From: Alkalinema sp. RU_4_3
Lineage (GTDB): Bacteria > Cyanobacteriota > Cyanobacteriia > Leptolyngbyales > Leptolyngbyaceae
Assembly (NCBI GenBank): GCA_012031975.1
Contig: JAAUSA010000015.1
Span: forward strand, 1 to 43,290
Direction of reading: 5' to 3'
DNA: 43,290 bases
The position numbers and the translations under genes were made by a program. Below, piece by piece: positions 1-43,290 of this stretch. The first letter of the stretch is position 1, and every line of letters begins with the position of its first letter. The notes beneath the pieces were generated by a model. The model was not told where the DNA came from, ran no database searches, and was given only the letters and a program-made list of their open reading frames with translations.

Positions 1-110
1 GTTGGGGGATACACCGGATAAGCAGCCTCCAAGCTCCAGTCCTGAAGGGACTTCTAGATGCTAGCCCGCACTTCTAGTCGCGGGTGGGCTGGGAGCGCAG
101 TGACAAATTT
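1..110 (+). mobile_element. Possible 3' end of an IS200/IS605-type (TnpB) element
   Basis: The first bases can be read in one frame as a short open tail ending LGDTPDKQPPSSS..., with a stop at 62-64. A hairpin follows directly: CCCGC at 65-69 pairs with GCGGG at 80-84 around a 10-base loop. A hairpin just behind the tnpB stop is typical of the right end of IS200/IS605-type elements and of the 3' part of their guide RNA. The body of the gene would lie outside the window, so this rests on a short tail and one stem-loop. It could equally be a terminator of an unrelated upstream gene. Confidence 0.25.
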
Positions 111-222
111 TCCGTGAGAGGATTGTTGAATTTGGAATTGCTTGCCTGGTTGCCGGGAGGATGCGATCGATCCTCCACGAGTGCTACCATAGACCCATGG
201 TTCTTCCAAGGAACTAATACCC

Positions 223-333
223 ATGTTCAAAGCCGTATTAGCTATAGTCAAGAATGGCAAGATCGAACCCATCAGTCCGATCGACCTACCAGAAGGCACA
301 TCCCTACTAATCACCCTCGCAACTTTTGAATAG
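223..333 (+). CDS. Short antitoxin-like protein, probably truncated
   Basis: A 36-residue ORF starts MFKAVLAIVKNGKIEPI and continues with a LPEGTSLLITL segment. This resembles the N-terminal half of small cyanobacterial antitoxin-like proteins of the AF2212/DUF104 kind, which begin with a beta-hairpin of the form K-N-G-x-I-x-P followed by L-P-E-G. Such proteins are usually about 60-80 residues, so this copy appears cut short. Its last 23 bases overlap the antisense end of a decayed Rpn-family fragment, which suggests that recombination fused the two remnants. No toxin gene lies beside it. Confidence 0.4.
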   Translation: MFKAVLAIVKNGKIEPISPIDLPEGTSLLITLATFE

Positions 334-507
334 CCTCGATCGATAGACCAGTCGTTTTGGCAAGCGTTTCGGGGAAATACCTTCCTGGAGAAGCGCGATC
401 ACCATTTCTTGCTGCCGTTCAAAACGACCTTCTTCCTTCCATTCTTTCTGTTTTTGGATGTAAGCAGCGGATAGGTTCATGATTAGCTCCTCATCTGTAG
501 GAAGGAA
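311..507 (-). pseudogene. C-terminal fragment of an Rpn-family nuclease, frameshifted
   Basis: Read on the minus strand, this encodes LPTDEELIMNLSAAYIQKQK, then a glutamate-rich linker, then ALLQEGIS. After a one-base slip in the TCCCC run it continues as PETLAKTTGLSIEAIQKLRG and stops. The segment parallels the C-terminus of the neighbouring fragment at 530-986 residue by residue, so the two are tandem copies of the same domain end. The family is the recombination-promoting nuclease/putative transposase (Rpn, PD-(D/E)XK) group. The nuclease domain is absent here, so the fragment is non-functional. Confidence 0.6.
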
Positions 508-529
508 TGTGATCTACCCACCCGTCAAC

Positions 530-986
530 CTAATTCGATCGCAAACTTTGAAGGGACTCGATCGATATCCCTGTGGCTTGGGCGATCAAGTCGAGGGAGA
601 CTCCGGCTTGGAGGAGGGCGATCGCGACTTCCTGCTGCCGTTCACTCCGCCCCTCTCGACGTCCCTCTTGATGCCCCTCTTGGTGCCCTTCTTGGCGACC
701 TTCTTCTTTCCATTCTTGCTGCTTTTGGAGATAGGCGGCGGATAGGTTCATAATTAGCTCCTCATCTTCTGGAGTAAGTTGACGACGGTTCTCAAGGTCG
801 GCGCGGTAGCTAGTGAGTAGTTCCTCAATGCTAGCATAGAGATCCCCTTCATTGTGATGCTGGGTCACAAAGATCCGCGAATTGAGTTTCTGATTTAAAT
901 GGGCGATTAGGACGAGCTTTACCAATGACGCTCAGGAGTTCCGTCAGATATGTTTTGGCAAAATCGTCATGGGGAAACTGTGACAT
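530..986 (-). pseudogene. Rpn-family nuclease/putative transposase, internally deleted
   Basis: The minus strand from an ATG at 986 reads MSQFPHDDFAKTYLTELL and on to KSETQFADL, a typical Rpn-family N-terminus, before the frame ends at 849. From about 880 another frame carries the family's C-terminal part: SYRADLENRRQLTPEDEELI, a linker of repeated EGxxEG units, then ALLQAGVSLDLIAQATGIS and a final stop at 530. Intact members are about 250-330 residues. Roughly the middle 100-200 residues, which hold the catalytic core, are missing at the junction. This is a genuine remnant with an internal deletion plus frame change. It lies next to a second, shorter C-terminal copy. Confidence 0.65.
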
Positions 987-1539
987 TTAGATGATTGGAA
1001 CAATGATGTCATTATGATATGGGATGAATTGATCTGGGGAATCTATCTTGAGGAAGGGATCGATCGATTGTACTGGTATTCCTATGGGAGGATATTGTAG
1101 TTAGCCAACTATTAGGTGATATTTTGGCTTTCAAGTTGGTCAAGGAAACGAGTCAGTTTGTCAAAGCTACTGTTCATTTGTCAAATCTCCGATCGCTTAA
1201 AAGTTTACCACCTCTCCAAAATCTGTTGATTCTGGTTGATTGGGTGATTAGGGGCGCGGCTCCGCCCACTCAATCAACAGATTTGGAGAGGTAGTCAGAT
1301 TATGGACCGTACCATACAGTAGATGACCCAGGGAAGGCTGAGGCAACACAAGCATATCCTGCGTGTCAGCCGTCTTAAAATTCACCACAAAGAAATCAGG
1401 CAGTATATTGAAGCGAGTCGTGATGGCAAGAAAACTTAACAAATCCTAGCCTTACTTCACTCAAACGCAATGTTACCAGGGGATTCTCCCTAGCGCATCC
1501 GTTGCTATAATTTTCGATAACCTCGTTCCCTTCCCCAAG
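987..1539. other. Gene-free interval with a palindromic element
   Basis: No convincing gene is seen. A 64-codon minus-strand frame at 1248-1442 overlaps one arm of the palindromic element and has no recognisable family. It may be another decayed remnant. The last 100 bases should hold the promoter of the downstream oxidoreductase, but no clear -35/-10 pair or Shine-Dalgarno sequence stands out. Confidence 0.5.
1210..1292. repeat. 83-bp imperfect palindrome (possible MITE-like hairpin)
   Basis: The left arm (1210-1231, starting ACCTCTCCAAAATCTG) is the reverse complement of the right arm (1272-1292, ending CAGATTTGGAGAGGT) apart from one extra A. The inner flanks GATTGGGTG and CACTCAATC also pair with G-T wobbles, and a small GGCG/CGCC hairpin sits at the centre. 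The whole unit could fold into one long hairpin. It lies in a region of decayed mobile genes, which fits a non-autonomous mobile element or a relic of one. Only one copy is visible in this window. Confidence 0.55.
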
Positions 1540-2826
1540 ATGACCACCCCCAATTCCCTCGCCAAGGACCCTCAGCCGTCAGCCAATCCAGCCCACCATC
1601 AAATCCTAGTCGTAGGTGGTGGCTCGGCGGGCATCACCGTCACAGCCCAGCTTCTGCGGCAGGATCGATCGCTGGATATCGCGATCCTCGAACCCGCCGA
1701 TCGCCATGCCTATCAGCCCGCCTGGACCTTAGTGGGAGCAGGCTGTTTGGCCTTTGAAGACACGGTGAAACCCGAGGCGGATTGCATTCCCGAGGGCGCG
1801 ACCTGGCTGAGGAACGGGGTGGCTCAGTTTGAACCGGACCAGAACTATCTGGTGACCCAGACAGGGCAAAAAATTAGCTATGACTATTTGATCGTAGCGC
1901 CCGGCATTCAGCTAGATTGGGATCGCATTGCTGGCTTGAAGGAGGCCCTGGGTAAAAATGGCGTCTGTAGTAACTATTTACCAGGTGGCGCGACCTATAC
2001 TTGGGAGCTGATCCAACAGTTTCAAGGTGGCAACGCATTGTTTACCTTTCCCGCGACCCCGATTAAATGTGCTGGGGCACCGCAGAAGGTGATGTACCTG
2101 GCCGATGACAGCTTCCGGCGCAAGGGAGTGCGCGCCACCACACAAATCACCTATTGCACCGCCACGCCAAAAATCTTCGGAGTCCCCACATTTATTCCAC
2201 CCTTGATGCAGGTTGTGGAACGCAAAGGCATCGATCTGAAGGTGTCCCATAATTTGAAAGCCATTCACGGCGAGGCCAAGGAAGCGGTGTTTGACGTGAC
2301 GATCGACGGAGTCACCGAAGAGGTGACCATGCCCTACGACCTGCTGCATGTTGCCCCGCCCATGAGTGCGCCGGATTTTATTAAGGCGAGTAAACTGGCG
2401 ATCGCTAGTCCCCTGGGTTGGGTTGATGTGGATAAATATACCTTGCAGCACAATCGCTATGCCAACGTGTTTAGCCTAGGCGATGCCTCCTCCCTGCCGA
2501 ATTCCAAAACCGCAGCGGCCATTCGACGACAGGCGCCTGTTCTCGTGCAAAATCTCCTGGCCCTCATCCGCAAAGGCTCCCTGGATGCCAAATATAATGG
2601 CTATAGCTGCTGCCCATTGATTACGGGCTACGGCAAGACCATCATGGCGGAGTTTGACTACGAGGGCAATCCCTATCCCAGTTTTCCGCTCGATCCGACC
2701 CAGGAGCGCTACAGCATGTGGTTGCTCAAGCGCCATACGCTACCTTGGGTCTACTGGAACCGCATGCTAAAAGGTGCAGACCATGAAGGCAACGTGATTC
2801 GGCGCCTAACCGGAATGCGCTCATGA
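1540..2826 (+). CDS. sqr: Sulfide:quinone oxidoreductase, type II (SQRDL-like)
   Basis: This 428-residue flavoprotein should oxidise sulfide with transfer of electrons to the membrane quinone pool. The N-terminal dinucleotide-binding motif VVGGGSAG is at residues 24-31, and a second FAD contact FSLGDASS is at 311-318. The type II pattern is clear: KCAGAPQK with Cys177, and YSCCPLITGYGK with Cys357/Cys358, match the regions holding the redox cysteine pair of mitochondrial-type SQOR. No transmembrane segment is seen, as expected for a peripheral membrane protein. It stands alone, with 70 bases to the next gene. In cyanobacteria such enzymes serve detoxification of sulfide or, less often, sulfide-dependent electron supply. 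The sequence does not say which applies here. Confidence 0.85.
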   Translation: MTTPNSLAKDPQPSANPAHHQILVVGGGSAGITVTAQLLRQDRSLDIAILEPADRHAYQPAWTLVGAGCLAFEDTVKPEADCIPEGATWLRNGVAQFEPDQNYLVTQTGQKISYDYLIVAPGIQLDWDRIAGLKEALGKNGVCSNYLPGGATYTWELIQQFQGGNALFTFPATPIKCAGAPQKVMYLADDSFRRKGVRATTQITYCTATPKIFGVPTFIPPLMQVVERKGIDLKVSHNLKAIHGEAKEAVFDVTIDGVTEEVTMPYDLLHVAPPMSAPDFIKASKLAIASPLGWVDVDKYTLQHNRYANVFSLGDASSLPNSKTAAAIRRQAPVLVQNLLALIRKGSLDAKYNGYSCCPLITGYGKTIMAEFDYEGNPYPSFPLDPTQERYSMWLLKRHTLPWVYWNRMLKGADHEGNVIRRLTGMRS

Positions 2827-2896
2827 GCCCTTGGGGCAAAGATGAGGATTGTTTGAGAAATTGAGCTGAACGCCGCCGCTTCTGTAGAATAGAGCT

Positions 2897-5800
2897 ATGG
2901 AGCCTGTTGAATCAGCCCAGTCTATCCCCTCAGTCTCACCAATCTGCTGTATGGAAGTTTTGCATGGTACTTGGATTCCGGAAAGGAGCGATCGCTTTCT
3001 TCAAGGTGGTGCGTTCTACCTCTGGGTCGAAACAGACTTCCAATCCGGTGGGGGGAAGGACAACCATCATCCCAGCCATCTCAAAAGCACCGATCTCGCC
3101 AACTTCCTCCAGGACACCCTCGGACTAAAACCCCGCCCCCAAACCCCGACCCGCCCTAGGTCTCAACCCGCTTCGATCGCCAACGAAATCCTCCCCCGCT
3201 ATTTTCTCCTCCCCACCGATCGACACCAACCCCTGCCCTCCTGGGAAATGGCCCAGTACATGGAGAGGTCAATGCCGGAGGTCGTGGAATGGGACTATTG
3301 GGAAATAGATTGCTATCCTGCCCTGATCGGCCTCGATGACTATGGCCAACATCAGGCCAGTAACGTGATTCGGCTCCTACAGGAGCTAAACTTTCTGACC
3401 CAGCATCGGTTGATCGATGTGCAAATGGGAACGGATTTACTGTTTTGGTATCACTATACCCAGCAATTTAAGCAGGTGATTCTGCGCGATCAATATATCC
3501 CAGCCCTAAAATATCGTCCCACGATCACCGAATCCCGCAGCAATGAACTAGAGACCTTTGAGATCTATCCAGGCTGGGAAATTGTTTCGGAAAGTTACAA
3601 TGCGCTGGTCAAAAGTTTCAGCGAAGAAATGCCGCCTTTTTGCAGTGCGGGATTTGCGGTGGAGCCAGAGGAGCTGTGTTTGCATCAGACGGACCTGTTG
3701 CTTCGCCATTTCTCCGAGGTATTACTCCAGGAAATCGTACTCAATACGCCGAAACCCAGTACCTTTACGAAAAAGTATGACGATACGCTGTTGCAGGATT
3801 GTCTTCACAAGGATGATATTGAAGCCTTTTGGGACGATAATGTGGGTCTCGAACATTACTACAAATGGCGGGAATGGCGCGATCGAATCACCCATGCCGA
3901 AACCCCCGGTGAATTTGTACTCGCCTTCTGTGTGCGGGAACCCGCGCGATCCGAAGAGGATTGGAAAATTGTTTTGCAGGTGGCCCCGATCGCTGATCCG
4001 TCCCAGCTTTTAGATCTCAAAGCCTACTGGAAAAACCACCCGCCGCCCGCAGGGCCTTAAATCTTGGCGAAGACTTTGAGCAGAGCCTATTGCGCCACCT
4101 CGGCTACGCGGCTCGGATCTATCCGAAACTCTGGTCGGGCTTAGATAATGCTGAGCCTGACTCGATTCAGGTGCCCCTAGGTGAGGCCTTTGATTTTCTC
4201 CAGGAAGCGGCATGGGTCATGGAGGAAGCGGGCTATCGGGTGATTGTCCCCGCCTGGTGGACGCCGAAGGGCCGCCAGCGGGCCAAGGTGCGTCTCAAGG
4301 CAGATTCCAAAAAGGCAAATCCAAGGGTGATCAAGAGGGTTATTTTTCCGCCACGGCCCTCGCTTCCTACGACTATGAATTTGCCATTGGCGATCAGGCC
4401 GTTACCCGACAGGAATGGTCCCAGTTGATCGAAAACAAAGCACCCCTGGTGCAGTTTCGGGGGCAGTGGATGGCCCTCGATCGCGACAAGATGCAGCAGA
4501 TGATGGAGTTTTGGCAAAAGCAACGCGCCACCCAGCCGGAGATGAGTCTGGTGGATCTGCTGAAAATTTCGACCACCGATGATGACAGTGTGGAATTGCA
4601 GGTGGAGCACGATCGCACCCTCTCCGATATGATGCGGCGCCTCGGGGATAAAAGTCAGCTAGAGGAAGTGGCCGATCCCAAACAGTTCCAGGGTCAATTG
4701 CGCCCCTACCAGCGGCGGGGGGTGGGGTGGCTGGCCTATGTGGAAATGCTGGGCCTGAATGGCTGTCTGGCCGATGATATGGGCATGGGGAAATCCGCCC
4801 AGGTGATCGCTCGATTGATCCATGAGCGCGATCAAGCGGTCGGCGCTGTCAAAAAACGCAATGCAAAACCGCCTAAGGTCCGGCCTACCTTACTGATCGC
4901 CCCGACCTCCGTCATTGGCAACTGGGGTAAGGAACTGGAGAAGTTTGCGCCGCACCTGCGGTTTATTTTGCACCATGGGAGCGATCGTATCTGTGAGACT
5001 AAAGCCTTTACTAAGGCAGTCCAGGACTGTGACGTGGTAATTACTTCCTATGCCTTGGTGCGATTAGATGAAGCGATGCTTTCGGCGCAGCAATGGCAAC
5101 GTATTGTGATTGATGAAGCGCAGAATATCAAAAACCCGAAGGCAGCTCAAACCAAGGCTATTTTAAAACTCCCCGCTCAGCATCGGTTGGCGCTGACTGG
5201 AACGCCCGTGGAGAATCGGCTGCTCGATCTCTGGTCGATTTTCAACTTCCTCAATCCGGGTTACCTCGGCAAAGAATCGCAATTCCGGACTTCCTTTGAG
5301 CTGCCGATCCAGCGCGATCATGATTTGCCGCGATCGCTAACCCTAAAAAAACTCGTAGAACCCTTTATTCTCCGGCGAGTCAAGACCGACCCAGCGATCA
5401 TCCAGGACTTGCCCGATAAGGTCGAACAGAAATGCTACTGCAACCTGACCAAAGAGCAGGCCGCCCCTGTACGAAGTCGTCGTCAAGGAGGTCGGCCAAA
5501 AGATCGAAACCCTAGAGGGCATTCAGCGCAAGGGAATGATCCTCGCGACGCTGACGAAACTCAAGCAAATCTGCAACCACCCGGCCCAATTCCTCCAGGA
5601 CAACAGCGACTTCACCCCGGCCAGGTCCCACAAGCTAGAACGTCTCATGAACATGATCGAGGAAGTCATGGCCGAGGGCCAGAGTCTGCTGATCTTCACC
5701 CAATTCACCGACATCGGCGAATCCCTCGAAAAACTCTTCCGCCAGCAGCGCTATGCAACCTACTACCTCCACGGCGCCACGACCCGGAAAAAGCGCGAAA

Positions 5801-6165
5801 CCATGATCGCCCAGTTCCAAGACCCCGAAACCGGACCTGCGGTCTTCATCCTATCGCTGAAGGCCGGCGGCGTCGGCATCACCCTCACCAAAGCCAACCA
5901 TGTCTTCCACTTCGATCGCTGGTGGAACCCCGCCGTCGAAGACCAGGCCACCGATCGCGCCTTCCGCATTGGCCAAACCCAAAATGTCTTTGTCCATAAA
6001 TTCATTGCCCTCGGCACCCTGGAGGAACGCATCGACCAAATGATCGAAGACAAGAAAAAAATTGCAGGCGCCATCGTCGGCAGCGACGAATCCTGGCTCA
6101 ACACCCTAGACAACCAAGCCTTCAAGCAGCTAATCGCCCTCAACCGCAAAGCGATCGTCGATTAA
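2897..6165 (+). CDS. SNF2-family helicase with SNF2_assoc domain (three frame breaks)
   Basis: Reading through three single-base breaks gives about 1089 residues. The N-terminal ~500 residues resemble the bacterial SNF2-associated domain. The ATPase half has CLADDMGMGKSAQV (Walker A-like), VIDEAQNIKNPKA (DExx box, as DEAQ), LALTGTPVENRL (motif III) and, in the C-terminal lobe, SLLIFTQFTD, GGVGITLTKAN and DRAFRIGQTQ. The breaks are a base lost near 4045 in a CCGCCGCCC stretch, an A lost in the A5 run at 4309-4313, and an extra C in the run at 5464-5467. Nothing else in the protein looks decayed, so sequence error is the likelier cause, though a real pseudogene is possible. A SWIM-domain gene follows 43 bases downstream, a common pairing for this helicase type. 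The substrate is unknown. Confidence 0.82.
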
Positions 6166-6208
6166 ACGTTCAAACCTCACCGTTCACCGTTCACCCTTCA
6201 AAAACCCC

Positions 6209-7051
6209 ATGGCTAAATTAGAATTTGCCCGCAACTGGTGGAGTCAAAACATGCTCGCAACGATCGAGCGCATGTCAGACTCAGCACGTCTTGGTCGAGG
6301 CCGTAGCTATGCAAGGGGCGGCAAAATTAAGTCCCTAGATATTGAAGGCAACCGAATTCTGGCCCAGGTGCGGGGGTCGGTCAATCCCTATTTTGGGGTC
6401 TATCGGGAGCCGACCTATTTCACGACGATCGAATTTAAGCAATTTAGTTTGCCGGAATGGCGAGAGATCATCAAGTTGATTGGGTCGAAGGCGGGGTTTT
6501 TGTCGCGGCTGATGGTGTATGAGCTGCCCGAAAATATTGAAGAACCCTTCAAATCCCTGGGCCTACGACTGCTGCCCTTAAACAGTCAGGACTTTAAAAT
6601 TAGCTGTTCCTGCCCAGACTATTACGGCCTCTGCAAACATGGCATTGGGGTCTACTATCGTCTGGTGGTGGCGATCGATCAAGACCCCTTCTTGCTATTC
6701 GAACTGCGGGGCATGCCCCGCGAAGAGCTGCAAGCTGCCCTCCAGGCCACACCGCTGGGTCAGGGTCTAGCCCAGGAACTGGAAGCAAGCCCGATCGAGC
6801 CGGAGCCCGTTGAGAGCTATTTCCCGCGCCCTGAACTCGTTCCCCTGCAAGCAATGGATGTCCATCACTTCTGGATGGGAACCAAACGATTGCCAAAGGA
6901 GATCCAAGTACCACCAGCTAGCCCTGTCTCTGGGATCCTAATCAAGAAACAGGGTGATGCTCCCCTATTCTGGGAAGGTTCAGAGTCTTTCTTGGCCGTG
7001 ATGGACGAACTATACGATCGCGTCAAAACTAAAAACAAGGATCTGTTTTAA
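6209..7051 (+). CDS. SWIM zinc-finger protein, partner of the SNF2 helicase
   Basis: A 280-residue protein with a SWIM zinc-binding motif CSCPDYYGLCKHG (Cys133, Cys135, Cys142, His144). SWIM domains are predicted to bind DNA or protein and are frequently encoded next to bacterial SNF2 helicases, as here (43 bases after the helicase stop). The two probably work together on nucleic acid, but the process is not known. The 65 residues before the motif are well conserved in style (WREIIKLIGSKAGFLSRL). The C-terminal 130 residues are proline-rich and probably less structured. Its stop codon overlaps by a few bases with the stop of the convergent ELWxxDGT gene. Confidence 0.8.
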   Translation: MAKLEFARNWWSQNMLATIERMSDSARLGRGRSYARGGKIKSLDIEGNRILAQVRGSVNPYFGVYREPTYFTTIEFKQFSLPEWREIIKLIGSKAGFLSRLMVYELPENIEEPFKSLGLRLLPLNSQDFKISCSCPDYYGLCKHGIGVYYRLVVAIDQDPFLLFELRGMPREELQAALQATPLGQGLAQELEASPIEPEPVESYFPRPELVPLQAMDVHHFWMGTKRLPKEIQVPPASPVSGILIKKQGDAPLFWEGSESFLAVMDELYDRVKTKNKDLF

Positions 7052-9432
7052 ACGATCGTCGCCAGCGTAATTCCCAGAATTTCCTCTCCATTTTTTAGCT
7101 TGGCAAACTTCGCTGGATCGAGTATGGCACCTGACTTGAACTGGAATTGATCGAGCTTCCAGTAGCCCACTTGATCGGTGCCTGTTTTCTGCCAAAGCAA
7201 ATCGAACTTACCGTCGCCGTCAAAGTCAGCTAGACCCTTGATGCGCCAGGAATTATCCGGAGTGATTGACAGGAAACTCCCGGAAGTGAGGTTCATTTTG
7301 TTGAGTTTCCAGGTGGCAACCTGGCCAGAGGTACTATTGCGCCAGATGATATCGACATTGCCATCATTATCGAGATCCGCCAATCCCTGCACCTGCCAAC
7401 CGGCCCCACTGGCCGTCCCTGAAAAATTCCCCGATACAAATTTGCCATCCTTGAGTTTCCAGAAAGCCGTCTGGCCCGTGGCCTGTTCGCGCCAGAACAG
7501 GTCGAGCTGGCCGTCGCGGTCAAAGTCGGCAATCCCCTGGACCTCCCAACCGATCGCTGTTGTCGGTAGGAAGAAGGCGGACTTAATGACCCGCGTAAAT
7601 TGGGCCGAGCTATCCGTGGGATTGGCCAGACCCTGGGTAATATCGATGGTCCAGAGGGCTACTTCGCCTGTGCGACGGTTGGTCCAAAGGAGGTCATTGT
7701 AGCCATTGCGATCGAAGTCCCCCAAACCCACAATCTGCCAATTGAGATCGCCAACTGTATACAAACCCTGAACCGCCGGATATTCAAACCCCCGCGATCC
7801 GAGGTTGCTATTGAAATAGGCCACCTCTCCCGTAGTACGGTTGTAGCCGATCTGGGTGCGGGGGCCGAAATAGCGCGAGGGCGATCGATCTTCAAACAGA
7901 TCCCAGTTCTCCCGCTGAAGGCTGGGTGCAATGTCAACCGTCGGCGTGGCGGCAGGCCGATTGAGATCCCGGAGCAGTTTTGTGCCAGCGATCGTGCCGT
8001 CACTCTGCCAGACTTCTCGCCCGTAGGTGGCGGTGTCGAGGATGGCGATCGCCTGATCGCCCACAACTTTGACGGGTTTGTAACTGCTCACGAGGGCGGG
8101 GCTGATCCGTACAGTTCCCTGGGTCGTGCCATCGGTGCTCCAAAGGCCGCGATCGCCCGCGAAATAGGTCTGGCCCTTGAGATCGAAAAATTCCACGCGA
8201 TCGCCTTCGTTAATGGTCAGGCTGGGGGTGAGATTGCCAGCTTTGAGGGCATCGATGGACCAGAGTTTCGTAATGCCGACTTCGTGGATGTAGCCGGAGG
8301 TTTGGCGCAGGTAGGTGGTGTTGAGGATGGTTTCGAGGCGGAAGTTGACGGCGCTGGTGCGATCGCGATCGTCCCGGAGTCCATTGGTGGCCAGTTGTTT
8401 GGTGCCGGAGGCGGTGCCGTCGGTTTCCCAGAGACTGGTTTCGTAGGTGTTGTTGCTGCGGTAGGCGGAGAAGGTAAGGTAGGTTTTGCCGCTTGGATCG
8501 GTCTTGAGGGTCAAATTAATGTTGCTGCCGATGTAGCCACTGAGGGGGTCGGAGGTAATGCTTTTGAGGAATTGGGTGCTGGCCCCGTTGGTGCGCCAAA
8601 GCCCCTGGCGTCCGCTCAGATCCTCGGCTAGAAAATAGCTCTGCCCATTGCTGGCTAGGCTTTCTCCGCCATAGCCGCCAGGGTAGGTATCATCCCAAAA
8701 CTGGAGTTTTTTAAAGGTGCCGATCGCCGTGGTGCCGTTCAAACTCCCGTCGCTTTTCCAAAGAGTCAGGTTGTTGCCGCTTTTGCCCCAGAGGTAGAGC
8801 GTATTGTTTTGGGTGAAGATGCGATCGATCGCGGGAATTTTGCTCGATAGATTGACTTCGGTGGGGGTGTTGGTGCTGTTATTGGCGATGAATAGGCTGC
8901 TGGGAAATTGAGTTTTGGTGAAAAAGAGGCGATCGCCCAGGGTGGCGGAGGTTTTGAGGCGATCGCCTGGGTTGAGACTCAGGCTGCTGGAGGTGCTGCC
9001 GTCGCTATGCCAGAGGTTGGTTTGATCGATATTGAGGTCGGGATTGATGTCTCCTGTGACCCAAAAGTGATTGTTGATGGAGCCGATCACATTGAGGCTG
9101 GGGAAGGGGTTGCCGCCGCCATAGAGGGGGGAGAGTTCAAAGTTTTTCAGCTTGGTGGTGCCGCCCGTGGTGCCATCGGTGACCCAAACCCCGGTGTCGC
9201 GGGTGAAGAAGGTTTTGCTGCCAATGGTTGTGACGTTTTGGAGGGTGAAGTCGCGGTTGCCGACGGGGGGGACTTCTGGGTTGTCAAACTGTTTGACGAA
9301 CTGGGCATCGCCGCTCTGTGAGACTTTCCAGAGGGCATTGTTGGCCCCAAAGTAAGATGTGTTGCTGATCGATAGGCCTGTGGAGGATTGGGTGCCGATC
9401 GTCAAGGATTCATTAGTGGCAATTGGCAACAT
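7048..9432 (-). CDS. ELWxxDGT-repeat and VCBS/FG-GAP-repeat protein
   Basis: This 794-residue protein is made of repeats. The first ~500 residues carry units of the ELWxxDGT type (LWKSDGSLNGT, LWETDGTASGT, LWSTDGTTQGT, VWQSDGTIAGT), which suggest a beta-propeller-like fold. The last ~250 residues carry four VCBS/FG-GAP-like units with calcium-binding loops (DFDRNGYNDLLW, DFDRDGQLDLFW, DLDNDGNVDIIW, DFDGDGKFDLLW). Such proteins are generally outside the cell and may have adhesive or matrix roles. No signal peptide is visible at the chosen ATG (MLPIATNESLTIGTQ), so export would need another route or a different start. The convergent SWIM gene overlaps its stop. Confidence 0.8.
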   Translation of the reverse strand: MLPIATNESLTIGTQSSTGLSISNTSYFGANNALWKVSQSGDAQFVKQFDNPEVPPVGNRDFTLQNVTTIGSKTFFTRDTGVWVTDGTTGGTTKLKNFELSPLYGGGNPFPSLNVIGSINNHFWVTGDINPDLNIDQTNLWHSDGSTSSSLSLNPGDRLKTSATLGDRLFFTKTQFPSSLFIANNSTNTPTEVNLSSKIPAIDRIFTQNNTLYLWGKSGNNLTLWKSDGSLNGTTAIGTFKKLQFWDDTYPGGYGGESLASNGQSYFLAEDLSGRQGLWRTNGASTQFLKSITSDPLSGYIGSNINLTLKTDPSGKTYLTFSAYRSNNTYETSLWETDGTASGTKQLATNGLRDDRDRTSAVNFRLETILNTTYLRQTSGYIHEVGITKLWSIDALKAGNLTPSLTINEGDRVEFFDLKGQTYFAGDRGLWSTDGTTQGTVRISPALVSSYKPVKVVGDQAIAILDTATYGREVWQSDGTIAGTKLLRDLNRPAATPTVDIAPSLQRENWDLFEDRSPSRYFGPRTQIGYNRTTGEVAYFNSNLGSRGFEYPAVQGLYTVGDLNWQIVGLGDFDRNGYNDLLWTNRRTGEVALWTIDITQGLANPTDSSAQFTRVIKSAFFLPTTAIGWEVQGIADFDRDGQLDLFWREQATGQTAFWKLKDGKFVSGNFSGTASGAGWQVQGLADLDNDGNVDIIWRNSTSGQVATWKLNKMNLTSGSFLSITPDNSWRIKGLADFDGDGKFDLLWQKTGTDQVGYWKLDQFQFKSGAILDPAKFAKLKNGEEILGITLATIV

Positions 9433-9541
9433 AAGTTTTCAAGGGATGTGACGTAGGTGGAATTCAGGATACAAACTTGCTTCCAGCCTAAGCAGTTCCC
9501 CTGGGGTGTCACATCCGTGAGAGAAAATTTTTACCTAATGT

Positions 9542-9784
9542 TTATGTCTTTTCAAATAGATCGCGGGCTGGGTGATTGTGTTTGCGAACCAGTTCTAGGT
9601 AGGTAAAGGGGAGGGTGATCGGCCAAAGTAAGGTGGTCACAACTAGGGCCAACAAGGAGATGATCAGGTCATGTTTGTTTAGGTCTTTATCGCCCTGGAA
9701 GTAGATGTACCAGGTCTTTGAGAGCATGAATCCAGCGATCACATACCAGGCGAACCCCAGCCAGCTTAAGGTTGTTGTGGACAT
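9542..9784 (-). CDS. Small two-helix membrane protein of unknown function
   Basis: 80 residues with two hydrophobic segments: residues ~8-28 (LGFAWYVIAGFMLSKTWYIYF) and ~41-62 (IISLLALVVTTLLWPITLPF), linked by a charged loop DKDLNKHD. The C-terminus is charged (ELVRKHNHPARDLFEKT). This looks like a genuine short integral membrane protein; I do not recognise a named family. It is transcribed away from the gene at 9896, and the 111 bases between them must hold both promoters. Confidence 0.6.
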   Translation of the reverse strand: MSTTTLSWLGFAWYVIAGFMLSKTWYIYFQGDKDLNKHDLIISLLALVVTTLLWPITLPFTYLELVRKHNHPARDLFEKT

Positions 9785-9895
9785 CTTCTTGTTCCGACGG
9801 ATGATAGTAAACTTAGCGTAGTCACCTAGCCTTCTTCTCGTCTAGGGGTTAGATAGCTTTCTCATATTAATTTTATAGGAGTTTATACGAACATT

Positions 9896-10297
9896 ATGAA
9901 TAAATCTATCCGTGTGATCACTGCAACTGTCCTGATCGGTTCAGGGCTGCTGGTTTTCGGGATTTGTGGGTTTGAGATCACAAAGCCGGGGCGAATCGAT
10001 CGCGGCTGGTTGGTGAGTCGGGCGCTGTTGGGGATCTTCCCAATGGCAGGGGGCGGTATACTCCTGTCTGGGTTGAGGCCCAGTCGAAAGGCATACCTCC
10101 GATCGATCTTCTTCCAGATGTTGGAATCGGGGCAGATGGAGATGACGGTGTTGCAGTTTGCCATGGCGGCGCGGATTGAGGGGGCGGAGGCGAAGGCCTA
10201 TCTGGACGATCGCGCCCGTGAGTATGAGGCGACGTTCAATGTCGGGCCGGAGGGGCAGGTGCTCTATTGTTTCACCCATGCGCTGCCGGGGGGTTAG
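9896..10297 (+). CDS. Hypothetical membrane-anchored protein
   Basis: 133 residues. Two hydrophobic segments sit near the N-terminus (residues ~8-27, VITATVLIGSGLLVFGIC; and ~42-59, SRALLGIFPMAGGGILLSGL), followed by a soluble domain of about 70 residues with the segment QMEMTVLQFAMAARIEGAEA. That helical tail resembles a small helix-turn-helix or winged-helix-like unit of the kind seen in short cyanobacterial membrane proteins, but I do not recognise the family. A Shine-Dalgarno-like TAGGAG lies upstream of the ATG. Its stop overlaps the stop of convergent sbcD by a few bases. Confidence 0.6.
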   Translation: MNKSIRVITATVLIGSGLLVFGICGFEITKPGRIDRGWLVSRALLGIFPMAGGGILLSGLRPSRKAYLRSIFFQMLESGQMEMTVLQFAMAARIEGAEAKAYLDDRAREYEATFNVGPEGQVLYCFTHALPGG

Positions 10298-11595
10298 AGC
10301 AGGCGGAGTTGCTCTGTGTCGGGGATTGGTTGTTTGCTGTGGCTTTCATCTGTCGCTTTGCTGATGCTGCCGATGGCGATCGGGGACTCGTTGGCAATCA
10401 GGGATTGGGCGGCTTCGAGTATGGGTAATGCGAGATCGCGCAGGTCTTCGCGGTTTTGCAAATAGGCTTTGAGGGCGTCCATGGGATGCATGCGGCTGTC
10501 TTGGAGTTCTGGGAGGCGGGAACGGGAGGTCTGGGTAATGATTTCGGATTCGATGAAATAGCGATGGGCTGGGATTAGGGCTTGGTGGATAGCATTGTCA
10601 TCTAGGTTGTCGATCTGTTCTGTGCGCAATTGGTAATTTAATCGCACGATCGCATTTTCAATTGGTTGTGTAGCGATCGCATTCAATAACATGTCCTGGG
10701 GAACATCTGCTTCACAGAGGTTTATTTCAATCGTCACAAACCGCCGCACCTCTAAGGGACAGAATTCGTAGGTGGTGGATTGGCGATCGAGGTTGACCAG
10801 CACAAACCCCTTTTCTTCTTTCTCTTCGCTAAAGTCCACCCGCTCGATGCTGCCGGGATAGATGACAGGTGGTTTCTCACAGAGCACCTGATGCTTGTGG
10901 ACATGCCCCAGGGCCACATAGTCAAAACAATCTCGGGTTAAAAATGTCAGCGGGACTGTAAACCCCTTTCCTACGGCGAGAAACCGTTCGGCCCCAAAGC
11001 TGGCAGCGTCGGCCATCAGGTGACCGAGCAGAATCGTCGGCACATTGGGATCGAGCTGGCGAATTTCCCCCTCTAGGGCGGTGCGGAGGCGATCGAGCAG
11101 CATCTGCCCAATTTCCGACATCGAGAGGGATTCAGTTTCCTGCTTGGTCATCAGGGTGGTGCGATTGAGCCAGGGCAGGGTGAGGATTTGGACCGGGCCG
11201 GAGCGGGTGGTGATCGGGTGAGTTTCGAGGCGATCGCCTACGATCACGCCTGGTACGCCGAGGGTGCGATAGATGCAGAGGCTGGCTCCTCCGGCTCCCT
11301 GGGAATGCTGATCGTGGTTTCCAACGAGGAGAACTGTGGGAATTTGGGCTTCGACGAGGCGATGGATTTGGCGGGCGAAGGCCTGTTGGATGTAGGGGGC
11401 CGGGGTAGCATCGGGGAAGGCATCGCCGCCGAAGAGAACTAGATCGACGTTTTCGGTGATGGCGCGATCGACGCAGCGGCCCATGGTGCTGACGAAGTCC
11501 TCGAAGCGGGTGTTGAGGCCTGTGGAGGGGTTGATTTTGCCATGGGTGAATCCGCTGCCTAGGTGGATGTCGGAGAAATGGAGGAGTTTGATCAT
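10294..11595 (-). CDS. sbcD: DNA double-strand-break repair nuclease subunit, SbcD/Mre11-like
   Basis: A 433-residue calcineurin-like phosphoesterase of the SbcD/Mre11 family, which cuts DNA ends and hairpins with an SbcC-type ATPase. The metal-binding motifs appear in order: FSDIHLGS near the N-terminus, FGGDAFPD, LLVGNHDQHS, LLGHLMAD and ALGHVHKHQ. After the nuclease core, a C-terminal extension (LDDNAIHQALIPAHRYFIES, then DLALPILEAAQSL) is of the kind that contacts SbcC. I chose the ATG at 11595 because MIKLLHFSDIHL is the usual family beginning; the longer alternative needs a TTG at 11619. No sbcC lies in the window, so the partner is encoded elsewhere. Confidence 0.88.
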   Translation of the reverse strand: MIKLLHFSDIHLGSGFTHGKINPSTGLNTRFEDFVSTMGRCVDRAITENVDLVLFGGDAFPDATPAPYIQQAFARQIHRLVEAQIPTVLLVGNHDQHSQGAGGASLCIYRTLGVPGVIVGDRLETHPITTRSGPVQILTLPWLNRTTLMTKQETESLSMSEIGQMLLDRLRTALEGEIRQLDPNVPTILLGHLMADAASFGAERFLAVGKGFTVPLTFLTRDCFDYVALGHVHKHQVLCEKPPVIYPGSIERVDFSEEKEEKGFVLVNLDRQSTTYEFCPLEVRRFVTIEINLCEADVPQDMLLNAIATQPIENAIVRLNYQLRTEQIDNLDDNAIHQALIPAHRYFIESEIITQTSRSRLPELQDSRMHPMDALKAYLQNREDLRDLALPILEAAQSLIANESPIAIGSISKATDESHSKQPIPDTEQLRLL

Positions 11596-11727
11596 GGCGG
11601 AGGGGTAGGCGATCGCCAATTCGGTACAGTGATACTAGGGTGGATCTATTCTAGCCTATCAATCGATCTTCCTTAGCTGCTATGTTAGTCTGGGTGTGTC
11701 GTCAATCTCTATATTCAACGAAATCCC

Positions 11728-12120
11728 ATGGTCGTTGCCCAGCCAGCCAAACCGATTAGTACTCCGATCGCCGTCACCTTAACGCGTCTCGTGGCGCTCT
11801 TGGAAGAAGATGCAACCGATGAGTATGGGCAGTTGCAACCGACTCAAGCGGCGTTTAGACGGGCGATGCAGCTTGTGGTTGAAGCCTATGATTCGATGGG
11901 CGATCGATTCCAAAAAGCCTCGGTTTCAACGGATGATCAAGGTGGGATTCGGATGACGTGGAATCGGCTTGATGGGGATGGGGAAGTGCGGCTTGTTTGC
12001 CCTGGTCAAATGGATCAGGAGGCTTACATCTATCATGAATTAGCGAGCGAATATAAGGTTGAGCGGGATGTTACGGGTGTGATTTTGGGGCAATGGTTGG
12101 AGTGGTTGAATCAGGTATGA
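11728..12120 (+). CDS. Hypothetical protein, first gene of an overlapping pair
   Basis: 130 residues, acidic, no membrane segment. The N-terminal third is helical with TLTRLVALLEEDATDEYGQL and RAMQLVVEAY. The centre contains strand-like runs such as GGIRMTWNR and EVRLVCPG, followed by EAYIYHELASEY. Its last bases overlap the ATG of the next gene as GTATGA, so the two are translationally coupled. I do not recognise a family. The size, acidity and coupling to a second small gene would suit an antitoxin or a small regulatory protein, but that is inference from context. Confidence 0.6.
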   Translation: MVVAQPAKPISTPIAVTLTRLVALLEEDATDEYGQLQPTQAAFRRAMQLVVEAYDSMGDRFQKASVSTDDQGGIRMTWNRLDGDGEVRLVCPGQMDQEAYIYHELASEYKVERDVTGVILGQWLEWLNQV

Positions 12121-12488
12121 GTAAGTTTGCGGCATTAGTAGAAGAGGCGATCGTGTATCGATCGCTCCTGCGGAAACAGTGGATTGACGAAGATACGGGG
12201 CGAGTGAAGGCGGATGCTTATTTTCTCCGTTTGAATGAGCCGGGGTTATCGGTCAATATCGCGAGTGTGTGCTCACCGGAAGAATGTGCACGGTTTTTCC
12301 GAAAATGTTATGGCATCGCTAGTCTGGAGGTTGGGGATGTGCGTGAGATTGGACTGGATGTGGAGCAGGATGCGGTGAATCATGCCAATATTGTTGGGTT
12401 GCCATACCGAGATGAAGATTTGGCACGGGCGGAACGTTTGGCGGGACTTTTGGCTAGGCGATCGGCTTTGGTTTGGCAGCCGAAATAG
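12117..12488 (+). CDS. Hypothetical protein, second gene of an overlapping pair
   Basis: 123 residues from the ATG at 12117, which shares bases with the stop of the preceding gene. It begins MSKFAALVEEAIVYRSLLRK and contains VKADAYFLRLNEPGLSVNIA, CSPEECARFFRKCYGIASLE and NHANIVGLPYRDEDLARAERLA. The layout (an opening helix with an arginine, a segment announcing a value to be shown such as DAYFLR, and a closing histidine-containing segment NHANIVGLP) resembles small bacterial proteins often found second in two-gene cassettes. I cannot name the family. The pair may be a toxin-antitoxin-like module, but nothing in the sequence proves it. Confidence 0.6.
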   Translation: MSKFAALVEEAIVYRSLLRKQWIDEDTGRVKADAYFLRLNEPGLSVNIASVCSPEECARFFRKCYGIASLEVGDVREIGLDVEQDAVNHANIVGLPYRDEDLARAERLAGLLARRSALVWQPK

Positions 12489-12642
12489 GCATCTTGGTGT
12501 TCAGATCGCGCCGATCGGCGATTTCTTGGTCAATTTCGGTGGCGCTGAGGAGGGGAATTCCGGCGCCAACTGTCGCCAAAATACTTGGCTTACTTATCCC
12601 GAAAAAGCTACCCACAGCCCCCAATCCCAATCCACCACGGAC

Positions 12643-12873
12643 ATGCTAAAGATTGTCTGCACCGCTCCCAGCTTCAACGATGGCATCAGTGTCGGCGTCG
12701 TTTTTGACCCACCCTCCAAAATCCGTGAAAAACCCAATGGCAAAGTTGTCTGCACCATTCGCGACCTCACCGCGATCGAGCTTGCTGGCGGTATCACAGG
12801 TGGCGGCGAATGGTATCGCACCAAAGCCTGCGGTGGCGGCGTCATCCACAAAAGCCAAATCCGCTTTAACTAA
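12643..12873 (+). CDS. SH3-domain-like small protein, possibly a fragment
   Basis: 76 residues forming one bacterial SH3-like beta-barrel: FDPPSKIREKPNGKVVCTI, IELAGGITGGGEWYRTKACG and a final GVIHKSQIRFN. SNIRxxPxGxV is the usual opening of such domains and GWIHxSxL the usual end, both recognisable here. These domains are normally exported and bind cell wall or other proteins. No signal peptide precedes it: the frame stays open upstream to 12382 but that part looks non-coding. It may therefore be the surviving end of a longer exported protein. Confidence 0.45.
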   Translation: MLKIVCTAPSFNDGISVGVVFDPPSKIREKPNGKVVCTIRDLTAIELAGGITGGGEWYRTKACGGGVIHKSQIRFN

Positions 12874-12996
12874 CAATGAACCCCCAAAACCTACTTTCCA
12901 GCCCGATCGGACTCACTCTTGCAATTCCAGCCCTTGCTCAACAGGCAATCGGCCCTTCTCCCAGCTCAAGCCCGATCGGCTGGGATAAATCGACAA

Positions 12997-13191
12997 CTAT
13001 GCAGCACTTGTGAGATCGCCCGATCGCTCCAACTGCGCCAATTCCATGGCAGCCTCAGCCAAAGCCTGAGCAATATTCGCCCGTACCACCGGATCAGTTT
13101 CCTGACCCAGCTCCTGATAGTGAAACTTCACCCGAATTCGGCAGCCTTGTAGGGATTGAGGGTCGATCGCATATCGAGTAGATTCAGCCAT
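12997..13191 (-). CDS. Small conserved-looking cyanobacterial hypothetical protein
   Basis: 64 residues from the ATG at 13191, preceded by a good Shine-Dalgarno sequence (CAGGAGAAA) eight to ten bases upstream, which decides the start over a longer frame beginning at 13287. The protein (starting MAESTRYAIDPQSLQGCRIR) is soluble, with a strand-like opening and a helix QALAEAAMELAQLERSGDL. No family name comes to mind. It lies between an SH3 ORF and the divergent DUF3598 gene. Confidence 0.55.
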   Translation of the reverse strand: MAESTRYAIDPQSLQGCRIRVKFHYQELGQETDPVVRANIAQALAEAAMELAQLERSGDLTSAA

Positions 13192-13376
13192 TGAACGATT
13201 TCTCCTGTAGTTCAAGGCGGGGATGTTCCTGTACTGAAGTGTAAACCACTGCGGTGTAACTGTGCAATTTCTCGCGCAGGACCCCAATCAACCTCATCCT
13301 GACTTGGCGATCGCCCCAGGCCGCTAATCCGTTACAGTGATCCTAAGGCGTTGTATTCATGTGGGGTCTCGGGCTT

Positions 13377-14189
13377 ATGAAATCGCAGTGGGATTGTTTT
13401 TTGCAGAACCTAGGGACCTGGCAGGGCTCCTTTACCACCCTGTCTCCCGAAGGTGAACTGCGCGAGGATGTGCCCTCCCTGCTCAAGCTCGAACATACCG
13501 AACCCAAAAAGGCAAAACTCACCCTCAAACGCGATTCCCCCCGCTACCCGGAACCCATGGTGATGGAGTTTTCTACCTTCAGTCGGGATCTGTTGTTCTT
13601 TGAATCCGGGGCTTTTTGCCAGGGATCGATGCAGTTTACGACCGTTGGGCCGTTTGGGGCCGAGTTTTGTTTGGTGACGGCGAATCGACGTTTACGTATG
13701 GTGCAGATGTATCGGGAGGGGGCGGCCCTGGACTATTTTGCCCTGATTCGGGAGCAGCGAGTTGGGAGCAATGCCCCAGAACGGCCTAAGTTGACAATAG
13801 AAGACCTGATCGGTACCTGGCAGGGTGAGGCGATTACCCTCTACCCCGACTGGCATACGGAGGAATACAGCCTGGAAATGCAGATCGCTCAACAAGGCGA
13901 CAAGCTGATCCAAAACCTCGCTTTCGCAGGGCGAACGATCACGACGGAGGCTGACATCGAGGGCGATCGCCTCCTCTACAAAAACAGCCCGTTGCCTGTG
14001 CAGATCCTTCTCCTCCCCGATGGAGCCTCGGCCAACTGTCCCCTAGAGATTAAGCCCGGATTGCCCTTTGTGCTGGAGATGGGCTGGCTATTGGAACCGG
14101 GGGTACGGCAGCGGATTATGCGGACTTTCAATGCCCAGGGGGACTGGGTGAATGTGACCCTTTCGACGGAACGGCGGGTGGCGGCGTGA
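13377..14189 (+). CDS. DUF3598 family protein (lipocalin-like)
   Basis: 270 residues from the ATG at 13377 (MKSQWDCFLQNLGTWQGSF). An in-frame ATG at 13359 would add six residues. Two similar halves each open with a G-T-W-Q-G motif, LGTWQGSFTT and IGTWQGEAITLY, the second at about residue 148. That is the hallmark of DUF3598, a double lipocalin-like beta-barrel found in cyanobacteria and plastids. Relatives of this barrel bind bilins or lipids, but the role of this family is not established. Its stop overlaps the GTG start of rsmE, so the two are probably co-transcribed. Confidence 0.75.
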   Translation: MKSQWDCFLQNLGTWQGSFTTLSPEGELREDVPSLLKLEHTEPKKAKLTLKRDSPRYPEPMVMEFSTFSRDLLFFESGAFCQGSMQFTTVGPFGAEFCLVTANRRLRMVQMYREGAALDYFALIREQRVGSNAPERPKLTIEDLIGTWQGEAITLYPDWHTEEYSLEMQIAQQGDKLIQNLAFAGRTITTEADIEGDRLLYKNSPLPVQILLLPDGASANCPLEIKPGLPFVLEMGWLLEPGVRQRIMRTFNAQGDWVNVTLSTERRVAA

Positions 14190-14904
14190 GTCAGATGCAA
14201 AGGGTGGTGGTGGGCGATGTTCCTTTGGTTCCTGGTGGCGAGATCGATCTGGCCCAGGAGTCAGCACATTATCTGCGGCGGGTGTTACGGCTGGGGAACG
14301 GTGCGAAGTTTATTGCCATGACGGGGCAGGGCGCAAGCTGGATAGCCCAGTTGACGGAGGATGGGGCTGTGGTTTTGGAACCAATGCTGACCCAAACGGA
14401 GTTGCCGATCGCGGTTACGTTGGCGATCGCGCTTCCCAAGGGCAGTGGCTTTGACGAGGTGGTGCGGCAGGTGACGGAGCTGGGGGTGAGCTGTATTGTG
14501 CCGATCCTGAGTGAACGGACGGTGCTCAAACCTAGTGACAATCGGCTCGATCGCTGGCGCAAAATAGCCCAGGAGCTGCAGAGCAGTCGGAGCGCCAGGT
14601 GGTGCCGACGGTGCTGGAGCCGATTAAGTGGACAGCGTTTTTGAAGCTGGAGCGATCGGGGATCAAGCTGCTGTGCTGGGAGCGCGGTGGGACGGCGTTT
14701 GAATCCCTGGGTGAGGGGGAGCCTGTGACGATCGCCGTTGGGCCGGAGGGTGGCTGGACCGCCCAGGAGGTTGCTGCTGCGACGGCTGCGGGCTACGGCT
14801 TGCTATCCCTGGGGCCAAGGATTTTGCGGGCGGTGACGGCGAGTGTGGCGGTGATGGCTCAGGTGGCGGCTCAGATGGAAACTACCCCTCGGCCAAAGAT
14901 ATAA
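14186..14904 (+). CDS. rsmE: 16S rRNA m3U1498 methyltransferase RsmE (one frame break)
   Basis: RsmE methylates N3 of U1498 in 16S rRNA with S-adenosylmethionine. Read through one break the product is about 239 residues, the normal family length. The N-terminal PUA-like domain includes HYLRRVLRLGNG; the SPOUT methyltransferase domain follows, with ALPKGSGFDEVVRQVTELGV, PILSERTV, and the knotted SAM site IAVGPEGGWTAQEV plus LGPRILRAVTA. One G is missing near 14575, so RKIAQE shifts frame before continuing as AAEQSERQVVPTVLEP. Nothing else looks damaged, and sequence error is likely. The GTG start overlaps the preceding stop; an ATG lies nine bases later. Confidence 0.85.
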
Positions 14905-15029
14905 AGAAAATGGGAGAACACCCGGTTCCCTTTTCGGTTTTGGCGGCAAAATGGAGGGGTCCCTGGGTGTGTGGTTTCGGTTTGGCTAACGGTTGAGGTT
15001 AATTTTTCACTCACGTCAGGTTTATTCCT

Positions 15030-16129
15030 ATGCTGCAAGAGACTCAGGATCGCTTAGATCAGGTGGGTTCGGCCTCGATCGTCGGGACTATCGCACGGCG
15101 ACTCAGTTGCTCAAGAGCCTTTGGCAGGAGATGCCGGAGAATCCTTGGGTCCAGATTTACCGGGCGCGGCTCTATGAGGCGGCGAGTAAGAATGACCAGG
15201 CGGAGCAGGTCTACCGTCAGTTGCTGCGGGATGTGACGAATCCGAAGATTGCTCTAGCTGCGCGTCAGGGGTTGCAGCGGTTGCAGGATGCGGTGGTGGC
15301 GGAGCGGCAGCAGAAGGTGGCGGCGGCGGTGGCGGCGCCGGGGCGGGATGAGCCGGGGGTGCTGGTGTTTGAATCTATTGCGCCGGAGATGCGGCAGGCG
15401 GCGGCCCAGCAGTTGGCGAAGATTTTTCAGGTGGAGCCCTACGCGGCGCGGATGCTGATGCCGAATCGGGGGTGGAAATTGTATAAGGCGGGGACGATCG
15501 GCGAGTTGGATCTCTACCGATCGCAGATGGCGGCGGCGAAGATTCCGGCTTTTTGTGTGGCGACCGATCGGTTGCAGTCTCTGCCTGTGCTGTCGGTGAA
15601 GTATTTGCAGGATTTTGAGCCCCAGGCGGTCATGGTCTGCGAACAGCAGGATAAAACCTTGGGTGAAGTGAAGTTTGCTTGGAGCGAGGTCACCCAAATT
15701 ATTGAGGGAGCCTTGCCGATTTTTGAGCGGGTGGTGGATACGAGTCCCCGCGAGGGAGCGGAGCGGCAGCGGAAGGAGACGACCCAGGACTATGTGCGAA
15801 TTTGTGATTTTCATTTGCCAAGTCGGAATATGGTGCTCAGGCTGCACGATCGCACCTATTCATTCCATGAGGGGGTGGCCTTTGCGGATGAGGGCAGTAT
15901 TGATGCGGCGAATACAAGGATTCAGTGGAATGCATTGATGACGTTTTTAAAACAACACATGCATGTGCCGATTTGGTCAGAGTTTACGCCCTTTGCGGAG
16001 ATTGCTATGGAGTTTCCCCATCTGTTGGAGACGATTAAGCCGCAGATTCATCTGTTTGGCCAGGAGAATAATAGCTGGGCTGCGGCGTTTGAGCTCTATA
16101 GTGCGCTGGCCTATTGGCGCGATCGGTAG
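15030..16129 (+). CDS. TPR-containing cyanobacterial hypothetical protein (one frame break near start)
   Basis: Starting from the ATG at 15030 (MLQETQDRLDQ) and restoring one G in the GGG run at 15065-15067, the frame joins VGFGLDRRDYRTATQLLKSL and runs to 16129, about 366 residues. The N-terminal 80 residues are helical and TPR-like (NPWVQIYRARLYEAASKNDQAEQVYRQLL), followed by an alanine-rich linker. The C-terminal part (WAAAFELYSALAYWRDR) has no name I recognise. The longer unbroken frame from 14993 gives an N-terminus that does not look like a protein start, which supports the shift. Confidence 0.65.
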
Positions 16130-16253
16130 GGTTTGCTTACTAGTTGGGTTCGTCGGTGTCGGGGAGGGCTGGTGAGGGTGCGGTTGTGGATGGCGATCGG
16201 GCGATCGGTGGTTTGCATGGGCTAGTTCCCTAGTCGTGTTTGAGCGTAGGTTT

Positions 16254-16624
16254 CTATGGGTCAAAGATTGTGCTAAAGCCAAGTTCAATATTCACGGCTT
16301 TTTCGATCGCTGCCCAATAGGTACTTTCCAAAACCCCAAGCCGTTTAGATATTCGTTGAAAAGAAACAACGCGCAATTGGCTGAGATTAATGTTCCGCTC
16401 ACGGTCTAGGCCGTTCTGACTGGTTGGGTCAATGTTTACGACGAAAGGGAATGATTTCTTGCCTGGCATTAATGGTGCAACGATCGTTGTGGTCGAAGAT
16501 CGGTTGCCCAAGTCATTTGCAAAATGAGGCATGGACGCCTTTTGCCTGTTTCACTGCCAAGGGTTGGGTCGAGGTTAACCCACCAGATTTCGCCGCGCTT
16601 GTACAGCAGGTTCCCGTTAGGCAT
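16254..16624 (-). CDS. PemK/MazF-type endoribonuclease toxin (one frame break)
   Basis: From the ATG at 16624 the protein begins MPNGNLLYKRGEIWWVNLDP and continues TLGSETGKRRPCLIL, the signature N-terminus of MazF/PemK mRNA-cleaving toxins. After one missing A (the TTT at 16516-16518 on the plus strand should be four T), it resumes as NDLGNRSSTTTIVAPLM. It then runs on with QLRVVSFQRISKRLGVL to the stop at 16254, about 123 residues. The start overlaps the antitoxin stop by eight bases, the classic arrangement of a type II toxin-antitoxin operon. If the break is real the toxin would be inactive. Confidence 0.75.
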
Positions 16625-16850
16625 CGGTGGCGAGGCCATCGGCTACTGTCGCATCCCAAAGGGAGACTTCTGCTTGGAAGTCTGGATCGGCTGACTGCTC
16701 ACTATAGGCTGCCTCTAGTTCTTGTAGGAGGATACGCTGCTTTTCCCGCCAGAGGACCTCATTGATGAAGCTACTCCGGTTGGTGGTGGCCCTTGCGTCG
16801 ATGAAGCTGAGAACATCATCATCGAGGGTGATGCTAACTTTGGTGCTCAT
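16617..16850 (-). CDS. Ribbon-helix-helix antitoxin of the MazF-type pair
   Basis: 77 residues. The N-terminus MSTKVSITLDDDVLSFIDAR is a ribbon-helix-helix (CopG/Arc-like) DNA-binding strand and helix, followed by NRSSFINEVLWREKQRIL. The C-terminal acidic tail (YSEQSADPDFQAEVSLWDA) is the part expected to wrap the toxin. It is the first gene of a two-gene operon and overlaps the toxin start by eight bases. Such antitoxins normally repress their own promoter, which would lie just above 16850. Confidence 0.75.
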   Translation of the reverse strand: MSTKVSITLDDDVLSFIDARATTNRSSFINEVLWREKQRILLQELEAAYSEQSADPDFQAEVSLWDATVADGLATDA

Positions 16851-17138
16851 GTCATACCTGAAGGTAGGATTATGTCATCATACTATCTCATCTTCTGAGG
16901 GATGGCTAGTGAGACAATCGATCGCCCATTCCCCTTGACATGTTCCTCTGGCCTGCGGCGATCGTAAAGGCTCCCAACCAGCAGTCCTTCGCCCTCTATC
17001 GCCAAGAACATCAACGTAAAATGCCGCCGATCGATCCAAACAATCCTGAATGGGTGCAATGGCGATCGGCAAAATTAACGCAATTGATGGGTCGAATTAG
17101 TCGATCGGTTCAAGCGTTTTGGTGGTTGCGCCGATGAC

Positions 17139-17303
17139 TCAACTAAAGGCTTCAAGGCGATCGATATTCTCAACGGGTGGCGCCAATAGAAAAACACGTT
17201 CGATCCCCTCCAGGGCTTGACGCAGGGATGCAGGATCTTGAAAATCGCCCTGGACCCATTCAGCCCCTGCTAACCCCAAGGCCGAGGCCTTTGCCACATC
17301 CCG
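17139..17303 (-). pseudogene. Remnant of an NmrA-like NAD(P)-binding oxidoreductase
   Basis: The minus strand encodes RDVAKASALGLAGAEWVQGD, then FQDPASLRQALEGIERVFLL and APPVENIDRLEAFS, then a stop. This is the segment after the first beta-alpha-beta unit of NmrA/YbjT-type SDR proteins, where V-x-G-D-x-D-P-x-S-L-x-x-A-L-x-G-x-x-x-V-F-L-L is typical. The glycine-rich NAD(P)-binding start and the remaining 200 residues are absent, so only a scrap survives. Confidence 0.6.
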
Positions 17304-17472
17304 ATGTCTCCTTGGACTGTCTCGATGCTGTGGAGTCAGTTAAGCGACAATGATGAAGCTAGTCGGTGGCTGCGTCTGAAGCTTCAGATGCTTTGTAGAA
17401 CAATCTGATCTTGTCAGCCAAGGTCAGGGAGATCGCGCTAGATTTATGGTTTGGGGCTTTGGCTCGATCTAG

Positions 17473-17484
17473 TATCATATGATA
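17473..17484. promoter_or_regulatory. Perfect 12-bp palindrome upstream of the Uma2 gene
   Basis: TATCATATGATA is a perfect inverted repeat lying 48 bases before the Uma2 ATG and directly followed by an AT-rich run. It could be an operator or simply part of the promoter's AT-rich -10 region (GATATAAT overlaps it). A possible Shine-Dalgarno TTGGAGG stands 6 bases before the ATG. Confidence 0.35.
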
Positions 17485-17531
17485 TAATAAAAACGCCATA
17501 ATGCCAGCTCCCAAAGATATTTGGAGGTTAT

Positions 17532-18137
17532 ATGACAATTGCCACGGCTCCTAAATTATCCGTTGATCCGCTGCTTCTGAATATTAGCCAAGCCAAGCTC
17601 ACTGTAACTCCAGAGTACTTTGACCAGCTATGTCTGAATAATCCGGATCTACGCCTTGAATTAACGAAAGATGGAGAATTGATTGTTATGCCTCCAGCCG
17701 GTGGTGAGAGTAGTGAGAAAAATTTTGATTTGGCGATGGAAGTTGGTGTCTGGAATCGGCAGAGTAATCTTGGACGAACTTTTGATTCTTCCTGTGGGTA
17801 TGACTTCACCCAGATTGGTGGCGGAAAAATGTCACCGGATGTGTCTTGGATTGAGAAATCGCGGTTGGTGGGTGTAGACATTGTTAAGTTTATTTCGGTC
17901 GTCCCTGATTTTGTGATTGAGTTGCGATCGGCAACGGATAATTTGAAGCCTCTGCAAGAGAAGATGGAGGAGTATCGACGGCTAGGGGTGAGGTTGGGGT
18001 TGTTGATCAACCCAAAAAATAAACAGGTTGAGGTCTATCGTCTTGGGCAAGATGAGGTCGTGTTGGAGTCGCCGGGTGCGATCGATTGTGGGGATGTGAT
18101 GCCAGGCTTTGTACTCAGTATGAGTCGCATTTGGTGA
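17532..18137 (+). CDS. Uma2 family endonuclease (DUF820)
   Basis: 201 residues of the Uma2/DUF820 family, a PD-(D/E)XK nuclease fold very abundant in cyanobacteria. Recognisable parts are the opening TVTPEYFDQLCLNNPDLRLE, then ELIVMPPAGGESSEKN, SPDVSWIEKSRL, and the catalytic region VPDFVIELRSATDNL with an aspartate and an E-x-R/K-like pair, then GVRLGLLINPKNKQVEVYR. No fixed biological role is known; members occur as free-standing multicopy genes. A Shine-Dalgarno TTGGAGG precedes the ATG. Confidence 0.85.
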   Translation: MTIATAPKLSVDPLLLNISQAKLTVTPEYFDQLCLNNPDLRLELTKDGELIVMPPAGGESSEKNFDLAMEVGVWNRQSNLGRTFDSSCGYDFTQIGGGKMSPDVSWIEKSRLVGVDIVKFISVVPDFVIELRSATDNLKPLQEKMEEYRRLGVRLGLLINPKNKQVEVYRLGQDEVVLESPGAIDCGDVMPGFVLSMSRIW

Positions 18138-18270
18138 TTCAAATAAAACTACACATAACCATTCCATAGCCAGTCAGATTAAACCCCTGATCGATAGCAA
18201 CTACCATCTCGCCACAAACCCGCATCACCCATCCAGAAACCCGTCTACAATAGGCACGACCCCAAACGTG

Positions 18271-19514
18271 ATGAGCGAGGTACCTAACGTGCAGATAGGA
18301 CAGTGGATAGGCATCTTAGCCCTAGGCATCGGACTCTACATACTTTGGCAAATCCGCAACGTCCTGATGCTGATCTTCGCCGCCGTCGTGATCGCCACCG
18401 CCCTCAGCACCCTCGCCGAACAAATCCAACACAGGCTTAAGGTCAAACGCTCCGCTTCCATTAGTCTGGCCATAGCCGCCATCCTCGCCATCCTCACCCT
18501 GGCCATCTGGCTGATCGTCCCCCCCTTCGCCGACCAATTCCAACAGCTCACCACCCTTGTCCCCAAGGGCATCGATCGCTTCAGTGAATGGCTCGATAGC
18601 CTCCGCGACACCGCCCCAGCATCGGTCGCCCCCTACATCCCCGACGTCGAAAGCCTCATCCCCCAACTCCAAAAACAACTCCAACCCCTCGCCAACCGCT
18701 TCCTCAGCGGCTCCTTTACCATCGTCTCCGGCACCCTCGGCAGCATCCTCAATATCCTGCTGGTGCTGATCCTCACCCTGATGCTCCTGGCCGAGCCCGA
18801 ACCCTACCGCAAAGCCTTCATCCGCTGTTTCCCCTCCTTCTATCGCCGCCGGATCCGAGAGATCCTCGATAAATGTGCCGAAGCCCTCAAAGGCTGGATG
18901 ATCGGGATTGTATTCAACATGGGCGTGATCGGTGGCCTGAGCGGCCTCGGCCTCCTCTGCATCGGCGTCCCCCTCCCCCTGGCCAACGGCATCTTCGCCG
19001 GACTCCTCACCTTCCTGCCCAATATTGGCGCCACCCTTAGCATCATTCCGCCGATCGCCATCGCCCTCCTCGACGAAAATGCCCCCTGGAAACCCGTCGC
19101 CGTCCTGATCCTCTACTTCGTCGTCCAACAGCTCGAAACCAATCTCCTCACCCCCTACGTCATGGCCCAACAGGTGTCGCTGTTGCCCGCCTTACCTTGA
19201 TGTCCCAGGTGTTTTTTGCAACATTTTTTGGATTCTTGGGATTGCTGCTTGCCCTGCCCTTGACCGTCGTTGGGCAAGTTTGGTTACAGGAAATTTTGAT
19301 TAAGGATGTCCTCGATCTCTGGACCGAAGAAGAACATCCACCCCACCTCGGCGAAGCATTTGTTGAAGAAGTAGAACCGATCGCCTCCCCACCGATCGCG
19401 ATGGTCAAAGACCGACCGGAGGTCATCGCCCACCCCAGCATCAACGTCGATCCAACCTCCATGATCATCATTGAAGGTCAGCGCCCGAGCAGCCGGCAGG
19501 ATGAAGATAGCTAA
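18271..19514 (+). CDS. AI-2E family transporter/PerM-like permease (one frame break)
   Basis: About 415 residues once a single missing C near 19191 is restored, so that VMAQQVSLLPA joins LTLMSQVFFATFFGFLGLLL. The start is taken as the ATG at 18271; a GTG sits three bases before. Hydrophobic segments occur in pairs at the N-terminus (IGILALGIGLYILWQI, LIFAAVVIATAL, ISLAIAAILAILTLAIWLIV) and in the second half (ILLVLILTLMLL, MGVIGGLSGLGLLCIGVPL, GIFAGLLTFLPNIGATLSII), with a soluble loop between. This is the usual plan of the AI-2E/UPF0118 exporters, whose cargo varies. The C-terminal 60 residues are an acidic cytoplasmic tail. Confidence 0.8.
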
Positions 19515-19878
19515 AAGAGGGAAAGCTCCGATCGTACGTCTCGCAGGTCTCAACATTGGGGAAAGTGGACCCTTATCTGCGCGGGAAATAACGATCGGAA
19601 GACTAGTTCGTGTCCTAGGTCAACCATCTTATATGGGGGAAGATGGTAACCAAGAAGAACTGTAGCAGCCCGTAAATTAACGCTAAGCTCTCTTAATGTT
19701 TTCTTTAGATTCTCAACTTTGCGACATATTTCTTAAATAAGGCTGAAATTCACTATAGACAGGCTTTTGATCCAAAAAATGCCCACCACGGTCCTCTGAC
19801 GGCGGTGGGGCACTCACTTAAGAGAAGTGGAAGGAAAGGTCAATCTCACCCCGATGCGGTGAAGATGATGGGCTTTGC
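19515..19878. other. Gene-free interval with two stem-loops
   Basis: No coding region is convincing. An 8-bp perfect stem (ACCATCTT at 19623-19630 with AAGATGGT at 19640-19647, 9-base loop) has no U-tract on either side, so it is not an obvious terminator. The second hairpin (19774-19814) is a terminator of the SLH gene and is listed separately. Confidence 0.5.
19774..19814 (-). terminator. Rho-independent terminator of the SLH protein gene
   Basis: Read on the minus strand, TGCCCCACCGCC pairs with the sequence ending GGTGGGCA, with a few mismatches toward the loop, and is followed at once by six T (19774-19779). It lies about 65 bases beyond the stop of the SLH gene. Confidence 0.7.
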
Positions 19879-21108
19879 CTACTGAGGTAGCACCAGGGCG
19901 CTGTTGAGCTGGAGGGCCAGGTCAGTGTTGGGATTGATGGCGATCAGCTCCACCTTCTCCTTGCCGAACACAAGGCCAGCCAAGGCCCCGGCCCCAGCAC
20001 CCGTCAGGACTTCCCAAGCCTTGATGTTGCGATCGCCCGTCACCCGAGCAATCCCGGCGGCGGCGGCGGCCCCCAGAGCTGTGTCCTTCAGGATGGTGCC
20101 TGTGTTGGCCCCCTTCTTGACGACTTCGGTGGTGGTGATTTTCTCGGAGAGCGCATCTAGGCTAATCCGCTGCCCATTAGTTAGGACCAAAGTACTAGCA
20201 ATGAACTGAGCTGCGCCTTGATCGACCTTGAGGTTACCTTCCACCTGGCTACCCGAGGGAATCAAAACCTTGCCTTTGCTATCGACAATGTTTTGGGAAA
20301 TGCTCAGGGCGATCGGTGTGGGCGTCGGCTCGTTTTTGCCCAGCAGAATCTTAGCGGCTTTCTCGTAGCGGACAGGCAGCACGGTGCCGCTAGGAATACG
20401 CACTTCTTTCGCCACCACGGGACGGGCACCGACGATGTAAGGCGAGGTCACAGTTGCTACTTGGCCCTGGTTGTTCAAGGCTTGGTAGATAAAGGCGGCG
20501 GCCTCCGCACGGGTCATGGTGCGGTTGGGTTCGAGCTGGGCAACATTGGGATAGTTGACGACGATTTGCTGATTGACGGCAGCGGCAATACCATTGCGAG
20601 CATAGGCAGGAATGCTATCGGCATCATTAAAGATCGACAAAGCTGCATCAGTCGAAGCCGGGGCGGCTAGGCGCAAACCATTGCTAAGGGAAACCAAAGC
20701 TTGGGCACGGGGAATAATTTCGTTGGGACGGAATTCGCCGCTATTGTAGCCGCTCATGAAGCCCTTGGTATAGGCGGTTTGGATGGCGGAGTAGGCCCAG
20801 TAGCTGGTGGGCACATCGCGGAAGGAGACGGCTTCACGGGTATTAGAAACACTGAAGGCTGCGGTCAACATGGAGGCATACTGAGCCCGGCTGACACGCT
20901 CATTGGGGCGGAAGCTGCCATCGGGGAAGCCCTTAATCACGCCGCGAGTGGAGAGTTCTTGAATAAAGGGAGCGGCCCAGTTGTCATTGGCAACATCGGT
21001 AAAGTTAATCTGGGCTTGAGCCGGAGCCGCCATCATGAGTGGGGCCAAGGCACCAGCGGAAAGGCCAAAGGCGAGGAAGAGAGCAGTGCTGGATTTCATA
21101 GCTTGCAT
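19879..21108 (-). CDS. S-layer-homology (SLH) repeat protein with VirB10/TrbI-like C-terminal domain
   Basis: About 406-409 residues, starting at 21108 (MQAMKSS) or at the second ATG, 21099. A signal peptide (ALFLAFGLSAGALAPLMMAA, then PAQAQ) leads to export. Three SLH repeats follow: INFTDVANDNWAAPFIQEL with GFPDGSFRPNERVSRAQYA; VSFRDVPTSYWAYSAIQTA with EFRPNEIIPRAQAL; and a third ending LEPNRTMTRAEAAAFIY. The C-terminal 180 residues contain RIPSGTVLPVRYEKAAKILL and LIPSGSQVEGNL, a pattern like the beta-domain of VirB10/TrbI-type proteins. They end with an alanine/glycine-rich stretch. SLH repeats bind peptidoglycan-linked polymers, so this is a surface protein of the outer envelope. It is transcribed divergently from the Fur-family gene. 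Confidence 0.8.
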   Translation of the reverse strand: MQAMKSSTALFLAFGLSAGALAPLMMAAPAQAQINFTDVANDNWAAPFIQELSTRGVIKGFPDGSFRPNERVSRAQYASMLTAAFSVSNTREAVSFRDVPTSYWAYSAIQTAYTKGFMSGYNSGEFRPNEIIPRAQALVSLSNGLRLAAPASTDAALSIFNDADSIPAYARNGIAAAVNQQIVVNYPNVAQLEPNRTMTRAEAAAFIYQALNNQGQVATVTSPYIVGARPVVAKEVRIPSGTVLPVRYEKAAKILLGKNEPTPTPIALSISQNIVDSKGKVLIPSGSQVEGNLKVDQGAAQFIASTLVLTNGQRISLDALSEKITTTEVVKKGANTGTILKDTALGAAAAAGIARVTGDRNIKAWEVLTGAGAGALAGLVFGKEKVELIAINPNTDLALQLNSALVLPQ

Positions 21109-21255
21109 GGGTTATTCGTCCTTCGTGTTACGAGAGTAAAGAGAGAGTAGCGTTTGCTTTGATACACTCTTTGACAGCGACGGTTCCCAATATGTTTCTA
21201 GACCTAGGACAGTTTGCGAACTGGTTGGGATAAAGGCTAAACTCAAGAAGCATTA

Positions 21256-21663
21256 ATGCCTTATATACAAGTAATGAGCGATCGCCTAACCAAAAGCCAG
21301 CAGCGGGTGTTGGACCATTTAAAACAGGCCACAAGCCCCGTGGCAGCCCAGGAGTTGTACCTGGCTCTGAGATCCGAGGGCAATGGTGTGGGACTGGCGA
21401 CCGTCTATCGATCGCTAGATTTACTCAAGCGCGAAGGGCTGGTGCAGGCAAGGCTATTGCCCAATGGAGAGTCGGTCTACTCGATGATGCAGCACGATCG
21501 CCACCATCTCACCTGTGTGCAGTGCGGGAAGATTTTGCCGATCGATGCCTGTCCGGTGCATCATTTGGAAGAGAAATTGAGTGTGAGTCATCAATTCAAG
21601 ATTCACTACCATGTGCTGGAGTTTTTTGGCCTCTGCTTGGACTGTCAGGTGGCAGGTACTTAG
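21256..21663 (+). CDS. Fur-family metal-dependent repressor, probably Zur
   Basis: About 130-135 residues; ATG codons at 21256 and 21274 are both possible starts. The winged-helix DNA-binding domain has SQQRVLDHLKQATSPVAAQE and GLATVYRSLDLLKREGLVQA. The metal-sensing half has DRHHLTCVQCGK and a final GLCLDCQ, giving the two CxxC pairs of the structural zinc site. The end HYHVLEFFGLC resembles Zur (VIEAHGLC in E. coli) more than Fur or PerR, so zinc regulation is the best guess, not proven. No matching Zur box is seen in the shared intergenic region with the SLH gene. Confidence 0.75.
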   Translation: MPYIQVMSDRLTKSQQRVLDHLKQATSPVAAQELYLALRSEGNGVGLATVYRSLDLLKREGLVQARLLPNGESVYSMMQHDRHHLTCVQCGKILPIDACPVHHLEEKLSVSHQFKIHYHVLEFFGLCLDCQVAGT

Positions 21664-21719
21664 AACAAAACCTCGAAGACCGTCGGCCTCCGGGGTTTCA
21701 TTGCAGGGCAAAACTGCGA

Positions 21720-22661
21720 CTATCGGACAGGGTTTTCGACGATCGACATCATGCTCTGAATCGATGCCGGGATACTGCCCGGATCCATGAACAAAACCTT
21801 GGAACTTTCACTCTTACCGATCGCCTCACCCATATTCAGATAGCCCAACGCCATCAAGATCTGGGCCGCATTGCGGGAATTGGGGTCCGCATTGATCGCC
21901 TGGGTGACGATCGCCACGGCCTCCGCCGTCGCCTGGGCATTCAGCACCTGCTGCTGCCGTTTGGCCTGGGCCTCTAGGACGATGCGCTGCTGTTCCCCTT
22001 CGGCGGCCAGAACCGTGGATTGCTTTCGGGCTTCGGCATCGAGCACCTGGGCTTCGGCCCGGCCTCGGGCGGTGTTGACGGCGGAGTCGCGCTCTCCCTC
22101 GGAGGTCAGGACGGCGGCGCGTTTCTTACGTTCCGCTGACATTTGGAGTTCCATGGATTCGAGGACGGCCTTGGCGGGGATGATGTCCTTGAGTTCCACG
22201 CGGGTGACCTTGACGCCCCAGGGGTCCGTGGCGAGATCCAGTTCCCGCAGTAGGGTGGCGTTGATCTCTTCGCGGGCGGTGAAGGTTTCGTCGAGTTCGA
22301 GTTTGCCCATTTCGGCCCGCACCTGGGCGAGTGCCAGGTTGATCATCGCGCCCTGGAGGTTTTGGACCTTGTAGTAGGCCTTTTCCATGTCCATGATTCG
22401 CCAGTAGATCACGGCATCGGCGGTGATCGAGACGTTATCCCTTGTAATACAGTTCTGGGGTGGGATGTCCATCACCTTTTCACGGATGGTGTCCTGGTAG
22501 GCCATGCGATCGAGGCCCGGAAACATGATGTTCAGACCGGGGGAGAGTTTGCGATCGAACTGGCCCAGACGTTCGACCAAAGCTTCGTTGCCCTGCTCAA
22601 CAATCTTGACGCTCGAAACCGCTGCGCCGCCTAAAGCTAATGCTAGAATCCACTGCCACAT
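21720..22661 (-). CDS. SPFH/Band 7 (stomatin/QmcA-like) membrane protein
   Basis: 313 residues. An N-terminal anchor ([18 protein letters not shown]) is followed by the SPFH domain: [62 protein letters not shown] and [15 protein letters not shown]. An alanine/glutamate-rich coiled coil occupies residues ~180-250 ([20 protein letters not shown] and on). These proteins form membrane-bound oligomeric scaffolds. The NfeD-like gene just upstream on the same strand is their usual partner, 33 bases away, so the two form an operon. Confidence 0.85.
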
Positions 22662-22694
22662 AGGGTTTGTTTCTCCAAAAGGAATATTTTCAAG

Positions 22695-23131
22695 TTACAT
22701 CGGCTGACGCGGTGCCACCCCGTCCACGGGCGCAACCACCAGCATGGTGCCCCGTTTCGACAGAATCTGCACAGTCTGCCCGGCCTCCATGGCCATCTCC
22801 GTGGTTTCCCCGCAGGCCAGCCAGGAGCCCCCTTCGTAGCGGACCCGGCCCGTTTGACCTGGGGCGATCGCCTCTGTCACCTCCCCCCAGGCGTCATCCC
22901 AGTTCTTCATAATGGTCTGTTTGACAAAACTCCGGCTCAGCAAGATGCCAAGGCCGGAGAGAGCGATCCAAACCAGGGCTTGGAGCCCCGACGACAGAAT
23001 CCAGGGCGACAGCATCGCCATAATCAGTGCACTCACCCCCATCACCAGGGCAATAACGCCGTGGGGAACACCGCCTCTAGGGCACAGAGCCCCAGACCAA
23101 GAAAGAGCCAAAACGTTGTCATAACTGACAT
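22695..23131 (-). CDS. NfeD-like membrane protein, partner of the SPFH protein (one frame break)
   Basis: About 145 residues after restoring one T lost near 23055, from the ATG at 23131 (MSVMTTFWLFLGLGLCALEA) or 23122. The break falls between AVFPTA and IALVMGVSALIMAM. Hydrophobic N-terminal segments (three helices) precede an OB-fold-like C-terminal domain: GQTGRVRYEGGSWLAC, AGQTVQILSKRGTMLVVAP. That is the NfeD1b architecture, normally encoded with a stomatin/SPFH protein to form a membrane quality-control or raft-like complex. The SPFH gene follows in the same direction. Confidence 0.75.
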
Positions 23132-23297
23132 ATCCAGATACTGAGGTTTTTTTGCAAGGGCTTAGATCGTTGGTATAGTTTTTAGGACTTATAGAGAGTA
23201 GTCTCTATCTATTAAGGTTCACCACCGAAGCTGCAAATTTCGCAAACCTTCTGGTTAAATTTTGGTTTCGCCCTTTTCCCCTTTGATCACCTCTGCC

Positions 23298-25144
23298 ATG
23301 AGTCGTTCTGAGATATCTATTTCTTGCAGCCAACCCACTTGCGATCGCCCCCAGAATCCGATCGATCGAGAGGTTTGCGACCATTGTGGCAGTCCCCTCA
23401 CTAAGCGCTATCTCTGGGCCGTGGGAGAAGCCGCTGCGAATAAGGCACCGGGCACCCTGCTGGCGGGCCGCTACCATGTGGTGGAGCCCCAGGTCTGGCT
23501 CGATCTGACCCCCAATCAGCAGACCTACATGCCCGATACGATCCCCGAGGAGCTGCTGCCCTACCTCTACCTCTACAAGCAAAAACTCCATCTCCCCACG
23601 CTCTACGGTCTGTTCCAGGATCGCCACGAGGACATCCTCCTCCTGGAAAACGGTCCGATCAACCCCGCTGGCCAGCGCCTCCCCACCTTGCAATCCGCCT
23701 GGAAATCCGCCACGGCCCTGCGTCAGGTCTACTGGCTCTGGCAGATCCTCCAGCTCTGGCAACCCTTGCAGCAGTGGGGGTTGGTTGGCACGCTCCTAGA
23801 AGCTGAGATGATTCACGTCGATGACTGGCGGATACGGCTGCCGGAACTCTTGCCGTCCCATCCTTCGATCGCCCTCAGTGATCTGGCCACCATCTGGCAA
23901 ATCTGGCTGCCTGAGGCAAGAAGTGCGATCATTCCGCCCCTGGAAACCCTGATCAAGGCCATGCAGGAGACCGACGCAGACATCACTCGCATCAGTGCCC
24001 AGCTCAACGAAATCCTCCTCCAACAGGCAGGTCAGCTTCCCCTCAGGCTGCAAATCCACGGCGGCACCGACATCGGCAAGGAACGCACCCACAACGAAGA
24101 CTCCTGCTATCCCGTCGGTGGCATGGCGGTCCAGGATGATCTGGGGGCAAGATTGGCGATCGTCTGTGACGGCATCGGCGGCCACGAAGGCGGCGAAGTG
24201 GCCAGCCAAATGGCCCTGCGAATGATTCGGCCCCAGATGCAGGCCTTCCTCACCGAAGTTGCCCAGCAGACGGAGATCATGGCCCCGGAACTGATCACCG
24301 AACAGCTCGAAGCCCTCGCCCGCGTCGTCAACAATGTGATCTCCAGCGAAAACGACAAGCAGGAGCGCGAGGCCCGCCGCCGCATGGGCACGACGCTGAT
24401 CATGGCCCTCCAGGTCCCCCAACGGGTCAAACTCCCCTCCGGTGCCATCTCCGGCAACGCCCACGAACTCTACTTACTTAATGTCGGCGACAGCCGCGCC
24501 TACTGGATCACCCCCCGCAACTGCCACCAGCTCAACACCGACGACGATGTGGCCACCCGCGAAGTCTGCATGGGCCGAGCCACACTCAGAGACGCCCTGG
24601 AGCGTCCCGACGGCGGCGCCCTGATCCAGGCCCTCGGCACCCGCGATGGCGAACACCTGCGGCCCACGGTCCAGCGTTTTATCATTGACGAGGACGGCTT
24701 ACTGCTGCTTTGCTCCGATGGGTTGAGCGATCGCGATCTCGTCGAACGCTTTTGGTCCGGATCGGCGGATGCGATTTTGCGCGATCGCATGGGTCTGGAG
24801 GAGGCCGTCCAGGAATGGATCGATCTAGCCAATACCCACAACGGTAGCGACAACATTTCCGTGGTGCTCACCCGCGCCATGGTTTCGACGCCGCGTCCTG
24901 AGATTCCTTTGGTGCCACCGGAGGAACCGGAGATTGAGGCAGCGGCTGAGGAGGAGGACGGCGACGATATCGACACGGCCCTAGTGATCAAACGCCGCAG
25001 TAAGCTGCCTTGGTTCCTGCTGTTGTTGGGGCTGGGAGCGGGTGGTTGTTTGGCTGGTCGAAGGTGGATCCCGATAGCTTTGGGAGGGTTCAGGGCCAGC
25101 TGCAACAGCAAATACAGGATTGGCGGGGGAGGATTGGGCGATAG
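23298..25144 (+). CDS. PP2C-family serine/threonine phosphatase with N-terminal zinc ribbon (one frame break)
   Basis: About 615 residues, from the ATG at 23298 (MSRSEISISC). The N-terminus has a zinc ribbon, CSQPTCDRP and VCDHCGSP. An ~200-residue region of unknown fold follows, then the PP2C catalytic domain: GKERTHNEDSCYP, IVCDGIGGHEGGEVAS, LLNVGDSRAYW, LLLCSDGLSDRDL and NGSDNISVVLTRA, with the metal-binding aspartates in place. A transmembrane segment (LPWFLLLLGLGAGGCLAG) near the end is followed, if one base is restored near 25057, by a short tail SKVDPDSFGRVQGQLQQQ and a stop at 25144. Without that correction the frame would overrun the ftrV start. It probably reverses protein kinase signalling at the membrane. 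Confidence 0.8.
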
Positions 25145-25236
25145 GGATCAGCTTGGGGGCCAATCTGTGCAAAAATGGTGCAGGCCTTTGGCTAAAAGTG
25201 GCTCCAGCATTAGGATTAGGGAAATAAGTTTAGATT

Positions 25237-25461
25237 ATGGAAGTGGGTTCTCGCGTTCGTGTAGCGGCTTCGGTCCTGGTGTACAACCACCCTGAGCATC
25301 GCAACGTAGCCTTTGACATGATGGGTCAAGAGGGAGAAATTGTGGCGGATGCCACGAGCTGGCAGGGGCGACCGATCAGCGCCAATTTCCCGATGATTGT
25401 CAAGTTTGGCCCGAAGCATAAGGTGCATATGCAGGTCGCTGAATTAGAGGTCATTCAGTAG
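25237..25461 (+). CDS. ftrV: Ferredoxin-thioredoxin reductase, variable subunit
   Basis: A 74-residue SH3-like barrel: MEVGSRVRVAASVLVYNHPE, then HRNVAFDMMGQEGEIVADA, WQGRPISANFPMIVKFG and HMQVAELEVI. This is the variable (A) subunit of ferredoxin-thioredoxin reductase, which supports the catalytic FeS subunit in passing photosynthetic electrons to thioredoxins. The catalytic subunit (ftrC) is not in the window. The gene sits between the PP2C phosphatase and tRNA-Cys, all on the plus strand. Confidence 0.9.
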   Translation: MEVGSRVRVAASVLVYNHPEHRNVAFDMMGQEGEIVADATSWQGRPISANFPMIVKFGPKHKVHMQVAELEVIQ

Positions 25462-25536
25462 ATTGTGTTTTGGACCAAAAGTTTGCTATGCTAGCTTAAG
25501 CGAATTTTTGGTGATCGAAATTTCGCAGGCTCGATC

Positions 25537-25607
25537 GGCGGCATGGCCAAGTGGTAAGGCAGAGGATTGCAAATTCTCCACCCTCAGTTCGAATCTGAGT
25601 GCCGCCT
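25537..25607 (+). tRNA. trnC: tRNA-Cys (GCA)
   Basis: A 71-nt cloverleaf: acceptor GGCGGCA pairs with TGCCGCC at 25600-25606; anticodon stem GAGGA/TTCTC encloses TTGCAAA with anticodon GCA at 25569-25571; the T-arm contains GTTCGAATC. CCA is not encoded. A hairpin terminator follows at 25619-25648. Confidence 0.95.
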
Positions 25608-25618
25608 TGATAATTGAC

Positions 25619-25648
25619 ATCCCCCGCAAGTAATAATTTGCGGGGGAT
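25619..25648 (+). terminator. Rho-independent terminator after tRNA-Cys
   Basis: ATCCCCCGCAA (25619-25629) pairs perfectly with TTGCGGGGGAT (25638-25648) around an 8-base AT-rich loop, and a T-rich stretch TCGTCTATTTCTT follows. It lies 11 bases past the tRNA. Confidence 0.8.
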
Positions 25649-25686
25649 TCGTCTATTTCTTAGGGTATATTTTTGGGCGGTAATGG

Positions 25687-26829
25687 GTTAGTGTCATGAG
25701 TTATTCGCGCTTCTTGCCCCGGTCGTGTTTGGCATGATCCCGCTCCACAACCAGGCAAAACACCGTCAGGCAGCTAGTTTCGTTGGGGAAAGCGCCAATC
25801 TCATCGGACTTTGTCCGAAACTCACGGAACAACCTCTCTAGATGATTGGTTGTGCGAATGTGACGATGCAAGTCTGACTCGAATTGATAGTAGGTCAGGG
25901 TCAACGCACTATCTTGAAGAAAAGTCCGCACAGCATCAGGTTCCAAGGACTGCCATTTTCCTTCAAAGGCATCCAATAGCGTCATGGCACCAGATAAATC
26001 AGGGCTTCAAAAATATCATAGGCATCTGAAACGATCTCAAAGCGCCATTGCTTCTTCGCCTCTGCGGATTTTACGGGCTGCTGTTGGTCATCGAATTGGG
26101 GTAACTCCAGATAGGCCAGATGCCGCTCTATCCCTCTTACTTTATGGGTGATGCATCGTTGTTGTTGAGTTGTGGGAAAGCAGGTAGCCAGGGCTGCCGG
26201 GCTCCCTAAACTGCCATCACTACTGACTAACTTTAATTGCTTTGGATCGAAGCCCCGACTAATCAGGTTTTGGAAGACTTTGGTCCAGGTATCCTCACTT
26301 TCAGTCTCTGCTACCTCATAATGTAGAAGATCTTGACGGCCATCAGCCCAGATCGCCATGACGGCCAGAACCACTCGTTCTTGGCCCATCACGTACAGAC
26401 AGCAGAGCCAATCCATCAGGTTGCCCAGGCTCCGCTGATAGCGCTCTAGGATCAGCCACTCCCGCTCTGCATTGCGCCGCCGTAGTTTGGGCACCTGCAA
26501 GTCTGGAATTGTGCCGTACTGCGTATTTAATCCTCTGGGATAAAAACCTGAACGCTGGGGTTTCTCATCCTCTATCTGAGCCAAAAATTCACTCATCTCT
26601 TCCTGTAATGCGCCTTCCATCACAGCTTTCACGGCTGAAATGACAGTTGTTCGCAAGGTCTCGTTCAGTTTGTCACTCAGGTCTGGATGGATGCCTTGCT
26701 CGCGGATCCGTAGTATCTGTTCCTCTCTTTCCAGAATCGTCATGGGAGATTACCTTCAAAGACTATGCCTTCTTGGTTGTAGCGTTTTTTGCCCATCTGG
26801 CCTCACCGCGAATAATTCATGACACTAAC
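25687..26829 (-). mobile_element. IS256-family insertion sequence, internally deleted
   Basis: The ends are a 23-bp terminal inverted repeat: 25687-25709 matches the reverse complement of 26807-26829 at 22 of 23 positions, with the transposase between them on the minus strand. The 1143-bp length is about 250 bp short of a typical IS256-family element, in agreement with the internal deletion in the transposase. No matching target-site duplication is seen in the 8-9 bases outside the repeats. Confidence 0.8.
25701..26743 (-). pseudogene. IS256-family (mutator type) transposase, in-frame internal deletion plus one frame break
   Basis: The N-terminal part has LSDKLNETLRTTVISAVKAV, FLAQIEDEKPQRSGFYPRGL and RRRNAEREWLILERYQRSLG. 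The frame then passes directly from DWLCCLYVMG to QERVVLAVMAIWADGRQDLL, where intact relatives have 80-90 residues more, including the first catalytic Asp. The second Asp (VSSDGSLG) and the C-terminal RTTNHLERLFREFRTKSDE with the likely catalytic Glu remain. One base is lost in the GGG at 26002-26004 (plus strand), so YDIFEA continues in another frame as PDLSGAMTLLDAFEGKWQ and runs to 25701. Because of the deletion it cannot transpose by itself. Confidence 0.8.
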
Positions 26830-27119
26830 GATTCGGCGATTCGGGGCTTGCGGGCAATGGCAATCATTTGGATTTTTCATCCCTATGGCAAGAAAGTTAG
26901 AACTCAAGACCGTTATTCCCTGTCACCGTTTGAGGATCTCAATGGCATGCGATATCATGACCACTGGCTGAAAAACCTGCTGATTGCCAGTTCGATGAAT
27001 GGCAAAAATACTGGTAAACCTGTTCCAGGCAAAACCATGGAGAACTAGGGCTGTGGTTTGGAGTATGGTTGACCTTTGGTAGGGGTTCCGTTCAGGGCTT
27101 CTCTAGGTTCTATTCTATC
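26830..27119. other. 290-bp interval with an orphan C-terminal reading frame
   Basis: A plus-strand frame, open from within the end of the IS, continues to a stop at 27048 as DSAIRGLRAMAIIWIFHPYG, then KKVRTQDRYSLSPFEDLNGM and RYHDHWLKNLLIASSMNGKN. It looks like the surviving 3' end of a gene whose 5' part is gone or was displaced by the IS. I do not recognise the family. The rest of the interval is the end of the nuclease gene's 3' region. Confidence 0.4.
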
Positions 27120-27995
27120 CTAAAGACTATCAACCCGCTTCTCCAAGGCCGTTTGTGTCCGTTTTGGTACCGTTGAAAGCAGATCGTAGCCCGTGATCGC
27201 CTCGATCGCATCCACCGAAACCCGATAATTCTGCCAGGGCATATCTTTAATCCCCTGCTCATTCGGCATCGACACCGCGATCACCCGCGTTTTACTCGTA
27301 ATTGCAGGCGTTGCACTCGGACCATCTAGCACTACGATTACCTTCCAAGTCATTTTGGGCACCGCAACTTTGCCACGGGCGATCGTCGTCGCAGGTCCAT
27401 TTTTGCCAATGCCGCCATCGCCTGTGCCGCCTGCAATGATGTAAAGTTCCTTCCCCTGACGCACGAGATCGCGGCTGTAGGACTCCAATTTTTCCCAGGG
27501 ACCCTGGTTGTTGTCCGGGGCCTGGGGCAGGATGTTGCTCATGAGGAACACGCTCTGGCTGTCCTCGGGGGTGCGATTGCGATCGGCCGCCGGAACCATG
27601 TGACCGCGATCGAATCCACTGCCGTTATAGTCATTCTGCGTCACCACCGGGATACCCGCCCCGAGTGTCGTGTCAGGCATGAAGAGACGACGGGGGAGAT
27701 TGCCCAACCAGGAGGCATTGAGCTGCCAGCTCGTCCAGTTGGGAATACCGCGATCGGCGTTGTAGGACAGGACGTATTGGGGGCGGGCGACGAGGAGATT
27801 GTTGCGATCGATCGCTGTGGCTTGGCTGGGGTTGCCGAGGAGGAGATTGGGGTTGGGGGCAATGGCCGCAGGCATTCCAGGGGCCGTCACGGCTAGGGTG
27901 AGGCGGGGTCTTCTGGCCTGGAGGGCCGCCTGACTGAGACCAACGAGAACGATGGTTGTAAGGAGGGTTGTTTTGAATAGGGCTTTGAAATTCAT
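27120..27995 (-). CDS. Exported DNA/RNA non-specific endonuclease (NucA-like)
   Basis: 291 residues. The N-terminal signal peptide (FKTTLLTTIVLVGLSQAALQ) indicates export. The His-Me nuclease core has the signature FDRGHMVPAADRNR with the catalytic histidine, then SNILPQAPDNNQGPWEKLES with the metal-binding asparagine. The C-terminal part (KVAVPKMTWKVIVVLDG) is typical of the family. NucA of Anabaena is the best-known relative and degrades single- and double-stranded DNA and RNA. The gene is monocistronic by its surroundings; two CCTAGG-containing palindromes lie in its upstream region. Confidence 0.85.
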   Translation of the reverse strand: MNFKALFKTTLLTTIVLVGLSQAALQARRPRLTLAVTAPGMPAAIAPNPNLLLGNPSQATAIDRNNLLVARPQYVLSYNADRGIPNWTSWQLNASWLGNLPRRLFMPDTTLGAGIPVVTQNDYNGSGFDRGHMVPAADRNRTPEDSQSVFLMSNILPQAPDNNQGPWEKLESYSRDLVRQGKELYIIAGGTGDGGIGKNGPATTIARGKVAVPKMTWKVIVVLDGPSATPAITSKTRVIAVSMPNEQGIKDMPWQNYRVSVDAIEAITGYDLLSTVPKRTQTALEKRVDSL

Positions 27996-28069
27996 AGAAA
28001 GCCTGCCTAGGGAACGGTGTATGTATATCCACTACACCACCATCGCCCACCGCTCCGCAAAGTCGCCCC

Positions 28070-28103
28070 TACCCTAGGGGGTAACTTTCCTCTCTCCTAG
28101 GGT
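28070..28103. promoter_or_regulatory. TACCC/GGGTA palindromes upstream of the nuclease gene
   Basis: TACCCTAGGGGGTA (28070-28083) is a near-perfect inverted repeat, and CCTAGGGTA (28096-28104) repeats its half-site about one and a half turns further on. A third CCTAGG lies at 28010-28015, nearer the nuclease start. TACCC-type half-sites arranged head to head are typical of operators of NarL/FixJ-family response regulators, so this could be a regulatory site for the nuclease gene. That is inference only. Confidence 0.35.
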
Positions 28104-28113
28104 AAATCTGGCT

Positions 28114-28845
28114 TTATGTCTTGGGTTCAGGGGTTTGCTTGGCCCGTTCGAGATCGCGCACTACGTCGCCCCAATGGGCCGCAATCAGTTGTCCTACTAC
28201 TGTCACGCCACCTTTGCCGTCCGGTTTTAGTACGATCGCTTCGCCCTCACTCGGGATGACATTGAGGGCCATCACATTGCCCAGATGGCCGATTAGGATG
28301 GTGTTTTGGGTGGGGCTGTGGGGTTGGTTGACTAGGGCGATTAGATCCTGGGCCACATTGTCCTTGGTTCGTTTTAGCGTTTGGTTTTGGACCATGAGCT
28401 GGTTGGTCACCTTAAAATCTTGGAAGGCCTGTTTTGCGGTGTCCTTCGATCGACAGATGGGGCTGCTTAGGACCTGTTCGATCGGAATATTCAGCAGGCG
28501 AAAGGCTTGGCCGGCTTCTTGGCTCGAAGCGATTCCGGCGGGAGAAAGCATGCGCTGGCCGTCGCAGGTGGTGAAATCGTAGGGGAGGCGATCGCGAATA
28601 ATCTCCGTCATAGTGGTCCGTTCGTGGCGGAAGAACAGGGTATAGCCGCCCTTCTGAACCATTTGGACGAGCTGCATCACTTCGGGGGTGGTATGCAGAT
28701 GGGATGGATAGGTACTATTGGGTGCTGCGCCTGAGTGATTGTGGCCGGGATTACTGAAGCTGGGGATCGCAAGTAGTCCGCTCAGCACAAAACCCACAAT
28801 CATTGATTGAATAAATCGAAAGCTGAACCGATTGGGAGAGATCAT
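28114..28845 (-). CDS. Exported histidine-phosphatase-family protein
   Basis: 243 residues with an N-terminal membrane/signal segment (SMIVGFVLSGLLAIPSFS). The histidine phosphatase fold has the phosphohistidine motif as TLFFRHERTT (RHE where most relatives have RHG), LSSPICRSKDTA with its conserved arginine, and the second histidine in ILIGHLGNVMAL. A histidine-rich stretch (NPGHNHSGAAPNSTYPSHLH) after the signal might bind metal. The substrate is unknown; secreted members are often phosphate-releasing or phytase-like. Confidence 0.75.
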   Translation of the reverse strand: MISPNRFSFRFIQSMIVGFVLSGLLAIPSFSNPGHNHSGAAPNSTYPSHLHTTPEVMQLVQMVQKGGYTLFFRHERTTMTEIIRDRLPYDFTTCDGQRMLSPAGIASSQEAGQAFRLLNIPIEQVLSSPICRSKDTAKQAFQDFKVTNQLMVQNQTLKRTKDNVAQDLIALVNQPHSPTQNTILIGHLGNVMALNVIPSEGEAIVLKPDGKGGVTVVGQLIAAHWGDVVRDLERAKQTPEPKT

Positions 28846-28997
28846 AATGAAAAATGGTTAATCGCTAATCCCCATTATTAAAGCAAAGGTGCTGTTCTAG
28901 ATATTTGGTTTGACAATATTTCGCTTTCGTTACGTATGACAGGCTGTCTGTTGAACTTTCCAGAATTGTTTTCCACAATAGGAGAACTCTTCACAAA

Positions 28998-29924
28998 ATG
29001 TCTATGCTTAATTTTCTGACCCGCGCTGTCACGACATTGATGGTCATTATGATGTTTTGCGGTCTCTTGCCAGGGTCAGCCATGGCTTGTTCTCTGGCAG
29101 AAACGATCGATCCCCGCACAGCCTCGGCGTTTCAGCTCGGCCTAGTGGCAGCAGAGCAGAAGGACTATGGCCAGACGATCGCCCAGTTTACCCAGGCCAT
29201 TGAAGAATCTGATCATCTAGCCGCCGCCTACAGCAACCGCTGTCTAGCCTATCTCCAAACCAAACATTTCCAAGCGGCCATCGAAGACTGTAGCCAAGCC
29301 ATCGATCGCGATCGATCTCAGACAGAAGCCTACCTGAATCGCGGCATGGCCCACCATCATCTCGGTGACTATAGTGCCGCCATCAAAGATGTGAATCGCC
29401 TGCTCAAGCTTGATCCCAAGGACTTTCGAGCCTATTTCAATCGGGGTTTGGCCCAGGCTGAATTAGGTAAGCCTGAGCTGGCCCTGGAGGACTATGCTAA
29501 AGCAATCGAATATCGGAAAAATGCCCAGTATGATGAAATCTCGGCGATCTATATGGAGACGGGCCTAAGCCACTTTGAGCTAAAAGACTTTGACCGTGCC
29601 ATTGAGAATTTGACCCAGGCGATCGCCTGGAATAAGAGCAACAGTCAGGCTTACTACAATCGAGGTTCTGTCTATAGCCAGCAGCAAAACTATGCCGCAG
29701 CTCTCCAGGATTTCGATCAAGTCTTGGCCCTCAATGAGCAAAACGCCGAGGCTTACCTCAACCGAGGGGTTGTTGCCTACAACCTGGGACAAACAGCCTC
29801 TGCCCAGCAGGACTTGCAACAGGCTGCCCAAACCTTTTGGCATCAGGGCCAGGTTGATGCCTATAAAAGGACCATCGATTTAATCGCGAAGTTCCAGCAA
29901 GGTCATGCATCGGCTATGGGATAG
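28998..29924 (+). CDS. Exported TPR-repeat protein
   Basis: 308 residues with a signal peptide (VTTLMVIMMFCGLLPGSAMA) and at least six tetratricopeptide repeats. Examples are AAYSNRCLAYLQTKHFQAAI, AYLNRGMAHHHLGDYSAAIK, AYFNRGLAQAELGKPELALE, AYYNRGSVYSQQQNYAAALQ and AYLNRGVVAYNLGQTASAQQ. A Shine-Dalgarno AGGAGA lies 13 bases before the ATG. TPR proteins of this kind are adaptors in protein assembly. Cytochrome c6 follows 118 bases downstream in the same direction, but a separate promoter is likely for it. Confidence 0.8.
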   Translation: MSMLNFLTRAVTTLMVIMMFCGLLPGSAMACSLAETIDPRTASAFQLGLVAAEQKDYGQTIAQFTQAIEESDHLAAAYSNRCLAYLQTKHFQAAIEDCSQAIDRDRSQTEAYLNRGMAHHHLGDYSAAIKDVNRLLKLDPKDFRAYFNRGLAQAELGKPELALEDYAKAIEYRKNAQYDEISAIYMETGLSHFELKDFDRAIENLTQAIAWNKSNSQAYYNRGSVYSQQQNYAAALQDFDQVLALNEQNAEAYLNRGVVAYNLGQTASAQQDLQQAAQTFWHQGQVDAYKRTIDLIAKFQQGHASAMG

Positions 29925-30042
29925 GGCAAACTTCACAGAAGTTCATCTTTGACGGTCTGTCTTTTGACAATGTCGTGAGTCATTGGGGAAAATTAGCAAC
30001 TGTATGAGAAGTCCACTCCTTTTAAGGATTTTGCCCAAACCT

Positions 30043-30384
30043 ATGTTGAAGAAATTTTTTGCTGTGACGATCGCACTCTTCAGTGCCCTGCTATTGTTGG
30101 TAATCCCGCCTGCCTACGCTGGTGACGCGGATGCTGGGAAAACCGTGTTTGCCGCCAACTGCGCAGCTTGCCATATGGGCGGACGCAACGCTGTCAATCC
30201 TCAGAAAACCTTGCAAAAAGATGATTTGGTCCAGTATGGCATGTACGATGCTACTGCCATTATCACCCAGGTCACCAACGGCAAAGGGGCAATGCCTGCC
30301 TTCAGCACTAAACTCGATGCGACCCAAATCGAAAATGTTGCCGCCTATGTTCTCTCTAAAGCAGATGATGGTTGGGCAAAATAG
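30043..30384 (+). CDS. petJ: Cytochrome c6, soluble photosynthetic electron carrier
   Basis: 113 residues from the ATG at 30043 (MLKKFFAVTIALF), with a signal peptide ending PPAYA. The mature part has one haem-binding motif CAACH (in FAANCAACHMGGRN) and the methionine ligand in GAMPAFSTKLD. It ends LSKADDGWAK, as in cytochromes c6. It carries electrons from cytochrome b6f to photosystem I (or oxidase) in the thylakoid lumen and in many cyanobacteria replaces plastocyanin under copper shortage. I see no plastocyanin gene here. The longer frame from 29983 has no signal-like start. Confidence 0.9.
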   Translation: MLKKFFAVTIALFSALLLLVIPPAYAGDADAGKTVFAANCAACHMGGRNAVNPQKTLQKDDLVQYGMYDATAIITQVTNGKGAMPAFSTKLDATQIENVAAYVLSKADDGWAK

Positions 30385-30470
30385 TCATTGCCTGACCTGA
30401 AAATTGGGTCAACTTTGATGGGAGAGGTGGGCGATCGCGCAGCAAATTTAATAACCCTCTCACATAAAAT

Positions 30471-30510
30471 CTGCCGACGCACCTTAATTTGAACCAAGGT
30501 GAGTCGGCAG
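30471..30510. terminator. Strong hairpin between convergent petJ and the HupE-like gene
   Basis: CTGCCGAC-CACCTT pairs with AAGGTG-GTCGGCAG across one internal mismatch, a 14-bp stem. On the minus strand ATTTTATG follows, so it may terminate the HupE-like transcript; on the plus strand no U-tract follows. Confidence 0.6.
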
Positions 30511-30525
30511 CTTGATAGTGGACAA

Positions 30526-31617
30526 TTAACCAATCGCAAAGGCCCGCTCCACCAACCAAACCATCCCCATGACAATAATTCCCCCAGAGGCCAAACGATG
30601 GAAATAGAGTCGCCATTGATCGCGATCGAGCAGTTTGTTAATCAACTTCAGCAGGAAGAAGCAAACCAACACGATCGCCACCTGCCCAATTTCGACGCCA
30701 ATATTAAAACTCGCAAGGCTGGCAAATAGGCTGCTTCGAGGAATCTGAATTTCCTTCAATACCCCGGCAAACCCCAAACCATGCAGCAACCCAAACCCAA
30801 AGGTCAGCATCCAACGGTGATCGAAGCTTTTGCGCCAAAGGTTTTCGACGGCGACATAGACAATGCTGAGGGCGATCGCACATTCCACAAATTGCGAGGG
30901 CAAACTCACGACATCTAAGACGGCCAAGGAGAGCGTTACTGAGTGAGAAACGGTGAACGCCGTCACAATCTTCAGCAGGTATTTCAGGTTGGTCCCGACC
31001 AATAGCAAGCTAATTAAAAACAAAATGTGATCGTACCCTATCAGAATATGTTCAATTCCCAGGGCGGCAAAACTGCTGACCTGCTGCCAGAGGGGGCGAT
31101 CGATTAAATTAAATTCCGACTGCGCAGGCGTAAATACCAAACTCTGGGATTTCCCCTGATAGGCTGCTGTGACTAAACAGCGTGATGCAGATGCATCCGG
31201 GGAGAAGAGTTTGTAGCGTAATGTGAGGGCTTCGATCGCACCTGGCCATTTATATTGCAGTCCTAAGCTGCTGTGGCTGGTGCCATTATTGGCTGAAGGG
31301 ATATTAGACGGCTGGTTAATGGCCCTAATTTCCCATTCCCCGACTTCGCCCTTTTGATTAAACAGAACGATCTTCTCGCCCATCTGTTTCTTTAATTCTG
31401 TCTGATGGCGATCGACCTCTTCCCCGGATAATTTCCCATCTTGATTGTCATCGGCAAACCCCACCAATCCCGTCGGAATCGTCAAATCAAAGGCAGCCTC
31501 CTGGGCTCCAATCCGAATATCGCCCACGGCCAGATCGGCCCAATGGGCTTGACTCGGAAAGGCGGTACAAAGGACGAGGAGGAGGGCGATCGCAAACTGG
31601 AGAAGTGGTTTACGCAT
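30526..31617 (-). CDS. HupE/UreJ-like membrane protein with extracytoplasmic domain
   Basis: 363 residues. A signal peptide (FAIALLLVLCTAFPSQAHWA) is followed by an exported domain of about 160 residues. It includes a calcium-loop-like motif DDNQDGKLSGEE (residues ~59-70). The C-terminal half has six or seven hydrophobic helices with the HupE/UreJ features ALGIEHILIGYDHILFLISL, AFTVSHSVTLSLAV and GFGLLHGLGFAGVL. HupE/UreJ proteins are thought to move nickel or cobalt, and histidine-rich helices like these fit metal transport. The long N-terminal domain is extra compared with the ~200-residue transporters. It follows the TPR gene by four bases, so the two are in one operon. Confidence 0.78.
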   Translation of the reverse strand: MRKPLLQFAIALLLVLCTAFPSQAHWADLAVGDIRIGAQEAAFDLTIPTGLVGFADDNQDGKLSGEEVDRHQTELKKQMGEKIVLFNQKGEVGEWEIRAINQPSNIPSANNGTSHSSLGLQYKWPGAIEALTLRYKLFSPDASASRCLVTAAYQGKSQSLVFTPAQSEFNLIDRPLWQQVSSFAALGIEHILIGYDHILFLISLLLVGTNLKYLLKIVTAFTVSHSVTLSLAVLDVVSLPSQFVECAIALSIVYVAVENLWRKSFDHRWMLTFGFGLLHGLGFAGVLKEIQIPRSSLFASLASFNIGVEIGQVAIVLVCFFLLKLINKLLDRDQWRLYFHRLASGGIIVMGMVWLVERAFAIG

Positions 31618-31621
31618 GGGT

Positions 31622-32929
31622 TTATAGGGTATCTAGACTAAGTTGTTTAGCGGCATCAAACGTCGGATCGAGCTGTTTGGCCTTGGTTTGATAAGCATTC
31701 GCACCATTGCTGTTACCTAAGGCCTGCTCAATCTGGGCAGCCTGCTGGAAGAAACTTACCTGCTGAATGCCAGAATTTAACGCCTGCTTCATGGCCTCGC
31801 GGGCCTCAGGCAGACGATTGTTTAGCCTTAAAGCGCGTGCAAACACTGCCATGGTGGTGGCATCCTGGCGTACTTTGACTTCGGCTTCCATTAAGGTGAG
31901 GGCTTCTTTGACATCTTGGTTTTGGGCGCGATCGAGGAGTAATTGGGCGAGTTCCCGGCGGTGGCCAAATTCGCTATCCTGGCGCAGGAGGTTTTCCGCC
32001 TGCTGGAGCAGGGCGTCGGGGGATTGGTTTTGCAGTTGCTTGATCCGAGCTTGGCCGCGAAGGATGGTGTGGTCGTAGACGTTGGGGGTGCCTTTGTGGT
32101 CTTCGGCTAGCTGATTGTAGTAGCGATTGGCTTGGTCATAATTGCCGCGCTGGGTTTCTAAGGCGGCTAGATATAATAGAGCTAAGGGATAGTTGGGAAC
32201 GAGCGTTAAGGCTTTTGTATAGAGTTCATGGGCGCGATCGATCTGTCCATGATGGTAGAAATGCCGCCCAAGTAAAACCCGAGTCTGAGCCGAAGCCGCT
32301 TCTTCGCCCCGTTCTTCGACTTCTAGACCGAATTGAAAGGTTTTGGCCGCAGAGGTTTTACCCTGGGCATCTTCGACAAGGCCTTGGAGGGTGAAATTTC
32401 CGAGATTAGGGAGTTTGTCTACAAGGGGTTTGACCAAAACCTCGGCTTCTTTGAGGCGGCCTGTGGCAAGATAGCAGGTGATCAATATCGATTTAGCTTC
32501 GTCGCTATTGGGTTTAGTCTGCAAAACCGTTTTGGCGATCGATTCCGCCTGTTTAAAGTCATGTTTTGCCTGGGCGACTTGGGCCAGAATTAGGCTAGCG
32601 CTGTCTTTTGCGACGGGGGATTGGGCGATCGATCGGTTGGCGGTTTGTTCCGCGAGTAAATACCAACTGACATCGCCTGTGGCTTTGCCGAGTCTCCAAT
32701 AGGCGGCGGCGAGGGCGGCAAGTTCTAGGCCGCTGGTGGGGTTTTGCTGGACTTTGGCTTGGTAGAAGGCTAGTTCTTTTTGGAGGCTGGCTTGGCGGGG
32801 ATTTAGCGATCGAGGTTTAGATAGGGGTGTTTGGGAACCTCGGACAATCAGGAGAATGGCGATTGTGGCGAGTAGTGATAGGGCAATTGGGAAATAGCGA
32901 TTGCGCGGGAAGGTCCGTAGGTTGTTCAT
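31622..32929 (-). CDS. Membrane-anchored TPR-repeat protein
   Basis: 435 residues. An N-terminal membrane anchor (YFPIALSLLATIAILLIVRG) is followed by repeated helical TPR-like units, among them AALAAAYWRLGKATGDVSWY, PNYPLALLYLAALETQRGNY and REAMKQALNSGIQQVSFFQQ. The anchor implies that the repeats face the periplasm or lumen side, next to the exported domain of HupE. It lies between the DUF4331 gene (110 bases upstream) and the HupE-like gene (4 bases downstream), all on the minus strand. Confidence 0.75.
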   Translation of the reverse strand: MNNLRTFPRNRYFPIALSLLATIAILLIVRGSQTPLSKPRSLNPRQASLQKELAFYQAKVQQNPTSGLELAALAAAYWRLGKATGDVSWYLLAEQTANRSIAQSPVAKDSASLILAQVAQAKHDFKQAESIAKTVLQTKPNSDEAKSILITCYLATGRLKEAEVLVKPLVDKLPNLGNFTLQGLVEDAQGKTSAAKTFQFGLEVEERGEEAASAQTRVLLGRHFYHHGQIDRAHELYTKALTLVPNYPLALLYLAALETQRGNYDQANRYYNQLAEDHKGTPNVYDHTILRGQARIKQLQNQSPDALLQQAENLLRQDSEFGHRRELAQLLLDRAQNQDVKEALTLMEAEVKVRQDATTMAVFARALRLNNRLPEAREAMKQALNSGIQQVSFFQQAAQIEQALGNSNGANAYQTKAKQLDPTFDAAKQLSLDTL

Positions 32930-32975
32930 GGTGGTGTGGTTTACATTTAATCGCTGCGCTGGGCGATCCCCCGCA

Positions 32976-32994
32976 TCCCCCTTAAAAAGGGGGA
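32976..32994. repeat. Short palindromic repeat (CCCCCTT...AAGGGGG)
   Basis: TCCCCCTTAAAAAGGGGGA is a near-perfect 8-bp stem with a 3-base loop, lying between the DUF4331 and TPR genes. The same core occurs as a dispersed repeat in many cyanobacterial genomes. On the minus strand TTTTT falls inside it rather than after it, so it is not a plain terminator. Confidence 0.5.
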
Positions 32995-33039
32995 CGTTGA
33001 GTTTGGGTTAGAGGGATCGGTGACGTTGTTTAGTAACAG

Positions 33040-34245
33040 TTAATTAGGGACAGCGAGATAGGGGAACTGTCGTGCCAAGGGTTGGTGGCCTTGGGCGGGA
33101 TTGCTGCCTGTGCCATTGTAGGAGACATTGTCGGAGGGAACCGCACCGTTGCTCAGAACGTTGAGGGTCTGATCTATTGTGTCATCCAACAGCAGTCGGC
33201 CTGCAATGGGCGATCCTTTACTGTTCGCTGCACTGACATAGCCACTGGGAATGCTGGTGTCAATTCGCATGACATCCGGCAGGAATGCGCCGAGCAGGAA
33301 ATTAGCGCGCTGATCGCTATTACCCAGGGCCATTAGGACGGTTTTCGCCTCGGCCCGTACGGGTGCAGCAGCAGGGGTCAAATCTGCAGTGGGTGGAATG
33401 CTGTTAAAGGCATTTAAGAAATCATTGGTAATCACCAAACCTTCATTAATACCAGGGCGACCCAATCGCTCAACCTGGGTATATTTACCATTTCTAGGAT
33501 CGCGCACCGAAATCGTTTCCCAGACATCAAAGACGGTGGTCGTTGTGCCATTTCTCAGGACAGGGCGAGGGACGCGGGCAACGATCGCATTGACGTTATA
33601 CCCCTTGGCAAAGTCCAGGGCCTGGCTGGCCGGACGGAAACCGACGGAAGGACCGATTTTTGCTAGGCCCGCCCGCACGCGGAAGAACTGTTCCACATCG
33701 AAGAAGAAGGGATCTTCGCGCAGACCCGCGAAGGTTTCGACGTAGCGGCCACTGACGGTCATGCGATTGACGATCGGGGCAGCATTCGGATCAGGAGCCA
33801 AGGGTGTCGTTTTGCCCCCATTCACGGAAAGGACTTTGCCATTGGCCAGCGTCGTCAGTCGAAACTCCTGCTGATTGTTCGCCTTAGGCTGCGAAAATTC
33901 GTAGCGCAGAACAATATCGTCTTTGCCTGTGGGAATGGACTCCTGATTGGCCGCATGGCTAATGTGGAACTCGTAGCGCGCATTGGGATTGAAGAAATAC
34001 TGCTGACGGGCCACCGATCGTGGATTCGTATTCATCACCAAGATCAAGTCCCCATCCTGGGCGGCAGGGTTTTGGTCTTTTTCTCGGAAGACGTAGAGGT
34101 CCGTGAGATTGACGTTGCGAGCCTTGGTTCCCGTTTCGCCGTCATCATGGTCCGAGGCAACAACAAAGCGAGGAGAAATGGCAGCAACGGCGGCAACCGC
34201 AACGGCAGCGGTAATGGCAGCCTGGAACAGGCGATTTCGTTTCAT
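33040..34245 (-). CDS. Exported DUF4331 protein
   Basis: 401 residues from the ATG at 34245 (MKRNRLFQAAITAAVAVAAV); the frame is open further up to 34374 without a credible start. The signal peptide is followed by SDHDDGETGTKARNVNLTDL, YVFREKDQNPAAQDGDLILV and AARYEF-like strands, the DUF4331 fold seen in secreted bacterial proteins. The opening S-D-H-x-D-G is characteristic of the family and may bind metal. Function is unknown. It heads a set with a TPR protein and a HupE-like protein. A candidate ECF-type promoter lies just upstream, and the ChrR-like gene is divergent. Confidence 0.8.
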   Translation of the reverse strand: MKRNRLFQAAITAAVAVAAVAAISPRFVVASDHDDGETGTKARNVNLTDLYVFREKDQNPAAQDGDLILVMNTNPRSVARQQYFFNPNARYEFHISHAANQESIPTGKDDIVLRYEFSQPKANNQQEFRLTTLANGKVLSVNGGKTTPLAPDPNAAPIVNRMTVSGRYVETFAGLREDPFFFDVEQFFRVRAGLAKIGPSVGFRPASQALDFAKGYNVNAIVARVPRPVLRNGTTTTVFDVWETISVRDPRNGKYTQVERLGRPGINEGLVITNDFLNAFNSIPPTADLTPAAAPVRAEAKTVLMALGNSDQRANFLLGAFLPDVMRIDTSIPSGYVSAANSKGSPIAGRLLLDDTIDQTLNVLSNGAVPSDNVSYNGTGSNPAQGHQPLARQFPYLAVPN

Positions 34246-34274
34246 AGTCTGTATATCCTGTTGAAGAGTGAATA

Positions 34275-34302
34275 TTCGATAGTTTGGAAACCTGTGGGTT
34301 CC
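34275..34302 (-). promoter_or_regulatory. Candidate ECF-sigma-type promoter of the DUF4331 gene
   Basis: On the minus strand GGAACCC (34302-34296) is followed after exactly 16 bases by TCGAA (34279-34275). This matches the GGAAC -35 and TCnnA -10 spacing typical of extracytoplasmic-function sigma factors. The ATG is 30 bases further down (34245), a normal leader length. The match is by eye, and the sigma factor would have to be encoded elsewhere. Confidence 0.4.
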
Positions 34303-34510
34303 ATCACGACTTGTGGGGGAATACGGGGTAAGCGATCGATTGGATCTGTAGGGTTTAAAATGATTGATCGACATGAGGCGTCATAGCCGCTCGCTATTGT
34401 CGAAATTGGGGTGGTTCTTACCACAACAGCTCTGACAATCAACCGATCTTTGCCATCGCCCGCTTGGAACGTCTAGTATGGAGATCTAATAGCAGCTACT
34501 GAGGAACGCT

Positions 34511-35158
34511 ATGACCGATCAAGCTGTGGAGAACGCTGGGAATCCCAAAGCGTCCCCAGAACCCGCCTGTTTCCCTGAACTCGCCCCCATGTACGCCCTG
34601 AATTGTCTCAGTCCCCAGGAACGCGCCTGGGTGGAACAGCAAATGCTCGATTGTCCGGACCTGGCGGACGATATGGTCCAGCAGCAGATGATTGTGGCCG
34701 CCATGGCCTATGATGCAGAACTTCCCATAGAACTGGAGCCGCGTCTGCCTGCCCTGAAGAATCAACTGTTCGATCGCCTCCAGCTCGATCTGCCTGCTGA
34801 ACCGTCGCTCGAAACGCCGATGTCGGGGTTTGTGCCGTTTTTTGCGATGCGATCGAGCCAGCTCAATTGGCTGGATGCGCCTGTGCCCAAGGTGAAGATT
34901 GCGCTGATCTATGCCGATGAAACCACTAGAGAAAAAGTAGGGCTGCTCCGGGCCGAGGCCGATATGGTCTATCCCCGCCATCGCCACGGCGGCACCGAGG
35001 AAATCTATATGCTCAGTGGCGATCTGACCCTTGAAGGGATTGTTTATCACGGTGGGGACTATATTCGATCGGCTTCTGGATCGACCCATGGTGAAGCCTA
35101 CTCGCGGGAGGGCTGCATGTTTTTCTTCCGCAGCTCTATGGATGACGATTATTCCTAA
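34511..35158 (+). CDS. ChrR-like anti-sigma/cupin protein
   Basis: 215 residues with two parts. The N-terminal ~90 residues resemble an anti-sigma domain (LAPMYALNCLSPQERAWVEQ), but the His-x3-Cys-x2-Cys zinc site of classical ChrR is not present. The C-terminal part is a ChrR-like cupin: YPRHRHGGTEEIYMLSGDL with two metal-binding histidines and a glutamate, GGDYIRSASGSTHGEA with a third histidine. In Rhodobacter, ChrR holds an ECF sigma factor until singlet oxygen releases it. No sigma factor gene lies next to this one. It is divergent from the DUF4331 gene across a 265-bp intergenic region that holds the candidate ECF promoter. Confidence 0.78.
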   Translation: MTDQAVENAGNPKASPEPACFPELAPMYALNCLSPQERAWVEQQMLDCPDLADDMVQQQMIVAAMAYDAELPIELEPRLPALKNQLFDRLQLDLPAEPSLETPMSGFVPFFAMRSSQLNWLDAPVPKVKIALIYADETTREKVGLLRAEADMVYPRHRHGGTEEIYMLSGDLTLEGIVYHGGDYIRSASGSTHGEAYSREGCMFFFRSSMDDDYS

Positions 35159-35162
35159 CCCC

Positions 35163-35186
35163 AGCCCCGAGCTTAAGCTTGGGGCT
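35163..35186. terminator. Hairpin between convergent ChrR-like and metalloprotease genes
   Basis: AGCCCCGAGCTTAAGCTTGG continuing to GGCT forms a 24-base palindrome with one G-T pair, directly after the ChrR-like stop. It may end both convergent transcripts, but no T-run follows on either strand. Confidence 0.5.
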
Positions 35187-35196
35187 AAGACCGTGG

Positions 35197-38051
35197 TTAC
35201 GCCCCCCGCAATGGAGCCTCGATCGCCTTCGCAATCCGATCCTGGGCCTCTTCTAGGTGCGCCAGGGTGTAGATGTCCTTGCGATCGACCTTCCGCACCG
35301 CCTTCGAGATCGCATCCCGCAATTGTCTCAGCTCGTAACGGGCCACGGTCCGGGCATCCTCGGGCGCATTGTCCTGGCGCAGCACCATGCCGATCAAGAT
35401 GCCCATGTATTCGCGTTGCAAGGCCCGGCGCAGCCCGGAGAGCTGAACCCTGTCGCCGGGATTGAGCACATCGCCCCAGATACTGGATTGGATGCGATCG
35501 AATAGCTCCGGAATCGGCAGGGTTTGGGCCGGGTCCTTGAGTTCCCCGTCGCGTAGGCGGGAGAGGCGACTGTAGGAAAGTAGATCGTAGAGGGTGCTGG
35601 ACTGCAGGGTCAGGATGCTCTCAAAAATCGGGTAGTCCAGCCGGAAGACCGCTGGATTGGCCCCCCAATGCTCCCACCGTGAAGGGGCTAGCTTATTGAG
35701 CAGCGACGGCTCGAACTGGAACGCCTTCTCGTCGAAGACATTCTTGGCGATCACATCCAGGGCCAAACGCTGGTCCACGAGGCTCACCGATCAAAGGGCA
35801 GACGGCTCTTGGCATCCCCATAGCGATAGCGATTGAAGGACTGGCCCCCCACATAGTTGGTCAAAAACGAAGCGTACTGGAAGTAATAGCCAAACACCGC
35901 GTTAAAGGCCACCCGCACATCGTTGAAACTCTCACCCTGCAAGGGATAGCGCTGCTCCAGCCGCTTCCACATGGCGCGGGCATTGTCCATCTGCCACTGG
36001 CCGTAGGTCAGCAGATTGCTGCTGAGATCGAACAGATTGGTCTGCGGATCGAGGAAGGAGAATACATCTTCGTCGGTGGCATAGGCCAGATCCGGTTCGG
36101 CGGCGCGGGCAGCAATCTTTTCGAGGGTCGATCGCTCCTCAATCGGCGTCCTGGCCCCCGTGGTGCTGTAGCCGTAGGCGATCGCCCATTCGTCGTAGGG
36201 GCCGATGCGGCTCGTGTAGTAGTCACCCTGTTTGGTGCCCTGGGGGGCGAGATTCACGGCGGTGTAGTCCATCACCGAGGCGACCAGGCCCTTTTGGCGG
36301 GTCAGCTCGGTGTTGTTGAGTTCCTCGGGCTTGAGCATGGCGCTGGCCCGGAAGTTGTGGCGCAGACCTAGGGTATGGCCGACCTCATGGGCGATCAATT
36401 CCCGCAGGAACTGGTTGACGTATAGCTTCATCTCGGGGCTGCTGGGCAGATTGTTCTGCATCAGTTGCAGGTGCATGTTCCCGAGGGCAAACTGCTGGGC
36501 TGCTTCCATGCCGTAGCAGAGATCTTGGGTGCCGATCGGATGGGGCGTGAACCGGAGGAGTTTGCCAACCTTGGGGGCTTCCTGCTGCTTGCGGGCTAGT
36601 TGCTTCCCGGCGGGGCCATAGTTGCAGAGGTTTTGCTTGCCGATCAGGGCGGAGACGAAGGGGACGGTGGATTCTTGGTTTTGTTCGATGATCGTGCGGT
36701 ATTCCTGCTTGAGCGATCGCACAAAGTTGGCATCTACCACAATGTCGGCATCCAGGATTTGGCCCGTTAGGGGATTGACCCGCGAGGGTCCCATGGCGAA
36801 GATGGCGTCCGTGGAGTTGAACCAGCGGATTGTGTTGTAGCGGACGTCGGCGGGGTCCCAGTCGGCCTTGTCGGGCATCTGCTTGGCGACCACGGCGTCT
36901 TTGAAGCCGATTTTTTCAAAGGCCTGGTTCCACATCAGAATGCCATCGCGGACTGCATCGCGGTATTCCACGGGGACCGTGTTCTCGATCCAGAAGGTGA
37001 TCGGTTCGCGGGGTTCGGAAACAGCGGCAGTCGGGTCCTTTTTGTCGAGCTGCCAGCGGTTGATGTAGCGCACAAAGGGCTGGCGCTGGCTGTCGTCGTT
37101 GAAGTCCTGGAAGGCGGTGATGAAGTAGCCGAGGCGATCGTCGGCGAGCCGGGGTTTGTATCCCGTATTTTCGGGCAGCTCCGAAATGCTATAGCGGAGT
37201 TTGAGATCAAAGGCCCGGCTATCGGGCAGGGCTTGGAAGAAGCTGGGGAACGGGCCACCGCCGCTGCCGCCGTCGAAGCCGAAGATGGATTCGATCTCGA
37301 CGTTGAGAGGTAGGTTTTTCACCTGGCCGAAGTAGGTGCGGTTGGGGTTGGGGGCGTAGGCGATGCTGCCCAGGGCCGAGCCGAGGCCGGGTAGATCGCC
37401 GAGCAGAAGGGGATTGAGTTCGATTAGCAGGGATTTGCGGGCGTTGTGAATGCTGCGGATCGGTAGGACTTCCAGGACCGAGTCACTGAAGGATCGATCG
37501 ATCGATCGCCGCATGGGCGTACCCTGGGCGGCCCGGAAATAGTTATTCGGCACCACGAACTGCACGGTGTTGTTGACCCGCCGCAGGCGGAAGAGAAAAT
37601 CCCCGGCGGGCATGCCGCTGTAAAGGCCCTTTTCGCCGATGCCCGATTCGAGGGTCATCACCATGAGGAAGTTGCGATCGAGCTGTTCCGGCAGTACTTC
37701 AGCGTAGAGTTTGCCGTTCTTTTCGTTGCGGTAGAGGGTGAGCAGGCCCTGGGTGCGGGTGGTGTCCTTGGTGACCAGCTCGAAGGGGCGGAAGGGATCG
37801 CCCTCTTCGCCGGGGCGCTTGGGTCCGGTCCCAGGTCTGCCGTCGGAGCTGCTGCCGGGGCTGTTTTGGGCGGTGGGGGCAGTGGTTTTGGGCGCAGGTG
37901 GGCGCTTGCCGGGATGGAAGATTTTTTGAATAATCTGCTGGCCAATTTCACGCGGCGAGGCAGCTTGGGCGCGGATATTGCTCAGCCCCAAGGGCGCTAA
38001 CACCAAGCTCAAGCCCAATACAAACGCCCAAAACGTTGTTCTCCGTTTCAT
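35197..38051 (-). CDS. Exported zinc-dependent metalloprotease, DUF5117/DUF4953 type (one frame break)
   Basis: About 951 residues once a single G near 35789 (plus strand) is restored. At the break, GDAKSRLPFD continues as PVSLVDQRLALDVIAKN. A signal peptide (TFWAFVLGLSLVLAPLGL) precedes a proline-rich linker, the DUF5117 domain (LLTLYRNEKNGKLYAEVLPE, then LVMTLESGIGEKGLYSGMPA-like), and the DUF4953 zinc protease with HEVGHTLGLRHNF (HExxHxxGxxH). A helical C-terminal region (FDRIQSSIWGDVLNPGDRVQ) closes it. These secreted gluzincin-like proteases have no well-established role. The gene is large, alone and convergent with the ChrR-like gene. Confidence 0.8.
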
Positions 38052-38166
38052 CTAGCCCACCTAACCCCAAGCTAATAGCCGCGAAAAAGTAATGCAGGAA
38101 TTCTCTGCATTACTTACCGTAACTCTAAATCAGAGTTGTCGGCTATTTTGCGCGAAATTTTCCAAG

Positions 38167-39555
38167 CTATTGGGTCACCCCATCGGCCTTGGCGGCAGCC
38201 TGCACCGCCGCCGAAACCACCGTGGCCACCTCTGGATCGAACACCGAAGGCACAATATTTGTGGCACTCAGTTCGCTGTCCGGCACCAGGGAAGCAATAG
38301 CCAAAGCAGCATCCAAAAACATCCGCTGGGTCAGCCGCTTGGCCCGGCAGTCCAGGGCACCTCGGAAGATGCCAGGGAAGGCGAGCACGTTATTGATTTG
38401 GTTGGGGTAGTCGCTGCGGCCCGTGGCCATGACGGCGACCAGGTGGGTGACCAGTTCTGGCTGGATTTCCGGTATCGGGTTAGCCATGGCAAAGACGATC
38501 GCCCCCTGGTTCATCGACTCCACCATCTCCACCGAAACCACCCCCGGCGCACTCAGCCCCAGGAAGACATCCGCCCCTTGCATCGCGAGGGTTAGATCGC
38601 CCGCAGTGGGAACCGCCAGGGCACGTTTGGCATCATTGAGGTCATCGCGATCGCTCGACACAATCCCCTTAGAGTCACAGAGCCAGACGTCCGTGGCCCC
38701 ACCCGCCTTCAAGAGATTAGCAACGGCGATCCCTGCGGCTCCAGCGCCGTTGATCACAATGCGGACCGAGGGGAGGGGTTTCTTCACCAGCTTGAGAGCA
38801 TTGGTCAGGGCAGCGAGGACAACGATCGCCGTACCATGCTGGTCATCATGGAAGATTGGAATATTCAGTTCCGCCTGGAGTCGCGCTTCGATTTCAAAGC
38901 AGCGGGGCGCCGCAATATCTTCCAGGTTGACGCCGCCAAACACTGGGGAGATCTGTTTGACAACCTTGATAATCTCTTCGGTGTCCTGGGTCGCCAGGCA
39001 GATCGGGAAGGCATCTACGTTCCCAAACTCCTTAAACAGCATGGCTTTGCCCTCCATCACCGGCAAGGCACCCTCAGGCCCGAGGTTCCCTAGGCCCAAC
39101 ACAGCACTGCCATCGGAAACGATCGCCACCATATTCTGCTTAACGGTCAAGTCAAACACCCGCTCCGGATGGTCAGCGATTTCCCGGCAGATCCGTCCGA
39201 CGCCCGGTGTGTAGGCCATGGCCAGATCCGCCTGGCGCTGGAGCGGGGTCTTCGTCGTGACGCTGATTTTGCCGCCTTCGTGGAGCTTGTAGGTGCGATC
39301 GTGGGCGTCCAGCAGTTCAATATCGCTGAGGGCCTTGACGCTTTGGAGAATGATTTGCTGGTGATCGGTACTAGCGGCATCGACGACAATAGTGCGGGTG
39401 CAGCGATCGCGGCTCTGGTCAATCAGGTCAATCGGTCCCACATTGCCGCCCGCTTGGCCAATGGCGCTGAGGAGTTGGCTTAGGGCGCCGGGACTATTGG
39501 GGAGTTGGACCGTCAGCAGAAGGCTAAAGCTAGAACTGGGATTAAGATTGGCCAT
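38167..39555 (-). CDS. Malic enzyme with N-terminal ACT domain
   Basis: 462 residues. Residues ~10-80 form an ACT-like ligand-binding domain (LLTVQLPNSPGALSQLLSAI, then GGNVGPIDLID). The malic enzyme core has AMAYTPGVGRICREIAD, VAIVSDGSAVLGLGNLG with GPEGALPVMEGKAMLFKEF, NLEDIAAPRCFEIE, FHDDQHGTAI for the metal site, and VINGAGAAGIAVANLL for NAD(P) binding. It oxidatively decarboxylates malate to pyruvate, linking C4 acids to pyruvate and supplying CO2 and reductant. The ACT domain implies allosteric control by a small molecule. The cofactor choice is not evident from sequence. Confidence 0.88.
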   Translation of the reverse strand: MANLNPSSSFSLLLTVQLPNSPGALSQLLSAIGQAGGNVGPIDLIDQSRDRCTRTIVVDAASTDHQQIILQSVKALSDIELLDAHDRTYKLHEGGKISVTTKTPLQRQADLAMAYTPGVGRICREIADHPERVFDLTVKQNMVAIVSDGSAVLGLGNLGPEGALPVMEGKAMLFKEFGNVDAFPICLATQDTEEIIKVVKQISPVFGGVNLEDIAAPRCFEIEARLQAELNIPIFHDDQHGTAIVVLAALTNALKLVKKPLPSVRIVINGAGAAGIAVANLLKAGGATDVWLCDSKGIVSSDRDDLNDAKRALAVPTAGDLTLAMQGADVFLGLSAPGVVSVEMVESMNQGAIVFAMANPIPEIQPELVTHLVAVMATGRSDYPNQINNVLAFPGIFRGALDCRAKRLTQRMFLDAALAIASLVPDSELSATNIVPSVFDPEVATVVSAAVQAAAKADGVTQ

Positions 39556-39653
39556 AATGGGTGAGGCGGCGTCGGGGTGGTGGTCGTTTTTGAATTGTCG
39601 GTTTCCAATATTAGATGGTTATGGCCTAGTTTGTAGGAAATGGGTGGGTGGGT

Positions 39654-40091
39654 ATGCCGAGTTTGCAGACTGAAGTGATTGTGAATGCGCCGATCGAGTC
39701 CGTGTGGCGGGTATTGCTCCGCAAGGATGATTGGATGTACTGGAATACGTACCTATACGACTGTAGTTTTCGAGTCCCCTTCCGCGAAGGTGAGTCCGTG
39801 GTGTTGTCCCTGCGGCGGATGGACGGGGACGATCCCGTGGAATTTGCAGCCAAGGTCCGCATTTTGCAGCCCCCCTTCTGCCTAAGCTGGGTCGCCGTCG
39901 CCGTGGGTTTTCGCTGCCGAGTCACCTTTGACCTCGAAGATATGGGTATGGGCTGCACAAAAGTCCGCTTCCAGGAGTCCTTTTCGGGGATGTTTAGCCG
40001 CTTCGTCGTCCGCTGGGTACGCGGCGATGAGTTGGCTGGCATGCGGCGAATGGGCCGAGAACTGAAGGTGTTTGTGGAGCGATCGCGCTGA
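39654..40091 (+). CDS. SRPBCC (START-like) domain protein
   Basis: 145 residues from the ATG at 39654 (MPSLQTEVIVNAPIESVWRV); a GTG six bases before is also possible. The protein has the SRPBCC layout: strand TEVIVNAPIESVW, a helix, then an antiparallel sheet with FREGESVVLSLRRMDGDDPV and CRVTFDLEDMGMGCTKVRFQ, and a closing long helix VRWVRGDELAGMRRM. Such proteins bind hydrophobic ligands in a deep pocket. The ligand is unknown. It is convergent with petA. Confidence 0.75.
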   Translation: MPSLQTEVIVNAPIESVWRVLLRKDDWMYWNTYLYDCSFRVPFREGESVVLSLRRMDGDDPVEFAAKVRILQPPFCLSWVAVAVGFRCRVTFDLEDMGMGCTKVRFQESFSGMFSRFVVRWVRGDELAGMRRMGRELKVFVERSR

Positions 40092-40125
40092 AAAAAGGGA
40101 CGATCGCTCAATCGCGATCGCCCCC
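40091..40125 (-). terminator. Rho-independent terminator of the petCA operon
   Basis: On the minus strand GGGCGATCG pairs with CGATCGTCCC and six T follow (40091-40096 on the plus strand, as A). The hairpin is built on HIP1-like GCGATCG sequence and lies about 20 bases after the petA stop. Confidence 0.7.
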
Positions 40126-40144
40126 CTAAAAAATCCAAACCAAC

Positions 40145-41106
40145 CTAGAAATTCATCTCAGCGGCCTGAACCTTCTCAACCTGCTTCTTCTTAAGCACCA
40201 GCATAATCTGCGACAGCGTCACAATAAAGAAGAAGGCCAGCAACCCCTTAATCCGATTGGGGTTCTGCAACACAATCTCAATATCCGCCTGACCAAAACC
40301 ACCCACATTCGGGTTAACCGTCAAAGGCTGACCTGCCGTCACCTCTTCGCCTTCCGCCACAATCACCTTAGGACCGGGGAGAATGGTTTCCGTGGCGATC
40401 GTGCCATCTTCCTTGGCGATCGTCACCACAGTGCTGCCATCTTCAGCGGCGGCCACACCGCTCACCACACCCGCAGCGGGGGAAGCGAACAGATTGTTGT
40501 TGCTCTTCTCACCAGTCGGGTAGACCTGGCCGCGACCCCGGTTACCGCCCACATGCACCTGGTACTTACCAAACTTAACGCTGGGGTCTTCGCTGGGGTC
40601 CGGAGACAGAATGGGGAACTTCAATTCGGTGTAATCATCGCCAGACAGCGGACCCACCACCAAAATGTTGGGCTTCGCATCGCTGTAGGGCTGGATGTAC
40701 ATGGCATTGACCTCATCACGAATCTCTTCGGGAATCCGGTCTTCGGGGGCCATGGTAAAGCCCTCAGGCAGCACCACAACGGCCCCCACATTCAAACCCG
40801 TCAAGCTGCCATCGCCCGCATACTGCTGCACAGTCCTGTCGTAGGGCACCTTCACCACGGCTTCAAACACCGTGTCCGGCAGCACCGACTGGGGAATCTC
40901 AACTTCCGTCACCTTTTTAGCCAGGTGGCAGTTAGCACAGACAATCCGGCCCGTCGCTTCGCGGGGGTTCTCGTACTGCTGTTGGGCAAAGATCGGGTAG
41001 GCCGAAGCCGCCTGGGGAAGGGCGGCAAACATGATGATCAGGCGATCGCCATGGCTGAGGTCTGGGCGGCCCAGCGCTTCAGGCTGTTTCTCAGGGTTGT
41101 CTTCAT
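40145..41106 (-). CDS. petA: Cytochrome f precursor, cytochrome b6f complex (one frame break in the signal peptide)
   Basis: About 320 residues from the ATG at 41106 ([20 protein letters not shown]) once one base is restored near 41041, so that MAIA runs into [14 protein letters not shown], the signal peptide. Mature cytochrome f begins at YPIFAQQ, whose tyrosine is the axial haem ligand. The haem-binding motif CANCH is in [20 protein letters not shown]. The rest follows the family to a single C-terminal anchor ([20 protein letters not shown]). It accepts electrons from the Rieske protein and passes them to plastocyanin or cytochrome c6. An uninterrupted shorter frame from 41032 would lack a normal signal start. 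petC is directly upstream, 62 bases away. Confidence 0.88.
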
Positions 41107-41168
41107 TTCTAGCGATTTTTCTAAGGTTCAGCGGAATGGTTGTTTAAAAAACTTGGGGGATTGTGCCC

Positions 41169-41708
41169 TTAGGCCCACCATGGGTCTTCGCCAGTGCGGA
41201 AGTCTTCTTCGGTCCATTTTGTGAAGGAGACCTTATCGTCTACGACATCGGCATGGGCCAGGGCCAGGGACTTCGGTGCGGGACCCCGGACGACCTTGCC
41301 CGTGGCGTCATACTGGGAACCATGGCAGGGGCACATGAATTTGTTTTCCGCTGCGTTCCAGGGCACGACACAGCCCAGGTGGGTGCAAATCGCGTTGATG
41401 CCGTAGCTTTCCAGGGCCTGATCATTCGTGACGACCAAGTAGGTGGGGTCGCCCTTGATGCCCTGGGCTAGGGTGCGATCGCCCGCCAAATGGGTTTTCA
41501 AGTACTCGCTGACAACGATGTCGTTCCCAAGGGCGTCCTTTGCCGTTACGCCACCGCTGCCGCCACCAGTGGAGGGAGGAATGAAGTAGTTAACGACGGG
41601 AAATAGGGCACCCGCGACGACACCACCCACCGAACCGAAGGTGAGGAGGTTCATAAACTGGCGACGACCCATGCTGGGAACGTCAGAAGCGCTAGAAAGC
41701 TGAGTCAT
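41169..41708 (-). CDS. petC: Rieske iron-sulfur protein of cytochrome b6f
   Basis: 179 residues. An N-terminal anchor with a twin-arginine-like start ([20 protein letters not shown]) holds it in the thylakoid membrane. A glycine-rich hinge ([20 protein letters not shown]) follows. The 2Fe-2S cluster is bound by CTHLGC and CPCHGS (two Cys and two His). It takes electrons from plastoquinol and passes them to cytochrome f. petA follows in the same direction, giving the usual petCA operon. The DUF3067 gene is divergent upstream. Confidence 0.93.
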
Positions 41709-41839
41709 GACTTAACGTTGAATGGATCAAATTGTTTCAATGGTGCAAATTATCACATTTTTTGGTGTGCAATGCATAGCAAATGCTTGATGGAAGGGGG
41801 GTGATAGAGTTTGGATGTTGTTTGTGAAGCAGGTCTGCC

Positions 41840-42157
41840 ATGACCGGATCCGAGTTGCGCCAGCTATTGGTTGAGAAGTGGGGGTTTTCCTATGACGTGC
41901 AGTTTCGCAAATACAAGGGTCGGCTGTTTGTGCAGGTGATGTGGAAATATCTGGAGCAGGCCTCCTTTGGAGCCACGGAGGAGGACTATTTGGCCCACCT
42001 CAATTGGGTGATCAGCCGCATGGAGGCCTGGGGCGTCGTAGACCAGGTGACTGGCCATATCGCCAAAACCAAGGAGAAACCCCGGATTGGCAAGGCCGTG
42101 AGTATTCCGGTGGATCTGGGCGATCGCGCCTCGGAATGGCTATTGGAGGACCTTTAG
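41840..42157 (+). CDS. DUF3067 protein
   Basis: 105 residues: MTGSELRQLLVEKWGFSYDV, then QFRKYKGRLFVQVMWKYLEQ, YLAHLNWVISRMEAWGVVDQ and IGKAVSIPVDLGDRASEWLL. This is the DUF3067 family, confined to cyanobacteria and plastid-bearing organisms. Placement beside petC is recurrent in cyanobacteria from memory, so a link to cytochrome b6f assembly or to the photosynthetic membrane is reasonable inference but not shown by the sequence. Its stop overlaps that of the convergent tRNA nucleotidyltransferase. Confidence 0.8.
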   Translation: MTGSELRQLLVEKWGFSYDVQFRKYKGRLFVQVMWKYLEQASFGATEEDYLAHLNWVISRMEAWGVVDQVTGHIAKTKEKPRIGKAVSIPVDLGDRASEWLLEDL

Positions 42158-43290
42158 GGGGTTTCGGCTAGCCCCCTGGCAAAGGCTAGGGCCGTTATGC
42201 GATCGCCAATCCTTCCCTCCGCCCTTGCCAACTGAAGCGCGCTCAAGATTTGGCCGATTTTGGGACTGGGGGTGAGAGCGAGATCGCGCATCAAATCCTG
42301 GCCCGTTAAGATCGCGCTTGGGTAGGCCACGGGATCGATCGGGTTGAGGTATCGATCGATGGTTGGGCGCAGGTGCGCGATCGATCGGCCCTGGGCAAGG
42401 GTCAGCAGCAGGATGCTGGGGAAGGTCTGGCCGATGGACTGGAAGAATTGGAACTGCTCAACGATCGGGGTCGTGGCATTGAATCCGGTCAGGGTGCGGT
42501 AGTGATCGAGGGCCGTCAGGGCAGCTTGGATTTCGTTGCGGCTGTATTTGAGTTGGCGGAGCTGGGCCTCGGCGGCGTGATTGTCCTGGGGCAGCAGACA
42601 ACCAGTTTGGCCAGGCTCAGCCAGGTGCGGGTGCTGCCGGAGGCCGGGGCCTCGCCCTTGGTTTTGCCCTTGCCGCTGCGTAGGCTGCTGCCGATGATCC
42701 GGGCCAGGTCCGGCTGGGTGCGCTTGATCTGCTTGAACCAGTCGTCCATGGCGCCCACGGCCACCAGTCCCTGGCGCTGACTGTCGGGGAACCAATGGCT
42801 CAGCAGTCCATCTTCGCGGGCCAAGTCCAACCAGAGGGTGCCCTTTTCGGAGCTGAGCAGGTAGTTGAGTTCCGACTGCACGCGCTCGGCGGCGATCGTT
42901 TTGAGCTGGGGCGCTAGGCGTTGGATTACCTTGCGGGTCCGGGGTTCGATCTGGAATCCCAACTGCGCGGCCTGACGGTAGGCCCGCAGCAGGCGCAGGG
43001 GGTCCTCGGCCAGGTTCTCTGAACTGACCATGCGCAGTATGCCCTCATCCAGGTCGGCCTTGCCGCCCAGGGGATCGATCAGCTCTGAAGTATGGGGATT
43101 GTAGGCGATCGCATTCACCCGAAAGTCCCGCCGCTCCAAGTCCTCTACAAGCGAATCCCCGCACTGCTGGGCAAAGTCGGCTGTCCCTTGGGCAAAGACC
43201 ACCCGCGCGATTTGTCGCTCCGCATCCAGCAGGACAAACCCCGCTTTGTAGTGGCGGGCGATGGCCTGGGCGGTTTCGACGGCACCCTCC
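42154..43290 (-). CDS. tRNA nucleotidyltransferase (CCA-adding type), partial, one frame break
   Basis: Only the 3' part is in the window; the start lies beyond 43290. The nucleotidyltransferase/RNA-binding region shows LERRDFRVNAIAYN, LIDPLGGKADLDEG and EDPLRLLRAYRQAAQLGFQI, as in CCA-adding enzymes. The helical C-terminal half follows. One base is missing near 42600, so TRTWLSLAKL leads in another frame to VCLLPQDNHAAEAQLRQLKY and runs to 42154. An essential enzyme with one indel points to a sequence error. It could instead be one of the split A- or CC-adding enzymes. Confidence 0.78.

Follow-up and report, generated by a model that had tools for sequence, protein, structure and literature searches.

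A conserved DUF4331–TPR–permease gene set in a cyanobacterium as a candidate ECF-regulated envelope unit for transition metal uptake

What brings together a secreted protein of family DUF4331, an anchored TPR protein and a HupE-like permease, divergent from a gene for a ChrR-like protein? The question is raised by a 43,290 nt stretch of Alkalinema sp. RU_4_3 (contig JAAUSA010000015.1), here called the window, in which we examined the set at 30,526-35,158. An earlier note, made from the sequence of the window, had read these four genes as suggesting an envelope system, perhaps for metal uptake or stress response, under an ECF sigma factor, and knew of no described function for the combination. 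Each of the four identities is confirmed by Pfam on the window, while the four exported or membrane products that the note counted are reduced to three, given that no signal peptide is visible by eye in the ChrR-like protein. The features are as follows.

33040 to 34245, minus strand: gene for a predicted secreted DUF4331 protein (PF14224), from Pfam and alignments of 15 and 39 sequences, start revised
34320 to 34347, minus strand: ECF-type promoter motif AGATCCA-N15-CGTATT, aimed at the DUF4331 gene, 12 of 13 positions
32976 to 32994, no strand assigned: stem-loop TCCCCCTTAAAAAGGGGGA between the DUF4331 and TPR genes, from a scan for terminator-like sites
31622 to 32929, minus strand: gene for a TPR protein with a single N-terminal membrane anchor (by eye), from Pfam and gene order
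30526 to 31617, minus strand: gene for a HupE_UreJ_2 permease with an exported, anglerase-like N-terminal domain, from Pfam, alignments, AF2, Foldseek and VIA
31417 to 31452, minus strand: EF-hand-like loop DDNQDGKLSGEE, mature residues 32-43 of the exported permease domain, from alignments and the AF2 model
34511 to 35158, plus strand: gene for a ChrR-like anti-sigma factor, divergent from the set, from Pfam/NCBIfam and its ligand pattern

The window's DUF4331 protein spans the whole of its Pfam profile (1-421 of 421; 215.8 bits against a cut-off of 27, E 1.7e-63). Its ORF starts at 34374, upstream of the promoter motif; because of the position of that motif, an AGGA before the ATG and the alignment, we moved the start to 34245 (MKRNRLF...), which is likely to be the true one. 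The TPR protein matches TPR families in Pfam, and its TPR part is predicted to lie outside the cytoplasmic membrane; as the note had stated, four bases (31618-31621) separate its gene from that of the permease. Terminator-like sites number six against 5.6 expected, which is not significant, and we can only speculate that the stem-loop TCCCCCTTAAAAAGGGGGA may reduce expression of the genes downstream. Ordinary sigma-70 promoters were rejected (one seen against 3.5 expected), as was riboswitch control, the window and four related loci (L089, L056, L119 and L093) giving only the tRNA at the gathering threshold.

The earlier note had let its proposal stand or fall with gene order outside this genome. 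That order, DUF4331, then TPR, then permease, is conserved in several bacterial phyla, and the set also occurs on plasmids of Actinomycetota and Pseudomonadota. Culturable carriers include Leptolyngbya PCC 7375 and Nostoc carneum NIES-2107. Scanning contigs with the patterns [AS]SDHDDG[ED] and FAGLREDP, and using the best 80 of 190 matches, we obtained 79 named loci, L140 being left out for having no DUF4331 ORF that passed the filter. Within these best 80 of 190, DUF4331 has a TPR gene after it in 75 of the 79 named loci (three of the other four stop at a contig edge, and L135 has an overlapping TPR ORF) and in 76 of the 76 judgeable named cyanobacterial loci. A permease gene follows in 67 of 70 judgeable loci, or 67 of all 79 named, nine of the twelve without one being contig ends; the 67 permeases, again from the best 80 of 190 matches, comprise 46 of NicO/RcnA type, 18 of HupE type and three unclassed. 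Among cyanobacterial regions chosen by HMM rather than by pattern, the TPR gene is found in 30 of 36 and the permease gene in 27 of 36, and for all these counts it holds that many regions of the series L052-L087 and L088-L167 come from the same genomes, close relatives not being independent. Since the gene order is conserved, we rejected a chance neighbourhood. As judged from predicted genes, the comparison shows three genes kept together across phyla, with the nickel/cobalt permease family alternating while the exported domain and its partners stay constant.

The window's permease belongs to HupE_UreJ_2 (PF13795; 159.1 bits, gathering cut-off 24.5, E 8.8e-47), whereas in L089 the permease half is swapped for NicO (PF03824) beneath the same exported domain, HWADLA... 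The PF03824 scores are 65.5 bits for L089, 47.2 for L066, 40.4 for L069 and 30.7 for a Streptomyces locus (L239), with a cut-off of 27.7; for NicO-type loci beyond these four Pfam-scanned examples, the type was assigned from the GHGKT motif alone. The exported domain is predicted to begin with a histidine, His1, at 31545 in the window (cleavage between ...PSQA and HWADL), and a histidine stands at the predicted mature start in 66 of 67 loci from the best 80 of 190 matches, the exception, L134, having Asp; the mature N-termini of both permease and DUF4331 protein were placed by eye using the -3/-1 rule.

The AF2 model of the window permease has a pLDDT of 85.2, and in this model the exported domain is predicted to be an Ig-like beta-sandwich such as that of copper-bound Ang-1 (9GCE), which it matches at Foldseek E 9.6e-5 and at VIA Z 10.7 over 132 residues (3.5 Å, from residue 1). 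The next VIA matches of the domain are the zinc proteins ZrgA (8F1B, Z 10.3) and PA4063 (Z 9.2-9.6), and only 9GCE, ZrgA and PA4063 (7AMX) reach Foldseek E < 0.001 for the permease model. The unrelated 7VCF, matched to the membrane half, also reaches Z 9.7; therefore the VIA Z-scores are little above background, and the Foldseek result weighs more. Identity to Ang-1 is 13% in the structural alignment, the second ligand of anglerases is poorly conserved, and a PDB sequence search with the A4 profile gave no match at E <= 1. The loop DDNQDGKLSGEE lies next to predicted helices in the AF2 model, and its first Asp (D32) and last Glu (E43) are invariant in 67 aligned rows (66 loci plus the window, L134 left out). 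The calcium-loop-like motif of the earlier note is real, but it forms part of the anglerase-like domain, and calcium is not necessarily its ligand.

In HupE/UreJ-2 proteins, the exported domain that bears His1 has been described as a Cu/Ni-binding 'anglerase', RbAng-1a binding Cu2+ at 74 nM and Ni2+ at 220 nM (PMC12537917), so that for this domain, at least, a function has been described. That NicO takes the place of HupE beneath the same exported domain, with the same partners, suggests that what is conserved is the capture of metal outside the membrane, rather than the channel.

The mature DUF4331 protein is predicted to begin S-D-H-D-D-G, from 34155, in agreement with the S-D-H-x-D-G start that the note had pointed out. 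In a text match, S(S/D)H preceded by a small residue is present in 33 of the 37 DUF4331 ORFs chosen by HMM; of the four without it, one is cut by a contig end and three have no signal peptide, TPR or permease. SDHDDG is present in 79 of 79 loci from the best 80 of 190 matches, but this figure is biased because the scan pattern contained SDHDDG, and the HMM-chosen set is the fair one. Once mature, secreted DUF4331 proteins would start Ser-(Ser/Asp)-His, a predicted ATCUN-like pattern. Its AF2 model (pLDDT 87.6) is least confident, about 50, at these first residues. Compared with the PDB, the model finds nothing at E <= 0.001 by Foldseek, and by VIA its best likeness (Z 6.6) is to antibody V domains, which may reflect no more than the common beta-sandwich. 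When PDB sequences were searched with the profile of DUF4331, five weak matches came up, mainly to designed helical proteins (best E 0.00028), which we judged spurious. In the literature searched there was no proposed role for the family, nor any mention of DUF4331 or PF14224; the family gains a metal-trafficking hypothesis through its link to a His1-topped nickel/cobalt permease.

Our preferred reading, to which we give a probability of roughly 0.6, is that the set is one ECF-regulated envelope unit whose task is to capture a transition metal, most likely nickel but perhaps cobalt or copper, and bring it into the cell. The set and its envelope location, which the earlier note had proposed, are well supported by comparison of predicted proteins, and metal handling is strongly suggested; the identity of the metal, the direction of transport and the inducing signal are what we infer. 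In such a unit, low metal, or another signal sensed by the cupin, would cause the ChrR-like anti-sigma factor to free an ECF sigma factor, in this genome probably one encoded on another contig, which would initiate transcription at 34347-34320. The exported DUF4331 protein would bind metal, probably via its free Ser-Asp-His N-terminus, the anchored TPR protein would serve as scaffold or docking site, and the His1 anglerase-like domain would receive the ion and hand it to the HupE channel beneath, and so to the cell interior. A bolder version, which we offer as tentative and somewhat doubtful, has DUF4331 as a secreted protein metallophore whose Ser-Xaa-His takes Ni2+ (or Cu2+) and passes it, on the TPR dock, to a His1 anglerase atop either nickel/cobalt permease. 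This relay would extend across Cyanobacteriota, Actinomycetota and Pseudomonadota; in cyanobacteria it would make up an ECF-sigma regulon, which in certain lineages would also act back on its own cupin anti-sigma factor.

The metal might instead travel outwards, with a permease that is RcnA-like in most relatives expelling nickel or cobalt, and with DUF4331, TPR and the exported domain serving as a metal buffer on the outer side of the membrane. RcnA, an efflux protein, belongs to NicO, which counts against fixing the direction as import by family, and ECF control of nickel/cobalt resistance reportedly has a precedent in the Cnr system. Most NicO-type rows have His-rich loops, and the sole NCBIfam match of the L089 permease is to the nickel/cobalt efflux transporter PRK10019, at 118.3 bits and so below the cut-off of 195. 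We nevertheless consider export unlikely. Import is the function described for HupE, cobalt having rescued a hupE mutant of Synechocystis (PMC4284471), and uptake is also the proposed purpose for which anglerase domains capture metal (PMC12537917). Moreover, genes of the cobalt/nickel importer CbiMNQO lie in the same gene run in three genomes, directly downstream in L089 (by Pfam) and in L056 and L136 (by membership of the same clusters), although CbiM adjoins only two of the 79 named loci, from the best 80 of 190 matches, plus L056.

Among the best 80 of 190 matches, a promoter-like motif, AGATCCA-N15-CGTATA, stands at DUF4331 with 12 or 13 of 13 positions matching in 34 of 36 loci that have an ECF gene, against 6 of 43 that have none, and on the reverse strand in none of the 79. 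Exact sites in 30 genomes number 46, against six for the backward control, an excess that is partly built in because these genomes were drawn from loci already known, most of them with the motif at DUF4331. We placed 42 of the 46: 23 are at DUF4331, and of 19 others 12 are at ECF/ChrR, DUF4394 or Ferritin_2 genes and seven elsewhere. Sites before DUF4394 and Ferritin_2 genes have no obvious tie to metal uptake.

In the window's own genome, allowing one mismatch, five sites are found against five in the backward control, and here the positions of the sites, not their number, carry information. One is at DUF4331; another, on a different contig, precedes an ECF gene by 96 bp; a third, on L233, is within an ORF. 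Two more precede ORFs of no known connection (L232 1510-4530, by 97 bp, and L234 3-593, by 130 bp). The off-contig ECF protein is 62.6% identical to the best, and 57.9% at the median, of 36 linked ECFs, and it is 64% identical to that of L119, the next ECF of the same genome reaching 39%. On account of this identity and its own promoter site we tie it to the set, and it is probably the sigma factor that serves it. Comparison across loci thus bears out the ECF control that the earlier note had proposed, which we regard as well supported by predicted genes and sites, although no ECF sigma gene stands beside the window's ChrR-like gene and none of the genome's 18 Sigma70_r2 matches is on the window's contig. 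The motif would mark a predicted ECF regulon of cyanobacteria in which the anti-sigma factor has a cupin domain.

The same regulator invites a different reading, improbable in our view, in which reactive oxygen is the signal for the ChrR-like protein, and the set mends or shields the envelope in a response to oxidative stress or singlet oxygen, metal handling being secondary. Such a response fits a promoter motif that contains GATCC and is shared by one Ferritin_2 protein and DUF4394 proteins. The ChrR-like protein has an RskA-like N-terminal part, below cut-off, and carries a Cupin_7 domain (PF12973, 65.6 bits); the four ligand residues of the zinc-ligand pattern HxHx3E...H, reported for the Rhodobacter ChrR cupin in passages of PMC6852236, as is its response to singlet oxygen, are present in 41 of 42 ChrR-like sequences, the window's among them. 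However, the ZAS zinc motif HxxxCxxC is found in the first 110 residues of none of the 42, and the ChrR family model TIGR02451 scores 22.4 bits on the window's protein, far under its cut-off of 124.5. The core sigmaE-ChrR targets named in those passages, rpoE-chrR and furan fatty acid genes, were not seen here, and the anti-sigma factor paired with the ECF in Pseudoalteromonas is of RskA type, with no cupin match. Because the anti-sigma zinc motif of a true ChrR is missing, ChrR-type oxidative-stress control of the set stays a guess.

Calcium-dependent envelope or surface-layer assembly, for which one could cite the invariant ends of the EF-hand-like loop, motif-bearing DUF4394 genes in three genomes (RTX repeats shown in one) and the PEP-CTERM-like neighbours of cluster c5, which lie upstream in 20 of 117 stretches (not all from separate genomes), is very improbable given that both permease families are annotated for nickel/cobalt and that the exported fold, as modelled, resembles copper- and zinc-binding proteins. 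The PEP-CTERM-like tail of cluster c5 was seen by eye, and NCBIfam assigns the cluster to the DVUA0089 family.

How does the proposed uptake unit compare with known systems? In CnrYXH of Cupriavidus an ECF sigma factor reportedly governs nickel/cobalt handling, a feature common to our set, yet that system is said to drive an efflux pump via a membrane anti-sigma factor and a periplasmic sensor, with no DUF4331, TPR or HupE protein. RpoE-ChrR of Rhodobacter sphaeroides (ECF11) likewise pairs an ECF sigma factor with an anti-sigma factor bearing a C-terminal cupin, and its -35 reportedly carries GATCC, as does the motif here; our set differs in having no anti-sigma zinc motif, in its targets and, in the window's genome, in an unlinked sigma gene. 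ZrgA and PA4063 share the fold of the exported permease domain by Foldseek and VIA, but are said to be separate proteins of other zinc systems, with no fusion to HupE or NicO. The closest parallel is the Ang-1/Ang-2 anglerase-HupE/UreJ-2 permeases described by Franco Cairo et al. in October 2025 (PMC12537917; PDB 9GCE), Ang-1 being reported particularly in Pseudomonadota and Ang-2 only in Actinomycetota. The main text of that paper contains neither DUF4331 nor cyanobacteria. Like Ang-1 and Ang-2, the domain described here is a predicted exported Ig-like sandwich with a predicted His1, fused to HupE/UreJ-2, in which helices link strands 2 and 3; unlike them, it is cyanobacterial, is carried on NicO permeases as well, and is tied to DUF4331, a TPR protein and an ECF promoter motif.

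The minus strand of the window carries, in order, the genes for the DUF4331 protein, a TPR protein with a membrane anchor and a permease of the HupE_UreJ_2 family, with a ChrR-like cupin gene divergent from them, and the four-base gap that the earlier note had claimed between the TPR and HupE genes is borne out on the window sequence. The surroundings include cytochrome c6 petJ, a metzincin gene in two pieces and a second TPR gene.

Features of the window
25537-25607: tRNA-Cys
25982-26743, minus strand: transposase-like ORF near the tRNA-Cys, probably a truncated IS256-type element
34245, minus strand: ATG set as the start of the DUF4331 frame, which is openable at 34374
34347-34320, minus strand: promoter-like motif AGATCCA-N15-CGTATT, 12 of 13 positions of AGATCCA-N15-CGTATA
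35197-38051, minus strand: metzincin-type gene (DUF5117/DUF4953) in two ORFs that share 35784-35787 and are shifted in frame by one base

We prefer the start at 34245 to that at 34374 because of the alignment of homologues, the AGGA before the ATG and the position of the promoter motif. In the metzincin gene, the DUF4953 profile reaches 218 on one side of the break and resumes at 227 on the other; the split may reflect a broken gene, a sequencing error or a frameshift.

Matches to PF14224, the DUF4331 family, were found in 12 of 146 genomes across the phylum and in 24 of 42 in the window's family (the window's own genome being counted in both), and in their neighbourhoods the order DUF4331, TPR, permease recurs repeatedly. 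For named genomes we used the best 80 of 190 loci, 79 of which have a clean DUF4331 ORF; the highest DUF4331 identities to the window in this set, 68-69%, belong to an Alkalinema sp. and a Synechococcales MAG. The TPR gene comes next on the same strand in 75 of the 79. Three of the other four loci end less than 1 kb from DUF4331 and the fourth, L135, has an overlapping TPR ORF, so that TPR is present in 76 of 76 judgeable loci. The permease is next in 67 of the 79; nine of the other 12 stop at a contig end, and the permease is truly absent from L100, L122 and L141. Among 36 regions chosen by HMM, 30 have TPR and 27 the permease. The six without TPR are L055, at a contig end, L068, where the clustering passed over a 389-residue ORF at the position of TPR, and L081-L084, where DUF4331 stands in another context.

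In three distant genomes (L085, L086 and L087) DUF4331 is in two ORFs, and in L087 the TPR and HupE genes precede it. Many loci encode small exported Cys-rich proteins, either upstream or adjacent to the permease (L089 5560-5952 and the neighbour-protein clusters c6, c9 and c7); NCBIfam gave no match for examples of two clusters, the L089 copy had no Pfam match, and one c7 member matches DUF732 below the cut-off.

The earlier note had grouped DUF4331 and TPR with HupE. The gene order stands, with HupE itself in only 18 loci: by motif, the 67 permeases comprise 46 of NicO type, 18 HupE and three unclassed, the window's type being the minority. Four NicO-type examples are PF03824 by Pfam; the type has a PCPSALV-like motif and, in most members, His-rich loops, and in a close group the N-terminus is the same exported HWADLA... 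domain. Since this domain and the partner genes are shared over HupE or NicO, two nickel/cobalt permease families alternate in the cassette. In L089, L056 and L136 the gene run extends into CbiM, CbiN/PDGLE, CbiQ and CbiO genes (by Pfam in L089, by clustering in the others). In L089 and L056 genes for an ECF sigma factor and a ChrR-like protein come next, and the whole run has the same orientation; CbiM adjoins the cassette in only two of the 79 named loci.

For the AF2 model of the window's HupE protein (pLDDT 85.2), Foldseek ranks 9GCE first at E 9.6e-5; this structure is the Ang-1 domain of a HupE/UreJ-2 protein with copper bound. Two zinc proteins, ZrgA and PA4063, come next, and these three are the sole Foldseek matches at E < 0.001. 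By VIA, the match of the predicted model to 9GCE reaches Z 10.7 over 132 residues at 3.5 A, starting from residue 1, against a background in which the unrelated 7VCF, matched to the membrane half, scores Z 9.7. According to PMC12537917, the Cu ligands of Ang-1 are His1 and Asn41, the Kd is 74 nM for Cu2+ and 220 nM for Ni2+, and the authors propose that the anglerase domain captures metal and passes it on to the permease. In our cassette transport would probably be inward. His is the predicted first residue of the mature permease in 66 of 67 loci, and Asp in L134. In an alignment of 67 rows (66 loci and the window), picked by an HWxD-type pattern so that His1 is there by construction, D4, D32 and E43 are invariant, while H47 is found in 63 rows and H91 in 66. 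The calcium-loop-like motif claimed for this domain corresponds to D32-E43, both ends of which are invariant, and lies beside helices in the model; it may bind calcium or shape the metal site.

The AF2 model of the DUF4331 protein has a pLDDT of 87.6, the first residues being its poor part. A small residue and then S-D-H or S-S-H follow the signal-like N-terminus in 33 of 37 cyanobacterial ORFs chosen by HMM; the exceptions are L073, cut by a contig end, and L081-L083, which are without signal peptide, TPR or permease. These last three are DUF4331 paralogues with an MSHH... start and a different neighbourhood. A protein that begins X-X-His shows the ATCUN pattern for Cu2+ and Ni2+. Taking this together with the anglerase domain (Cu, Ni) and the HupE, NicO and CbiMNQO transporters (Ni, Co), we infer that nickel would be the shared metal; the N-terminal sites may be at work in the cassette, with the TPR protein as a putative dock.

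An ECF sigma gene (identified by Pfam on one member of its cluster) is present in 36 of the 79 loci and a ChrR-like gene in 37, the former divergent and upstream in 32 of its 36; by permease type, it accompanies 15 of 18 HupE-type and 12 of 46 NicO-type loci. A split 5+5 word count on 32 ECF-DUF4331 stretches, with no motif supplied, gave GATCC-N16-CGTAT and AGATC-N17-CGTAT as the top words, each in 30 of 32 and oriented toward DUF4331. We then scored AGATCCA-N15-CGTATA within 500 bp before the DUF4331 mature start in the 79 loci. Scores of 12 or 13 out of 13, always with a spacing of 15, were obtained in 34 of 36 loci with the ECF gene, six of 43 without it and none of 79 on the reverse strand. 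The window's motif scores 12. Comparison among loci supports control of the cassette by an ECF sigma factor, as the earlier note had proposed.

Exact motif sites in 30 genomes number 46, against six for a backward-read control. The 42 that could be placed precede DUF4331 (23), the ChrR-like gene (6), an ECF gene (1), DUF4394 (3), Ferritin_2 (2) and others (7). In two Leptolyngbyaceae stretches (L236 795, minus; L237 2542, plus) the motif lies between the ECF and ChrR-like genes, a layout in which the sigma factor would increase expression of the anti-sigma factor that restrains it, as a feedback. Motif-preceded DUF4394-like genes occur in L223, L224 and L225 (genomes G207, G209 and G210), that of L224 with RTX calcium-binding repeats by Pfam, and in seven loci of Nodosilinea/Leptolyngbya type the gene immediately preceding DUF4331 is a related one, whose cluster (c17) is DUF4394 by Pfam in L138. 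The Ferritin_2-domain protein (L235 3526-4248, L226 6254-6889; Pfam on the L133 copy) has a Tat-like signal and the motif upstream, and DUF4331 or ECF genes adjoin.

With one mismatch allowed, the window's own genome has five motif sites, versus five in the backward control. One precedes DUF4331; another, on contig C128 (6423-6396), lies 96 bp before an ECF gene (C128:5713-6300) whose product shares 64% identity with the DUF4331-linked ECF of L119, the next own ECF reaching 39%. By our own arithmetic, with five sites over both strands of 5.25 Mb, the chance that one falls in the 300 bp before a given gene is about 1 in 7,000. From this identity and placement, the genome very probably encodes the cognate sigma factor at an unlinked position, the anti-sigma having remained beside the DUF4331 operon. 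Two further sites, 97 bp before a 1006-residue ORF (L232 1413, plus) and 130 bp before a 197-residue ORF (L234 723, minus), possibly mark regulon members or are chance; the fifth falls inside an ORF. Among 42 ChrR-like proteins, 41 have the four cupin ligands, as given in PMC6852236, and none has the zinc motif that characterises the anti-sigma domain of ChrR. As to the signal, a cupin that senses metal would be in keeping with a regulon for metal uptake.

Other phyla were sampled in 15 plasmid stretches (5 of 10 records of one listing and 10 of 42 of another), from which L240 and L241, without annotation, were left out. A Streptomyces plasmid is annotated DUF4331-TPR-'nickel transporter', and a Streptomycetaceae strain has the same series, interrupted after DUF4331 by a sortase gene. 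Lichenicola has DUF4331-hypothetical-HupE, and a Comamonadaceae strain, Marinobacter and Pseudoalteromonas have DUF4331, an extra small gene, a hypothetical and HupE; all four permeases are HupE_UreJ_2 by Pfam. The middle protein matches TPR over the cut-off in Marinobacter and Pseudoalteromonas and below it in the Comamonadaceae strain, with no Pfam TPR match in Lichenicola. ECF sigma and RskA-type anti-sigma genes lie immediately upstream of the Pseudoalteromonas cassette. Adhaeribacter (Bacteroidota) and Miltoncostaea show DUF4331-TPR in an incomplete gene table. His follows a plausible cleavage site in all seven plasmid permeases examined, and S-S-H or S-D-H follows a signal-like stretch in 12 of 13 plasmid DUF4331 proteins (with a preceding Ser in L249); that of a Methylocystis plasmid has no signal peptide and stands alone. 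On Sulfitobacter, Jannaschia and Paracoccus plasmids (Rhodobacterales; L248, L251 and L252), the genes around DUF4331 are for type II secretion, among them GspK, GspJ and A24 peptidase, and the annotation lists neither TPR nor HupE within 4.5 kb. These neighbours hint that DUF4331 is secreted there, possibly by a dedicated system.

A literature search without preprints and most subscription papers found neither DUF4331 nor PF14224, and 'anglerase' only in PMC12537917. The anglerase permease has been known since October 2025; here a permease of this type, probably for uptake, forms part of a three-gene cassette under predicted ECF control.
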